Source: Tindallia sp. (lineage in GTDB: Bacteria > Bacillota > Clostridia > Peptostreptococcales > Tindalliaceae). Taken from it: a DNA stretch of 57,671 bases. The DNA is taken from positions 1 to 57,671 of the forward strand of contig SLLE01000116.1 in assembly GCA_007134225.1 (NCBI GenBank), written 5' to 3'. Both the position numbers and the translations under genes were made by a program. A model generated the notes under the pieces. It was not told the origin of the DNA. It ran no database searches and saw nothing but the letters and a program-made list of their open reading frames with translations. Below, piece after piece: positions 1 through 57,671 of the stretch (within the stretch, counting starts at the first letter, position 1; each line of letters opens with the position of its first letter).

Positions 1-128
1 GGTAAAGCACTGGTTCAGCTCCTCTTTATTGCCTTTTTTCTTAACTTCCCTAAAATCCAATTCTGAAATGAATGAAAAGAAACTGGGAATATGTTAAAAT
101 GGGTACAGGTACAACATACTATTAATCT

Positions 129-142
129 GCCCTGTACAGGGC
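129..142. promoter_or_regulatory. Perfect 14-bp palindrome upstream of aminotransferase gene
   Basis: GCCCTGTACAGGGC is a perfect inverted repeat lying 11 bases before the ribosome binding site of the aminotransferase gene. A related GTACAGGTAC is found at about 103-112. The position suits an operator in the 5' leader, but no regulator can be named. The first 128 bases hold nothing else that can be called; two frames stay open only from the window edge to stops at about 66 and 108, so they could be the tail of an upstream gene. Confidence 0.35.
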
Positions 143-168
143 AATGAAGAGTGGGGAGGAGAATGATC

Positions 169-1485
169 ATGAGCAAACCTGTTTTGTCAGCCCATTTTGA
201 ATCCAGGGAGCCTTCTGATGTCAGATTGGCTCAAATGAAGTACGATGAGCGGGAAGTAAAACCGGAAGCTGTCATTAACGTAGGAATCGGAAATGTATCC
301 CTGCCGGCCAATCCGGCAATGATGAAAAGAATGTTTGAGCTGGATGCCCCGGGAAGTCCCTTTGCAAAGGGAGCTATCCGTTATACAGGCACCGCCGGTA
401 CGGAGGAATGTCGAAATGCCTTTAAAAACATTCTCAAATGTGAAGGCTTTTATGCGGACGATCTGTTTGTTCAGGTAACAGACGGCGGCTCTGCCAGCAT
501 GGAACTGGCCATTTTGGGTGTTTGCGGCCCTGCCGGCACAGCTGAAAGCCCTCTGATGATGATCGATCCTGCCTATACCAACTATATTTCCTTCGCGCAG
601 CGGGTAGGGCGAAAAACCATCACCGTGAAGCGTCAGTTGGCAGAAGATGGTAATTTTAACCTGCCGGAACTGGACAAAATTGAAGAAATCATTCAGGCGA
701 ACAAACCTGGCGCCATGCTGGTAATCCCTTACGACAACCCGACCGGACAGCTTTATGAGCATGAAATAATGGTAGAACTGGCAAAACTTTGCGTGAAAAA
801 TAACATGTGGATGATCAGTGATGAAGCCTATCGTGAACTGTACTACGATGAAAATATAAAATTGGTCAGCATTTGGGGCATCAACGATCTGGAAGTCCCG
901 GGTATTCAAGGCAGAAGAATCAGCATTGAAACCGCCTCAAAAGTATGGAACGCCTGTGGCCTTCGAATCGGTGCCCTCATTACCGACAATAAAGAGTTTC
1001 ACACTCGTTCCGTAGCCGAATATACCGCAAACCTCTGCGCCAACGCCATCGGTCAGTATATCTTTGGTGCTTTGGCACAGGAAGACAAAGACGGGATTCT
1101 TGGCTGGTGCAAAGACCTGAGAGTCTACTACAAAGAACAGATTTTAATGGTAAGCAAAGGACTGAAAGAACATGAGCCTGGCCTTATCGTTTCCAGCCCG
1201 GATGCCTCCATCTACTCGGTGATTGATGTTCGGAACGTAGTGAAACCAGGATTCGACGCCGTGGATTTTGTCCTCTACTGTGCCGGCGAAGGTTCGGAAG
1301 AAATTGACGGAGTGGAAACCACCTTACTGGTAGCCCCCATGAAAGGCTTCTACGACATCGAAGCCGGGCAGCCAAACCCAGGCAGCACCCAGTTCCGAAT
1401 TTCCTTCGTGGAATCACCGGAAAACATGAAAAAAGTGCCGGAGCTCTTTGTGAAGCTTTTAAAACAATTTGAAGCTCAGCGGTAA
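169..1485 (+). CDS. Class I/II PLP-dependent aminotransferase
   Basis: A 438-residue fold-type I aminotransferase that would move an amino group between an amino acid and a 2-oxoacid in the cytosol. Visible hallmarks are YDNPTG (N190), the SDEAY segment that holds the cofactor-binding Asp, the PLP-binding lysine K258 in ASKVWNACGLRIG, and a C-terminal QFRISF whose Arg should bind the substrate carboxylate. The length fits aspartate/aromatic aminotransferases. Of the GTG at 151, ATG at 163 and ATG at 169, the last is chosen because GGGGAGGA (153-160) stands 8 bases before it. The gene is monocistronic, closed by a strong terminator. Substrate specificity cannot be read from the sequence. Confidence 0.9.
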   Translation: MSKPVLSAHFESREPSDVRLAQMKYDEREVKPEAVINVGIGNVSLPANPAMMKRMFELDAPGSPFAKGAIRYTGTAGTEECRNAFKNILKCEGFYADDLFVQVTDGGSASMELAILGVCGPAGTAESPLMMIDPAYTNYISFAQRVGRKTITVKRQLAEDGNFNLPELDKIEEIIQANKPGAMLVIPYDNPTGQLYEHEIMVELAKLCVKNNMWMISDEAYRELYYDENIKLVSIWGINDLEVPGIQGRRISIETASKVWNACGLRIGALITDNKEFHTRSVAEYTANLCANAIGQYIFGALAQEDKDGILGWCKDLRVYYKEQILMVSKGLKEHEPGLIVSSPDASIYSVIDVRNVVKPGFDAVDFVLYCAGEGSEEIDGVETTLLVAPMKGFYDIEAGQPNPGSTQFRISFVESPENMKKVPELFVKLLKQFEAQR

Positions 1486-1495
1486 AGTCATAGAC

Positions 1496-1524
1496 AAAAA
1501 GACCCGCTCTGAGCGGGTCTTTTT
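1496..1524 (+). terminator. Rho-independent terminator after aminotransferase
   Basis: AAAAAGACCCGCTC and GAGCGGGTCTTTTT form a perfect stem followed by a T run. It separates the aminotransferase from the two-component operon. Confidence 0.9.
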
Positions 1525-1574
1525 GTTGGAAGTTACTCCGTCCCATTCCAACACGTAAAAAGGAGTGAATCTGG

Positions 1575-2255
1575 ATGGCGAATCCTCAAATATTAGTGGT
1601 GGAAGATGAAGAAAAGCTACGAAAGCTGGTGACAACTTATCTGAAGCGGGAACAGTTTCAAGTGCTGGAAGCTTCCGATGGACGGGAAGGAATGGAACTC
1701 TTTGAAAATCATCCCGTGGACCTGGTGATTCTGGATATCATGATGCCCGGTTATGACGGATGGACGGTCTGTCGCCGGATTAGAGAATCCAGCCAGGTGC
1801 CGGTCATACTGCTGACGGCGCGCAGTGAAGAAAACGATAAACTCTTTGGATTTGAATTGGGTGCCGACGATTACGTGACAAAACCTTTTAGCGTCAAGGA
1901 ACTAATGGCTCGAACCAAAGCACTTCTGAAGCGGAGTGGTGTCAAGCCGGAGGAAAAAAATTATCAAATCCAGGGACTTACCGTGGATACCGGCCGGCAT
2001 CATGTGGAAGTGCAAGGGGAGGCCGTGGAGTTAACTCCAAAGGAATATGAGCTGCTATTGCTGTTTCTGAAGAATACCAATCAGGCTCTGGGGCGGGAGA
2101 ACATTCTGAACCAGGTCTGGGGATACGATTACTACGGAGACCTTCGAACCGTGGATACCCACGTAAAGCGACTTCGGCAAAAGCTGGGAAAGGTTGGGGG
2201 AATGATTCAAACCGTCCGTGGTGTCGGCTATATGCTGGAGGTGACAGAATCATGA
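1575..2255 (+). CDS. OmpR/PhoB-family response regulator
   Basis: A 226-residue two-domain response regulator. The receiver domain (about 5-118) shows the acidic pair E10/D11, the phospho-acceptor D54 in VILDIMMPGYDG, the switch T81 in VILLTAR and K103 in DDYVTKPFS. The C-terminal winged-helix DNA-binding domain (about 130-224) contains LTPKEYELL and RTVDTHVKRLRQKLG. It should be phosphorylated by the histidine kinase encoded next to it, whose start overlaps its stop (ATGA), so the two are translationally coupled. AAAAAGGAGTG precedes the ATG. The signal sensed and the target genes are unknown. Confidence 0.95.
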   Translation: MANPQILVVEDEEKLRKLVTTYLKREQFQVLEASDGREGMELFENHPVDLVILDIMMPGYDGWTVCRRIRESSQVPVILLTARSEENDKLFGFELGADDYVTKPFSVKELMARTKALLKRSGVKPEEKNYQIQGLTVDTGRHHVEVQGEAVELTPKEYELLLLFLKNTNQALGRENILNQVWGYDYYGDLRTVDTHVKRLRQKLGKVGGMIQTVRGVGYMLEVTES

Positions 2256-3658
2256 AAGCCTCCATTTCCAAAAGACTAAACCTGATGTTCATCCTCTTTG
2301 CCCTGTTGATTCTGGGGTTGGTTTGGAGTGCCCAAAATTTTTTCCTGGAACCCTATTACATCAGCCAAAAGACGAGGCAGATCGAACGCAGCCAGCAGAG
2401 CCTTCTCAACAGCCTCCAGGAATACGGTCCGGGTGGAGTACTTCAACAGGAGATGGAAGGGATGGCAGAGCAGCTGCACGGAAGAATTGTTCTGCTGAGC
2501 GGTGATGGGCAGGTATTGCAACAGGCAGATGACGAAACACCGGGCCGCGGTGGTCGAATGCCCCAGTCCATGATGCGGCAGATGGAAACCGGCAGAACAG
2601 CCACCCATCAAACCCAGGGGCAGAGCGGGCCGCTTAATTACCTGACATTGATGTCGCCGGCAGGCGACTACCGATTTTTCTTCCAAGTTCCCCTTCAGCC
2701 CATGGAAGAAGTGCTGAGCATTGCGGCACAATTTAACTTGATGCTGGCAGGACTTGCTCTCATCATGGCGCTTGCTCTTTCTCTTCGATTCTCCCGTAGT
2801 GTCACCAAACCCCTGATTCAATTGAATCAGGCAGTGCAACAAAAAAACCCGCAGGGATTCCGCCTTCCCTGGAATAAAGTGCCGGAAGATGAAATCGGAC
2901 AGCTGGGACAATCCTTTCAGGAGCTGACCCATCAGCTGGAGGAAACCATCAATGCCCTGCAGCTTGAACTGGATAAAGAAAAAAGTCTGGAAAGGCTTCG
3001 GAAACAGTTTGTTGCCCGGGTTTCTCATGAACTGCAAACTCCCATCACTCTGATCCAGGGCTATGCGGAGGCGTTGGAAGATAATGTAGCACCAACGGAG
3101 GAAGACCGGCAGGAATACCTGAAAACCATCCAGGAAGAAACCCGGCAGATGAGCCACATGGTAAAGGACTTGCTGGATCTGGAACAACTCGAATCCGGCG
3201 TCTTTCGCGTGGAAAAGGAATCCCTGGACTTAAAGGAACTCTTGCAGGATGCGTTGGACCACTTTAGCCTTCTCTGCGGAGAAAAAGACATTACAACGGA
3301 AATAGTTCTGCCGGAAGACAAAGTAATGATTGCCGGAGACCCCCGTCGACTGGAGCAGGTCATGAACAACTTGCTGAAAAATGCGGTCAGCCACAGTCCG
3401 AAAGGCGGAAAAATCCGCCTTTCTCTGGAAGAAAAGGCGGATCAGGCAATGGTCAAGGTCTACAACCAGGGAGACCCCATTCCGGAAGATAAGAAGGCGT
3501 TGATTTGGGAAAGCTTTTACCGGGGTGATGATACGCGTTCCGGGACTGGTCTGGGTCTGGCCATTGTCAAAGGCGTGCTGGATCTGCATAGCAGCGAATA
3601 CGGCGTTGAAAACCGGGAAGAGGGTGTGGAATTCTATTTTACCCTTCCCTGCTTTTAG
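2252..3658 (+). CDS. Membrane sensor histidine kinase
   Basis: A 468-residue HAMP-type sensor kinase, partner of the preceding response regulator. There is an N-terminal membrane helix (about 11-30), an extracytoplasmic region rich in Gln and Met (about 31-150), a second helix (about 160-180), HAMP (about 181-235), and HisKA with phospho-acceptor H259 in SHELQTPITLIQG. The HATPase domain shows an N box (N377 in NNLLKNAVSHS) and a glycine box GTGLGLAIVKG (about 431-441). Its last 20 bases overlap the end of the convergent ROK kinase gene, with no terminator between them. The ligand is not predictable. Confidence 0.95.
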   Translation: MKASISKRLNLMFILFALLILGLVWSAQNFFLEPYYISQKTRQIERSQQSLLNSLQEYGPGGVLQQEMEGMAEQLHGRIVLLSGDGQVLQQADDETPGRGGRMPQSMMRQMETGRTATHQTQGQSGPLNYLTLMSPAGDYRFFFQVPLQPMEEVLSIAAQFNLMLAGLALIMALALSLRFSRSVTKPLIQLNQAVQQKNPQGFRLPWNKVPEDEIGQLGQSFQELTHQLEETINALQLELDKEKSLERLRKQFVARVSHELQTPITLIQGYAEALEDNVAPTEEDRQEYLKTIQEETRQMSHMVKDLLDLEQLESGVFRVEKESLDLKELLQDALDHFSLLCGEKDITTEIVLPEDKVMIAGDPRRLEQVMNNLLKNAVSHSPKGGKIRLSLEEKADQAMVKVYNQGDPIPEDKKALIWESFYRGDDTRSGTGLGLAIVKGVLDLHSSEYGVENREEGVEFYFTLPCF

Positions 3659-4595
3659 CATACATGGCCGCGCCAATAATCCCTGCGTCATTCCCCAACT
3701 TGGACGCTTCGATCCGAGTCACATTCATAGTCTTCACATAGATCCGCTCAGCCACCATTGCCTTCAAATCATTCATAAAGAAATCCGAGGAAGCCGAGAT
3801 GCCGCCACCCAAAGCAATGACCTCCGGATCAAAAATATTAATCAGATTGGCAATGCCCACCGCCAGATAACGGGTCATCCGGTTCACCACCGTCAGGCAA
3901 ACGTCATCTCCCTCTCGGGCGCCTTCGAAAAGAAGATTAGTACTGATGACCCCATTTTCATCTTCTATTGCGCTTGTCAGAATGCTCTTTTCGCCCTGCT
4001 CCAGCAGACGATGGGCATGATTTTTCATGGCTGTCCCGGAGGCGAAGGTTTCCCAGCAGCCGTTGTTACCACAGGTGCAGTCATAATCGGCATTATGCCC
4101 CACTACCATGTGGCCAATCTCTGTACCGATACCATGGCTGCCGCTGTAGACTTGGTGATTCAGAATCACACCGCCACCCAGACCAGTTCCCAAAGTCACG
4201 AAAACCGAATTGGCAGCATCTTTGGTGATGCCAAGGGTATGCTCCGCCACGGCAGCCATAGTGGCATCGTTGGCTACATGAACACTTTTATCGGTCATCT
4301 GGCTTAACTCTTTTCCCAGCTGCACATTGGTCCAGAAAATATTGGTGGCAAAATAGACAAATCCGTCTTCCCGGGCCGCTCCCGGAATTCCGACTCCGAG
4401 GCCGCGTATTTCCCGGCCATCCAGCTCAGATTCTTCCAGCATTTCTTCCACCAGCATGGCCATGTCATTCATCACAATGATTGACCCTTCGGATACTCTG
4501 GTCATTTTCTTTTTTTTGAAAACGATACTTCCGTTATCCGTCACCAAGCCAGCCTTGATAGAACTACCTCCTAAATCCATTCCAATGTAATACAT
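3639..4595 (-). CDS. ROK-family sugar kinase (glucokinase-like)
   Basis: A 318-residue cytosolic sugar kinase of the ROK family, most likely phosphorylating glucose or a related hexose with ATP. Seen are the N-terminal phosphate loop DLGGSSIKAG (7-16), the catalytic Asp D110 in VANDATMAAVAEH, the second ATP motif TLGTGLGGG, and the ROK zinc site (H162, C173, C175, C180 in CTCGNNGCWE). No N-terminal winged helix is present, so it is an enzyme and not a NagC/XylR-type repressor. GGGGGAG precedes the ATG. Glucokinase versus another hexose or N-acetylhexosamine kinase cannot be decided here. Confidence 0.9.
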   Translation of the reverse strand: MYYIGMDLGGSSIKAGLVTDNGSIVFKKKKMTRVSEGSIIVMNDMAMLVEEMLEESELDGREIRGLGVGIPGAAREDGFVYFATNIFWTNVQLGKELSQMTDKSVHVANDATMAAVAEHTLGITKDAANSVFVTLGTGLGGGVILNHQVYSGSHGIGTEIGHMVVGHNADYDCTCGNNGCWETFASGTAMKNHAHRLLEQGEKSILTSAIEDENGVISTNLLFEGAREGDDVCLTVVNRMTRYLAVGIANLINIFDPEVIALGGGISASSDFFMNDLKAMVAERIYVKTMNVTRIEASKLGNDAGIIGAAMYAKSREG

Positions 4596-4735
4596 CTCCC
4601 CCGCCCCTTTCAGCTTCTTTCTTGTACTTTCATCGTGCCCAGTGCCTCCGCCCTGAAGTTAACGCTTTGGGTAAGTCCTTAATGTTATGATTCTGGATGG
4701 TTTTGAACCTAATTCTCCATTGTTAATTCTCAATT

Positions 4736-4760
4736 GAACAAGGTGCACAGCACCTTGTTC
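4736..4760. repeat. Perfect 11-3-11 inverted repeat
   Basis: GAACAAGGTGC and GCACCTTGTTC flank the three bases ACA. It lies 141 bases upstream of the leftward ROK kinase gene and before the rightward promoter of the nucleotidyltransferase pair. No T run follows on either strand, so an operator or cruciform site is more likely than a terminator. Apart from this, the 300-base spacer 4596-4896 holds an AT-rich stretch of the CAATTG/TTAATTC kind and the promoter listed next. Confidence 0.6.
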
Positions 4761-4821
4761 TTAGTATACAACAAAAAACACACGCCATGTACCCTGTTTA
4801 TCACCCGTCTTTAAAGACAGC

Positions 4822-4850
4822 TTTCACATAAATCAGCACCATGTTATAAT
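4822..4850 (+). promoter_or_regulatory. Sigma-A-like promoter of nucleotidyltransferase pair
   Basis: The -10 box TATAAT (4845-4850) is exact. TTTCAC at 4822-4827 with a 17-base spacer is an acceptable -35 box. It lies 46 bases before the ATG of the nucleotidyltransferase gene. Confidence 0.6.
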
Positions 4851-4896
4851 GATAAAATAGGACGAAACAGAGAGATGCTATTCTGGAGGTTGAAAA

Positions 4897-5406
4897 ATGC
4901 TGAGTCGGGAAAAAATCATAGAAATGCTTCAGGACTTGGAGAAGGCAACCGAAGCTTTTAACATACCTCCTTTTGATATTTATTTGATGGGTGGATCGGC
5001 CTGCCTTCTGGCCGGATATCATGACCGGGGTACAAGAGATTTTGACTTGGTTGATTTGCATTATGCATCCGGTGTTGCAAAAGTCCTTGTGTTTTTGAGA
5101 GAATATGATCTCCTCGAATATGAAAGCGTTGCCTTACCTCCGTCTTACCGGGAAAGAGCAGCTCGACAGGAAGGCTTTGATTATCTCAACATCTATGTGC
5201 TATCCAAAGAAGATGTTATTGTCAGCAAAATTATCCGGATGGATCAGCGGGATAAAGAAGACTTAGATGCAATGGTTCCAAAAGCGGATAAAGCAATGCT
5301 TAACCAGCTAATCGATGAGGTGTTGGGGCGCGATGATTTATTTCAGACGAAGAAAATCGGATTTCGGAAAGGACTGAAACAATTCAGGGAGCGATACTAT
5401 GTATAG
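4897..5406 (+). CDS. Small nucleotidyltransferase-fold protein (AbiEii/DUF6036-like)
   Basis: A 169-residue protein with the polymerase-beta-type nucleotidyltransferase signature: GGS at 32-34, then R44/T46 and the acidic pair D48/D50 (RGTRDFDLVD). A later LSKEDVIVSKIIRMDQRDKED segment (K111, R118, D119) matches the second conserved block of AbiEii/MenT-like families. It would be expected to transfer a nucleotide onto an RNA or protein target. It has its own promoter and a GGAGG site, and its last 8 bases overlap the next gene, so the two form a coupled pair. A toxin-antitoxin role is inference from fold and arrangement; a housekeeping role is possible. Confidence 0.7.
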   Translation: MLSREKIIEMLQDLEKATEAFNIPPFDIYLMGGSACLLAGYHDRGTRDFDLVDLHYASGVAKVLVFLREYDLLEYESVALPPSYRERAARQEGFDYLNIYVLSKEDVIVSKIIRMDQRDKEDLDAMVPKADKAMLNQLIDEVLGRDDLFQTKKIGFRKGLKQFRERYYV

Positions 5407-5743
5407 AATATTACAGGAAAGTATTGAAAACTATTGGAAAGATCCTGCTACCCAGGGAGAAAGAAGGAACCTGGCAGAACCTATAAAACTAATGCTGAGT
5501 CCGGAATATTATAAAAAAGAAGCAGAAATAAACTCAGCCCGTTTTCAGCAAGCACAGAAGCTGCTCAGCTATTTGAAGCAGGAGGAAAATCAAAATCCCC
5601 GCTTCAAAACCCTGTTATGGCATTTGGAATCCAGAGAAATGATACCATCCCTCCAGAGACAATTAACGGAGGAAGAAATACAACTTTGTGAGAAGCAGGC
5701 CAGCATTCTTCTGCAGCTCATTCGCCTCAGCTACTGGCAATAA
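5399..5743 (+). CDS. Hypothetical partner protein of nucleotidyltransferase
   Basis: A 114-residue protein with no family I recognise. It starts inside the end of the nucleotidyltransferase gene (ATG at 5399, upstream stop at 5404-5406), which is typical of obligate two-gene units. It has no signal peptide or membrane segment, is rich in Glu, Gln and Leu, and looks all-helical. It lacks the RX4-6H motif of HEPN toxins and any clear winged helix, so it is neither a standard HEPN partner nor a clear AbiEi antitoxin. The ORF is complete, and overlap plus a shared promoter support a real gene. Confidence 0.65.
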   Translation: MYRILQESIENYWKDPATQGERRNLAEPIKLMLSPEYYKKEAEINSARFQQAQKLLSYLKQEENQNPRFKTLLWHLESREMIPSLQRQLTEEEIQLCEKQASILLQLIRLSYWQ

Positions 5744-5769
5744 AGTATGTCGTGAAAGGACTTGAAAAC

Positions 5770-6444
5770 ATGATTCATCCAACTGAAAGACATATATTGT
5801 ATCGATTTGTCCGAATGATCATCGGCTTTTCCATTTTTGCCGCCGGCATTGTTATGACCATCAATGCCAACATCGGACTGGGCCCCTGGGATGTATTTCA
5901 TCAGGGACTTGCCAAAACTATAGGGATTACCATAGGTCAGGCCAGCATCGGTATGGGTCTTGTCATTGTGGTGATGGACTTTGTCTTCGGAGAAAAAATA
6001 GGGTGGGGAACTTTAGGGAACATGATGTTCATCGGCCTTTTTATCGATTTTTACATGCTGAACGGCATTATACCAGAGCAGAACATTTTCTGGATCGGTG
6101 TGGTGCAGGTGCTCATCGGCCTCTTTCTCATTGGTGTCGGCAGCTTCCTCTATATCAGCGTTGGACTTGGCTGCGGTCCCCGGGACGGCCTGATGGTGGC
6201 ACTGGTGAAAAGAATGAAAAGGCCCGTGGGCATGGTCCGAGGCTCTATTGAAGGCATTGTCCTCGTAGCCGGCTGGCTGCTGGGAGGCCATGTCGGTCTG
6301 GGAACCCTCGTTATTGTTCTTTCCATCGGTCCCCTCATTCAGTTTACCTTTCGACTTTTCCGTTTCGATGTTGCTGCTGTAGAGCATGAATTCATCGATG
6401 AAGACATTCGGGCGCTGGGGCGAAGGATGAAAAACCACAGGTAG
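5770..6444 (+). CDS. YczE/YyaS/YitT-family integral membrane protein
   Basis: A 224-residue inner-membrane protein with about five to six hydrophobic segments. The family signatures are NANIGLGPWDVFHQGL (about 33-48) and GLGCGPRDGLMVAL (about 133-146). Relatives are putative transporters or accessory membrane proteins without an established substrate. A GTG at 5752 is possible, but AAAGGA at 5755-5760 sits 9 bases before the ATG at 5770, so the ATG is preferred. It follows the nucleotidyltransferase pair by 26 bases and may share its transcript. No terminator follows it; the spacer holds repeat-like text. Confidence 0.8.
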   Translation: MIHPTERHILYRFVRMIIGFSIFAAGIVMTINANIGLGPWDVFHQGLAKTIGITIGQASIGMGLVIVVMDFVFGEKIGWGTLGNMMFIGLFIDFYMLNGIIPEQNIFWIGVVQVLIGLFLIGVGSFLYISVGLGCGPRDGLMVALVKRMKRPVGMVRGSIEGIVLVAGWLLGGHVGLGTLVIVLSIGPLIQFTFRLFRFDVAAVEHEFIDEDIRALGRRMKNHR

Positions 6445-6485
6445 AGCAGGTGACAGGGAATAGGTTACAGGTAACAGGGAATAGA
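6445..6485 (+). repeat. Phrase-like low-complexity spacer (ACAGG/GAATAG)
   Basis: The spacer before recD2 contains two tandem imperfect units of the form GTGACAGGGAATAG / GTAACAGGGAATAG with GTTACAG between them. Similar short phrases, on either strand, recur in the spacers at 17850-17866 and 33940-34000. Confidence 0.6.
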
Positions 6486-6520
6486 AGTTAATTCATAATT
6501 CTTTTCAGGGGGTTTACCCA

Positions 6521-8752
6521 GTGGAACAATACGAAGGAAAACTGGTGGAAATGATCTATCAGAACGACGAAAACGGATATCGGGTAGGCATCCTGGAATG
6601 CGAAGACCAAGTTCTTACCGTGGTGGGAATCCTGCCGGGCCTTAACGCCGGGGAGCGCATTCGTGTGCGCGGAAAAAAGCAGGTTCACCAGCGCTACGGC
6701 GAACAGCTGAAGGTGGATGAATACTTCCCTTTGCTGCCGGAAAGTCAGGAAGGCATCATGGAATACATGGCCTCCGGTCTGATCCCCGGTGTTGGCGAAG
6801 CCATGGCCCGGCGAATGCTGGATACCTTCGGGACAGAAATCTTCACCATCATGCAGCAAACTCCGGAACGGCTTCAGGAAGTCCACGGCATCGGAAAAAA
6901 AAGCTGGCGTCCCATGGCGGAAGCCTTTCAGACACAAAACCAGCTGCGGGAACTGATTCTATGGCTGGCAGAAAAAGGGATTGAAGCCCGTTTTGCTCTT
7001 CGAATTCACCAGGCCTTTGGAAGCGGAGCCAAAGCCATCGTCGAGGAAAACCCCTATAAACTCCTGGAAAGCATGCCGGAAATCGGCTTTAAAGCCGTGG
7101 ATCGCATGGCCCTGAAACTGGGCCGGGACCCGGAAGACCCCCAGCGGGTCGGCAGTGGCATCCTGCATGTCCTTACGGCGGCCAGTTACGAAGGCCACAC
7201 CTACCTGCCCCAGGAAGACTTGCTTCACCGGGTTCGGGATGCCCTGGAAGTTGGGGAATCCGTCGTCCTCAATTCCATCCAAACCCTGGCCTTGGAACAA
7301 CAAATCCAAATGACCACCGGCCCGGAAGACCACCGGGTCTATTTGCGTTCCACCTACGAAGCCGAAACCGATACCTGTAAAAAGCTGATGGAACTGGCCT
7401 GCACCCACCCACTTCCGGCACCGAAGAACCTGCGGCAACGGCTGGAGGTTCTTCAGAAAGAACAACATATCGAATTGGCAGAAGCCCAGCTGGAAGGAGT
7501 GGAAGCCGCTTTCCATCACCGGGCACTGGTGATCACCGGCGGACCCGGCACGGGAAAAACCACCCTGATCAACAGCCTGATTCGCCTCATCGAAGAAGAA
7601 GAGCTGGAGGTACTGCTGGCAGCGCCTACGGGAAGAGCCGCCAAACGAATGACGGAAACCAGCGGTAAAGAAGCCGGCACCATTCACCGACTGCTGGAGA
7701 TGGGTTTTTCCGATGAAACCGGTCAGCACTATTTTGGCCGGGATGAAGACAATCCTCTGGAAGCGGATTTTCTCATCATTGATGAAGTATCCATGGTGGA
7801 CATCCTCATGATGCGCCATCTCTTAAAAGCCATTGGCCCTGCTACCACCCTCATTCTGGTGGGTGACGTGGACCAACTGCCTTCCGTGGGGCCTGGTGCC
7901 GTCCTTAAAGACATCATCAACAGCGGCATGATCCATGTCATTCGCTTAACGGAAATATTTCGTCAGGCCCAGGAAAGCCTGATCGTCATGAATGCCCATC
8001 GGATCAACCTGGGAGAAGAGCCGACCCTGAACCACCGGGACCGGGATTTTTTCTTCATGGCAGAAGAAAATCCACACACCGCCCTGGAAAAAATCCGCCA
8101 GCTGCTGATCAAACGGCTGCCGGATCACTATCTTTTTGATCCAATCAAAGACATCCAAGTGTTAACCCCTACGAAAAAGGGCATTACCGGAACAGTAAAT
8201 CTGAACCAGCATCTTCAGGAAGTGCTGAACCCGGCAGAGGCTTCCCGACAGGAACGAAATTTTGGCAACAGAACTTATCGGGAAGGCGATAAAATCATGC
8301 AGATCCGTAACAACTACAGCCTGGAATGGACACGCAAGGATCATGATGGACAGGAAGATAAAGGAAGAGGCGTTTTTAACGGCGATATCGGCCATATCGC
8401 TAAAATTGAAAAAGACCGGGAGCTTCTGACAGTGCTCTATGATGACGATCGAAAAGTGGAATACCCCTATGCTCTGATGGATGAACTGGAGCCGGCCTAT
8501 GCCATCACCATTCACAAAAGCCAGGGAAGTGAATTTCCCGCCGTCATCCTGCCTATGTTTCCAGGGCCAAACGTGCTGATGACCCGCAACTTGCTCTACA
8601 CCGCCATCACCAGAGCCAGAAGCCTGGTGGTGCTGATTGGCCACAAACACGTGCTTTACCGGATGATTCGGAACAACCGCACCCAGGAGCGCTATTCCGG
8701 CCTGGAAGAACGACTGGCGCAGATGCTGGAGTATGTGGAGGGTGACCAATGA
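6521..8752 (+). CDS. recD2: ATP-dependent DNA helicase, RecD2 type (YrrC)
   Basis: A 743-residue superfamily 1B 5'-3' DNA helicase of the RecBC-independent RecD2 class, involved in DNA repair and replication-fork restart. It has an N-terminal OB-like domain, a helix-hairpin-helix region (LIPGVGEAMARRML and VHGIGKKSW, about 85-130), Walker A GGPGTGKT (340-347, K346), Walker B IIDEVS (D421/E422), and the C-terminal motif TIHKSQGSEFPAV followed by YTAITRAR. The GTG start has AGGGGG upstream. Its stop overlaps the comF-like start (ATGA). The length fits the family. Confidence 0.95.
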   Translation: MEQYEGKLVEMIYQNDENGYRVGILECEDQVLTVVGILPGLNAGERIRVRGKKQVHQRYGEQLKVDEYFPLLPESQEGIMEYMASGLIPGVGEAMARRMLDTFGTEIFTIMQQTPERLQEVHGIGKKSWRPMAEAFQTQNQLRELILWLAEKGIEARFALRIHQAFGSGAKAIVEENPYKLLESMPEIGFKAVDRMALKLGRDPEDPQRVGSGILHVLTAASYEGHTYLPQEDLLHRVRDALEVGESVVLNSIQTLALEQQIQMTTGPEDHRVYLRSTYEAETDTCKKLMELACTHPLPAPKNLRQRLEVLQKEQHIELAEAQLEGVEAAFHHRALVITGGPGTGKTTLINSLIRLIEEEELEVLLAAPTGRAAKRMTETSGKEAGTIHRLLEMGFSDETGQHYFGRDEDNPLEADFLIIDEVSMVDILMMRHLLKAIGPATTLILVGDVDQLPSVGPGAVLKDIINSGMIHVIRLTEIFRQAQESLIVMNAHRINLGEEPTLNHRDRDFFFMAEENPHTALEKIRQLLIKRLPDHYLFDPIKDIQVLTPTKKGITGTVNLNQHLQEVLNPAEASRQERNFGNRTYREGDKIMQIRNNYSLEWTRKDHDGQEDKGRGVFNGDIGHIAKIEKDRELLTVLYDDDRKVEYPYALMDELEPAYAITIHKSQGSEFPAVILPMFPGPNVLMTRNLLYTAITRARSLVVLIGHKHVLYRMIRNNRTQERYSGLEERLAQMLEYVEGDQ

Positions 8753-9405
8753 AAGGATCCCTCTTTGATGCCTTTCTTGACCTCGTCTATCCGCCGTTCC
8801 ATCCATGCCCCCACTGCCGGAAATCAGGTGTCCCCATCGAAGGAGAGGAGACCGCACTTTGTGCCCGATGCTTTTATGCATTTCCTTTCCTGACCGCAGA
8901 AGAAAGGCCTGAAGGCGTGGAATCTTTGGCTCATTATCGGCAGAGCGCTCAGTCTCTGGTACACCGTCTTAAGTACAAGGAAGGACTTTATCTGGCCAGA
9001 CCCATGGCAAAGCTGATGGTTAAGAAGTTGGATCTGCATCATCATGATCTTGTCATTCCCGTGCCCATGCATCGCCGAAGGCAGAAACAGCGGGGCTATA
9101 ATCAGGCAGATTTGCTAGCCAGACAGATTGCCTCCATGGAAGAATTAGAATACGAATCAACGGTCTTGACAAGAATCCGGGAAACTGCCCCCATGTATCA
9201 ACTCAACCGTCTTCAACGGATTCAGAATATGTGGGACAGCATCGTTGTCCGCGAGGATTGTCTCCACAGAGTTCAGAATCAGAAAATTCTGTTGGTGGAT
9301 GACATCTATACCACCGGAGCGACCACGCAGGCTTGCATTCGCCAACTGACAGAAGCCGGTGCCGCTGAAGTAACCGTCGCCACCTTTGCAGTGGCAGATG
9401 CCTAG
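8749..9405 (+). CDS. comF: ComF-family phosphoribosyltransferase-like protein
   Basis: A 218-residue ComFC-type protein. The N-terminal zinc-ribbon has C20-x2-C23 and C38-x2-C41; the C-terminal PRTase domain has the PRPP loop VDDIYTTGATT starting near V183 (D184/D185). Relatives take part in DNA uptake during natural transformation, though the exact reaction is unsettled. It is translationally coupled to the RecD2 helicase (ATGA overlap), a DNA-processing neighbour. No other competence gene is in the window, so competence itself cannot be inferred. It ends 61 bases before the end of the convergent YchF-like gene, with no clear terminator. Confidence 0.9.
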   Translation: MKGSLFDAFLDLVYPPFHPCPHCRKSGVPIEGEETALCARCFYAFPFLTAEERPEGVESLAHYRQSAQSLVHRLKYKEGLYLARPMAKLMVKKLDLHHHDLVIPVPMHRRRQKQRGYNQADLLARQIASMEELEYESTVLTRIRETAPMYQLNRLQRIQNMWDSIVVREDCLHRVQNQKILLVDDIYTTGATTQACIRQLTEAGAAEVTVATFAVADA

Positions 9406-9466
9406 CCGGTGCAAAAAAATATCCGAACGAAAGCTTTGCCAGTAGTTTTGGTCGGCGCCGTCGGCG

Positions 9467-10555
9467 TTAAACGTTGAATCGGAAATTGATGATGTCTCCA
9501 TCCTTTACGATATATTCCTTGCCTTCCAGCCGAACTTTCCCAAGCTCTTTCAGCTTAACGGTGGAAGGATGTTCTTTAAAGTCATCAAAGGCGGTGACTT
9601 CCGCTCTTATAAAGCCTTTCTCAATGTCGGTATGAATCTTACCGGCTGCTTTTTTTGCAATGGTTTCTTTACGAATAGGCCAGGCGCGGACTTCGTCCTC
9701 ACCGGTGGTGAGAAACGAAATGAGTCCCAGCAGATCATAAGCCGCCCTGGCAACCCGGTGAATTCCCGGCTCTTCAATGCCAAGCTCTTCCATAAACATT
9801 TCCCGGTCTTCATCCTCCAGTTGACTGATTTCCTGCTCACTTTTGGCACTGAGGGCAATCAGCGGCATATTCCGTTCTTTGCAAAAGGCTTCCAGTTCTT
9901 CCTGTTGCGGATATTTGCCTTCTGCCAGTTGATTTTCATCGATGTTCACCACCATCATCATCGGTTTTTCCGAGAGAAAACCGAAGGTTTTCAGCAGTTC
10001 CTGTTCTTCCTCGTCCAGTTCCAGCTCGTGGATAAGCTTTCCGTTTTCCAGGGCGTCCTGGCATTTTTTCATCACTTCCATTTCAGCCTGATGATCTTTC
10101 GTGATTTTTTTCCCGGCCTGAATTCGTTCTATTCGGTTTTCGATGACACCTAAATCGGAGAACAACAGCTCCATGTTAATGGTTTCGATGTCACGGAGAG
10201 GATCGATGCTGCCTTCCGGATGGAGCACCTGATGATTTTCAAAAACACGAACCAGGTGAATCAGCGCGTCTACTTTTCGGATGGTATCCAAAAACTGATT
10301 GCCTACTCCTTTGCCCGTGCTGGCGCCCTTTACAAGACCTGGAACATCCGTCAATTCAATGGTGGCAGGAGTTACTTTTTTTGGCTTGTAATGAGCGGCC
10401 AGAAAATCGATGCGCTCGTCCGGAATTTTGACCATGCCGGTATGTGCCTCCACCTTTCCGGTGGCAAATCCGGCGGTTTCTACTTCGGCGCCGGTTAATA
10501 AGTTGAACAGCGTTGTCTTTCCTGAGGTGGGAAGCCCTACAATTCCTATTTTCAT
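9467..10555 (-). CDS. ychF: YchF-like ATPase with atypical P-loop
   Basis: A 362-residue Obg-related P-loop protein with YchF length and layout: G domain, helical insert and C-terminal TGS domain (KAAGKIHTDIEKGFIRAEV, then GKEYIVKDGDIINFRF). YchF proteins hydrolyse ATP and associate with ribosomes. The G4-equivalent reads NIDE (N-x-x-E), the YchF feature linked to ATP preference. The P-loop is GLPTSGKTT (7-15), not the usual GLPNVGKST, and switch II reads DVPGLVKGASTGKG. It may therefore be a paralogue and not the main YchF. The ATG is preceded by an AGGAGGA-type site. It is transcribed convergently to comF. Confidence 0.85.
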   Translation of the reverse strand: MKIGIVGLPTSGKTTLFNLLTGAEVETAGFATGKVEAHTGMVKIPDERIDFLAAHYKPKKVTPATIELTDVPGLVKGASTGKGVGNQFLDTIRKVDALIHLVRVFENHQVLHPEGSIDPLRDIETINMELLFSDLGVIENRIERIQAGKKITKDHQAEMEVMKKCQDALENGKLIHELELDEEEQELLKTFGFLSEKPMMMVVNIDENQLAEGKYPQQEELEAFCKERNMPLIALSAKSEQEISQLEDEDREMFMEELGIEEPGIHRVARAAYDLLGLISFLTTGEDEVRAWPIRKETIAKKAAGKIHTDIEKGFIRAEVTAFDDFKEHPSTVKLKELGKVRLEGKEYIVKDGDIINFRFNV

Positions 10556-10725
10556 TTTTTATTCCTCCTGGTTTTAGCGCTTTGCATTTCTTTAGAGGCA
10601 CAGGTAGAGAGGAGGTTGATTCCCATCTCCCTGGTCTCTCCCATCGATGGATAGGGGGAATGCCTTCGTCTTTCAGTGTTTTAAATTTTTCAGGTTTAAA
10701 TCATAACTGTTTTTTTAACTGCTTT

Positions 10726-11580
10726 TTAACACCCTGAAGGGTGCAGGCTGTTCTTATTCACTTCCACATAGGTTTTCACAAAATGATCGTATAATCCTTG
10801 TATGTTCTGTATTTCCTTTATGTTTGCTGAATCAAAAGACTGCTGACCCACCGTGCATACCGGAAGCACTCCCGGAGAAGTGCCTGTCAGAAAAAGACCG
10901 TCTGCCTTCTGAAGAAATTCTTCTGTAATAGGCTGTTCGGTCCAGGAATATCCCAGTCGACTGAGCAGTGAAAACACACACTTTCGGGTAACGCCCTCCA
11001 ACACCTTGCTGGTGGGCGCTGTGAAAAAGAGGCCGTCTTTTACGATGAAAAAATTGGAGCGACTGCCCTCGGTAACTTCGCCTTCGTTGTTGACCAGCAG
11101 TGCTTCGTAAGCATCGGCATTGCGGATCGCCTTGATGATAGGAGCCCGAAAATCCGTGGAAATGACCTTGGCATGAGGATTTTTTCGCTCTGCTTCATAC
11201 AGGATGACGGGAACACCTTTTTTCAACTGCTCCGTCGACGGATAATGGCTGGTAATAAAAAAAACGTATAAATTGGGTTGGAGTACATTCAACTGATTGA
11301 AGACTATTTTGATATTATAGTTTTTGACCTGATTCTTTTCAATTAGCTCCAGTAATTGTGCATAAATCATTGGCGGATCAAAAGGGAAATCATATCCAAG
11401 CAGGGAAACAGATTTTTTCATCCGATCCAGATGGGCCTCCCAGAAAATCGGAACGCCTTCAATGACTCGCACCACTTCGTAAACAGACGGATATTCTATC
11501 GCTTTTTCCGGCACGAATTCTCTGACAGGATAAAAAGTGCCGTTTAGGATAAAGAAATCTTTTTCTATTTCACGATGCAT
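10726..11580 (-). CDS. Class IV aminotransferase (branched-chain/ADC lyase-like)
   Basis: A 284-residue fold-type IV PLP enzyme. The PLP lysine is K150 (APIIKAIRN), followed by the family block NNEGEVTEGSRSNFF and the C-terminal LFLTGTSPGVLPV. Candidates are branched-chain amino acid aminotransferase, D-amino acid aminotransferase and aminodeoxychorismate lyase; the sequence alone does not decide. A TTG at 11595 is in frame, but the ATG at 11580 is preferred because a GGGGG tract lies 8 bases before it. A CACCC/GGGTG hairpin spans the stop codon. No pathway neighbour clarifies the substrate. Confidence 0.85.
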   Translation of the reverse strand: MHREIEKDFFILNGTFYPVREFVPEKAIEYPSVYEVVRVIEGVPIFWEAHLDRMKKSVSLLGYDFPFDPPMIYAQLLELIEKNQVKNYNIKIVFNQLNVLQPNLYVFFITSHYPSTEQLKKGVPVILYEAERKNPHAKVISTDFRAPIIKAIRNADAYEALLVNNEGEVTEGSRSNFFIVKDGLFFTAPTSKVLEGVTRKCVFSLLSRLGYSWTEQPITEEFLQKADGLFLTGTSPGVLPVCTVGQQSFDSANIKEIQNIQGLYDHFVKTYVEVNKNSLHPSGC

Positions 11581-11679
11581 CGATAAAACCCCCAAAATTC
11601 TATGTAATTCACAATTGGAACAGAGAAAATCTTTTGTGGTTTTCCTATTCCCTAACCTCTAACTCCTAGCCACTAAAAC

Positions 11680-11708
11680 ATTGTATCATTGTTTATAAAT
11701 ATTGAAAA
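11680..11708 (-). promoter_or_regulatory. Promoter of class IV aminotransferase
   Basis: On the minus strand TTTTCA (11708-11703) and TACAAT (11685-11680) are 17 bases apart, about 100 bases before the ATG. The rest of 11581-11860 shows only pyrimidine-rich text of the CCTATTCCCTAACC kind. Confidence 0.5.
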
Positions 11709-11865
11709 GAAGGCAAACCTTTTCGGATGACTTCTTAATATACAATAAAAGGTAAAAAGCCATCCATGGTGATGCGAACACGCAACAGCAGCAACCTTCC
11801 CTTTTTCTGGACAAAAAAAGAAAAAGACAATAAATAAGTGTAAATGGAAAGAGGAAAGAAAGCTA

Positions 11866-11874
11866 TGGTATAAT
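11866..11874 (+). promoter_or_regulatory. Extended -10 promoter of raiA RNA
   Basis: TGGTATAAT is an extended -10 box with an exact TATAAT (11869-11874). No good -35 is seen. The predicted start lies at about 11880, exactly where the closing stem of the RNA begins. Confidence 0.65.
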
Positions 11875-11879
11875 AAACT

Positions 11880-12087
11880 CGAATAGAAGGTCTGTGGTTG
11901 AAAGTCCATGCCAGTCGCAGGCAAAGGGACCCACGTAACACAGCCAAAAGTGCTGTGGAGCATGGTGCGGCTTAGGAGTAAGTCCTGCCGGGCTTATATG
12001 CCCGAGAGGGGTAGTAGTGACGGCGAACCCGGAGCGAACCTCCCGGCAGGCGAGTGTGGGGTCAAAGACCAGGTCAGCTTCTATTCG
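11880..12087 (+). ncRNA. raiA-motif RNA
   Basis: A 208-nt structured region upstream of the hpf/raiA gene. The 5' end CGAATAGAAG (11880-11889) pairs perfectly with the 3' end CTTCTATTCG (12078-12087), closing a compact fold. Inside are GAAAGTCCATGC and GC-rich helices such as GCCGGG/CCCGGC and ACCCACG/CGAGTGTGGG. Size, position before a long-form HPF gene and autonomous promoter/terminator match the known raiA motif of Firmicutes, a noncoding RNA and not a riboswitch. The assignment rests on memory of the motif and on context. The GAAAGTCC segment also occurs in RNase P RNA, but the remaining core is absent. Confidence 0.8.
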
Positions 12088-12105
12088 TTTTTACTTCAGG
12101 ACCAA

Positions 12106-12137
12106 AGTCTGATGGTAACCATCGGGCTTTTTATTTT
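12106..12137 (+). terminator. Terminator of raiA RNA
   Basis: AGTCTGATGG and CCATCGGGCT pair (with G-U pairs) around TAA and are followed by TTTTTATTTT. This ends the raiA RNA well before hpf, so the RNA is a separate transcript. Confidence 0.75.
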
Positions 12138-12164
12138 GTGCATAACTTTTTCCAAAGTAATTCT

Positions 12165-12268
12165 TCATCCACACAAATGAATCCGCTAATTCCAAGTTAT
12201 CAACAGAGTTACCCACATTATCCACAGAAAACACCTGTTTTTATCCACAATCCACAGAGTTATCCACA
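12165..12268 (+). promoter_or_regulatory. Cluster of seven DnaA-box-like 9-mers
   Basis: Seven same-strand matches to the DnaA box TTATCCACA lie in 104 bases. Three are perfect (12218-12226, 12241-12249, 12260-12268). Three have one mismatch (TCATCCACA 12165-12173, TTATCAACA 12197-12205, TTACCCACA 12209-12217), and CAATCCACA at 12248-12256 has two. TAGTAGAAA (12289-12297), resembling DnaA-trio repeats, follows the last box. No dnaA or dnaN gene is nearby, so this is a cluster outside a classical oriC, or an origin in an unusual place. Binding is inferred from the consensus only. Confidence 0.7.
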
Positions 12269-12283
12269 GGCAGGAGACAAAAG

Positions 12284-12409
12284 ATGAATAGTAGAAAAGG
12301 AATTCGAAAGGAATTGACTGGTTTGAAGGGAAAGATTCGGGTATATTATCAGATACATCAAGGACATGGCATCAGACAGAAAAAAGAGGGAAAGGGGCTG
12401 GAGATATGA
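12284..12409 (+). CDS. Possible 41-residue basic small protein or leader peptide
   Basis: ATG at 12284 is preceded by CAGGAG at a good distance, and the frame runs to a TGA that overlaps the hpf start (ATGA at 12406-12409). The product would be 41 residues, strongly basic (about a dozen Lys/Arg), with no signal peptide or membrane segment and no family I recognise. Perfect coupling to hpf and a ribosome binding site argue for translation. Against it, the first codons lie on the TAGTAGAAA tract next to the DnaA boxes, so the sequence may be constrained for another reason. Confidence 0.4.
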   Translation: MNSRKGIRKELTGLKGKIRVYYQIHQGHGIRQKKEGKGLEI

Positions 12410-12942
12410 AAGTGATCGTGACAGGCAGAAATGTCAATTTAACAGATTCTCTGCGCGACACCATTGAATCCAAACTGGACAAACTGGAAAAGTATTTCAA
12501 CAAGGAGGCTGAAGCACAGGTTACACTTTCAGTAGAGAAGGAAAGACAGATCATGGAGGTGACCATTCCCCTGAGCGGTTCGGTGTTACGGGCCGAAGAA
12601 GCCACCACGGATATGTATATGACCATCGACCGGGTGGTGGATAAGCTGGACAGTCAGCTGCGTAAGCATAAAACCAAGCTGGAGAAGAATCGCATCAATA
12701 ATTATGAAACGATCCGGTTTGAAAATATTCCCACTTATGAAAAAGTAGATGACGATGAGCCTCAAATCGTTAAAACCAAGCGCTTTGCGTTAAAGCCTAT
12801 GAGCAATGAAGAAGCGGTGTTGCAAATGGAGCTGGTAGGTCATAATTTCTATGTGTATGCCAATGATTTAACCAACGAAGTAAACGTGGTTTACAAGCGA
12901 AAAGACGGCAACTACGGGCTAATTGAGCCGGAATTTGAATAA
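12406..12942 (+). CDS. hpf: Ribosome hibernation-promoting factor, long form
   Basis: A 178-residue two-domain HPF (also called RaiA/YvyD). The N-terminal S30AE domain (about 1-95) starts MKVIVTGRNVNLTDSLRD and would bind in the 30S mRNA/tRNA channel. The C-terminal domain (about 120-178, KRFALKPMSNEEAVLQMELVG) lets two ribosomes dimerise into 100S particles in resting cells. The length is that of the long Gram-positive form. GGGGCTGGAGAT precedes the ATG. It lies downstream of the raiA RNA, the DnaA-box cluster and a possible 41-residue ORF, and ends at its own terminator. Confidence 0.95.
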   Translation: MKVIVTGRNVNLTDSLRDTIESKLDKLEKYFNKEAEAQVTLSVEKERQIMEVTIPLSGSVLRAEEATTDMYMTIDRVVDKLDSQLRKHKTKLEKNRINNYETIRFENIPTYEKVDDDEPQIVKTKRFALKPMSNEEAVLQMELVGHNFYVYANDLTNEVNVVYKRKDGNYGLIEPEFE

Positions 12943-12959
12943 AAAACGAATAAAAATAT

Positions 12960-12999
12960 CGCCTTCTGCGGATTACTCTGCGGGAGGCGGTTTTTTTTT
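12960..12999 (+). terminator. Terminator of hpf
   Basis: CGCCTTCTGCGGA and TCTGCGGGAGGCG pair around TTAC with some G-U pairs, followed by a run of nine T. Confidence 0.85.
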
Positions 13000-13012
13000 A
13001 TGTTATTTCTGA

Positions 13013-13018
13013 TATAAT
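13013..13018 (+). promoter_or_regulatory. -10 box before DUF5317-secA unit
   Basis: An exact TATAAT 78 bases before the DUF5317 start. The -35 position falls in the T run of the hpf terminator and is poor, so the call is tentative. Confidence 0.4.
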
Positions 13019-13095
13019 GATGTTTGTAGAAATAACGTAAGTCAGATTCAACCTGTCAACGAACCATTATGAGCTAATCGTGAGGATGTGAGCCT

Positions 13096-13704
13096 GTGTT
13101 GATTGAAGCATTGTTGCTTGGAACGGTTGTCGCCTTCCTTCGTGGAGGCACGGTCAAAAATATGAAGCTGGCACATATCCGAATGCCGGCTTTGCTGGTG
13201 GTTGCTTTTTTATTGCAGAGCATGTTATCATTCATGATGCTGGCCGGGAGTACCTGGTTCATCCAACAGCGGATGCTGATCTATGCCTTAAGCTATGGAA
13301 TGCTGTTCATTGCCCTGTTTTTCAATCTGAGCCATAAAGCAGTGTGGCTGGTGGTGGCTGGGAGTGTGATGAACTTTGCAGTTATTTTTTTAAACGGCGG
13401 CAGCATCCTGATATCGGCAGAATCCCTACGGGAAGCCGGATTTTTAAACCGACTTTCTCTAATTGAAGCCGGCAGACTGCCACACTATCTTCTGTTGGAG
13501 GAGGTCTCCGGCGTGACGACTTTCTTTGCGAAGCGGTTTACGCCGCCGTCTTTCTACCCGGTGTCTCAGATTTTTTCTCTGGGAGACCTTCTAATCTCTT
13601 TGGGAATTTTTTTCTGGATACAGAACTTATTTTTAGGAGCCGGTCAATATCAGCGGGCACGAATGCTGAGGATTGACCCTCATGGTAAAATAATGAAGCG
13701 GTAA
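13096..13704 (+). CDS. DUF5317-family membrane protein
   Basis: A 202-residue integral membrane protein with about five hydrophobic segments (near residues 1-15, 30-52, 58-77, 82-100 and 160-182). A conserved NGG (FLNGGSILIS) and a segment around HYLLLEEVSGVTTFFAKRF match my memory of the DUF5317 family found in Clostridia and Actinobacteria; its function is unknown. The GTG start has GTGAGG upstream. It ends 22 bases before secA and probably shares a transcript with it, which makes a link to the cell envelope possible but unproven. Confidence 0.75.
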   Translation: MLIEALLLGTVVAFLRGGTVKNMKLAHIRMPALLVVAFLLQSMLSFMMLAGSTWFIQQRMLIYALSYGMLFIALFFNLSHKAVWLVVAGSVMNFAVIFLNGGSILISAESLREAGFLNRLSLIEAGRLPHYLLLEEVSGVTTFFAKRFTPPSFYPVSQIFSLGDLLISLGIFFWIQNLFLGAGQYQRARMLRIDPHGKIMKR

Positions 13705-13726
13705 AACAATGAATGAGGTGACTTAG

Positions 13727-16411
13727 TTGAAAGAATTATTTGAAAAAGTATTTGGAAGCTACAGCGACCGGGAGTTAAAGCGCCTGGACAAGCAGGTAAA
13801 AGCCATTGAAGCTCTGGATGAAACTTACAGCAAACTGACAAATGAAGAATTGAAAAACCAGACGCAGGTTTTTAAGGATCGCATCGAGCAGGGACAGAAT
13901 CTGGATGATATCCTGCCGGAGGCCTTTGCCACTGTTCGGGAAGCGGCTTTCCGGGTGCTTGGCATGAAGCATTATCGGGTCCAGCTTTTTGGTGGAATTG
14001 TCCTGCATCAGGGAAGAATTGCCGAGATGAAAACCGGGGAAGGTAAAACCCTGGTGGCAACGCTGCCGGTTTATCTGAATGCCCTGACAGGAAAAGGCGT
14101 CCACGTAGTAACCGTTAATGATTACCTGGCCAAGCGTGACCGGGAATGGATGGGGAAAATCTATGAATTTCTGGGACTTACCACCGGTGTCAACGTACAC
14201 GGTTTAATGCCGGAAGAGAAAAAAGAAATTTATGAGGCAGACATTACCTATGGTACCAACAACGAGTTTGGTTTTGATTACCTTCGGGATAATATGGTGA
14301 TTCGAAAAGAGAACATGGTGCAGCGAGGCCTGAACTATGTCATCGTGGATGAGGTGGATTCCATCCTCATTGATGAGGCCAGAACGCCGCTGATTATTTC
14401 TGGACAGGGTGAAAAATCTACCCAGATGTATGCCTTGGTAAATCAGTTTGTTAAACTTCTTAAAAACGAAGATCACTACAGCGTGGATGAAAAGGCCAAT
14501 TCCGTGGCTCTGACGGAAGAAGGGGTGGAACGGGCGGAGAAACATTTTTCTGTGGAAAACTTGTCGGATCCGGAGAACATGGAGCTGTCCCATCATATCA
14601 ACCAGGCCCTGAAAGCCAACACCTTAATGAAACGGGATAAAGACTATGTGGTGAAAGACGGCGAAGTGATTATTGTAGACGATTTTACCGGTCGTTTGAT
14701 GTTTGGACGCCGCTACAGCGACGGCCTTCACCAGGCCATTGAAGCCAAGGAAGGCATTGAGGTGCAGCGGGAATCCAAGACCCTGGCCACCATTACCTTT
14801 CAGAACTATTTCCGGATGTATGAAAAAATCTCCGGAATGACAGGAACGGCCAAAACCGAGGAAGAAGAATTCAAAGCCATTTATGGCATGGATGTAGTGG
14901 AAATTCCCACTAATGAGCCGGTCATCCGGGAGGATCATCCCGATGCCATTTATAAGACAGTGAATGCAAAGCACAACGCCGTAGCTCAGGATATTGAGGA
15001 ACGGAACCAGATTGGTCAGCCTATTCTGGTGGGAACCATCTCCATCGAGCATTCGGAACTATTTTCCAGCCTGTTGAAGAAAAAGGGCATTCCCCATGAA
15101 GTGTTGAATGCCAAGCATCACGAGCGGGAAGCAGACATCGTTGCCCAGGCCGGTCGTAAGGGCGTCGTGACCATTGCCACGAACATGGCCGGTCGTGGAA
15201 CGGATATCCTGTTGGGTGGTAATCCGGAATTTATGGCGAAAAAAGACTTGAAGGCACGAGGTTATGACGACGAGGTCGTTGGAATGGTCACTGCCCTGAC
15301 CATACCGGATGATGAAGAAACACAGGAAGCGGTCAGGGAATATGAGCGCTTGCACGAAAAATACAAGCAGGAAACAGATTTGGAACAGCGCCAGGTCATT
15401 GAGGCCGGCGGCCTTCATATCATTGGTACGGAACGCCACGAATCCCGACGGATTGATAACCAGCTTCGTGGTCGTGCCGGTCGTCAGGGAGACCCGGGCT
15501 CCAGCCGTTTTTTTATTTCGCTGGAAGACGACTTAATGCGCCTCTTCGGAGGCGAACGGATGCAGACCATGGTGGATAAACTGGGCATGGACGAAGACGT
15601 TGCCATTGAGCACAGCATGCTGTCCAAATCCATTGAAAACGCCCAGAAGAAAGTGGAAGGACGCAACTTTGGTATTCGAAAACATGTACTGCAATACGAC
15701 GATGTGATGAACAAGCAACGCGAAGTCATTTACAATGAACGTCGGAAAGTGCTGGATGGTCAGGACATGAAAGATCAGGTCATGGCCATGGTGGAAACCA
15801 TCATCGATACCAGCATTGAACTCTATACTGCCAACAGCCAGTATCCGGAAGAATGGGATCTGGAAGCACTTGAGAAGTTGTTGCAACAGAAATTCGGCCT
15901 GGAAAACTTCTTCTCCACGGATGACGTGGAAAATATGACAAAAGAAGGGCTGAAGGAAGAAATCTTCGAAAAATGCAAGGCCTCCTATGCGGAAAAAGAA
16001 ACAGAAATCGGGGAAGAACGAATTCGTGAAGTGGAACGGGTTATCATGCTTCGGGTGGTGGACACTAAATGGATGGACCACATCGATGCCATGGATCAAC
16101 TGAAGCAGGGAATCTCACTCCGGGCCATCGGCCAGGTGGATCCGGTTCGGGCTTATCAGATGGAAGGCTTTGAGATGTTCCAGGAAATGATTCAGAATAT
16201 CCAGGAGGACACAGTGAAGCACCTGTTCTTGATGGAGAAAAGCACCCAGGTGGAACGAAAAGCCGTAGCAAGGGTGAACCCACCGGCAGGCGCCCCTGGT
16301 GCTGTCGGCGGCGGGAAGCCCCAGCCGGTGAAAAGCGAAAAAACCCCGGGACGCAACGATCCCTGCCCTTGCGGCAGCGGAAAGAAATATAAGAAATGTC
16401 ATGGCGCATAA
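13727..16411 (+). CDS. secA: Preprotein translocase ATPase SecA
   Basis: The 894-residue motor that drives unfolded preproteins through SecYEG. Seen are Walker A MKTGEGKT (101-108, K107), the DEAD-like [17 protein letters not shown] (about 205-222), the preprotein cross-linking region, the helicase motif [29 protein letters not shown], and the C-terminal zinc motif [13 protein letters not shown] (C880, C882, C891, H892) that binds SecB or ribosomes. Starts at TTG with GAGGTGA upstream. One full-length copy, with no sign of an accessory SecA2. It is followed by repeats and then prfB, the common Firmicute order. Confidence 0.98.
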
Positions 16412-16456
16412 AAGTTGAAAGTGGAAGGTTGGAAAGTTGAAAGTTGGAAAATGAAA
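16412..16456 (+). repeat. GAAAGTTGGAAA-type low-complexity spacer
   Basis: Directly after the secA stop, imperfect units of AAAGTTGAAAGTGGAAGG / AAAGTTGAAAGTTGGAAA follow one another. A related TTGAAAAGCAG repeat lies just after prfB (17728-17762). No coding potential is evident. Confidence 0.6.
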
Positions 16457-16537
16457 AGCAGTGCCAGATGGTTGGAAATGCAAGCTCTCGATGGTTTATT
16501 CCTCTTTACGGCTAGGGAAGTAAGGCTTTTAGCTTAT

Positions 16538-16577
16538 GTCCCCTCTCCACTGGTGGGAGAGGGTCAGGGTGAGGGGG
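16538..16577. repeat. REP-like palindromic element
   Basis: CCCTCTCC (16541-16548) and GGAGAGGG (16556-16563) form a stem around ACTGGTG, followed by TCA and a GGGTGAGGGGG tail. This stem-plus-G-rich-tail design closely resembles repetitive extragenic palindromes that are common in Proteobacteria and there are spread by RAYT transposases. It sits between secA and prfB. No transposase is in the window. Confidence 0.6.
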
Positions 16578-16620
16578 AATTAGATCTCCGAATTAGCAAT
16601 ACGAAAGGGCTGATAGATAG

Positions 16621-17731
16621 ATGCTAAACTTAGACAATTACCGGCAGGAAGTGGTGGAGCTGGAAGAAAAAATTCAGGAAATGGGGGCTTCTCTTTGACG
16701 TAGCCGGTCTTTCGAATCGGATCGAGGAACTGGAGTTAAAGATGAGTGAGCCCAGTTTCTGGGATGATCCGGAAAAAGCCCAGGAAATGCTGAAGAAAAG
16801 CAAGCAAATGAAAGATAAGGTGGCGGAATTTCGATCCCTGGAAAATCAGCACGAGGAACTGACTACCATGATGTTTTTTCTGGAAGAAGGAGAAGGCGAA
16901 TTTGAGAAGGACTTTCTAAAAGGCCTGGAAGATTTGAAGCAGAAACTGGAAATCATGGAACTGAAAACCCTTTTAAATGAAGAGTACGATCACCTTAACT
17001 GCGTGGTGGCCATTCATGCAGGTACCGGTGGTCTGGACGCTCAGGACTGGGCGGAAATGCTTTACCGCATGTATACCCGATGGGCCGAAACCAATGATTT
17101 TGGGCTGGAAATCTATGACCAACAGGCGGATTCGGAGGGCGGCATCAAAAGTGTTACTTTTTTAGTAAAGGGTGAAAACGCTTACGGATACCTGAAAGCG
17201 GAAAAAGGTGTTCATCGACTGGTGCGTATTTCTCCCTTTGATTCTTCCGGAAAGCGGCATACCTCCTTTGCTTCCGTGGATGTGACGCCGGAAATTGACG
17301 ATTCCGTTGAAGTGGATATCAAAACAGCTGATCTTCGCATTGACACCTACCGTTCCAGTGGTGCCGGTGGACAGCATGTCAACAAAACGGATTCTGCAGT
17401 TCGCATTACTCATCTGCCTACGGGTATTGTGGTGCAGTGCCAGAACCAGCGGTCCCAGCATAGCAACCGGGATACGGCCATGAAAGTGCTGAAAGGAAAG
17501 CTGCTGGAACTGAAAAAGGAAGAAAACAAGGAAAAAATCGATGAATTACAGGGCGAGTACAATCAGATTGCCTGGGGAAGTCAGATTCGATCCTATGTGT
17601 TCCATCCTTATAACATGGTGAAAGACCATCGCACGAATGTAGAAGTTGGAAATGTTCAGGGTGTTATGGATGGCGACCTGGATCCCTTTATTTATGGCTA
17701 TTTGCAGCAAAAAGCGCTTAAAAACAGTTGA
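16621..17731 (+). CDS. prfB: Peptide chain release factor 2, programmed +1 frameshift
   Basis: RF2 terminates translation at UGA and UAA. It is read in two frames: 16621-16695 (25 codons), then +1 over T16696 and on from 16697 to 17731, giving 369 residues. The shift site is CTT TGA C with a GGGGG Shine-Dalgarno-like tract (16683-16687) just upstream, the standard autoregulatory arrangement in which scarce RF2 favours the shift. The anticodon-like SPF (204-206) and catalytic GGQ (249-251) are present. Without the frameshift the long frame would only start at MSEPSFWDD. The initiator ATG has a weak site (AAAGGG). Probably cotranscribed with secA. Confidence 0.95.
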
Positions 17732-18059
17732 AAAGCAGTTGGAGAAGCAGTTGAAAAGCAAGTAAGAGTTGTAACTGCGACGAAAAGTGGTGTGTGGAGT
17801 TGTCCACCTGGCTTAAAAAGGTTACAGAAGAGCAAGGTATAGCTTATAAGTGACAGGTTACAGGTGAAAGTCAAAGGAGTGGCGGACTGCCGCTCTTTTT
17901 TGTGCTTACATTCTGTGGTGGTTCTGGTATTGTAATGGGTTTTGATTTTCTAATCCCTAATCCCTTCCCTCTAACTATGATATACTATTAGATAGCAAAT
18001 CAGCATCAATTAAGAGTTCGACTCTTACATACAGATTACAAAGATAAAGGAGTTTTCAG
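17732..18059 (+). other. Spacer prfB-tex: repeats and -10 box
   Basis: 328 bases without a gene. It begins with TTGAAAAGCAG repeats, has GTGACAGGTTACAGG text (17850-17864), the terminator listed separately, pyrimidine-rich text (17950-17975), and a plausible -10 box TATACT at 17981-17986 for tex. No structured RNA is recognised. Confidence 0.5.
17875..17902 (+). terminator. Terminator after prfB
   Basis: GAGTGGC and GCCGCTC pair around GGACT and run into TTTTTT. Confidence 0.8.
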
Positions 18060-20222
18060 ATGGACTTAACGAAACAACTCTCAGGCGAATTTAATTTAAA
18101 AACCAGTCAGGTGTCTCAGATTCTGGCGCTTCTGGAGGAAGGTAACACGATTCCTTTTATTGCCCGATACCGGAAAGAAATGACCGGCGGTCTCAGCGAT
18201 GAGGTGTTAAGGGATTTTCATGTGCGGCTTACCTACCTGCAGAACCTGGAGCAGCGACGGGAAGAGGTGCATCGGCTGATCACCGGGCTGGAGGAAATGA
18301 CGCCGGAACTGGAAGAAAAACTGGCAAAAGCCAAATCCTTACAGGATATTGAAGACATTTACCGGCCCTATCGTCCAAAGCGAAGAACACGTGCCACCAT
18401 TGCCCGGGAAAAAGGGCTGGAACCGCTGGCAGAATGGCTGGTTTCGAAAGAAATCCCTTCCCTGAAACCCCTGGAGGAAGCCGAAAAACATCTGAATCCG
18501 GAAATGGGTATCAACACAGCGGAAGAAGCCCTGCAAGGAGCCATGGATATTGTCGCGGAGGACCTCTCCGACGATGCGGATCTCCGGAAAAAGCTTCGGC
18601 GTTTGCTTTGGCAGCAGGCAGCGTTTGTCACAAAAGCCAAGGATCCGGAAGCGGAATCTGTATACGAAATGTATTACGACTATTCGGAGCCGGCGAAAAA
18701 AATACCGGATCATCGGATTTTGGCGGCGAATCGTGGGGAAAAGGAGGAAATCCTGAAAGTGCAACTGACGGCACCGGAGCAGGAAATGGTGGCTCAGTTG
18801 GAAAAAAGCCTCCATAACTCGGAGAAAGACCCAAGAAATGCCACCTATGAAGCCATCGCAGCGGATGCCTGGAAAAGACTGCTGCAGCCTTCTTTGGAGC
18901 GGGAAATTCGTTCTGAGCTGACAGAAAGGGCAGAAACAGCGGCCATTCAGCTTTTTGGGAAAAACATGAATGGACTTCTGATGCAGCCGCCGGTGACGGG
19001 CCAGCGGGTGCTGGGGATTGACCCGGCGTATCGGACGGGCTGTAAGCTAACGGTGGTGGATGAAACCGGAAAATTGTTGGATGCGGCCACCATTTACCCA
19101 GTGCCTCCACAGAATGAATTTGTGAAATCTGCTGCGATTACCAAAGAATTTGTGAAAAAACACCATGTGACGGCGGTGGCCATTGGAAATGGAACCGGTT
19201 CCAGGGAGACGGAGCAGTTCGTCGCTTCTCTGATTCCAGAGTTTCCTCACCAAGTGGCCTATGTGATTGTTAGTGAAGCTGGCGCTTCGGTTTATTCTGC
19301 TTCTAAGTTGGCCACCAAAGAATTTCCGGATCTGGATGTTTCTCTCCGGGGAGCGGTTTCCATTGCCCGAAGGCTACAGGATCCTCTGGCGGAACTGGTG
19401 AAAATAGAGCCAAAAGCCATTGGTGTTGGCCAGTATCAGCATGATGTGAACCAAAAACTATTGGGCGAGCGTCTTTCTGGTGTGGTGGAAGACTGTGTGA
19501 ACCGGGTGGGCGTGGATGTTAACACAGCTTCGCCTTCTTTGTTGCAATACGTGGCCGGCATCAGCAAGGTGGTGGCGGATAATATTGTGACCTACCGAAA
19601 TGATGTCGGTTCCTTTCAGGAGCGCAAGCAGCTGCTGAAGGTGCCTCGGCTGGGCCCGGCGGCGTACCAGCAGTGTGCCGGCTTTATGCGGATCCGGGAG
19701 GGGAAAAACCCCTTGGAACAGACGGGGGTTCATCCGGAATCCTATAAGGCGGCTAAAGCTTTGCTGGAGAAAACCGGCCTTTCGATGGCAGATCTTCATG
19801 GCGAAGGTCATGAGCGGCTGGAAGAAAAATTTTCAGATTTACCCCTTGAGCCGCTGGCGGAGGAACTGGAAATAGGGCTGCCGACTTTGAAAGACATGGT
19901 GGCAGAATTGAGAAAACCGGGCCGTGACCCCCGGGAAGAACTGCCAAAACCGGTTTTCAGAACGGATGTCATGAAGATGGAAGACCTGGAGCCGGAGATG
20001 GAACTGACAGGAACGGTGCGAAACGTCATCGATTTTGGAGCCTTTGTGGATATTGGTGTGAAGCAGGATGGACTGGTCCATATTTCTCAGCTTCGAAACG
20101 GATTTGTGAAGCATCCCCTGGACGTTGTTTCCGTTGGTGACGTCATTCGGGTAAAGGTGCTGAGCGTGGATGTGAAAAAACAGCGCATCGGCCTGACGAT
20201 GAAGGGAGTTTCTCAAGATTAA
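18060..20222 (+). CDS. tex: Tex-family RNA-binding transcription accessory protein
   Basis: A 720-residue Tex protein, a nucleic-acid-binding factor related to the core of eukaryotic Spt6. The N-terminal helical part (QLSGEFNLKTSQVSQIL; FIARYRKEMTGGLSDE) is followed by DIEDIYRPYRPKRRTRA (about 98-114), a YqgF/RNase H-like domain (LGIDPAYRTGCKLTVVD, about 318-450), a helix-hairpin-helix region (VNTASPSLLQYVAGIS, about 485-560), and a C-terminal S1 domain (GTVRNVIDFGAFVDIG, about 650-718). Length and order fit the family. It is probably transcribed alone from a promoter near 17981. Confidence 0.95.
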   Translation: MDLTKQLSGEFNLKTSQVSQILALLEEGNTIPFIARYRKEMTGGLSDEVLRDFHVRLTYLQNLEQRREEVHRLITGLEEMTPELEEKLAKAKSLQDIEDIYRPYRPKRRTRATIAREKGLEPLAEWLVSKEIPSLKPLEEAEKHLNPEMGINTAEEALQGAMDIVAEDLSDDADLRKKLRRLLWQQAAFVTKAKDPEAESVYEMYYDYSEPAKKIPDHRILAANRGEKEEILKVQLTAPEQEMVAQLEKSLHNSEKDPRNATYEAIAADAWKRLLQPSLEREIRSELTERAETAAIQLFGKNMNGLLMQPPVTGQRVLGIDPAYRTGCKLTVVDETGKLLDAATIYPVPPQNEFVKSAAITKEFVKKHHVTAVAIGNGTGSRETEQFVASLIPEFPHQVAYVIVSEAGASVYSASKLATKEFPDLDVSLRGAVSIARRLQDPLAELVKIEPKAIGVGQYQHDVNQKLLGERLSGVVEDCVNRVGVDVNTASPSLLQYVAGISKVVADNIVTYRNDVGSFQERKQLLKVPRLGPAAYQQCAGFMRIREGKNPLEQTGVHPESYKAAKALLEKTGLSMADLHGEGHERLEEKFSDLPLEPLAEELEIGLPTLKDMVAELRKPGRDPREELPKPVFRTDVMKMEDLEPEMELTGTVRNVIDFGAFVDIGVKQDGLVHISQLRNGFVKHPLDVVSVGDVIRVKVLSVDVKKQRIGLTMKGVSQD

Positions 20223-20225
20223 TCC

Positions 20226-20254
20226 TTGTCAATTCATTGCGGATACCGTATAAT
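20226..20254 (+). promoter_or_regulatory. Promoter of FMN riboswitch-ribU
   Basis: TTGTCA (20226-20231) and TATAAT (20249-20254) are separated by 17 bases; transcription would start just before the riboswitch. Confidence 0.8.
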
Positions 20255-20263
20255 GAAACTATA

Positions 20264-20377
20264 ATCTTCGGGGTAGGGTGAAATTCCCGACCGGCGGTGA
20301 CAGTCCGCGAATCGGCCTTGGGCCGACTGATCCGGTGCAAATCCGGAACCGACAGTAAAGTCTGGATGAGAGAAGAT
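20264..20377 (+). ncRNA. FMN riboswitch (RFN element)
   Basis: The classic RFN landmarks are all present: a closing stem ATCTTC.../GAGAAGAT, GGGTGAAATTCCCGACCGG, CGGTGACAGTCCGCGA, GATCCGGTGCAAATCCGG and CCGACAGT. It binds FMN and should turn off the downstream riboflavin uptake gene when FMN is plentiful. Confidence 0.97.
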
Positions 20378-20401
20378 GGCATTGATGAGATGTTCAAACC
20401 T

Positions 20402-20430
20402 GACGCCTGAAGATATTCAGGCGTCTTCTT
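20402..20430 (+). terminator. Expression-platform hairpin of FMN riboswitch
   Basis: GACGCCTGAA and TTCAGGCGTC form a perfect 10-bp stem with a 4-base loop, followed by TTCTT. The T run is short. It lies between the aptamer and the ribU ribosome binding site (GGAGG at 20440-20444), so transcription attenuation is the likely mode. Confidence 0.7.
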
Positions 20431-20450
20431 GATGAATACGGAGGTTTCCC

Positions 20451-21077
20451 ATGGACAAAACGATTGAAATTCTTGGAAGTAGCGAAGGAAGAACCAAAAA
20501 AAAGATGACCACCAGACATCTCACCCGGATAGCTGTATTATCTGTTATTGCCTATATTCTAATGTTTTTAGAATTCGGACTTCCCATTTTTCCCGGTTTT
20601 TTGATGCTGGACTTCAGCGATTTACCGGCGCTGATCGGTGCTTTCGCCATGGGACCCATGGCTGGTGTCATGATCCAGTTTGTCAAAGCGGCACTGCATT
20701 TCATTACCAAAAGCTGGTCCGGCGGAGTGGGAGAGCTGGCTAATTTTATTATTGGTGTTTTCTATGTGGTGCCGGCAGCTCTCATTTATCATTATAAAAA
20801 AGACCGCAAGCATGCCATAATCGGTGTGGTGGTAGGTACTGTCATCATGGCAGTTCTCGGGGCGGTGGCCAACTATTTTGTGTTGATACCCATGTACGCT
20901 CAGTTCATGCCCATCGAAGCCATTATCGAAATGGGAAATGTGGCAAACAGTCGAATCGTGGATGTTCGGACCTTGGTTTTATATGGTGTTACACCCTTTA
21001 ATCTCTTAAAGGGAACCATGATTGCTGTGTTGACGTTGCTGCTGTATAAAAAAATCTCACCACTATTAAAGCCATAG
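20451..21077 (+). CDS. ribU: Riboflavin ECF transporter S component RibU
   Basis: A 208-residue membrane S component with about six helices. It binds riboflavin (also FMN-type flavins) and imports it together with a shared EcfA1-EcfA2-EcfT energising module, which is not encoded here. A family-like stretch is LEFGLPIFPGFLMLDFSDLPALIGAFAMGP (about 38-67, shown in part: LMLDFSDLPALIG). The FMN riboswitch directly upstream is strong independent support. It starts at ATG with GGAGG upstream. The N-terminal 20 residues are a polar cytosolic extension. Confidence 0.93.
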   Translation: MDKTIEILGSSEGRTKKKMTTRHLTRIAVLSVIAYILMFLEFGLPIFPGFLMLDFSDLPALIGAFAMGPMAGVMIQFVKAALHFITKSWSGGVGELANFIIGVFYVVPAALIYHYKKDRKHAIIGVVVGTVIMAVLGAVANYFVLIPMYAQFMPIEAIIEMGNVANSRIVDVRTLVLYGVTPFNLLKGTMIAVLTLLLYKKISPLLKP

Positions 21078-21111
21078 AAAAGTGGCGCGAAGAAAGGACG
21101 AAGATCCTTTG

Positions 21112-21570
21112 ATGATATGCATGGAAGCAAATAATCTGGAAGAAACAGAGGCTCTTGCCCGCCAATTGGCTTCCCGTCTGAAACCCGGTGACATTCTTTG
21201 CCTCACCGGTGATCTCGGTGCCGGAAAAACCACCTTCACAAAGGCTCTGGGAAATGGCCTGGGAGTGGAGGAAGACATTACCAGCCCCACTTTTACGTTG
21301 ATTCAGGAATACCAGGGTGAGTTGCCGGTCTATCATTTTGATGTATACCGAATGAAAGATCCCAGTGAATTTAATGATCTGGGAGCGGAGGAGTATTTTA
21401 ATGGCGATGGGATCTGTGTGGTGGAATGGGCAGATCTGGTGGAGGAATACCTGCCGGAAAAACGGCTGTGGATCCGAATCCAATGGCTGGATACGGAAAA
21501 AAGAAGGATTTGCCTGACCTGTATGGGCGGGTTTGACGATACAAAGATAAAGGAGCTGGCACAAAGATGA
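21112..21570 (+). CDS. tsaE: tRNA t6A biosynthesis ATPase TsaE
   Basis: About 152 residues. TsaE is the small P-loop ATPase that works with TsaB and TsaD to place threonylcarbamoyl on A37 of ANN-decoding tRNAs. Walker A is GDLGAGKTT (K39), followed by SPTFTLIQEY, VYHFDVYRM and VVEWADLVEEYLP. The start is uncertain: GTG 21082, ATG 21112 and ATG 21121 are in frame; AAGGA at 21094-21098 favours 21112 although the spacing is long. Its stop overlaps the tsaB start (ATGA). Confidence 0.93.
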   Translation: MICMEANNLEETEALARQLASRLKPGDILCLTGDLGAGKTTFTKALGNGLGVEEDITSPTFTLIQEYQGELPVYHFDVYRMKDPSEFNDLGAEEYFNGDGICVVEWADLVEEYLPEKRLWIRIQWLDTEKRRICLTCMGGFDDTKIKELAQR

Positions 21571-22289
21571 AATGCCTGGCACTTGAAAGCAGCTCCATGG
21601 TGGCCGGAGCGGCGCTCATGGAAGAAGATAGGCTGGTCGGGGAAATTCGAACCCATTATAAAAAAAATCATTCCGTAAGGCTCTTGCCGATGATAGATCA
21701 GTTGTTAACCTCCTGCGAATGCACCCTTCGGGAGGTTGATTTTTTTGCTGCCAACATAGGTCCCGGATCCTTTACCGGCATTCGAATAGGGGTGGGAACA
21801 GTAAAAGGATTGGCCCAAGCCCTCCATAAGCCGGTGGTATCCGTCAACAGCCTGGAAGCTCTGGCGGTTCAGACGCCGCATTTTCCCGGCTGGTGTACGC
21901 CGATGATCGATGCGCAGAAAAATCTGATTTACACGGCGGCTTACACCTTTCACCATGGTGAAAGACTCATCCACCAGCAGCCTGACGTCTTTCATATACT
22001 GGAATGGCTGGACATGTTAAAAAAATCCGGAGTATCAATGCTCTTTTCCGGAGATGCGGCGGAGATGCATCGGCAGCGAATTACGGAATACCTCGGGAAG
22101 CAGGCTCATTTTGCCACGGCACTGCATCGGATGCCAGCGGCTTCCGCTGTGGCTCAGTGTGCCATGGAAAAAGCGAAAGAGAAGGGATTGATTTCGCCAA
22201 AAGAAATGGTCCCGCTCTACCTTCGGACTTCTCAGGCGGAACGTGCCTGGAAACAAAAAAAGATGGAAGAGAAAGGATCGGAGTCATGA
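21567..22289 (+). CDS. tsaB: tRNA t6A biosynthesis scaffold TsaB
   Basis: A 240-residue inactive ASKHA-fold partner that binds TsaD and TsaE in the t6A enzyme. Typical segments are LALESSSMVAGAAL at the N-terminus and FFAANIGPGSFTGIRIGVGTVKGLAQ (about 58-83, core GPGSFTGIRIG). The C-terminal third is variable, as in the family. It is translationally coupled at both ends: ATGA overlaps with tsaE and with rimI. Confidence 0.95.
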   Translation: MKCLALESSSMVAGAALMEEDRLVGEIRTHYKKNHSVRLLPMIDQLLTSCECTLREVDFFAANIGPGSFTGIRIGVGTVKGLAQALHKPVVSVNSLEALAVQTPHFPGWCTPMIDAQKNLIYTAAYTFHHGERLIHQQPDVFHILEWLDMLKKSGVSMLFSGDAAEMHRQRITEYLGKQAHFATALHRMPAASAVAQCAMEKAKEKGLISPKEMVPLYLRTSQAERAWKQKKMEEKGSES

Positions 22290-22765
22290 ACGTAGAGGAA
22301 GCGGTCATCCGACAGATGAAAATAGAAGATATCCCTGGAATCATCGATATTGAAGTACAGTGTTTTCCCATCCCCTGGACCCACCATGCCTTTCGGATGG
22401 AAACACGGAACAAACTGGCGGTGTATCAGGTGGCGGTTGTCGGCGGAAAAATAGCCGCTTATGGGGGCATGTGGCTGATTCTGGATGAAGCCCACATTAC
22501 CAACGTAGCGGTTCATCCACAATACCAAAGTAAGGGTCTCGGACGAAAAATCATGGAGGCACTCATCCGTGAAGCCCGTCAACGCTCCATGCACCGAATC
22601 ACGCTGGAGGTGCGAAAGAGCAATGAGGCGGCTATCCGGCTTTACAAGGGTATGGATTTTCTGGTTTCCGGTATACGCCCCGGTTATTACCATGATAATG
22701 GAGAAGATGCCATTATCATGTGGAAAGAATTAATAACATCAGACTTTTTTAACCTTCGTCCGTAA
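22286..22765 (+). CDS. rimI: Ribosomal protein S18 N-acetyltransferase-like GNAT, RimI
   Basis: A 159-residue GNAT acetyltransferase. The acetyl-CoA loop is Q81-SKGLGRKI, preceded by ITNVAVHPQY and followed by LEVRKSNEAAIRLYKGMDF, the RimI block. It would acetylate the N-terminus of S18 or other proteins. The position tsaE-tsaB-rimI is a classic conserved order. The ATG at 22286 overlaps the tsaB stop; in-frame codons further upstream lie inside tsaB and are not used. Confidence 0.92.
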   Translation: MNVEEAVIRQMKIEDIPGIIDIEVQCFPIPWTHHAFRMETRNKLAVYQVAVVGGKIAAYGGMWLILDEAHITNVAVHPQYQSKGLGRKIMEALIREARQRSMHRITLEVRKSNEAAIRLYKGMDFLVSGIRPGYYHDNGEDAIIMWKELITSDFFNLRP

Positions 22766-22798
22766 AGAATAGTAAGAGTGAAGCTGAGGTGTATCGCT

Positions 22799-23380
22799 GT
22801 GGCATTATCCGATGAACAGCTGGTAAAAAAAATCATACAGGGTGAAACGTATTTCTTTGAAGAGTTGGTGACACGGTATCGCAAGCAGGTTTTTTCCATT
22901 TGCTATCGAATGGTGCGACAGCGGGAAGAGGCGGAAGATTTGGCCCAGGAAGTGTTTGTGAAAGCCTACCGGTATTTAAAACAATACAATCCGGAGCATA
23001 AGTTTTCTTCCTGGATCTTGAAAATTGCCACGAATACTTCCATTGATGCTCTGCGGAAAAAGAAGCTGGATACCATGCCGCTGGAAGAAGAAATTGAAAC
23101 TCACCGGGAAGATATGAGTGCAGAAAAGGCATTTTTGCAGGAAGAGGCGAGGCAGGAGATTGAAAGTGCCATCGGCCGGCTTCCGCAGGAACATCGGATC
23201 GTCGTTTTGCTGTACCATCAACAGGGAAAATCTTATCAGGAGATTGCAGATATCCTGGATATTCCCTTATCCATGGTGAAGAATCGATTGTTTCGAGCTC
23301 GAAAAACACTGAAGGCAGAGCTGAAAAATTTGAAGGAGGAAATGCTGTGGACAGCCAAAAGCCCACCCAAAACCTCATAG
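22799..23380 (+). CDS. ECF-type RNA polymerase sigma factor
   Basis: A 193-residue group IV sigma factor. Region 2 (about 19-90) contains FEELVTRYRKQVFSICYRMV and AEDLAQEVFVKAYR for core binding and -10 recognition; region 4 (about 130-180) contains SYQEIADILDIPLSMVKNRLFRARKTL for -35 recognition. A GTG at 22778 is in frame, but GAGGTG at 22785-22790 lies 8 bases before the GTG at 22799, which is chosen. It resembles SigW-type envelope-stress factors. The downstream gene, overlapping by 34 bases, encodes its probable membrane anti-sigma factor. Confidence 0.92.
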   Translation: MALSDEQLVKKIIQGETYFFEELVTRYRKQVFSICYRMVRQREEAEDLAQEVFVKAYRYLKQYNPEHKFSSWILKIATNTSIDALRKKKLDTMPLEEEIETHREDMSAEKAFLQEEARQEIESAIGRLPQEHRIVVLLYHQQGKSYQEIADILDIPLSMVKNRLFRARKTLKAELKNLKEEMLWTAKSPPKTS

Positions 23381-23847
23381 ATGAACCTTGGGACGAGTTG
23401 GATGAATGGATCTGTCAACTGCCTATGCTGGAACCTTCATCTGGGTTTAATGCTCGTGTCATGAGCCGTATCGACAGAAGCCTTTACGGAAAGCCACAGC
23501 AGGCGCAGCAAAAATATCATGGTGGTCATATTTTAGTATTGCTGGGCGTGTTGGCTATTATTCAGTCCCTGACCATCGATACCCTGCAGTGGATCTTTGG
23601 TCAATTGATCGAATTGCTTCCGCGTATTCCGTTGCTGGAATCCATGAACACGGTTTATCATGCGGTGGTTTATCGGATGGTGTACTATGTGTTTATTCCC
23701 TATCGCATGATGATGGATTTCACCATGCGACTGAGCCAGGGAAACCAGCTTTGGTATGCTGTCGGTATTTTCAATTTACTGTTACTTTTATTATTGGTAC
23801 ATTTTTCCATTCGACGGATGATATCGAACTCCAGGGAGGAAGGGTAA
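23347..23847 (+). CDS. Probable membrane-bound anti-sigma factor
   Basis: A 166-residue protein with a soluble N-terminus (1-58) and hydrophobic segments at about 61-78 and 135-157, with a moderately hydrophobic stretch near 105-122. It follows and overlaps the ECF sigma gene, the usual place for an anti-sigma factor. The N-terminus shows LDEWICQLPMLEPSSGFNARVMSRI, like the C-terminal half of anti-sigma domains, but it lacks the HxxxCxxC zinc motif. GGAGGAAATGCT precedes the GTG start. Its stop overlaps the next ATG (TAATG). Function is inferred from position and topology. Confidence 0.7.
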   Translation: MDSQKPTQNLIDEPWDELDEWICQLPMLEPSSGFNARVMSRIDRSLYGKPQQAQQKYHGGHILVLLGVLAIIQSLTIDTLQWIFGQLIELLPRIPLLESMNTVYHAVVYRMVYYVFIPYRMMMDFTMRLSQGNQLWYAVGIFNLLLLLLLVHFSIRRMISNSREEG

Positions 23848-24833
23848 TGAAAAAATTCAGTGGAAAAGTCATCATAGCATTGATTGCTCTGGTATTAATT
23901 CTGTCCATTCCCGTAAGCGCATCCATACAACATGTGGCGAGAGGACAGCAGGTTCAGTTTTTCAGTCCCGTCACTATCGAAGCAAACGAAACGGTGAATG
24001 GAGATGTCGTTACATTTTTTAGCAGTGCTGAAATTCACGGACAGGTTAATGGTGACGTGGTAGGGATCTTTAGTCATGTGGAAATTTCCCGGGGCCATGT
24101 GAATGGCGATGTGGTTTCGGTTCTGCAATCTGTTTCCCTCCATAATGCTCATGTCAAGGGAGATGTGGTGTCCGTTCTCGGCGGTGTTCACGGCAGCGGC
24201 AATTCTCAGATAAACGGTGATGCCATTGCGGTGATGGGGCAGGGCCTAAACCTTAATGATACGACTGTTTTGGGAAGCCATATCGATGTCCTGGGCGGGA
24301 TGCCCATTAACATCAGCGGGTTTGGACTTCTGGCAACGCTTTTGGCTATTTTCTTTGTGGTCAAGCAGATTCTTGCCTTTGCCCTGGGTGTGATTGCTAT
24401 TGTCGTATTTCCGGAGCGTTTTGAGCGAATGGCAGCCGCATCCTTTGACGATGTTGGCCGGAAAACCCTGGTGGGCCTGCTGGTGTATGGAGGCGCCTGG
24501 GTGCTGTTGGTCATTTTGGTGGTGTCTGTTGTGGGAGCGCCGCTCTTATCCATCCTGATCCCTTCCTTTATGCTGCTGGAGTTTGGCGCCAACACCACCA
24601 TGAAAATGGCCTTTGGTCAAAAAATGGCCAGAGGAATGGGGAAGAACTGGGGCAGCATTGCAGAACTGTTTCTTGGAACCCTGCTGTTTGTCCTGCTGGA
24701 AATAACCATTGTCGGTAAAGTATTTACCTTCTTGTTTAAATTAATGGGACTTGGTCAGATCGTGGACTCCCGGTTTGGTGATTTCACGATGACGGAGGAA
24801 AAAGGAGAAACTCATGCCACATCTACATCATAA
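23847..24833 (+). CDS. Bactofilin-like repeat membrane protein
   Basis: A 328-residue protein with an N-terminal signal segment (about 5-27), a polymer-forming-like beta region (about 35-150) in which VNGDVV/VKGDVV/INGDAI recurs every 16-20 residues, and several C-terminal membrane helices (about 155-290). The repeats resemble bactofilin-type beta-helix turns. It is the third gene of the sigma/anti-sigma set and so may help sense envelope stress or be a target. SD GGGAGGAAGG precedes the ATG at 23847; upstream in-frame codons lie inside the anti-sigma gene. Its end overlaps tsaD by 20 bases. Confidence 0.75.
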   Translation: MKKFSGKVIIALIALVLILSIPVSASIQHVARGQQVQFFSPVTIEANETVNGDVVTFFSSAEIHGQVNGDVVGIFSHVEISRGHVNGDVVSVLQSVSLHNAHVKGDVVSVLGGVHGSGNSQINGDAIAVMGQGLNLNDTTVLGSHIDVLGGMPINISGFGLLATLLAIFFVVKQILAFALGVIAIVVFPERFERMAAASFDDVGRKTLVGLLVYGGAWVLLVILVVSVVGAPLLSILIPSFMLLEFGANTTMKMAFGQKMARGMGKNWGSIAELFLGTLLFVLLEITIVGKVFTFLFKLMGLGQIVDSRFGDFTMTEEKGETHATSTS

Positions 24834-25872
24834 ATCATTAAACTGTCCTCCGAAGGGATGGATCACCATGGGGATTGAGACCAGCTGTGACGAAACGGCG
24901 GTAAGCCTGATGGAGGATGGAAGAAAAGTGCTGTCCAGCGTTATTGCCTCTCAAATACCTGAACACCGGAAATTTGGCGGCGTGGTGCCGGAAGTGGCCT
25001 CCAGGCATCATCTGGAATGTATTCATCAGGTGGTGGAAGAAGCCATGGAAAAGGCAGGGAAAACATTGGAAGAAGTGGATCAAATGGCGGTCACCTATGG
25101 ACCAGGCTTGGTGGGGGCTTTGCTGGTAGGCGTTGCCTATGGAAAAGCCATGGCCTATGCGCTGGAGGTGCCGCTAAACGGCGTCCATCATATCGAAGGT
25201 CATTTGCAGGCGAATTTTATCCAGTACCCGGAACTGGAGCCGCCACTGCTGGCGTTGATAGTATCCGGTGGTCACACGCATTTGGTGAAAATGACGGATT
25301 ATGGAAGCTATGAAATTCTTGGGAAAACCAGGGATGACGCGGCAGGAGAAGCCTTTGATAAAATTGCCCGGGCTTTGGGGCTGGGTTATCCAGGCGGTCC
25401 CTTGATCGATGAGCAGGCTCAGAAAGGAGATCCGGAAGCCATTGCGTTTCCGAGGGCTTTTCTGGAAGAGGCGAATTATGATTTTAGCTTCAGCGGCCTG
25501 AAATCTGCAGTGTTGAATTACCTGAACAGCAGCCGTATGAAGGGGGGGATCATCTCAATACCGGATGTGGCCGCCAGCTTTCAGCAGGCAGTCGTGGACG
25601 TGTTGGTGGAAAAAACCATGGCCTGCGCCCGGGAACACCAGCTGCTGCAGGTGGTCTTGTCCGGAGGCGTAGCGGCTAATTCTCTGCTGCGAGGCCAGTT
25701 GGAGAATGCCTGCCAAAAGGAAGGGAAAAGCTTTCATGTGCCGGAATTATATCTTTGTACGGACAATGCTGCCATGATTGCCTGTGCCGGTTACTATGAC
25801 TATTGCTTGGGATATCGTTCCGGCTTGGAGCTGAACGCTGCTGCCAGTGTACCCATCGGACAGCGGCCTTAG
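24814..25872 (+). CDS. tsaD: tRNA t6A threonylcarbamoyltransferase TsaD
   Basis: The 352-residue catalytic subunit that moves the threonylcarbamoyl group from its AMP adduct to tRNA A37. The family start MGIETSCDETAVS follows an 18-residue N-terminal extension; metal ligands are H126 and H130 (HHIEGH), with SGGHTHLVKM and a C-terminal CTDNAAMIA whose Asp is the third ligand. AAGGAG stands 7 bases before the ATG at 24814, but an internal ATG at 24868 would give the usual N-terminus. It completes tsaE/B/D although three envelope-stress-type genes intervene. Its stop overlaps that of the convergent ABC-F gene. Confidence 0.96.
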   Translation: MPHLHHKSLNCPPKGWITMGIETSCDETAVSLMEDGRKVLSSVIASQIPEHRKFGGVVPEVASRHHLECIHQVVEEAMEKAGKTLEEVDQMAVTYGPGLVGALLVGVAYGKAMAYALEVPLNGVHHIEGHLQANFIQYPELEPPLLALIVSGGHTHLVKMTDYGSYEILGKTRDDAAGEAFDKIARALGLGYPGGPLIDEQAQKGDPEAIAFPRAFLEEANYDFSFSGLKSAVLNYLNSSRMKGGIISIPDVAASFQQAVVDVLVEKTMACAREHQLLQVVLSGGVAANSLLRGQLENACQKEGKSFHVPELYLCTDNAAMIACAGYYDYCLGYRSGLELNAAASVPIGQRP

Positions 25873-27803
25873 TCTCCCTCTTCCTCTAACTTGGATTCCC
25901 ACTGTTTGTAAAGGATATCCAGTTTGATTTTTAAGGCCTGGGTTTCCTGGTGGAGTTTTTTGCTTTTGACCGGATCCTGAAATACTTCCGGCAGGCACAT
26001 GGCTGCTTCTGCTTCCTGGATCTCTTTCTCCGTTTCTTCCAGTTCTTTTTCCAGGGTTTCCACCTCTTTTCGATGGGCTTTGGCCTGTTGGCGCAGCTCT
26101 CGATCTTTTTTTCGATCTTGTTTGGACTGTGTTCGGGTAATCGAGACCGTTGGTTCTGGTTCTGCCTCTAGTTCCAATTGTCTTTTTTTTGCCAGGTAAT
26201 CGTCATAGTTGCCCAGGTACGTGGTTGTGCCTTCCGCTGAAAGCTCCAACACTTTATTGGCAATACGATTAATAAAATAACGGTCGTGGGAAATGAAAAA
26301 GATGGTCCCGTCATATCCCTGCAGCGATGCTTCCAGGTTTTCTCTGGCAGGAATGTCCAGGTGGTTGGTAGGTTCGTCCAACAGCAATAAATTATGAGGT
26401 GACAGCATGATTTTCAGTAAAGAAAGCCTGGCTTTTTCGCCTCCGCTTAATAAATGAATAGGCTTGAATACATCGTCACCAAAAAATAGAAAGGAGCCCA
26501 GACAGGTGCGCAGAGAGGAATCTTTCATTCGAGGAAAGTTTTCCTGCAGCTCTTCGATCACGGTGAATTGTTCATTTAACTGGGTCAGCTCCTGATGGTA
26601 ATAAGCAGGCTCCACTTGATGACCCATCTCAATGGTCCCTTCTTCGGCGTCGAGCAGTCCCATGGCAATTCTGAATAAAGTGGTCTTTCCGATGCCATTA
26701 GGACCAACCAGCGCCATTCGGTCACCTCGCTCCAAGGTGAAGGAAATTTGTTGAAAGAGTGGCGGTTGATCCGGCCATGCTTTACTAAGGTTTTCTGCTG
26801 TCAGCACATGACGGCCGCTGGCGTTCTGAATTTGAAACCGCAGGGATGAAAGCGTCGGAGTGGCGTAGCGTCGCTGGCCTGACTCCATTTTTTCCAGCTT
26901 CTTTTCACGACTGGCGGCACGTTTTGCCAGTTTTTCCGTTCCATGCTGTTTTAAGCGCCGAACCAGATCCTCCTGTTGCTTTATCTCTTTTTCCTGTCGG
27001 ATACGAGTGCGTTCCTGCGCCTCCAACAGGGCGCGCTTCTTTTTGAGAGCAGTGGTATAACTGCCTTCAAAGTCCATTAAATGCGTCTGATCCAGTTCCA
27101 ATGTACGATCCGTCACCTGATCCAGAAAGTAACGATCGTGTGAAATGATTAACAGAGTCGAGGGATAATTCTTTAAAAAGCCTTCCAGCCATTCAACAGA
27201 TTGAATATCTAAGTGATTGGTGGGCTCATCGAGAAAGATCAGGTCTGGTTTGCTAAGGAGAAGACGCGCCAGAGCCAGGCGTGTTTTTTGTCCGCCGCTG
27301 AGAATGGCTGCCGGCCGGTGGTAGTCATCTCCATAAAATCCAAGACCATTCAGGACGCCGCGCACCTCGCTGCGAAAGCCATAGCCATTTTGGCCTTCGA
27401 ATTCCTCGGTCAGCAAACTGTATTCCTGCATTATAGTCTCCAGATCTTCTTCCTTGCCGGTCAAAGGTCCCAGTTCACTCATGCGGTTTTCCATTTCACG
27501 AAGGTTTTTCTCCATCTCGATCAACGGGGCGAAAATAGACATCAGATGGTCATAAACCGTTTCTTCCGGCTCAAAATGAAGCAGTTGATCCTGTCGTCCC
27601 AGCTTGATGCTGTTGGGGATTTGAATGGAACCATGGTCATAGGGAAGATCTCCTGCCATGATTTGAAAGAGGGTGGATTTTCCAGCACCATTGGCACCCA
27701 CCAACCCCACTTTCTCTTTGTGGCGGACAGAAAAGGATATTTGATCCAAAAGGATGTCGGTTCCAAAGCTCTTGCTCAGCTGACTTACAGATAAGACAAT
27801 CAT
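25869..27803 (-). CDS. ABC-F family ATPase (YdiF/Uup-like)
   Basis: A 644-residue soluble protein with two ABC ATPase domains and no membrane segment, hence ABC-F, a class that acts on ribosomes. Domain 1 has GANGAGKST, LSGGQKTRLALARLL and DEPTNHLD; domain 2 has GPNGIGKTT, LSGGEKARLSLL and DEPTNHLD. A basic linker (about 250-320) lies between them, and a charged coiled coil (about 550-640) ends the protein as in YdiF/Uup. It may be a housekeeping translation factor; antibiotic-resistance ABC-F proteins look similar, but nothing here points to resistance. The ATG has AAGGAG upstream. Confidence 0.92.
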   Translation of the reverse strand: MIVLSVSQLSKSFGTDILLDQISFSVRHKEKVGLVGANGAGKSTLFQIMAGDLPYDHGSIQIPNSIKLGRQDQLLHFEPEETVYDHLMSIFAPLIEMEKNLREMENRMSELGPLTGKEEDLETIMQEYSLLTEEFEGQNGYGFRSEVRGVLNGLGFYGDDYHRPAAILSGGQKTRLALARLLLSKPDLIFLDEPTNHLDIQSVEWLEGFLKNYPSTLLIISHDRYFLDQVTDRTLELDQTHLMDFEGSYTTALKKKRALLEAQERTRIRQEKEIKQQEDLVRRLKQHGTEKLAKRAASREKKLEKMESGQRRYATPTLSSLRFQIQNASGRHVLTAENLSKAWPDQPPLFQQISFTLERGDRMALVGPNGIGKTTLFRIAMGLLDAEEGTIEMGHQVEPAYYHQELTQLNEQFTVIEELQENFPRMKDSSLRTCLGSFLFFGDDVFKPIHLLSGGEKARLSLLKIMLSPHNLLLLDEPTNHLDIPARENLEASLQGYDGTIFFISHDRYFINRIANKVLELSAEGTTTYLGNYDDYLAKKRQLELEAEPEPTVSITRTQSKQDRKKDRELRQQAKAHRKEVETLEKELEETEKEIQEAEAAMCLPEVFQDPVKSKKLHQETQALKIKLDILYKQWESKLEEEGD

Positions 27804-27854
27804 GTATAGGCTCCTTTATTGGTGGTTAATAAGGCTGAATATGGAGAAAATTAA

Positions 27855-27901
27855 ATTGTTAAAAAAAAAACGTTTTTTTCTCTGTCATTTTATATTATAA
27901 T
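27855..27901 (+). promoter_or_regulatory. rex upstream region: Rex half-site and -10
   Basis: ATTGTTAA (27855-27862) matches one half of the clostridial Rex operator TTGTTAA-N4-TTAACAA; the other half is replaced by an A10-CG-T7 tract. TATAAT at 27896-27901 is a good -10 without a clear -35. Autoregulation by Rex is possible but weakly supported. Confidence 0.35.
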
Positions 27902-27945
27902 GGACATTGAACATCCTGTCATCCCGAGATAATGAGGTGAAGAAA

Positions 27946-28599
27946 TTGAAGAAAGATCTAAAAAATGTGTCAATGGCCGTCATTCGAAGACTGCCAAAGT
28001 ATCATCGGCGTCTGAAAGAACTCATGGAGAAAGATGTGACAAGGATTTCGTCCAAAGAGCTAAGTGCGATGATTGGCTTTACAGCTTCCCAGATCCGTCA
28101 GGATCTCAATTGCTTTGGGGGGTTCGGGCAGCAGGGTTACGGTTATGATGTGGCGGAGCTTTATTCGGAAATCAGCCGAATACTGGGATTGACCCAACAT
28201 TATAACACGGTGATTATCGGTGCCGGAAATTTGGGGCAGGCTATCGCCAACTACTCAAACTTCGAAAAACGAGGCTTTCATGTACTGGCCTTGTTTGAAA
28301 AAAATCCAAGGCTTATTGGTTTGAAAATTCGCGATATCCCTGTGATTGACATCGATGATTTGGAAGAATTTGCCGAGGACAAAGAGATAGAAATCGGTGT
28401 GATCTGTACCAATTCAGAAAATGCTCAGGATGTAGCGGACAAGTTGGTAAAACTGCCGGTAAAGGCAATTTGGAACTTTGCTCCGGTGGATATTGATTTG
28501 CCGGAACATATTATTCAGGAAAATGTCCATTTAAGCGATAGCTTGTATGTTATTTCCTATTTGTTGAAGATGCAAAATGAAGAAATGGAAGAATCGTAA
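27946..28599 (+). CDS. rex: Redox-sensing transcriptional repressor Rex
   Basis: A 217-residue NADH/NAD+-sensing repressor. The N-terminal winged helix (about 1-75) contains SSKELSAMIGFTASQIRQDLNCFG; the Rossmann domain has IIGAGNLGQAIANY; the C-terminal helix that swaps between subunits is at the end. High NADH releases it from genes of fermentation and reductive metabolism. Several in-frame starts exist (TTG 27907, GTG 27937, TTG 27946); GAGGTG at 27934-27939 best fits TTG 27946 and the family length. Confidence 0.95.
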   Translation: MKKDLKNVSMAVIRRLPKYHRRLKELMEKDVTRISSKELSAMIGFTASQIRQDLNCFGGFGQQGYGYDVAELYSEISRILGLTQHYNTVIIGAGNLGQAIANYSNFEKRGFHVLALFEKNPRLIGLKIRDIPVIDIDDLEEFAEDKEIEIGVICTNSENAQDVADKLVKLPVKAIWNFAPVDIDLPEHIIQENVHLSDSLYVISYLLKMQNEEMEES

Positions 28600-28618
28600 G
28601 ACGGATTGCCTTCAAACC

Positions 28619-28647
28619 CGGATATCCAAGGATATCCGCTTTTTTTT
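28619..28647 (+). terminator. Terminator after rex
   Basis: CGGATATCC and GGATATCCG are separated by AA and followed by C and eight T. Confidence 0.85.
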
Positions 28648-28692
28648 ATGGTATAATAGTGCGTGAGCATGTAAGAAATGGGAGCGGATTTG

Positions 28693-29145
28693 ATGCGAAA
28701 TTATTATCATCAGATTTATGAATACATTGAAAAACTAACATACTTGTTGATGAAAGAAGACAAAAGAGGCAACGTGGTAGGAGTTGAATCCCTTCAACTG
28801 ATGGATGTGTTGTTAATGGTTTTAATTGATCATGGAAGTGGAGTGAGCATTCAAAAGCTGGTAGTGGAAACCGGATTAAAGCGCAATGATCTTGCTTCGG
28901 CGGTAAAACGCCTGGCAGAAAGAGATATGCTTCGGAAAGACAATGCTGAACAGGACCGAAGGATACAGGAGCTGGCTTTGACGGATCTGGGAAAAGAAAT
29001 GCTGTCGAAATTTCGGGATGAAAAACAGACTCAGTTATTCGAACTGCTCAATGAGTTTACTTTTAATGAAGAAAAGGCGATTTTGAAATTTCTTGTGAAG
29101 ATTGAAATGAAACATCGGGAAATCAATAGTGGGTCAGTTGTTTAG
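28693..29145 (+). CDS. MarR-like transcriptional regulator
   Basis: A 150-residue winged-helix protein of MarR type: an N-terminal helical dimer part, a helix-turn-helix (VSIQKLVVETGLKRNDLASAVKRLAERDML), a wing with DNAEQDRRIQELALTDLG, and a C-terminal helix. MarR proteins usually repress neighbouring genes and respond to small molecules or oxidants; no ligand or target is evident. The ATG at 28678 is in frame, but GGAG at 28681-28684 lies 8 bases before ATG 28693, which is preferred. A -10 TATAAT at 28652-28657 lies just after the rex terminator. Confidence 0.75.
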   Translation: MRNYYHQIYEYIEKLTYLLMKEDKRGNVVGVESLQLMDVLLMVLIDHGSGVSIQKLVVETGLKRNDLASAVKRLAERDMLRKDNAEQDRRIQELALTDLGKEMLSKFRDEKQTQLFELLNEFTFNEEKAILKFLVKIEMKHREINSGSVV

Positions 29146-29279
29146 GGCGTCTTCCTGTTTATTGAAAACTTTTGATAGCGTTATTAGAACAGTGTTTTTT
29201 TAGCAGGGCAAGCGGATGGGTTAAATAATCAATGAAAAAATTGACATATAATGAGCTTTATTCTTTCTGGAGGTTGGAT

Positions 29280-30089
29280 ATGAAGGTTACATTTTTGATT
29301 GGAACCAGCGGTACCGGTAAAAGCTATCAGGCGATGCACTTGGCAAGCCAGCGATCGATACGCTTTTTGATTGATGACGGTCTTTTGATAAAGGAAAACA
29401 AAATACTGGGTGGAAAATCAGCGAAACGAGAAGCTTCAAGGCTTGGGGCGGTTCGCCGGGCGCTGTTTATGGACCCGATGCACCGGAAAGAAGTGTTGGA
29501 TATCCTTGAAAGGGAAAAACCGGATACAATCATGATCCTGGGCACCTCACAGAAAATGGTGGATATCATCAGCGACAATCTGTCTCTGGGTGAGCCGGAC
29601 GAAGTTCTATGGATCCAGGATCTGGTGGGCAATGAAGAAATCAAACTGGCTCAAAAAATAAGAAGGCAGGAAGGGAAACATGTTATCCCCGTTCCTGCCT
29701 TGCAGTTAAAAAAAGATTTTTCCGGCTATTTTCTGAACCCCTTGAAAGCACTCCGCAGTCTTGGAAAGGAAAGCAGTTCCACCGCACATGATAAATCTGT
29801 TGTAAGGCCTACCTTCAGCTATATGGGAAATTATACCATTTCTGACGGTGTCATTCGAAGTCTTGTTCATTACAGCTTTCACAGGTTTCCGGAGGTGTCT
29901 CCCATTGGACGCACCTTCGTTCAAAACAGTGCTGCAGGGTTGCGAATTCAACTGGAAGTAAGGGTGGTTTATGGGGTTTCGATTCCTAAAACGCTGCGAA
30001 AGCTTCAAAACAGAATTGTAAGCGAAGTGGAGCATATGACTTCCTTCCATGTAGAGGAAGTACTGATTCAGGTTCGGAAGTTTCAATAA
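29280..30089 (+). CDS. P-loop NTPase fused to Asp23/Gls24-like domain
   Basis: A 269-residue protein of two parts. The N-terminal half begins MKVTFLIGTSGTGKS, a Walker A loop (residues 8-15, GTSGTGKS), and continues with a nucleotide kinase-like arrangement (IMILGTSQKMVDII). After a linker (about 155-180), residues 185-268 read as an Asp23/Gls24 (YloU/AmaP-associated) domain: YTISDGVIRSLVHYSFHRFPEV, then VVYGVSIPKTLRKLQNRIVSEVEHMT and VEEVLIQVRKF. GGAGG stands 6 bases before ATG 29280; the ATG at 29232 is less likely. I know no named protein of this design. Convergent with the hydantoinase gene. Confidence 0.7.
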   Translation: MKVTFLIGTSGTGKSYQAMHLASQRSIRFLIDDGLLIKENKILGGKSAKREASRLGAVRRALFMDPMHRKEVLDILEREKPDTIMILGTSQKMVDIISDNLSLGEPDEVLWIQDLVGNEEIKLAQKIRRQEGKHVIPVPALQLKKDFSGYFLNPLKALRSLGKESSSTAHDKSVVRPTFSYMGNYTISDGVIRSLVHYSFHRFPEVSPIGRTFVQNSAAGLRIQLEVRVVYGVSIPKTLRKLQNRIVSEVEHMTSFHVEEVLIQVRKFQ

Positions 30090-30131
30090 GCCTTACTTCT
30101 CTTTCTCCTCCGATCGCCTGACGGTTTTTTC

Positions 30132-31499
30132 TTAACCAAGGGGTTGTCGCTTGATAAACTGACCCCATCCTTTTTCGCCGAGGAAGGTTTCGCGATCGTA
30201 AACCAGTTTTCCGCGTGAGAAGGTTTTAACCGGGTAACCGGAAAATTCCACACCATCCCAGATAGTATGATCCACATTGGAGTGCATATTTTCCGGACGA
30301 ACGACAAAGGTTTTCTCCGGATCATATACCACCAAGTCTGCGTCGCTGCCAATGGCAATGGTTCCTTTCTGAGGGGAGCAGCCAAAGAATTGCGCAGGGT
30401 TGCTGGAACACACTTCCACCACTTTATTGAAGGAAAGGCGTCCTTTGTTGGCTTCACTTAGCATGTAAGGATACATATTTTCAATGCCCATGACGCCATT
30501 GGGAATTTTGGTGTAATCATCCAGACCGGCATTTTTTTCGTGAGACTGGAAGGGACAGTGATCCGTGGAGACAATGGAGACATCTCCCCGCTTAATGCCG
30601 TTCCATAAGGCGTCCTGACTTTCCGGCCCTTTGATGGGCGGTGAACAGACATAGTTCTGTGCGCCGTCATACTTATAGACTTCATTGGTAAAATACAAAT
30701 AATGGGGGCAAGTTTCTGCTAAAATGTCATAGCCTTCATTGCGTGCCCGGGAAATTTCATCCAAGCCTTCCTTGCAGGCCAGATGAGGAATATATAACGG
30801 TGTGTTGAAAGAGGTGGCCCAGTAAACAGCGCGTTTCACCGCTTCTGTCTCCACATACTCCTGGCGGCTCTGATAATGATACCAGGGATGAACCTTTCCT
30901 TCGGCCAGAAACTCTTCTGTATGCATATTGATGATATAGGGATTTTCTGCATGGACGGCCAAGCGGGCTCCCAGTTCCTTGGCGCGAATCATGGCCTTGA
31001 CCAGGGTTCCGTCATCGGTTGCCATGCCCTCTTTGCTGTAAATCATAAAGACTTTAAACTGATTAATGCCGAACTGAACAGCTTCTTCCATATCCTTTAA
31101 GATTTCAGGGTTTACATCTGTCAATGTGGCATGAAAAGAATAGTCGATGCAGGCTTCTTTTTCGCACAGTTGCTTCCTTTTTCGCAGAGTATCCATGATT
31201 TTTTCGCCGGGCTGCTGGATGACATAATCGAAAATGGTGGTCGTTCCGCCGCAAGCTGCGGCTCGGGTGCCGGATTCATAATCGTCGGCAGACTGGATGT
31301 TGTCCAGCGGCATGCCCAGATGCGTGTTGGCATCGATGGCTCCCGGAAGAACCAGTTGATCCGTGGCATCCACCATAGTGGCATCGCTATGATCCAAATC
31401 CTTGCCGATCAAAATCACTTTACCGTTTTTCACACCGATATCTGCCTGATACATATCCTTTGCTGTTACAATTGTTCCGTTCTTGATGATCAGATCCAT
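30132..31499 (-). CDS. Dihydropyrimidinase/D-hydantoinase-like amidohydrolase
   Basis: A 455-residue cyclic amidohydrolase, expected to open dihydrouracil, hydantoin or a related ring. The layout is complete: VLPGAIDANTHLGMPL, CGGTTTIFDY, the Lys that is carboxylated (K149 in QFKVFMIYSK), H183 (VHAEN), H239 (IPHLACKEG), D313 (VSTDHCPF) and NPAQFFG. One change stands out: the first His of the HxH metal motif is Asn (N58-T-H60). GGAGG lies 7 to 10 bases before TTG 31502 and ATG 31499. A minus-strand -10 TATAAT is at 31570-31565. No pyrimidine-catabolism partner gene is adjacent. Confidence 0.85.
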   Translation of the reverse strand: MDLIIKNGTIVTAKDMYQADIGVKNGKVILIGKDLDHSDATMVDATDQLVLPGAIDANTHLGMPLDNIQSADDYESGTRAAACGGTTTIFDYVIQQPGEKIMDTLRKRKQLCEKEACIDYSFHATLTDVNPEILKDMEEAVQFGINQFKVFMIYSKEGMATDDGTLVKAMIRAKELGARLAVHAENPYIINMHTEEFLAEGKVHPWYHYQSRQEYVETEAVKRAVYWATSFNTPLYIPHLACKEGLDEISRARNEGYDILAETCPHYLYFTNEVYKYDGAQNYVCSPPIKGPESQDALWNGIKRGDVSIVSTDHCPFQSHEKNAGLDDYTKIPNGVMGIENMYPYMLSEANKGRLSFNKVVEVCSSNPAQFFGCSPQKGTIAIGSDADLVVYDPEKTFVVRPENMHSNVDHTIWDGVEFSGYPVKTFSRGKLVYDRETFLGEKGWGQFIKRQPLG

Positions 31500-31626
31500 C
31501 AAATAAGAACCTCCTTATTTTTAATAATGATAGAATCTTTTAACGACTAAAAATCATTTTAACCATTATACCATAACCACGCAAATTCACCACGATTGCA
31601 ATGACTGCAGCAAGTAATAAAGATAG

Positions 31627-31655
31627 TTGTCAACGGGATTGGTTTTACATATAAT
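31627..31655 (+). promoter_or_regulatory. Sigma-A promoter of YpeB-like gene
   Basis: TTGTCA (31627-31632) and TATAAT (31650-31655) are 17 bases apart, 30 bases before the start codon. Confidence 0.8.
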
Positions 31656-31685
31656 AAAAGGACAGCGAAGAAAGAGGTGAGCCCA

Positions 31686-32999
31686 TTGAAACCCAATAAA
31701 TTAACAGGAATTGTGATGGCAGCTCTTTTCATAAGTATCGTAATGAATGGTATTATGTATCAGAGAATGGACCAGCAAAGTCATCATTTGAATCAGGTTC
31801 GTCAAATAGTGTCAGAGAACATCGAACGAAACACCAGGCACGGGATCAGGCAGATGAATCTACTGCTGGAATCCGAATCGCCGGAATCCTTGATGCGCCT
31901 TCAATGGTCTTTGGAGGAACTGGCCTCTGTGTTTCAGCAGTGGGTGATGCTGAATGAAACAAATGAGCAGCCCAATAAACGGCTTCAGGAAGGTCTTGCC
32001 GGGATGGAGACCCTGCGAAATACCATTGTGAATCATTTGGATCGTCGATTCCATCATCAGGGTCAGCATTTAACGCAATATGACCGGGAAATGCTGGAGA
32101 AAATGAAGGATCAGATGGAGCGTTTTCTTTTAATTTATCATAATATCGAAGGACGTTTAGATGAGCTAATCGATCCGGAAAACTCGGATGGCGGATTGGG
32201 ACAGGTAGCGGAACAAATCAACGAGACTGCGCTTCTCTATCGCCACAGTTCTATTCCGAACGAACACCCTGTCTATATGGAGCTGGAGGAATGTGAAGAA
32301 ATTGTCTTGGACACCATGGCATTTTTGAACCCGGAAAAGATCGAACCGGAACATGAAACGGTACAAATCCGTAATGGCGTGCACACCTATTCTATGCTGA
32401 TGCATTTTGGAGAGGATCAGGAAAGTCGTGTCCAGATCGATGCGATCAACGGTCGCATCAGAGAGTATCAAACGCTTCAATCCAGACCGGGCGAAGTCTC
32501 TCTAACACTGGAAGAGGCATTGGAGATGGCATTGCGCCATGTGGACATTGAAGGTGAGATGAAAAAAGAGGTTTATTTTCGGTCGGCTAATGGAACAACA
32601 GAAGAACCTTTTTATGCATTCCTTTTTGCGCCAATGAATTCTGGCATTGAAATCGTTAGCGATGCTTACCGGATACAAGTTTCTGCTGTGGACGGCAGAT
32701 TATTGCAGCTTCAAAACGGATATTGCAGTACAGAAGTTCCCAACACTCCGGTAGTGTACTCAAGACAGGATCTTCAACGTCAATGGAGTGAAGAACTGGG
32801 AACCATGACTTACAACGGATTAAGCGTCGTAAGGTCTTTCGATACACGTTTCAAGCCAAAGCTGGCTCAAGGCTTCCGAATTAAAAAGGGAGGACAGCCT
32901 ACGATGATTTATTTTGATGTGCTGTCGGGAAACCTGATCCATGAGGGATTTCATATTTATGAACCAATACTGGAAAGACAGTTAAGAGTTAAGAGTTAA
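31686..32999 (+). CDS. Membrane-anchored PepSY-like protein (YpeB-like)
   Basis: A 437-residue protein with a single N-terminal membrane anchor (about 6-25), a long helical extracytoplasmic segment (about 30-200) and two C-terminal PepSY-like units, marked by VQIDAINGRIREYQTL and IQVSAVDGRLLQLQNG. This topology matches YpeB, which partners the spore cortex hydrolase SleB, but sequence identity looks low and no sleB gene is adjacent, so the name is withheld. GAGGTGA stands 5 bases before TTG 31686. The last codons (LRVKS) are written by a GTTAAGA repeat, see the next entry. Confidence 0.55.
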   Translation: MKPNKLTGIVMAALFISIVMNGIMYQRMDQQSHHLNQVRQIVSENIERNTRHGIRQMNLLLESESPESLMRLQWSLEELASVFQQWVMLNETNEQPNKRLQEGLAGMETLRNTIVNHLDRRFHHQGQHLTQYDREMLEKMKDQMERFLLIYHNIEGRLDELIDPENSDGGLGQVAEQINETALLYRHSSIPNEHPVYMELEECEEIVLDTMAFLNPEKIEPEHETVQIRNGVHTYSMLMHFGEDQESRVQIDAINGRIREYQTLQSRPGEVSLTLEEALEMALRHVDIEGEMKKEVYFRSANGTTEEPFYAFLFAPMNSGIEIVSDAYRIQVSAVDGRLLQLQNGYCSTEVPNTPVVYSRQDLQRQWSEELGTMTYNGLSVVRSFDTRFKPKLAQGFRIKKGGQPTMIYFDVLSGNLIHEGFHIYEPILERQLRVKS

Positions 33000-33001
33000 G
33001 A
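32981..33001 (+). repeat. GTTAAGA x3 direct repeat across a stop codon
   Basis: Three perfect 7-bp units GTTAAGA in tandem. The stop codon of the YpeB-like gene (32997-32999) is inside the repeat, so the 3' end of the gene may have been set by repeat DNA. The rest of the spacer to 33174 shows no gene. Confidence 0.7.
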
Positions 33002-33174
33002 ATTAATTGATCAGGAATAAGACCAGAACAGGGGATAGCTTACAGATGACGGGAGGAACTGGGATGTGAGGCAATGTACTCCGTGGTTTTTGGGGAACAT
33101 TACCTCCGCCCCACTCGTCCCACTGTTCCTCTGTTCCTTGTAAAACATGCATTGCAGAGAGGGGAAAGACAGAA

Positions 33175-33891
33175 ATGCTTGGGACAATTGTGAACAGTAT
33201 TGCGGTGATCATCGGTGGTACCATAGGGCTTTTGCTGAGGAAAGGAATTTCGGATCGATTTAAATCGACGGTGATGCAGGGGTTAGGCTTGGCGGTTTTT
33301 GTCATTGGTCTGTCCGGTGCCTTAAAAACACAAAACGTTCTGCTGATGATTTTTTCAATTGTATTGGGAGGAATTATTGGCGAAGCCATGGATATAGAAG
33401 GAAGGCTGGCATCGTTGGGACAATGGATTGAATCAAAAATGGGACAGGGTGAAGGTTTGGTGGCGAAAGGATTTGTCATGACCAGCCTGATTTACTGCGT
33501 AGGTGCCATGGCCATCGTTGGAGCGCTGGAAAGCGGCCTGACAGGTAATCATGAAACCCTTTATGCCAAATCCTTGCTGGACGGTGTCTCCTCTGTTATT
33601 TTTGCATCAACACTGGGAGTCGGAGTGTTACTGTCTGCCGTCACCGTATTTGTCTATCAGGGCCTTATTACAATGGCTGCCGGCAGCCTGGCTATGATGC
33701 TGACGGATGCGGTTGTGCTGGAAATGTCGGCGATTGGCGGACTTCTCATTGTCGGGATATCCATGAACATCCTGGAAATCAAAAAAGTGCCGGTGGGTAA
33801 TTTGCTCCCGGCGGTATTTATTCCGGTGTTTTATCCATTTGTAGAACCCTTTGTTCAACAGGTGGCACAGTTTCTTCAGACAATCATATAA
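33175..33891 (+). CDS. DUF554-family membrane protein (YdfK/YqgA type)
   Basis: A 238-residue integral membrane protein with about seven hydrophobic segments. The N-terminus MLGTIVNSIAVIIGGTIGLLL, GLAVFVIGLSGAL, FVMTSLIYCVGAMAIVGALE and LLDGVSSVIFASTLGVGV are typical DUF554 blocks. Members are presumed transporters with no proven substrate. The ATG is preceded by GAGAGGGGAAAG. It stands alone and ends at a strong terminator. Confidence 0.88.
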   Translation: MLGTIVNSIAVIIGGTIGLLLRKGISDRFKSTVMQGLGLAVFVIGLSGALKTQNVLLMIFSIVLGGIIGEAMDIEGRLASLGQWIESKMGQGEGLVAKGFVMTSLIYCVGAMAIVGALESGLTGNHETLYAKSLLDGVSSVIFASTLGVGVLLSAVTVFVYQGLITMAAGSLAMMLTDAVVLEMSAIGGLLIVGISMNILEIKKVPVGNLLPAVFIPVFYPFVEPFVQQVAQFLQTII

Positions 33892-33901
33892 TGAGTCATC
33901 C

Positions 33902-33925
33902 AAAACCGCCCATAGGCGGTTTTGT
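33902..33925 (+). terminator. Terminator after DUF554 gene
   Basis: AAAACCGCC and GGCGGTTTT form a perfect 9-bp stem around CATA. Confidence 0.85.
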
Positions 33926-34020
33926 TGTTGCCAGCCTCTGCCTGCAACCTATTCACTTGTTACCTATAACCGGCTCTCCTGTGACCTGTTCCCTATGCAC
34001 ATGTTCCCAGCAACTTCCCT
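33926..34020 (+). repeat. Phrase-like low-complexity spacer (CCTGTTACC type)
   Basis: The text AACCTATTCACTTGTTACC, ATAACCGGCTCTCCTGTGACC and TGTTCCCTATG is a loose repetition of ACCTGTTACC/TATTCCC phrases, the reverse complement of the ACAGGTAACAGGGAATAG text at 6445-6485. It carries no gene. From 34021 to 34140 only AT-rich sequence is seen before the groES promoter. Confidence 0.55.
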
Positions 34021-34143
34021 TTCCACTTTTAGCACTCAAAACAAAAAACCGCAAAATATCGATAAATCGGAAGCATGTAAAAGTATGTGAGCGTTAATTT
34101 TAATAAAGGGCATCTATTATTATGTATCTGCCAATAAATAACC

Positions 34144-34172
34144 TTGCATCATGATTCGCTTTTCTATATGAT
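34144..34172 (+). promoter_or_regulatory. groESL promoter
   Basis: TTGCAT (34144-34149) and TATGAT (34167-34172) are 17 bases apart. The predicted start falls at the CIRCE operator. Confidence 0.75.
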
Positions 34173-34181
34173 AGTAGTGTG

Positions 34182-34208
34182 TTAGCACTCAGTTAAGGTG
34201 AGTGCTAA
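34182..34208 (+). promoter_or_regulatory. CIRCE operator (HrcA site)
   Basis: TTAGCACTC and GAGTGCTAA are separated by exactly 9 bases, a perfect CIRCE element. The HrcA repressor should hold groESL down until heat shock; hrcA is not in the window. Confidence 0.97.
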
Positions 34209-34258
34209 CAATTAACAAAAATAATTTGATTATAATAGGAAAAGGAGGAAGTTAAGGT

Positions 34259-34543
34259 ATGGAAATTAAACCATTAAGTGATCGAGTGGTCATCAAGAAA
34301 CTGGAAGCTGAGGAAAAAACAAAGAGTGGAATCGTGTTGCCGGGAAGCGCTAAAGAGCAACCGCAAATGGCGGAAGTGATAGCGGTAGGACCTGGTGGAA
34401 TGGTTGATGGAAAAGAAGTCAAAATGGAGCTGAAAAGAGGCGACAAAGTAATTTTTTCCAAATACTCCGGTACGGAAGTGAAGCTGGATGAAGAAGAATT
34501 GACCATTCTGCGTCAAAGCGAAGTACTGGCAATTGTAGAATAA
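34259..34543 (+). CDS. groES: Co-chaperonin GroES
   Basis: The 94-residue lid of the GroEL folding chamber. It starts MEIKPLSDRVVIKK, has the mobile loop KTKSGIVLPGSAKEQPQ (about 20-36), and ends with GDKVIFSKYSGTEVKLDEEELTIL. AAGGAGGAAG precedes the ATG. First gene of the CIRCE-controlled groESL operon. Confidence 0.98.
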   Translation: MEIKPLSDRVVIKKLEAEEKTKSGIVLPGSAKEQPQMAEVIAVGPGGMVDGKEVKMELKRGDKVIFSKYSGTEVKLDEEELTILRQSEVLAIVE

Positions 34544-34557
34544 GATAGGCGTTGTAA

Positions 34558-36237
<1,680 letters not shown>

Positions 36238-36252
36238 GGTTTAAGAACGCAG

Positions 36253-36286
36253 GGTGGTCACCGAATGATGACCACCTTATTTTTTC
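36253..36286 (+). terminator. Terminator of groESL
   Basis: GGTGGTCA and TGACCACC pair around CCGAATGA and are followed by TTATTTTTTC. An A-rich tract follows (36287-36330). Confidence 0.88.
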
Positions 36287-36331
36287 AAAAAAAAAATCAA
36301 AAAAAAAAATGAAAAAAAATCAAAAATAAAC

Positions 36332-36360
36332 TTGCATAATATTCACACTTTTGCTATAAT
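36332..36360 (+). promoter_or_regulatory. Promoter of orphan tandem-repeat transcript
   Basis: TTGCAT (36332-36337) and an exact TATAAT (36355-36360) have the ideal 17-base spacer. No gene starts within 700 bases downstream; the product is the region described next. Confidence 0.8.
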
Positions 36361-36500
36361 ATCATTACAGGAAGAGATACTTCTTCCTTGAATCCTCTGG
36401 CAGACGTTTAGGCTATGCAGGCAACTGAGTTTGGAAGTGTGAATGAGAAGTTTGGAAGAGAAGGATTTCCAAAAGATCAAGACCGCTTCAAAATGCAGTA

Positions 36501-36610
36501 GAGTAGTACCGAGTAGTACCGAGTAGTACCGAGTAGTACCGAGTAGTACCGAGTAGTACCGAGTAGTACCGAGTAGTACCGAGTAGTACCGAGTAGTACC
36601 GAGTAGTACC
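36501..36610 (+). repeat. Eleven perfect copies of GAGTAGTACC
   Basis: The 10-mer is repeated 11 times without a single change over 110 bases, with decayed relatives just outside (AGTA at 36497, GAAGTACCGAAGTA at 36645-36658). There are no spacers, so it is not CRISPR. The perfect identity implies recent expansion by slippage, and the copy number probably varies between strains. GTAC in each unit could pair with GTAC in the next. Confidence 0.98.
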
Positions 36611-36806
36611 GCAACACCTGAAAGATAGCACGACCAGCAGTAAAGAAGTACCGAAGTAAAAATGGTTTGTTTCTCACATCGTAGGAACAGTTGCTGTTGA
36701 TGTTACAGCAATTAGACCAGCGAAAGAAGGAATGCAATGCAAGTAAGTATCGAAGGAGTGAAAGAACTGCATAGCCTGTCTGAAGCAAGAGGATTCTATT
36801 TTGTAT

Positions 36807-36852
36807 AACCGGACCTTTCTTAAGCGGTAATGAGAGGTCCGGTTATTATTTT
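36807..36852 (+). terminator. Terminator of orphan transcript
   Basis: AACCGGACCT (36807-36816) and AGGTCCGGTT (36835-36844) form a perfect 10-bp stem with an 18-base loop, followed by ATTATTTT. Confidence 0.85.
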
Positions 36853-36977
36853 GCCCATTTTTGTTATTGGGATATTCATTCTTAACTTGGTGTGGACGTA
36901 AAGAATGAAATGCAGTATAATTGTACTATTATCCGATGACTACCACCGCTAAGACTCCCTCTTACACAAGTTCTAAC

Positions 36978-37007
36978 CTTCAGATGGAGTTAAAACTCCA
37001 CCTGAAG
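36978..37007 (+). promoter_or_regulatory. Stable hairpin in leader of aldo/keto reductase gene
   Basis: CTTCAG-A-TGGAGTT and AACTCCA-C-CTGAAG fold with one mismatch around AA. A -10 TATAAT (36916-36921) lies upstream, so the hairpin is in a 5' leader of about 150 nt before the TTG start. AAGGATCCTT, itself a palindrome, follows at 37011-37020. No U run, so not a simple terminator. The single-stranded-like text ACTACCACCGCTAAGACTCC before it recalls IS200/IS605 ends, but this is a weak impression. Confidence 0.5.
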
Positions 37008-37073
37008 ATAAGGATCCTTATTATAAACAAGTTTCAAAAACACATTACTATTGATTTAGCTGGAGGCGATTGT

Positions 37074-38177
37074 TTGATCTACAGACCTTATGGAAAAACC
37101 GGAAAACATGTTTCCGTCATTGGTATGGGAGGGATGCGATTCGGTGAGGATGATAACTATGGTGCTGAAGTAGTCCGACACGCCAGTGCCAATGGTATTA
37201 ACTACTTTGATACAGCTCCTTATTATAACGATGATCGCAGTGAAGATATTTTTGGGAAAGCCTTTCAAAAAATGCCGGCACCTTTCTACGTATCCACAAA
37301 GAGCAGCATTAACGACGAAAAAACGGCATCAGAGGTGCGGGAGCGCATTGAAAACTCTCTTAAACGGATGAATTTGGAAAAAATTAATTTTTATCATATG
37401 TGGTGCATTATGGATTTGGATCAATACCATCGGGTAATGGCTCCCGGAGGTCCTTATGAAGGGGCGTTGAAAGCTCGGGAAGAGGGATTGATTGAGCACC
37501 TGTGTTTTTCAACCCACTGCAAAGGGGAAGATATTCAACGCATTATTGAAGAAGATGTTTTTGAAGGAGTCCTATTAGGATACAACGTAATCAACCACCC
37601 ATTCCGTCAGCAGGGAGTGGAAGCAGCGAAAAAGCATCAGATTGGTGTGGTGACAATGAATCCTCTGGGTGGCGGATTGATTCCACGGCATCAGGACTAT
37701 TTTGACTTTATTCGGGAATTTGATGACGAAACGGTTTCTCAGGCGGCCCTTCGATTTAATTTAGCCCAGGATGGAATTACGGTTGCCCTGACAGGGATGG
37801 GAACCAAGGAAGAAGTGGATGAAAACATCAAAGTCATCCAGCGGCCGCTTGTGGTCTCCCAGGGTAAGCTTGAGGAAATAAGAGGAAAAGTCACCAGTTT
37901 TATGGATCAGCTTTGCACGAACTGTCAATACTGTCGAAAATGCCCTTCGAAAATTAAAATGAATTATTATATGGAAGCATATAACCTTTATCTTTTAATG
38001 GGCGAAGAAGAAATGTTACAGCAGCTGGAATGGTACCGCAAAAAAAACGATCTGAAAGAAGAGGATTTACTGCCGGGAGACTGCACAGCCTGCGGAATTT
38101 GCGAATCGCTTTGCACGCAAAAGCTTCCAATTATAGAACGTTTGAAGGAAATCCAAAAAATGATGGACCAGAGGTGA
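37074..38177 (+). CDS. Aldo/keto reductase with C-terminal Fe-S cluster domain
   Basis: A 367-residue oxidoreductase. The TIM-barrel domain starts MIYRPYGKTGKHVSVIGMGG and has the catalytic tetrad D46, Y51, K76 and H108. The C-terminal part carries two cysteine sets, C281/C284/C287/C290 (CTNCQYCRKCP) and C337/C340/C343/C347 (CTACGICESLC), suited to [4Fe-4S] clusters, as in the ferredoxin-domain AKRs common in anaerobes. The substrate is unknown. GGAGG stands 7 bases before TTG 37074; earlier in-frame codons belong to the leader. It heads a run with a zinc-ribbon protein and a thioesterase. Confidence 0.9.
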   Translation: MIYRPYGKTGKHVSVIGMGGMRFGEDDNYGAEVVRHASANGINYFDTAPYYNDDRSEDIFGKAFQKMPAPFYVSTKSSINDEKTASEVRERIENSLKRMNLEKINFYHMWCIMDLDQYHRVMAPGGPYEGALKAREEGLIEHLCFSTHCKGEDIQRIIEEDVFEGVLLGYNVINHPFRQQGVEAAKKHQIGVVTMNPLGGGLIPRHQDYFDFIREFDDETVSQAALRFNLAQDGITVALTGMGTKEEVDENIKVIQRPLVVSQGKLEEIRGKVTSFMDQLCTNCQYCRKCPSKIKMNYYMEAYNLYLLMGEEEMLQQLEWYRKKNDLKEEDLLPGDCTACGICESLCTQKLPIIERLKEIQKMMDQR

Positions 38178-38181
38178 GATC

Positions 38182-38382
38182 ATGGGCAAGCATGCAAAAA
38201 AAACAATTGTTCACGGAAAAGAACTGATATGCCCGGTTTGTGGTGAAGATCAGTTCTGGGAGAGGGAAACCCTTATGAATACAGCAGGTGTGACGTTTCT
38301 GGGATTTGACTGGGCGAATAAGCCGGCACAAAACTATATATGTGATAGTTGCGGGTATGTGTATTGGTTTTTAAGCAAGTAA
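38182..38382 (+). CDS. Small zinc-ribbon protein, unknown function
   Basis: A 66-residue protein with two CxxC pairs, C17-PV-C20 and C54-DS-C57, making a zinc ribbon. The middle contains FLGFDWANKPAQNYICDSCGYVYWF, a pattern I know from small clostridial zinc-ribbon proteins without an assigned role. GAGGTGAG precedes the ATG, and the gene starts 4 bases after the aldo/keto reductase stop, so it is in the same operon. Confidence 0.75.
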   Translation: MGKHAKKTIVHGKELICPVCGEDQFWERETLMNTAGVTFLGFDWANKPAQNYICDSCGYVYWFLSK

Positions 38383-38412
38383 TGAAAGAAGGAATGAAAT
38401 GGAGGGTGTGGC

Positions 38413-38817
38413 ATGGAGTTTAAGCTGGAAAAAGGCCTACAGGGTCAGACGGCGTTGACAGTGACGGATGAGAAAACAGCTGTGTCTTATGGCAGCGGCG
38501 GGATTGATGTTTTTGCAACACCGGCGATGATTGGTATCATGGAGAATGCAGCGATGAAAGCGGTCGAAGCATATTTGCCGGAGGGCATGAGCACGGTGGG
38601 AATCAGATTGGATGTTCAGCATATGGCAGCAACACCGAAAGGCATGCGTGTGTATGCGGAAGCAAAACTCATGGAAGTGAAGGGAAAAAAACTACTGTTT
38701 GAAGTGGTGGCTTATGATGATGAAGAGAGAATTGGAGAAGGGATTCATGAACGGTTCATTATCGAAAAACAATCGTTTATGAAAAAAACCGAAGAAAAAA
38801 AAGCGAGACAAACCTAA
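38413..38817 (+). CDS. Hot-dog thioesterase, FlK-like
   Basis: A 134-residue single hot-dog-fold protein resembling fluoroacetyl-CoA thioesterase FlK and its many uncharacterised bacterial relatives. The FlK catalytic triad positions are filled: T36 (FATPAMIG), E44 (IMENAA) and H70 (VQHMAATP). It would hydrolyse an acyl-CoA, possibly to detoxify or recycle CoA; fluoroacetate need not be the substrate. GGAGGGTGTGGC precedes the ATG. Third gene of the run starting at 37074. Confidence 0.82.
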   Translation: MEFKLEKGLQGQTALTVTDEKTAVSYGSGGIDVFATPAMIGIMENAAMKAVEAYLPEGMSTVGIRLDVQHMAATPKGMRVYAEAKLMEVKGKKLLFEVVAYDDEERIGEGIHERFIIEKQSFMKKTEEKKARQT

Positions 38818-40381
<1,564 letters not shown>

Positions 40382-40404
40382 TCATAAGGGAAAGGATGGC
40401 GTAA

Positions 40405-41943
40405 ATGGAGTCAGCAAAAGAAAATATTTTGATTCTGGATTTCGGCGGACAATATAACCAACTGATTGCCCGAAGAGTTCGGGAATGCCAGGTATATTGC
40501 GAAGTGGTACCTTATCACATCGATCTTGAAGAAGTGAAGAAAAAGCAGCCAACCGGAATCATTCTCACAGGTGGACCGGCGAGCGTCTATCAGGAAAATG
40601 CACCGAAATGTGATCCGGGGATTTTTAACCTGGAAATCCCAGTACTTGGAATCTGCTATGGCGGACAGTTGATGGCGTTGCATTTTGATGGCACCGTTGC
40701 AAGAGCTGACAAGAGGGAATATGGAAAAACCAGGCTGTCCTTGGAAAGTGATTCAGTCCTGTTTGGCAGCATTGGAAAAGAGCTGGTATGTTGGATGAGT
40801 CATACTGACTCAATTCAACAAGAACCTGGCGGTTTCCGTGTAACGGCTTCCACCAAAGATTGTCCGGTAGCAGCCATGGAAAACACGGAAAAAAAATGTT
40901 ATGCCCTTCAGTTCCATCCGGAAGTAGAGCACACGGAATTTGGAACAGAAATTCTTCGAAATTTCCTTTATGAGGCATGTGGCTGTGAAGGAGAATGGAC
41001 CACCGGAAATTTTATTGAAGAAACCATCGAAGAAATCAGGCGGCAGGTTGGCCATCGAAAAGTGCTTTGCGCCCTTTCCGGAGGCGTGGATTCTTCTGTT
41101 GCTGCGGTTTTGGTGCATCAAGCCATTGGAGACCAATTGACCTGTGTATTTGTGGACCACGGGTTGCTTCGGAAAGATGAGCCGGAGCAGGTGGAAAATC
41201 TTTTTAAAAAGCAATTCAAAATGAATTTTATCCGTGTCAACGGCAAGGAGCGTTTTCTGAAAGGATTGGAAGGAGTTACAGATCCGGAAGTGAAACGTAA
41301 GTTTATTGGCGAATCCTTCATCCGTTTATTTGAAGAGGAAGCTGCAAAACTGGGTCAAATGGACTTCCTGGTTCAAGGCACCCTTTATCCGGATATTATT
41401 GAAAGTGGCACCGACACAGCTTCTGTGATCAAAAGCCATCACAATGTCGGTGGCCTGCCGGAGGATATGACTTTTAAGCTTATTGAGCCTTTCAAATACC
41501 TGTTTAAAGATGAAGTGCGAGCCGTTGGAACTGCCTTAGGGCTTCCGGAAGAAATTGTCTGGAGGCAACCCTTCCCGGGGCCGGGACTGGCCGTTCGGGT
41601 GTTAGGCGAAATAACAGAAGAAAAGCTGGAAGTTGTTCGGGAAGCCGACGCTATTGTGCGGGAAGAGATTAAAATTGCGGGAATGGATCGAAGCATCTGG
41701 CAATACTTTGCTGTTTTACCAAACATCCAAACTGTCGGTGTCATGGGAGATGAGAGAACCTATGCCCATACCGTGGCCATTCGGGCCATCACCAGCTCCG
41801 ATGCCATGACAGCGGACTGGGCCAGGATTCCGCACGAAGTACTGGAAACCATCTCTAACCGGATTGTGAACGAAGTGGATCATGTGAACCGGATTGTTTA
41901 CGATATTACATCAAAACCACCGGCCACTGTTGAATGGGAATAG
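40405..41943 (+). CDS. guaA: GMP synthase (glutamine-hydrolysing)
   Basis: A 512-residue two-domain enzyme converting XMP to GMP with glutamine and ATP. The class I glutaminase domain (about 8-195) has the nucleophile C84 in GICYGGQ (most relatives have GICYGMQ) and the His/Glu pair in [10 protein letters not shown]; the ATP-pyrophosphatase domain has SGGVDSSV; the C-terminal dimerisation domain ends [14 protein letters not shown] precedes the ATG. Second gene after guaB. Confidence 0.98.
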
Positions 41944-41982
41944 GCATTAAATTTATTTTTATCTATATTTAGTGGAAATTCC

Positions 41983-42011
41983 TTGATTTTCTGCAAAATT
42001 AGCGATACAAT
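41983..42011 (+). promoter_or_regulatory. Promoter of TetR-family gene
   Basis: TTGATT (41983-41988) and TACAAT (42006-42011) with a 17-base spacer, about 40 bases before the start codon. No clear terminator separates this from guaA. Confidence 0.6.
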
Positions 42012-42049
42012 AATGACATATTAACGATAGATAGAAAGAGGTGTACACA

Positions 42050-42634
42050 TTGAGAGAACACGAATCAGCGGAACGAATCAAGAGAATCTCCATGAGACTC
42101 TTCAACGAAAAAGGATATGAAGCAACGACCATACGGGACATTTGTAACGAAATTGGCATCACCGCACCATCCTTTTACTACTACTTTGATTCGAAAGAAC
42201 TTCTTTACATGCAAATGATCAAGGAAGCAGAATCATCACATCAGAAAGTCATCGATGATGCCATTGAAAGTTGCCCCAGTCAAATTGCTGAAGAGCGGTT
42301 GCACTATATCTACAAGGCACTACTGGATTTCTATCGTGAGCAAAAAGAAGAGTACACTTTTTTGCTGAGAAATGTACTGTTTCCTGTAGCTGCCATGAAG
42401 GAAAGAATTCAGGAAATGCACATGACTTGGAGAAAACAGTATGCTGAGAAGGTCAGCGAGTTTATCGCCAGCAGTCAAAAAAGAAAAATGCCAAAAACAG
42501 ACATAGAGCAAATTCTGGAGGCATTTCACCGCTTCCTAACAGGATACATCCTGCAGCTAATCAGTAAACAGCTGGTGCTTTCTGAAGCGCATGCCGAAAA
42601 CTCCTGGGAGCTTTTTTGGAAAGGAATTAAATAA
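42050..42634 (+). CDS. TetR/AcrR-family transcriptional regulator
   Basis: A 194-residue regulator with an N-terminal helix-turn-helix (about 6-52: AERIKRISMRLFNEKGYEATTIRDICNEIGITAPSFYYYF in family style, key part TIRDICNEIGITAPSFYYYF) and a helical ligand-binding domain. GAGGTG at 42038-42043 favours TTG 42050 over GTG 42041. It sits alone between purine gene groups with its own promoter and terminator, so it need not control purines. Ligand and targets unknown. Confidence 0.9.
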   Translation: MREHESAERIKRISMRLFNEKGYEATTIRDICNEIGITAPSFYYYFDSKELLYMQMIKEAESSHQKVIDDAIESCPSQIAEERLHYIYKALLDFYREQKEEYTFLLRNVLFPVAAMKERIQEMHMTWRKQYAEKVSEFIASSQKRKMPKTDIEQILEAFHRFLTGYILQLISKQLVLSEAHAENSWELFWKGIK

Positions 42635-42645
42635 AACGCAATGAG

Positions 42646-42681
42646 AAAAAGGGTGGGTCTTTCTACAGACTCACTCTTTTT
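42646..42681 (+). terminator. Terminator after TetR-family gene
   Basis: AAAAAGGGTGGGTCT and AGACTCACTCTTTTT pair around TTCTAC (with G-U pairs) and end in a T run. The following 42682-42838 holds no convincing gene. Confidence 0.85.
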
Positions 42682-42838
42682 GTGCTGATTTTTTCGAAAG
42701 TAGTCGGGATTGAGTCGGAGCTGGGAAAATTTTTGAAAGGCACTTATGAACAACAGGAATATGATTGGGAAGAAGAGATAAATCCGAACAATCAATAAAT
42801 TATTTCGCTGATCGTTCGTGTTGAATTCGAAAAATGCT

Positions 42839-42866
42839 TTGCTTTTTGCTCCATTTTTGCTATGAT
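42839..42866 (+). promoter_or_regulatory. Promoter of guanine riboswitch-permease
   Basis: TTGCTT (42839-42844) and TATGAT (42861-42866) with a 16-base spacer; transcription would start just before the aptamer. Confidence 0.6.
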
Positions 42867-42876
42867 AAAGAAAATA

Positions 42877-42950
42877 ACTCAATCATATAATGCCGATAAT
42901 ATGGTTCGGCAGTCTCTACAGAGTCACCGTAAATGGCTCTACTACGAGTG
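42877..42950 (+). ncRNA. Purine (guanine-type) riboswitch
   Basis: The aptamer landmarks CATATAAT, ATATGG, GTCTCTAC and CCGTAAATGGCTC are present, with P2 (GCCGA/TCGGC) and P3 (AGAGTC/GGCTCT). In the final segment CTACTACGAG the specificity position reads C, as in guanine/hypoxanthine sensors; adenine sensors have U. It should shut off the permease when guanine is abundant. Confidence 0.95.
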
Positions 42951-42975
42951 AGGCCTGTGCCGCTTTGCGGCAAAC

Positions 42976-43030
42976 AAAAACTCCGGGCTGGATTCACTCA
43001 ATGGAATCTGCAATGGAGCTTTTGTTTTTT
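42976..43030 (+). terminator. Expression-platform terminator of guanine riboswitch
   Basis: AAAACTCC...GCTGGATTC pairs with GAATCTGC...GGAGCTTTT around ACTCAATG and is followed by GTTTTTT. It lies between the aptamer and the permease ribosome binding site. Confidence 0.85.
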
Positions 43031-43079
43031 GGTGCTTTATTCATCTCGGATCGGATTATTCTTAAGGAGGCATTTATTA

Positions 43080-44402
43080 ATGGACAGTTATTTTAAGCTA
43101 ACGGAACGAGGCACGAATGTTAAGACGGAAATTTTAGCTGGAGTCACCACCTTTATCACCATGGCATACATACTTTTTGTTAATCCGGACATTTTATCTG
43201 CTGCAGGGATGGATTTTAACGCTGTGTTTCTGGCCACATGTCTTTCGGCCGCTATTGGTACCTTTATTATGGGGTTTTATGCCAATCTGCCTTTTGCTCA
43301 GGCACCTGGCATGGGATTGAATGCGTTTTTTGCCTTTAGCGTTGTTTTGGGGATGAACTACACTTGGGAGCAGGCGCTGGCGGCTGTCTTTATCTCCGGA
43401 CTTGTTTTTATGCTTTTGACAGGAACTGGAACTCGGGAAGCGATTGTCAACGCTATTCCAAATTCCTTGAAGCATGCCATTGGAGGCGGTATTGGACTAT
43501 TTATTGCGCTGATTGGCCTTAAAAATGGTGGGATTGTTGTCCCTTATGAAGCAACTTTAGTTGATTTTGGGAACTTTACGGATCCAAAGGTTATCTTATC
43601 GGTAATTGGACTGGTTATTACAGGCATTTTAATGGCGAAGCGCATGAAAGGAGCCATCCTGCTTGGGATTTTGATCACAACGGCTATTGGAATTCCTTTG
43701 GGTGTCACCAGTACAGAAATTGCACAATTTGCCCGCCCGGATCTTTCACCAACGTTCATGAAAATGGATCTGGGAGGTCTGCTGGCTATTGGTGAGGCAG
43801 GCGTTGCAGGGGCACTGACAAGCGTGCTCTTTGTGGTGGTATCTTTTAGTTTGGTGGATATGTTCGATACCATTGGCACGTTAATTGGGACTGCAAATAA
43901 AGCGGGTATGCTGGACGAGGAAGGAAAACTTCCCAACATGAAGCAGGCTCTTTGGTCAGACGCTATTGCTACTTCTGCCGGAGCTGTGTTGGGAACGTCC
44001 ACTGTTACCACCTACGTTGAATCAGCAGCTGGTGTATCAGAAGGTGGAAAAACCGGGCTGACAGCAGTGACAACAGGCGTCTTGTTTCTATTTTCCATTG
44101 GACTGGCACCATTGGCGTTGGTTGTTCCTCCACAGGCAACAGCACCTGCTCTGATTATTGTTGGTGTTCTCATGATGAGCACTGTCAAAAATATTGACTT
44201 TGATAACTTCACAGAGGCATTACCTGCATTCTTAACGATTGCTATCATGCCTTTTACATTCAGCATTGCAAATGGCATCGCTGCCGGTATGATTTTTTAT
44301 CCGATTACAAAACTGGCAGTAGGCGAGTCAAAAGACGTTCACCCGGCTATTTATATTCTGGCAGCCTTGTTCATTCTAAGATTTACCATATTACCACATT
44401 AA
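43080..44402 (+). CDS. NCS2-family guanine/hypoxanthine permease
   Basis: A 440-residue transporter of the AzgA/PbuG branch of the NCS2 family, with about 12-14 membrane segments, importing guanine and hypoxanthine with protons. Seen are LAGVTTFITMAYILFVNPDIL near the N-terminus, FAQAPGMGLNAFFAF, FVVVSFSLVDMFDTIGTLIG and GTSTVTTYVESAAGVSEGGKTGL, all AzgA-like. The guanine riboswitch upstream supports the substrate. TAAGGAGG precedes ATG 43080; earlier in-frame codons cover the riboswitch and are not translated. Confidence 0.95.
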   Translation: MDSYFKLTERGTNVKTEILAGVTTFITMAYILFVNPDILSAAGMDFNAVFLATCLSAAIGTFIMGFYANLPFAQAPGMGLNAFFAFSVVLGMNYTWEQALAAVFISGLVFMLLTGTGTREAIVNAIPNSLKHAIGGGIGLFIALIGLKNGGIVVPYEATLVDFGNFTDPKVILSVIGLVITGILMAKRMKGAILLGILITTAIGIPLGVTSTEIAQFARPDLSPTFMKMDLGGLLAIGEAGVAGALTSVLFVVVSFSLVDMFDTIGTLIGTANKAGMLDEEGKLPNMKQALWSDAIATSAGAVLGTSTVTTYVESAAGVSEGGKTGLTAVTTGVLFLFSIGLAPLALVVPPQATAPALIIVGVLMMSTVKNIDFDNFTEALPAFLTIAIMPFTFSIANGIAAGMIFYPITKLAVGESKDVHPAIYILAALFILRFTILPH

Positions 44403-44419
44403 TAAAGGGACAATGTAGG

Positions 44420-44455
44420 AAGGATTCTCTTTCTGACAGCAGAAAGAAAATCCTT
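44420..44455 (+). terminator. Hairpin between permease and purK
   Basis: AAGGATT-C-TCTTTCTG and CAGAAAGA-A-AATCCTT pair around ACAG, a long stable stem. No T run follows (CGGTATCG), so it may stabilise mRNA ends or cause partial termination; the pur genes could be transcribed from the riboswitch promoter by read-through. Confidence 0.6.
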
Positions 44456-44496
44456 CGGTATCGTTTGAAAGACTTAAAAAAAGGAGGAAACTCAAC

Positions 44497-45648
44497 GTGA
44501 AGCGCTGTGACATTGGAGTCGTTGGCGGAGGACAATTAGGAAAAATGCTATTGATGGAAGGACATCGAATGGGGTTAACCTTTGCCATTTTAGATCCTTC
44601 AGAAATGTGTCCGGCTGGGGTAATGGCTCATGAGCTTATTCATGGCCGTTTTTTTGATGAAAGCAGTATTCGGTTGCTAGCCGAAAAAAGCCACCGGTTG
44701 ACCTATGAATTTGAACATATTCACGCAGAGTCTTTAATGAAACTGGTAGAAGAGGGGTTTTCCGTTATGCCCTCAGCTGAAACCCTTTATATGATTCAGG
44801 ATAAATACAGACAGAACATGGCTTTGGAAGAAAAAAGACTGCCAGTACCGGCTTATATGAAAATCGATTCGGTGCAGGATCTGAAAAAGGCAGCAGATCT
44901 TTTTGGGTTTCCATTCCTGCTTAAGAGTTGTCGGGGTGGTTATGACGGAAAAGGTAATGTCAAGATCGACAGAGAGGATGAAATGGAAGCAGCCTTTCAT
45001 CAGCTTGAAGGATCGGAGCAGCCTCTGATGGGGGAGAAATTTGTCGATTTTTCCATGGAAATATCCGTTATCGTCGCCCGGGATCATCAGGGAGGAACAG
45101 AAACCTTTCCTGTAGGACAAAATATCCACCGGGATAATATTTTGGAAATGAGCATTGTGCCGGCTCCACTTCCGGACTCTCTGCTGGAAAAGGCAGAAGC
45201 TTTGGCAAAAGATACCATGAAACAGCTGATGGGAACAGGCATTTTTTGTATTGAAATGTTTGTGGATCAGGACAACCAGTTGTGGATTAATGAAATTGCT
45301 CCCAGGACGCATAATTCCGGGCACTATACCATCGAAGCCTGTAATATTTCTCAGTTTGGTCAGCAAATCCGGGCCTTGATGGGTTGGCCGCTGGAGAAAC
45401 CAAAGCTGTTTAAACCGGCGGTTATGCTGAATTTGTTGGGAGATCCTGAAAGAAGCGGTTCGCCAAAGCTGGAAGGAATCGAAGAAGCCATGAAACTAAC
45501 GGACGTATACCCTCACTTATATGGGAAAGCAGAAAGCCGGCCTGGCAGAAAAATGGGACATGTCACCATTTTGGCGGACAGCAGGGAAGAGGCGATTGAA
45601 AAAGCGGAAAAAGTTCGGGGCATCCTTAAGGTGATAGTATGGGAATAA
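44497..45648 (+). CDS. purK: N5-carboxyaminoimidazole ribonucleotide synthase PurK
   Basis: A 383-residue ATP-grasp enzyme that attaches bicarbonate to AIR using ATP, giving N5-CAIR. It begins with a dinucleotide-like loop IGVVGGGQLGKMLLMEG; the ATP-grasp core has FPFLLKSCRGGYDGKGNV and ending WINEIAPRTHNSGHYTIEAC. GTG start with AAAGGAGG upstream. First gene of the purK-E-C-F-M-N-H-D run; the usual order in Firmicutes is purE before purK. Confidence 0.96.
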   Translation: MKRCDIGVVGGGQLGKMLLMEGHRMGLTFAILDPSEMCPAGVMAHELIHGRFFDESSIRLLAEKSHRLTYEFEHIHAESLMKLVEEGFSVMPSAETLYMIQDKYRQNMALEEKRLPVPAYMKIDSVQDLKKAADLFGFPFLLKSCRGGYDGKGNVKIDREDEMEAAFHQLEGSEQPLMGEKFVDFSMEISVIVARDHQGGTETFPVGQNIHRDNILEMSIVPAPLPDSLLEKAEALAKDTMKQLMGTGIFCIEMFVDQDNQLWINEIAPRTHNSGHYTIEACNISQFGQQIRALMGWPLEKPKLFKPAVMLNLLGDPERSGSPKLEGIEEAMKLTDVYPHLYGKAESRPGRKMGHVTILADSREEAIEKAEKVRGILKVIVWE

Positions 45649-45667
45649 ACAGAACAGGAGGATTTAG

Positions 45668-46189
45668 ATGAAAGAACCGGAAGTTGCCATTATTATGGGA
45701 AGTGATTCAGATCTGCCGGTAATGAAAGAAGCAGCGCAGGTACTGGATGATTTAGGCATTCAATGCGAAACAACCATCGTTTCGGCTCACCGTACACCGG
45801 AGCGCATGGTAGAATATGCACAGGAAGCAAAGCGTCGCGGGATTAAGGTGATTATTGCCGGAGCCGGCGGTGCGGCTCATTTGCCTGGGATGGTTGCCTC
45901 TATGACAACCCTTCCTGTGATAGGAGTGCCCGTTAAGAGTAAAGCCTTAAGTGGCTGGGACTCCCTCCTCTCCATCGTGCAAATGCCGGCAGGTATTCCG
46001 GTGGCAACCGTTGCCATTAATGGTGCCAGAAATGCCGGGTTGCTGGCAGCCCAGATATTGGGGGTGTCTAACGCTGAAATTGCCGGGAAGCTGGAAGGGT
46101 TTCGAGAGCGTCAAAAGGATCAGGTAATGAAAAAAGCAGATACGCTGGAAAAAATGGGGATTGATGCCTTTCTGGAAGGGAGACAATAG
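45668..46189 (+). CDS. purE: N5-CAIR mutase PurE
   Basis: A 173-residue class I PurE that converts N5-CAIR to CAIR. The signature [10 protein letters not shown] (about 10-19), SAHRTPERM and [10 protein letters not shown] are all present. ACAGGAGG precedes the ATG. It lies 19 bases after purK, and the two act in sequence. Confidence 0.97.
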
Positions 46190-46190
46190 C

Positions 46191-46925
46191 ATGATTAATA
46201 TGGCTGTGCCGGAAAAAAAAGAAATGATGTATGAAGGAAAAGCGAAACAGGTCTATGCCACGGAAGATTCATCCCGGGTAATTGTTTATTTTAAGGATGA
46301 TGCGACAGCCTTTAACGGAAAAAAGAAAAGTCAGATCAGCGGAAAAGGTGAAATTAATAATACCTTGTCGTCCATTCTTTACACCTATCTGGAAGAGAAG
46401 GGAATTAAAACCCATTTTCTTCGTCAATTATCGACGCGGGAAATGCTGGTACATGCCGTTGATATTATTCCCCTGGAAGTCATTGTCCGAAATATTGCGG
46501 CAGGCTCAATGGCCCGAAATCTAGGGGTTAAGGAAGGCACCGTTTTTAAAAAACCGATTCTGGAATACTCCTTCAAAAAGGATGAATTGGGAGATCCCAT
46601 GGTCAGTGAAGACCATATCATTGCATTAGAATGGGCCTCACAAGAACAGATTGACTTCATCCGAAGAACAGCATTGAAAATAAATGAACTGCTGAAGGAA
46701 ATCATGCTGAAGGCAGGCCTTCGTTTAGTGGACTTTAAACTGGAATTTGGGATGAGAAAGAATGAAATGTTGCTGGCAGATGAAATATCACCGGATACCT
46801 GTCGATTGTGGGATGTGGAAACGGGCGAAGTAATGGACAAGGATCGATTTCGAAAAGATTTAGGTCAGGTGGCGGAGCATTATCAGGAAGTGTTGAAAAG
46901 GGTTAAAAAGGCGCTAAGCGTCTAA
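46191..46925 (+). CDS. purC: SAICAR synthase PurC
   Basis: A 244-residue enzyme that joins CAIR with aspartate using ATP. It shows YEGKAKQVYATED at the N-terminus, FKDDATAFNGKKK, VRNIAAGSMARNLGV and ADEISPDTCRLWD. ATG 46191 follows the purE stop by one base and has AAGGGAG at 8 bases; ATG 46200 is also possible. The next step, adenylosuccinate lyase PurB, is not encoded in the window. Confidence 0.97.
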   Translation: MINMAVPEKKEMMYEGKAKQVYATEDSSRVIVYFKDDATAFNGKKKSQISGKGEINNTLSSILYTYLEEKGIKTHFLRQLSTREMLVHAVDIIPLEVIVRNIAAGSMARNLGVKEGTVFKKPILEYSFKKDELGDPMVSEDHIIALEWASQEQIDFIRRTALKINELLKEIMLKAGLRLVDFKLEFGMRKNEMLLADEISPDTCRLWDVETGEVMDKDRFRKDLGQVAEHYQEVLKRVKKALSV

Positions 46926-46940
46926 AATGGAGGGTTGACT

Positions 46941-48383
46941 GTGTCAAAGGAATTGTTGTGGGATGAGCTTAAAGAAGAGTGTGGCGTTGTCGGACTGATT
47001 CAGCATGAAGATGATCATACATCAGAGTTGCTGTATTATGGTCTCTATGCACTACAGCACAGAGGGCAGGAAAGTGCCGGTATTGCCGTCAATGATGGCG
47101 AAAAAGCCAGGTGGCATAAAGAAATGGGTCTGGTATCCGAGGTTTTTGGTGAAAGTGAACTGGAGAAACTCACAGGAAAGATTGGAATAGGCCATGTTCG
47201 ATATTCCACCTCTGGAGAATCTGATGTGGAAAATGCACAACCACTGGTGGTTCGTTATCGTGGAGGCACCATAGCGTTGGCTCATAATGGAAATCTGGTG
47301 AACGCCAAACTGCTAAGAGACCGACTGGAGGACTCGGGCGTTGTGTTTCAAACCACCATTGATTCAGAAGTGATTGTGAATTTGATCGCCCGCTATAGCA
47401 ACGAGGGCATTCATGGCGCCATTCGTCGTTCCATGGAACTGATCAAGGGCGCGTATGCCTTGGTCATGATGAACGAAGAATGTCTGATTGGCGTTCGGGA
47501 TCCGCTGGGATTAAGGCCTCTTTGCATCGGCAAGACAGAAAAAGGCTATGTACTGGCATCGGAGAGCAGTGCCTTCGACGTCATGGGAGCTGAAATGGTA
47601 AGAGACGTGGAGCCGGGGGAAATGGTAACGATCACGCCGGAGGGAATAGAATCTGAGTTTTTCCAGTCATCGGCGAAAAGAGCCGGTTGTATTTTTGAAT
47701 ACATCTACTTTGCCAGACCAGACAGTGTCATTGATGGCATTAATGTTTATCATGCGCGAAAAAACTCAGGACGTATTCTTTTCAGGGAGAGCCCGGTTGA
47801 TGCGGATATGGTGATGGCCGTTCCGGATTCATCCGTACCGGTGGCCCTTGGCTACGCAGAAGAATCCGGGATCCCCTACGGCGAAGGTCTGATTAAGAAT
47901 CGATATATTGGCAGAACCTTTATTCAACCAACCCAGGCGATACGTGAACTGGCGGTTAAGCTGAAGCTGTCTCCCATGGCTGCTAATATCGAAGGAAAGC
48001 GATTGATTCTCATCGATGATTCCATTGTGCGGGGTACTACCAGTAAACGAATTGTTGAAACGCTGAAACAGGCCGGTGCAAAAGAAGTGCATGTCCGAGT
48101 CAGCTCACCGCCGGTGGCCTACAGTTGTTATTTCGGAATTGATACGCCGGACCGAAATCAGCTAATCGGTGCCGTTAAAACCGTGGAACAGATTCGAAAA
48201 ATCATTGGTGCAGACAGTCTATACTACCTCAGTCCGGAAGGGCTGGTAAAGGGAGTGGGAAGGCCCAAAAATCAGTTTTGTTTAGCCTGCTTTGACGGCG
48301 ACTACCCAATGGACCTGCCGGAAAAAGCGCAAAAGCAGAATGGACATCGGGTATTTCAGCGATTGGAAGAGGAGGGCTCCTGA
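46941..48383 (+). CDS. purF: Amidophosphoribosyltransferase PurF
   Basis: A 480-residue enzyme for the first committed step: PRPP plus glutamine gives phosphoribosylamine. A 13-residue propeptide precedes the catalytic C14 (EEC-GVVGL). The PRPP loop is LIDDSIVRGTTSKRIV. It is of the Bacillus type with an Fe-S cluster: cysteines in AGCIFEYIYF, YSCYFGID and FCLACFDGD. GGAGGG at 46929-46934 favours GTG 46941 over TTG 46935. It ends TGATG, overlapping purM. Confidence 0.97.
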   Translation: MSKELLWDELKEECGVVGLIQHEDDHTSELLYYGLYALQHRGQESAGIAVNDGEKARWHKEMGLVSEVFGESELEKLTGKIGIGHVRYSTSGESDVENAQPLVVRYRGGTIALAHNGNLVNAKLLRDRLEDSGVVFQTTIDSEVIVNLIARYSNEGIHGAIRRSMELIKGAYALVMMNEECLIGVRDPLGLRPLCIGKTEKGYVLASESSAFDVMGAEMVRDVEPGEMVTITPEGIESEFFQSSAKRAGCIFEYIYFARPDSVIDGINVYHARKNSGRILFRESPVDADMVMAVPDSSVPVALGYAEESGIPYGEGLIKNRYIGRTFIQPTQAIRELAVKLKLSPMAANIEGKRLILIDDSIVRGTTSKRIVETLKQAGAKEVHVRVSSPPVAYSCYFGIDTPDRNQLIGAVKTVEQIRKIIGADSLYYLSPEGLVKGVGRPKNQFCLACFDGDYPMDLPEKAQKQNGHRVFQRLEEEGS

Positions 48384-49426
48384 TGGGAAAAATCACCTAT
48401 GAATCCGCTGGCGTTGATGTGCAGGAAGGACAGCGCAGTGTCGAACTGATGAAAAAAGCTGTTCAAAAAACCATGACACCAGAGGTGCTCCAAGGCCTTG
48501 GAAGCTTTGGCGCAATGGTTCAGCCAGACTTGACAAACATTGAACAACCGGTGTTGGTGTCTGGAACCGATGGTGTTGGAACAAAGCTCAAGCTAGCCTT
48601 TCTGCTGGATCGGCACGATACCATCGGGCAGGATTGTGTGGCTATGTGCGTCAACGATATTTTATGCCATGGAGCGAAACCTTTGTTTTTTTTGGACTAC
48701 CTGGCTACGGGAAAATTAAAGGCCGAAAAAGCGGCCGGAATTGTCGCGGGGATTGCTGAGGCGTGTCAGGCTTCTGGTTGCGCACTTGTTGGCGGTGAAA
48801 CCGCTGAAATGCCTGGATTTTACAGTGAAGGTGAATATGATTTGGCCGGATTTGCTGTGGGAATGGTGGATCGTAAAAAAATGATTACCGGGAATTCCAT
48901 ACAAGCAGGCGATGTGATTCTTGGCTTGGCTTCCTCAGGTCTTCACAGCAACGGTTTTTCACTGGTTCGGAAAATTCTGCTGGAAAAAGAGCGGATGAAC
49001 CTGGCGGATGCTTTTGGGGATCGGGGTAAAACCCTGGGAGAAGAACTATTGACTCCAACGGCTCTCTATGTCAAACCGGTTATGGCGATGATGGAAAAGA
49101 TGACCATCAAAGGACTGGCACATATTACCGGAGGTGGATTTTATGAAAATCTCCCTCGAACCTTGCCGGAAGGAACGGCTGCCAACCTTCAGCGTGAAAG
49201 CTGGGAGATCCCGCCAATTTTTGATCTGTTAAAGGAAAAAGGACCGCTGGAGGAGGATGTTCTTTTTGGCACCTTTAACATGGGCATCGGCATGATGGTG
49301 ATTGTAGCGCCGGAGGATGTAAAAGACGCATTGGAAACTCTGTCTAAAAATGGACAAAAGGCTTGGAATATCGGAGAAGTGACAGAAGGAAATGGTCAGG
49401 TGACATTATGCAGCCCGTTAAAATAG
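48383..49426 (+). CDS. purM: AIR synthase PurM
   Basis: A 347-residue enzyme closing the imidazole ring of FGAM to AIR with ATP. Seen are VSGTDGVGTKLKLAF, CVNDILCHGAKPLFFLDY, LVGGETAEMPGFY and HITGGGFYENLPR. The start overlaps the purF stop by one base, and its last 19 bases overlap purN. Its substrate FGAM must come from a PurL or PurSQL encoded outside this window. Confidence 0.97.
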   Translation: MGKITYESAGVDVQEGQRSVELMKKAVQKTMTPEVLQGLGSFGAMVQPDLTNIEQPVLVSGTDGVGTKLKLAFLLDRHDTIGQDCVAMCVNDILCHGAKPLFFLDYLATGKLKAEKAAGIVAGIAEACQASGCALVGGETAEMPGFYSEGEYDLAGFAVGMVDRKKMITGNSIQAGDVILGLASSGLHSNGFSLVRKILLEKERMNLADAFGDRGKTLGEELLTPTALYVKPVMAMMEKMTIKGLAHITGGGFYENLPRTLPEGTAANLQRESWEIPPIFDLLKEKGPLEEDVLFGTFNMGIGMMVIVAPEDVKDALETLSKNGQKAWNIGEVTEGNGQVTLCSPLK

Positions 49427-50076
49427 CGGTGTTAATCTCCGGCGGCGGTACCAATATGCAGGCCTTAATGGATGCAGCCGACAGGAAGGAACTTAACATC
49501 GATATTTGTCTTGTGATTTCCAGTCGGAAAAATGCTTATGGAATCAAGAGGGCAGAAGCGCGAGGCATCAAAGTGAAATGTCTTTCTGAAGCCGGACAGC
49601 TGGAAGAGACAATGGAAGATGCCATGCTGCAATGGCTCAAAGAAGAAGCCATTGAGCTGGTAGTACTGGCCGGATTTGTCAAAAAAGTGCCGGAATCTGT
49701 GGTAAGAGCCTACCAAAACCGGATGATCAATGTGCATCCATCCCTCATTCCCGCCTTTTCCGGCCCGGGTTATTATGGGAAGAAAGTACATCAGGCAGTG
49801 CAAAGGCGCGGTGTGAAGCTGACGGGCGCAACGGTCCATTTTGTCAATGAAGGGATGGACGAAGGACCTATTATTCTACAAGAGGCTGTTGCCTTAACAG
49901 GAACAGAGACTTTGGAAACAATTGCTGAAAAGGTATTGAAAGTGGAGCACCAACTACTGCCAGAAGCAGTACACCTTTTTGTCAACAAACAATTGACGGT
50001 CAAAGATGGCCGAGTCATAATTCAGGAAGAGGGGATGAAATATGATAAAAAGGGCACTGATCAGTATTTCAGATAA
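49408..50076 (+). CDS. purN: Phosphoribosylglycinamide formyltransferase PurN
   Basis: A 222-residue folate-dependent enzyme that formylates GAR. It begins [15 protein letters not shown]; the catalytic Asn and His are in [11 protein letters not shown] and the Asp in [12 protein letters not shown]. The ATG at 49408 has AGGTGA about 5 bases upstream and lies inside the end of purM; its end overlaps purH by 35 bases, an unusually long overlap that implies tight coupling. Confidence 0.95.
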
Positions 50077-51574
50077 AAAAGGCATTAAAGAACTGGGACA
50101 AAAGTTGCATCAACAGGGGATTGAAATCATTTCCACTGGCGGAACGGCAAAAATGCTGGCAGATAACGGCGTTCCCGTGAGTGAGGTATCGGAAATCACT
50201 GGCTTTCCAGAGTGTCTGGACGGGCGTGTTAAAACGTTGCACCCAGCCATACATGGCGGTCTACTGGCAAGACGATCCCTGCCGGAGCATATGAAAACTC
50301 TGAAAGAAGAGGCTATTGACACCATCGACCTGGTGATTATCAACTTATACCCTTTTAAGGAAACCATGCTAAAGAAAGAGGCATCTTTTCAGGATGTAGT
50401 GGAACAAATTGATATTGGCGGACCGGCGATGCTCCGTTCTGCGGCTAAGAACCACGAGGATGTCACAGTGGTGGTGGATCCAGAGGATTACGGAACAGTA
50501 CTGGAAGAAATAAAAGCAACGGGCAATACCAACTTGACCACCCGGAAAAAACTGGCAGCAAAAGCATTTCAGTTGACCAGCCATTATGACACATTGATTG
50601 CATCCTACCTGTCTAAGGAGCAGGAGGAGAAATTTACGAATACCAAGACACTGACCTTTGAAAAAGTACAGGATCTAAGGTATGGAGAAAATCCGCATCA
50701 GCAGGCCGCTTTTTACCGGGAGGTGGATGCGGCAAAGGGAACGTTACCGGCAGCGAAACAGTTGCAAGGAAAAGAGCTGTCCTTTAACAATATTAATGAT
50801 GCGGCCGAAACCCTGAGCTTACTGCAGGAATTTGAAGCACCCACGGCGGTGGCGGTAAAGCATACAAACCCCTGCGGTGTTGCATCGGCAGATACCATTG
50901 AGGAAGCCTATCGAAAAGCTTTCCAATCCGATCCATTGTCGATTTTTGGAGGGATCGTCGCTGTTAACCGATCGTTAACGGAAGAAGCGGCTGTAAAAAT
51001 GGCAGAAATATTTTTGGAAGTTATAATAGCGCCTTCCTTTACGGAAAAGGCATTGGAAGTATTGGCTAAAAAGCCAAACGTTCGTCTTTTGGAAATACCG
51101 GAAATAGATCAGGTGCAGATGCAGGCTATGGATTTGAAACGAGTATCCGGTGGGTTGCTTCTTCAGGAGGCAGATGAAGCGCTGTTGAATACGCTGGAAG
51201 CCAAAACAGAGCGACAGCCGACGGAAGAAGAGAAGCGAGATTTGGCCTTTGCCTGGAAAATTGTAAAACACGTGAAATCCAATGCTATCGTGATTGTGAA
51301 AGACCAGCAAACCCTGGCAGTGGGGCCGGGACAGACCAGCCGGATATGGGCGTTGCAGAATGCCATCCAAAATACGAGTCATAACCTCGAAGGAGCAGTC
51401 ATGGCTTCGGACGCCTTTTTTCCTTTTCCGGACTGTGTGGAAGAAGCGCACGCAGCAGGTGTTACGGCGATTATCCAGCCGGGAGGTTCCAATAAGGATC
51501 AAGACTCCATTGATGCCTGCAACAAAACCGGCATGGCAATGACCTTTACTGGGATGAGACACTTCAAACATTAG
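50042..51574 (+). CDS. purH: AICAR transformylase / IMP cyclohydrolase PurH
   Basis: A 510-residue bifunctional enzyme for the last two steps to IMP. The N-terminal cyclohydrolase (about 1-195) begins [16 protein letters not shown] and has [19 protein letters not shown]; the transformylase part has [30 protein letters not shown] and [13 protein letters not shown]. The protein ends with the usual [12 protein letters not shown] 50042 has GAGGGG upstream. Confidence 0.97.
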
Positions 51575-51586
51575 GAGTTGATGAGG

Positions 51587-52840
51587 ATGAAGATACTTGT
51601 AATCGGCAGCGGCGGAAGAGAGCATACATTGGTTTGGAAACTGAAACAGTGTTCGGCAGTCGGACGCATTTACTGTGCTCCGGGAAATCCGGGTGTTGGT
51701 AAACTGGCAGAATGTGTTCATATTCAACCGGATCAAATAGAAAAGCTTAAGGAATTTGCACTGGATAAACAAATTGATTTAACCATTGTTGGACCGGAAG
51801 TACCCTTGGTGGCCGGTATTGTGGATCAATTTCGGGAAGAAGGCCTTCAAATTGTCGGCCCGGATCAAGCCGGTGCTCGCTTAGAAGGAAGCAAATCCTT
51901 CGCCAAAGCGTTTATGAAAAAGTACCAGATACCTACCGGCAGATACGAGGTGGCTTATGATCCGGTGGAAGCAAAAAAGAAATTAAAGGGCTTTTCGTAT
52001 CCGGTGGTTATTAAGGCAGACGGGCTGGCGGCAGGAAAAGGGGTGCTGATTTGCCAGAAAGAGGCGGAAGCTTTTGGGGCGATTGAAGATATTCTGGAAA
52101 AAAACGTTTTCGGAGATGCCGGGAATCATTTGGTAATAGAGGAGTTTTTAGAAGGAATTGAAACCTCCGTGCTTTGCTTTGTAGACGGGGAGACGATCTT
52201 ACCAATGGTAAGCTCCCAGGATCACAAACAGATAGGGGATAACGATACCGGGCCAAACACCGGTGGAATGGGAACTTACTCGCCCAATCGGGTTTATACG
52301 GAATCCATGGCCAAAGAAGTGGAACGAAAAATTCTCCAACCGACATTAAAAGGAATTCAGGAAGAAAAGATGGATTTCAGAGGGATTCTTTTCATTGGCT
52401 TGATGATCACTAAAGACGGGGCAAAGGTACTGGAATATAATGTGCGATTTGGAGACCCGGAAACGCAGGTAGTGTTGCCGCGCATGAAAAGCGACTTGTG
52501 TCAGGTATTCACTCATATGCTGAATCGAAACCTGGGTAAATTAAAGCTGGAATGGCGTGACGAAACGGTGGTTTGCGTTGTGCTGGCTTCAGGCGGTTAT
52601 CCGGGTTCCTACGAAAAAGGAATCCCAATCCATGGTTTGGATGAGATTCCGGAGGACGTTATGATTTTTCATGCCGGAACCGAGTATAAAAAGGATGAAT
52701 TGGTGACGGCAGGCGGCAGGGTGCTGGGGATCACTGCCATGGGAAAAGATGTGGAGGAAGCCCGGAGCAAAGCTTATGCGGCAGTTGACCGGATTCAGTT
52801 TCAGGGAAAAACCTATCGTAAGGATATAGGGCTTCGATAA
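51587..52840 (+). CDS. purD: Phosphoribosylamine-glycine ligase PurD
   Basis: A 417-residue ATP-grasp enzyme, second step of the pathway, joining phosphoribosylamine with glycine. It starts MKILVIGSGGREHTLVWKL and contains PVVIKADGLAAGKGVLI, VIEEFLEGIETSVLCF and EYNVRFGDPETQVVLPRM. TTG 51578 and ATG 51581 are in frame, but AGGAG at 51573-51577 best fits ATG 51587. Last gene of the pur run; it ends 20 bases from the end of convergent panC with no clear terminator. Confidence 0.96.
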   Translation: MKILVIGSGGREHTLVWKLKQCSAVGRIYCAPGNPGVGKLAECVHIQPDQIEKLKEFALDKQIDLTIVGPEVPLVAGIVDQFREEGLQIVGPDQAGARLEGSKSFAKAFMKKYQIPTGRYEVAYDPVEAKKKLKGFSYPVVIKADGLAAGKGVLICQKEAEAFGAIEDILEKNVFGDAGNHLVIEEFLEGIETSVLCFVDGETILPMVSSQDHKQIGDNDTGPNTGGMGTYSPNRVYTESMAKEVERKILQPTLKGIQEEKMDFRGILFIGLMITKDGAKVLEYNVRFGDPETQVVLPRMKSDLCQVFTHMLNRNLGKLKLEWRDETVVCVVLASGGYPGSYEKGIPIHGLDEIPEDVMIFHAGTEYKKDELVTAGGRVLGITAMGKDVEEARSKAYAAVDRIQFQGKTYRKDIGLR

Positions 52841-52860
52841 GTCAAAGCCGCATGATATTG

Positions 52861-53703
52861 TTAAGTAATAATGATATTGTCTATGAGGCGAGTACTGCCG
52901 ATAAAAACTGCCAGTGCGATCAAGATTGGTTTTTCTAGGTTTTTTAAAGGATGCAAAGATTCAGGATGTACAATTTCGATGTACTGAACCTGGATCGCAG
53001 GGTCGGATTCCAGGATCTGGCGAAGTTTCTCGCGAAGCACTTCCGGATCCTGCAGATCCTTCTTAACCCACTCTTGCCCCTCTCTTAATGCCTGACTCAG
53101 CAGTCGGGCTGAAATTCTTTCTTCCGGCTTTAAATAAACATTACGGGAGCTCATGGCAAGACCATCTGCTTCCCGGATGATGGGGCAGGCAACAATTTCC
53201 ACTCCCATATTGAGATCTTCTGCCATTTTTCGAATCACCTGTACCTGTTGCGCATCTTTCTGGCCAAAATAAGCCCGGTGTGGGTTGACAAGGTTAAACA
53301 GCTTGTTTACGACAATGGCCACCCCGTCAAAATGGCCGGGCCGGTAGCGACCACACAGGCCTTCGGCGATAGATCCCATGGTTATGCTGGTGCAGAGATC
53401 GGACGGATACATATCTTTTGCACTGGGATTAAAGATTACATCGGCGCCGGACTCTTCTGCCAGCTTTGCATCGGTTACAAGATTTCTCGGATACAGATCA
53501 AAGTCTTCGTTGGCACCAAATTGAGTAGGATTGACAAAAATACTGACGACTACCCGGTCGTTCTCTTGTCGGGCGGCTCGAATTAATGAAAGATGACCCT
53601 CGTGCAGCGCCCCCATAGTGGGAATCAATCCCACTGATTTTCCTTCAGAGCGATGTAGGGCTGTGTCACGTTGCATTTCCTTCAGCTGATGAATGATTTT
53701 CAA
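52861..53703 (-). CDS. panC: Pantothenate synthetase PanC
   Basis: A 280-residue enzyme joining pantoate and beta-alanine with ATP, in vitamin B5 and CoA synthesis. The adenylate-forming motif PTMGALHEGHLSLI is near the N-terminus, followed by SIFVNPTQFGANEDFDLYPR, FGQKDAQQVQVIRKM and MSSRNVYL. An ATG at 53718 is in frame, but GGAGGGG lies inside its first codons and 6 bases before TTG 53703, which is therefore chosen. panB and panD are not adjacent. Confidence 0.96.
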   Translation of the reverse strand: MKIIHQLKEMQRDTALHRSEGKSVGLIPTMGALHEGHLSLIRAARQENDRVVVSIFVNPTQFGANEDFDLYPRNLVTDAKLAEESGADVIFNPSAKDMYPSDLCTSITMGSIAEGLCGRYRPGHFDGVAIVVNKLFNLVNPHRAYFGQKDAQQVQVIRKMAEDLNMGVEIVACPIIREADGLAMSSRNVYLKPEERISARLLSQALREGQEWVKKDLQDPEVLREKLRQILESDPAIQVQYIEIVHPESLHPLKNLEKPILIALAVFIGSTRLIDNIIIT

Positions 53704-53793
53704 TAATAACCCCTCCATTGGATAGAATGAATCACATAAGACGATTTTCTAAGATATTATTGTATCACGAGATCGAGTGAAAGAGTGATTTAG

Positions 53794-54768
53794 ATGAAAC
53801 ATATTTTTATGAATGGAATAAACGGGTTTCGTATTGGCCACTCGCAGGATATAGAAGCCGCTACCGGATGCACCGTAGTCCTTTGTCCTGAAGGTGCAAC
53901 CGCCGGTGTGGATGTGCGGGGCGGTGCACCAGGTACCCGTGAAACCGACTTGTTAAATCCAGTCAGCCTGGTGGAACAAGTACACGGGATCATGCTTGCC
54001 GGTGGCAGTGCTTATGGTTTGGACGCCGCCGGAGGTGTCATGCAGTATCTGGAAGAGAGAGGCTATGGTTTTGATGTGCAGGTAGCCAAAGTGCCCATCG
54101 TCAGCAGTGCCGTCCTTTTTGATCTTTCTATAGGGAATCCTTACCGGAGACCGGATGCAGCCATGGGCTACCAGGCCTGTTTAAATGCGAAAACTTCTAG
54201 TTTGAAAGTTGGCAGTGTGGGTGCGGGAACAGGAGCCACTATTGGAAAACTCAAAGGGTACGAACAGGCTATGAAAGGCGGAGTCGGGTTTTCTACTCTG
54301 AAAGCTGGAAAATTAAAGGTTCATGCATTGGTAGCGGTTAATGCGCTGGGGGACGTGGTTGATCCTGTTACAGGGAAAATAGTGGCCGGTTTGCGTACCG
54401 TTGATGGAAAAGCATTTGCGGGAACAGAAGAAACAATGATAGCAGACGGTACGGATAAGAAAGTATCCTTCAGCGGAAATACCAGTCTTGGAGTTGTGAT
54501 GACCAATTCAAAAATGGACAAAGCACAAGCGACTAAGGTTGCATCCATGGCCCAGGATGGACTGGCCCGTGTGATCAGGCCATGCCATACCATGATGGAT
54601 GGCGATACTATATTTGCTTTATCAGCCGGTGATGTGGCAGCAGATGTCAGTTTGATTGGCATCATGGCAGCAAAAACGATAGAAGAAGCGGTATTGAATG
54701 CAATTACCAATGCAGAAGGATTGGCGGGAATTCCGGACATAAAGGATCTGGCACACCTGCTTTTCTGA
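53794..54768 (+). CDS. P1-family peptidase (DmpA-like)
   Basis: A 324-residue self-processing hydrolase of the DmpA/P1 (S58) family, related to L-aminopeptidase D-Ala-esterase. Seen are IGHSQDIEAATGCTVVLCPEGATAGVDVRGGAPGTRE in part (GVDVRGGAPGTRETD), MLAGGSAYGLDAAGGV, GSVGAGTGATIGKL, and the likely cleavage site/nucleophile region GNTSLGVVMTN, where Thr or Ser becomes the new N-terminus. Natural substrates are unclear. Start ATG with a modest AGAGTGA site. Divergent from panC. Confidence 0.88.
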   Translation: MKHIFMNGINGFRIGHSQDIEAATGCTVVLCPEGATAGVDVRGGAPGTRETDLLNPVSLVEQVHGIMLAGGSAYGLDAAGGVMQYLEERGYGFDVQVAKVPIVSSAVLFDLSIGNPYRRPDAAMGYQACLNAKTSSLKVGSVGAGTGATIGKLKGYEQAMKGGVGFSTLKAGKLKVHALVAVNALGDVVDPVTGKIVAGLRTVDGKAFAGTEETMIADGTDKKVSFSGNTSLGVVMTNSKMDKAQATKVASMAQDGLARVIRPCHTMMDGDTIFALSAGDVAADVSLIGIMAAKTIEEAVLNAITNAEGLAGIPDIKDLAHLLF

Positions 54769-54839
54769 TCTGTCGAAACATGGTACAATTAGCAAGTGTA
54801 ATGATCATAGAAGCATGATAACAGAGGAGGCATTTTTAA

Positions 54840-56825
54840 ATGGAAAAGATTCTGGATCAGCTGGCAGTCAATTCGATCAGAATACTGTCTGCTGAAGCCG
54901 TTGAAAAAGCAAAATCCGGACATCCTGGTCTGCCGATGGGAGCCGCACCGATGGCATACACACTTTGGAGCCGGGTGATGAATCATAATCCCAAAAATCC
55001 GGCTTGGAAAAACAGAGATCGATTTATTCTTTCTGCCGGTCACGGAAGTATGTTGCTCTATTCATTGTTGCATCTGTTTGGATATGATTTGAATATGGAA
55101 GAAATAAAACAGTTTCGCCAATGGGACAGCCAAACGCCTGGTCATCCGGAGTATGGGCACACCACCGGAGTGGAAACCACTACTGGGCCCCTGGGCCAGG
55201 GGATTGCCAATGCTGTTGGGATGGCCATGGCTGAAGCAAGGCTTGCAGCGCAGTTCAACAAAGAAAACTACCCGGTAGTGGATCATTATACGTATACGCT
55301 GGTTGGAGATGGCTGCATGATGGAGGGTATTTCTTCGGAGGCCTCATCTCTGGCGGGAACACTGGGCCTTGGAAAGTTAATTGTTCTTTATGATTCCAAT
55401 GAAATTTCCATCGAAGGAAGGACTTCCCTTGCTTTCCGCGAAAATGTGAAAAAAAGATATGAGGCTTATGGTTGGCAAGTACTGCAGGTGAAGAACGGTA
55501 ACGAAATTGAGTCCATCCATGAGGCGCTGAAAGAAGCAAAAAAGGATCGAGATCATCCGACACTCATCGAAGTGGTAACAGAAATTGGATATGGAGCACC
55601 GGCAAAACAGGGAACTGCCTCTGCTCACGGGGAACCTCTTGGAGCAGAAAATCTGGCAGAAGCGAAAAGTTTCCTGAACTGGAAGGAAGAACCCTTTGTG
55701 ATACCAAAGGAAATGGAGCAGGTCAGGAAAGCAGCTGAAACAAGAGGTCAGAAAAACGAAGCAGCCTGGGAAATGATGCTTGCAGAGTACTTCAAAAAAT
55801 ATCCTGAAATGGCAAAAGAGTGGCAACAGTGGTATGGAAATGCTGGTGTGATGGAAGCGCTGGATCAAGATAGCATCTGGACGTATGATAAAGCGGATGC
55901 CACCCGTAATGCTTCCGGAGAAATAATTAACCGATTGGCAAAAGTGATTCCGAATTTAATTGGCGGATCGGCTGATCTGGCTCCTTCCACTAAGACGCTG
56001 ATGAAAGAGCGGGAAGATTTTCAACCGGAAAACGATCAGGGATCCAATTTGCGGTTTGGAGTTCGCGAGCACGCCATGGCGGCTATCGGAAACGGCATGT
56101 CTCTTCATGGAGGACTCGTTCCTTATGTGGCAACTTTTTTTGTGTTCACGGATTATATGAAAGCATCCATGCGTCTTTCATCCCTGATGAAGCAACCCCT
56201 CACCTATGTATTAACCCATGATAGTATTGGTCTGGGCGAAGACGGACCGACGCATCAGCCCATTGAGCATCTGATGGCTCTGAGAAGTGTCCCTAACATG
56301 ATTGTCTTTCGTCCGGCAGACGGTAAAGAAACTGCTATGGGCTGGAAACTGGCGCTGACAAGTCGTGAAACCCCGGTATCGCTTGTGCTGACAAGGCAAA
56401 AACTGCCGCTGTACGAAAATACCGGGGAAGAAGCACTGAAGGGAGCCTATGTCTTGGAGGATGCTGAAAACGGAGAGCCGGACGTGCTGCTGATGGCTAC
56501 CGGTTCTGAAGTGGAACTGATTGCAGGAGCTGCAGCAAAACTAAGGGAAAAAGGATACCGGCCACGAGTGATCAGCATGCCTTCCTGGGAACTGTTTGAA
56601 AAACAGCCACAGGAATACAGGGAAAGTATAATGCCGCCAACACTGCGAAAACGTTTGGCAGTGGAAGCTGGTTCAACACTGGGATGGTATAAGTATGTTG
56701 GGCTGGATGGCAAAACCATTGGGTTGGATCATTTTGGAGCCTCGGCACCGGGGAACGCACTATTTGAAAAGTTTGGATTGACGGTAGACAATGTGGTGGA
56801 AAAGGCATTGGAGCTGCTTGAATAA
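54840..56825 (+). CDS. tkt: Transketolase
   Basis: A 661-residue thiamine-diphosphate enzyme moving two-carbon units in the non-oxidative pentose phosphate pathway. Seen are [38 protein letters not shown], the ThDP motif [13 protein letters not shown] with downstream NEISIEG, and the Pyr domain [35 protein letters not shown] precedes the ATG. It supplies ribose 5-phosphate, the precursor of PRPP for the pur genes, although it is a separate unit. It ends at a strong bidirectional terminator. Confidence 0.97.
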
Positions 56826-56830
56826 AACAT

Positions 56831-56860
56831 AAAAAAACCGCCGAATAATCGGCGGTTTTT
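56831..56860. terminator. Bidirectional terminator tkt / LysM gene
   Basis: AAAAAACCGCCGA and TCGGCGGTTTTTT form a perfect 13-bp stem around ATAA; both strands end in a T run, serving the convergent genes on either side. Confidence 0.93.
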
Positions 56861-56892
56861 TTATGGGTTAGAAGAGACGCGGATCGTCTCTT

Positions 56893-57671
56893 CTATGGTA
56901 TTTGAAGGACCTGTCCGACGCTTAAGGCGGTGGGGTCGGTGATGTTATTGGCTTCCATAATTTCCGGGTAACGATTGCCATCGCCGTACATCTCCTGGCT
57001 GATGCTGTAGAGGGTGTCGCCGGACTGAACCGTATACTGTGCCGGAGGATCATCTGCTGTCGGTGCTTCTTCGCCAGGCATTTCTGCCACAGGATCTTCT
57101 GGAAACTCCGCGGGCATTTCGTCCGGGTCAAGGGATTCGTCCTCAGGATCTTCTGTCCATCCTTCCTCAAGATCATCCAGGTCGTTGTTTTCCTCACCGT
57201 TTTCGTCATAAGGTATGTCATTCTCGGCAATTCGGTCTGAATCGGCGGGGCCTCCGGTTAAAAGTCTACTAATTCCAAAAACACCTGCGAAAAAAACGAC
57301 AATAATAAGGGCCAAAGAAACAGCCAGTCGCTGTACTTTCTTCGCTTTTTTCGATTTGCGACCTTCCTTCTTTTCGCGAGTGTAAAGAAAAGAACGCCTC
57401 GGAGCATCCGGATGATCCGGCATTCTAAGGGGTGTTTGGCTATCGGAGGATGTTGTGGCAACGAAGGGTCTTGCCTCATCCTGCCTCATCCGGGAACGAA
57501 AATATACCGGATTAAAATCTTTTTGGATATCCTCCACTGTTTCATAGGAACCATTATAGCAATTTCGGATAATGGCATCAACGGCTGGTTCCATTTCCTT
57601 GATTTCGGGTGTCAGTTCAGCTGTCATGGAGTTTCCGTATACCGTCAGGATGAAATCGCCGATTCGCTGCA
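56893..57671 (-). CDS. LysM-domain single-pass membrane protein, possibly partial
   Basis: The ATG at 57627 would give 244 residues, but the frame stays open to the window edge (preceding residues QRIGDFILTVYGNS), so the true start may lie outside. Order: a cytosolic N-part, a basic stretch REKKEGRKSKKAKKVQR, one membrane helix (about 102-122), a very acidic linker rich in Glu, Asp and Pro (about 128-195), and a C-terminal LysM domain (QYTVQSGDTLYSISQEMYG to the end) for peptidoglycan. The segment MEPAVDAIIRNCYNGSYETVEDIQKDF recalls the end of a Ser/Thr kinase domain. Such a fusion is inference. Confidence 0.75.
   Translation of the reverse strand, partial: QRIGDFILTVYGNSMTAELTPEIKEMEPAVDAIIRNCYNGSYETVEDIQKDFNPVYFRSRMRQDEARPFVATTSSDSQTPLRMPDHPDAPRRSFLYTREKKEGRKSKKAKKVQRLAVSLALIIVVFFAGVFGISRLLTGGPADSDRIAENDIPYDENGEENNDLDDLEEGWTEDPEDESLDPDEMPAEFPEDPVAEMPGEEAPTADDPPAQYTVQSGDTLYSISQEMYGDGNRYPEIMEANNITDPTALSVGQVLQIP

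Follow-up and report, generated by a model that had tools for sequence, protein, structure and literature searches.

A conserved extra-oriC array of predicted DnaA boxes with a fixed 12/9 spacing near hpf in Clostridia and Bacilli

A dense array of candidate DnaA boxes lies on one strand upstream of hpf, the gene for a ribosome hibernation-promoting factor, in a draft genome of Tindallia sp., and its core, three boxes starting at offsets 0, +12 and +21 (the 12/9 triplet), recurs in both Clostridia and Bacilli. With a probability that we put at roughly 55%, the array is an extra-oriC cluster, ancient at the comFC-hpf-secA locus, which gathers ATP-DnaA and delays re-initiation; the main rival to such a role in titration and timing is control of hpf. 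What the sequences show is the boxes, their geometry and its conservation, the gene neighbourhood, the distance to dnaA in relatives and the lack of trios; we infer the common descent of the copies, the binding of DnaA, its preference for the ATP form and the role in titration and timing. The window below means the whole stretch of 57,671 nucleotides that was analysed.

The array and its neighbours in the window

An earlier note, made from the letters of the window, had claimed seven same-strand 9-mers with 0–2 mismatches, three of them perfect, in 104 bases. All are present, and all lie on the + strand (Table 1): six boxes with at most one mismatch, three of them perfect, occur in 12165–12268, and the 9-mer at 12248, with two mismatches, is the seventh. 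The claim of a density above chance was also borne out, the maximum number of same-strand boxes per 104 bp being six in the window versus one or two in 40 first-order Markov simulations. On both strands of the whole window there are 25 matches with at most one mismatch; 100 shuffles averaged 13.64 and always stayed below 25. Pairs of perfect same-strand boxes no more than 30 bp apart are found in the draft only in this array and just downstream of dnaA. Like clusters of the Bacillus subtilis type, the array has several predicted DnaA boxes close together between genes and away from oriC. Of 90 arrays upstream of hpf, 35 share with the window an outer box at −30, −31 or −32 that has no more than one mismatch.

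The neighbours are those that had been named, raiA RNA upstream and hpf downstream, and a 202-aa ORF lies between hpf and secA. The terminator-like hairpin behind raiA RNA is one of two in the scan, compared with 1.8 in shuffles, and by itself is not above chance. The candidate promoter of hpf, which is sigma-B-like by consensus, starts about 50 bp past the last box of the array, and its GGGTATA is identical across six aligned family members. From this promoter-like element, hpf of the window is predicted to be possibly under a stress or sporulation sigma factor. The window also has an FMN riboswitch at 20260–20381 and a purine riboswitch at 42863–42964, both ordinary.

Table 1. Features of the raiA RNA-hpf-secA region, in positions of the window
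Feature	Position	Strand	Basis or remark
raiA (ModT) structured RNA	11881–12086	+	Rfam RF03072, 190.9 bits; upstream neighbour, outside the array
Terminator-like hairpin 3′ of raiA RNA	12104–12130	+	Consensus scan
Candidate DnaA box at −32, TCATCCACA	12165–12173	+	9-mer match
Candidate DnaA box 1 of core triplet, offset 0, TTATCAACA	12197–12205	+	9-mer match, at most one mismatch
Candidate DnaA box 2 of core triplet, +12, TTACCCACA	12209–12217	+	9-mer match, at most one mismatch
Candidate DnaA box 3 of core triplet, +21, TTATCCACA	12218–12226	+	Perfect; abuts box 2
Candidate DnaA box 4, +44, TTATCCACA	12241–12249	+	Perfect
Weak candidate DnaA box	12248–12256	+	Two mismatches; overlaps box 4
Candidate DnaA box 5, +63, TTATCCACA	12260–12268	+	Perfect; present in all six aligned family members
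TAGTAGAAA	12289–12297	+	String present; DnaA-trio identity rejected
Probable hpf promoter, GTTTGA-N12-GGGTAT	12321–12344	+	Sigma-B-like by consensus
hpf, long hibernation-promoting factor, 178 aa	12406–12942	+	PF02482, PF16321 (Ribosom_S30AE_C), TIGR00741 (HPF/YfiA family)
secA, downstream neighbour	13727–16411	+	SecA Pfam domains

Conservation of the spacing

Loci of raiA RNA were found in 141 of 198 genomes of the order, and 90 of them were taken, the 30 best and 60 picked by family, the picks having followed sight of array-matching genomes (including G014 and G055, which were picked, and G064, among the 30 best). At 50 of the 90, hpf lies downstream within the fetched DNA, the window being one of these 50 spacers. 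The 12/9 triplet is present in 49 of them with 1–4 mismatches in its 27 positions; the fiftieth (L288) has 13 mismatches, and the best of 1,000 shuffled spacers has 7. Among 144 spacings compared on the hpf strand only, 12/9 is the unique best in 47 of the 50 spacers and ties in three; L247 carries the triplet inverted. Of the 49 triplet-bearing spacers, 36 have a further box with at most two mismatches at +43 to +46, and 28 have one at −33 to −29. Four genomes of the genus, when aligned, agree fully in 52 of 54 box columns versus 60 of 126 surrounding columns, and by this comparison the box columns appear to be under selection. The check that had been proposed, whether relatives with the same order of raiA RNA and hpf keep the boxes in this spacer, thus came out in favour of the boxes (49/50).

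Is the companion of the array raiA RNA or hpf? A downstream hpf was not found at the other 40 raiA loci, of which 38 lack the array (at least 8 mismatches) and two (L025 and L030) hold the triplet. Array loci of other families were scanned for raiA RNA, which was seen at 6 of 20 and not seen within the fetched DNA at 14. In G055 the array is 215 bp from hpf, on its upstream side, and raiA RNA lies about 8 kb off. The companion of the array is hpf and not raiA RNA; an element belonging to raiA RNA was rejected on the two counts (38/40 and 14/20), and a special link to this RNA was not supported. The accessible part of one paper names the comFC and raiA (that is, hpf) genes as the commonest neighbours of raiA RNA and another gene as following that of C. 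difficile (PMC11706538).

Distribution in Clostridia and Bacilli

The Clostridia sample was searched with a strict pattern, TTATNNACANNNTTNNNNACANTNTCCACA, the control being the pattern read backwards. Of 391 genomes of the class, 81 match, at 88 places in all, with few arrays per genome and zero in the control columns. The scan of genome contigs gave at least 116 stretches, 80 among the matches listed, and its range is that of the sample; order and class labels of all samples were deduced from named relatives. Genes were named by Pfam or NCBIfam on one example each and then by BLAST to the examples, the ComF model scoring below its cut-off, and inspection by eye supplied the names of spoIIAA, glmU, pheS, hisD, ftsZ, the glycosidase and the ECF-type transporter.

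The 87 Clostridia places besides the window were fetched and sorted by neighbour. Immediately upstream of hpf, with array and gene on one strand, lie 36 of the 88, at a distance of 209 bp in the window and of 213–690 bp (median 318 bp) in the other 35. A further 16 lie beside a gene for a solute-binding-protein transporter and four by a zinc-finger (zf_Tbcl) gene alone; two are between dnaA and dnaN, and 30 elsewhere. Around the 20 transporter or zinc-finger places, hpf is 2.5–3.8 kb downstream on the same strand in 10, on the opposite strand in one (L075) and not found within the fetched DNA in nine. Array and hpf are apart in at least some lineages, because hpf was not found in 8 kb on either side of the array in G276 and G369, or is on a different contig (G217, G232 and G264). 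Five places inside reading frames (L064, L077, L117, L175 of Emticicia and L183 of Saprospiraceae) look like chance matches; all were kept in the counts.

A survey by family sampled a single genome per family, for 60 of the 80 families outside the order (f67 and 19 others were left out), and 56 of the 60 genomes have an hpf locus. A triplet with at most five mismatches is present within about 1.1 kb upstream of hpf at 10 of the 56 loci (families f23, f26, f31, f33, f36, f37, f41, f57, f63 and f72), f17 has DnaA boxes upstream of hpf in another spacing, and at 45 loci no good triplet was found within that distance. Seven of these 45 (f14, f30, f32, f47, f48, f52 and f59) have an array beside a zinc-finger or transporter gene of the same genome. 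The array is widespread, yet absent or moved in many lineages.

The Bacilli sample was centred on Oceanobacillus damuensis (G569), chosen because it matches, and yielded 32 places in 31 of 299 genomes of the class, with zero in the control columns. Near hpf-secA lie 27 of the 32, and hpf was seen at 26 (G610 being counted twice); G869 has comFC and secA without a match to hpf. At all 26 the array is upstream of hpf and inverted, 0.1–0.7 kb away in five and 1.6–7.3 kb away in most others, and comFC is on the far side of the array in 16 Bacilli places. Paenibacillus contaminans is one carrier of an inverted array at hpf. The other places are two at tsaD, two (L443 and L444) where roughly 8 kb to each side contains none of the probed genes, and one (L417, truncated by its contig) with the transporter only. 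Contig C6 of G610 carries two triplet arrays about 2 kb apart, at 14470 and 16436 (L386 and L419), near the transporter and hpf.

Pooling gave 236 unique arrays, an uneven sample mostly from pattern matches: 90 upstream of hpf, seven inverted at hpf, 25 at the zinc-finger or transporter gene, 23 at tsaD (gcp), four between dnaA and dnaN, six at sigH, five at galU, four each at proA and lepA, one at spoIIAA and 67 at other places. An array near galU exists besides the hpf array in genus g127 (L044, L066, L067, L069 and L070) and in Ruminiclostridium cellobioparum (L186), and such arrays lie, by eye, between a glycosidase-like gene and a small zinc-binding-like ORF with an ECF-type transporter. 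Other lineage-specific places of the triplet are after sigH (L091–L093 and L165), at spoIIA genes (L119 and L120, by eye), at proA (L104, L105, L107 and L126) and in the lepA region (L109–L112). At these lineage-specific places away from hpf, the triplet looks as if the element had moved.

Relation to dnaA and oriC

The distance to dnaA was taken only where both share a contig, in 18 genomes; it ranges from 0.14 to 0.79 Mb, several values assuming a circular contig and genome sizes being rounded for G410, G878, G284, G220 and G221. In Clostridia it is 563 kb (G529), 249 kb (G233), 772 kb (G237), 420 kb (G328), 442 kb (G390), 439 kb (G546), 705 kb (G369), 195 kb (G055), 304 kb (G014), 380 kb (G512), about 0.34 Mb (G410) and about 0.79 Mb (G221), and the second arrays of genus g127 are 108–125 kb from dnaA (G328, G390 and G546). 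The Bacilli values are 170 kb (G798), 211 kb (G807), 179 kb (G655), 162 kb (G683), 403 kb (G577) and roughly 0.14 Mb (G878). The places measured are syntenic, and their distances are not independent of one another. The hpf locus itself accounts for some of the proximity to dnaA: in three genomes whose hpf has no array (G258, G284 and G220), the gene is 18–26% of the genome from dnaA, and hpf tends to be in the half that contains dnaA. In G577 (Tepidibacillus decaturensis), a match to the C-terminal part of dnaA at C1 2702139–2702312 has an internal TAG stop and a short open frame, either a sequencing error or a broken gene.

The own genome of the window is a draft of 199 contigs, with the array on C126 and dnaA on C127 in the order rnpA-dnaA-dnaN-recF-gyrB, flanked by DnaA boxes on both sides. 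The earlier note had read TAGTAGAAA as DnaA-trios beside the last box and had allowed for an unusually placed origin, and neither reading held. The string begins 20 bp after the last box, reads TAGTAG on the box strand, which is the wrong polarity, is two units long and is not conserved within the genus; its identity as a DnaA-trio was rejected. True trios in three dnaA-dnaN arrays are CTA repeats on the TTATCCACA strand, 4 bp past the last box, and the C. difficile trio likewise reads CTACTACTA in the accessible text (PMC7561715). A simple pattern found no trio of the right polarity in the window, and is not decisive alone, since it is also blank at the regions flanking the own dnaA. Trio-like repeats within 70 bp after box 3 follow one of the 90 arrays upstream of hpf and none of the 7 inverted, 20 transporter-linked or 23 tsaD arrays. 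The highest A+T per 40 bp is 0.75 in the spacer versus 0.82 and 0.75 in two dnaA-flanking regions. A displaced origin was rejected, with dnaA elsewhere beside its own flanking boxes and the array devoid of trios of the right polarity.

In three of the four dnaA-dnaN intergenic arrays (L108, L115 and L140), the 12/9 triplet stands directly before the DnaA-trios of oriC. Because of these three, the 12/9 spacing may also serve as the double-strand part of an unwinding core, and the sharing of the triplet suggests that oriC and the clusters outside it may have an assembly unit in common. Three boxes precede the trio in oriC of both C. difficile and B. subtilis, according to the available part of one paper (PMC7561715). 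The triplet is common to the array and the basal unwinding system of oriC, which comprises DnaA boxes, a GC cluster, DnaA-trios and an AT-rich unwinding element; unlike oriC, hpf arrays lack trios (with the single trio-like case in 90), often have extra boxes and are not at dnaA.

Comparison with known DnaA-binding clusters

Extra-oriC DnaA clusters of B. subtilis are located at ywlC, ywcI, yydA, trmE, gcp/ydiF and sda. Like the array, they have several DnaA boxes, mostly intergenic and outside oriC, and the gcp/ydiF cluster shares its site with the triplet of other species, found at tsaD; unlike the array, they are not described, in the parts of the sources available, as having a place conserved between Clostridia and Bacilli or a fixed 12/9 spacing. 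The gcp/ydiF cluster binds DnaA with high affinity and prefers ATP-DnaA, as the accessible text of one study describes, which also calls the sequence basis of this selectivity undefined for want of examples; an hpf site is not named in 14 rows of its table, nor yvyD in the accessible text (PMC4447404). The sda cluster lies upstream of a gene and strongly prefers ATP-DnaA in vitro (PMC4447404, in part), whereas the gene at the array is hpf in many lineages, though not in every one, and distance and orientation vary. Deletion of all six clusters causes early initiation, an effect strong only for joint loss (PMC5295017, in the portion consulted), and early initiation is also given in the accessible part of PMC13220808; according to the available part of one review, no B. 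subtilis cluster has been found to play a significant part in initiation. E. coli datA and DARS, like the array, are non-coding DnaA-binding sites off oriC and affect initiation, and they depend on IHF or Fis, according to the portion consulted (PMC5295017). A search of the literature, covering few subscription papers, turned up no account of either a DnaA cluster at hpf or the 12/9 spacing; extra-oriC clusters of DnaA boxes are known, and in this partial literature the hpf placement and the 12/9 spacing have no precedent that we found.

Cellular function and alternatives

An outline of the process that we favour is as follows. The fixed triplet at 0, +12 and +21, frequently flanked by boxes near −31 and +44, would be the core of the predicted cluster, most likely kept at comFC-hpf-secA since before Clostridia and Bacilli split. 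ATP-DnaA most likely assembles cooperatively on the triplet. Lying a few hundred kb from dnaA, as measured in relatives, the array would be duplicated soon after initiation, and the duplicated array would then keep DnaA off oriC and help to delay re-initiation. By analogy with the early initiation that follows loss of the six B. subtilis clusters, titration is the most likely role. The independence of the array from any one neighbour speaks for it, as the array may be inverted, kilobases off, or at tsaD, sigH, proA, lepA or galU, and what speaks against it is that many lineages lack the array, the strict pattern matching only 81 of the 391 genomes in Clostridia and 31 of the 299 in Bacilli. 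Titration alone does not account for the preference of the array for the surroundings of hpf. The earlier suggestion of an oriC-like or Bacillus-type titrating cluster stands in part: an extra-oriC cluster is kept in relatives, and the origin is not upheld.

It is hardly credible that the array is a chance cluster or a local repeat without function. Many single boxes are expected from AT-rich sequence, but the backwards pattern found nothing in either class, and the spacing of the boxes and their gene neighbourhood are both conserved. A second or displaced replication origin, which the oriC-like density of boxes and the triplets before trios between dnaA and dnaN would recommend, is very improbable given dnaA on another contig with boxed flanks of its own, the near absence of trio-like repeats after arrays and the lack of a right-polarity trio in the window by a pattern that is blank at the own dnaA flanks as well.

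Control of hpf in cis has more in its favour and is possible, if on balance unlikely: ATP-DnaA bound upstream of the hpf promoter would tune hpf transcription and so connect the state of replication with ribosome hibernation. DnaA at the sda promoter of B. subtilis is a proposed precedent for such regulation. No other single place of the array is as common as the one upstream of hpf on its strand, the array of the window ends shortly before a conserved promoter-like element, and B. subtilis clusters (sda and gcp/ydiF) strongly favour ATP-DnaA in the accessible text of PMC4447404. The link between DnaA and hpf expression, also raised in the earlier note, is weakened because the distance varies (209–690 bp even among the nearest, kilobases in 10 Clostridia places), the array inverts in Bacilli with hpf mostly kilobases off, and genes intervene; the same triplet also occurs beside unrelated genes. 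A fixed place relative to one promoter, as at sda, is not what was found, with distances of 209–690 bp or kilobases and with inversion, and a purely hpf-specific promoter site as the whole story was rejected in view of the Bacilli inversion, the kilobase distances and the other places. Both roles might be combined, the site being kept at hpf because a DnaA sink or sensor also tunes its neighbour in some lineages. This would account for the attachment to hpf-secA as well as the tolerance of insertions and inversion, but it is less simple and nothing separates it from either of its parts, and we regard it as improbable.

Biological significance

The recurrence of the exactly spaced array around hpf in many Clostridia and Bacilli suggests an old control site for the timing of chromosome copying, and titration of ATP-DnaA by an extra-oriC cluster is the reading that we prefer. 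It is a more doubtful proposition that a single ancestral trio-less 12/9 element of Bacillota senses ATP-DnaA, with the double task of timing initiation and of coupling the state of replication to ribosome hibernation; if this is true, the element would copy the double-strand part of the oriC unwinding core and be fixed at comFC-hpf-secA. The triplet offers a defined 30-bp module for testing ATP-DnaA selectivity, and one neighbourhood together with one exact spacing in both classes would make the array a strong candidate for a general site of initiation control.
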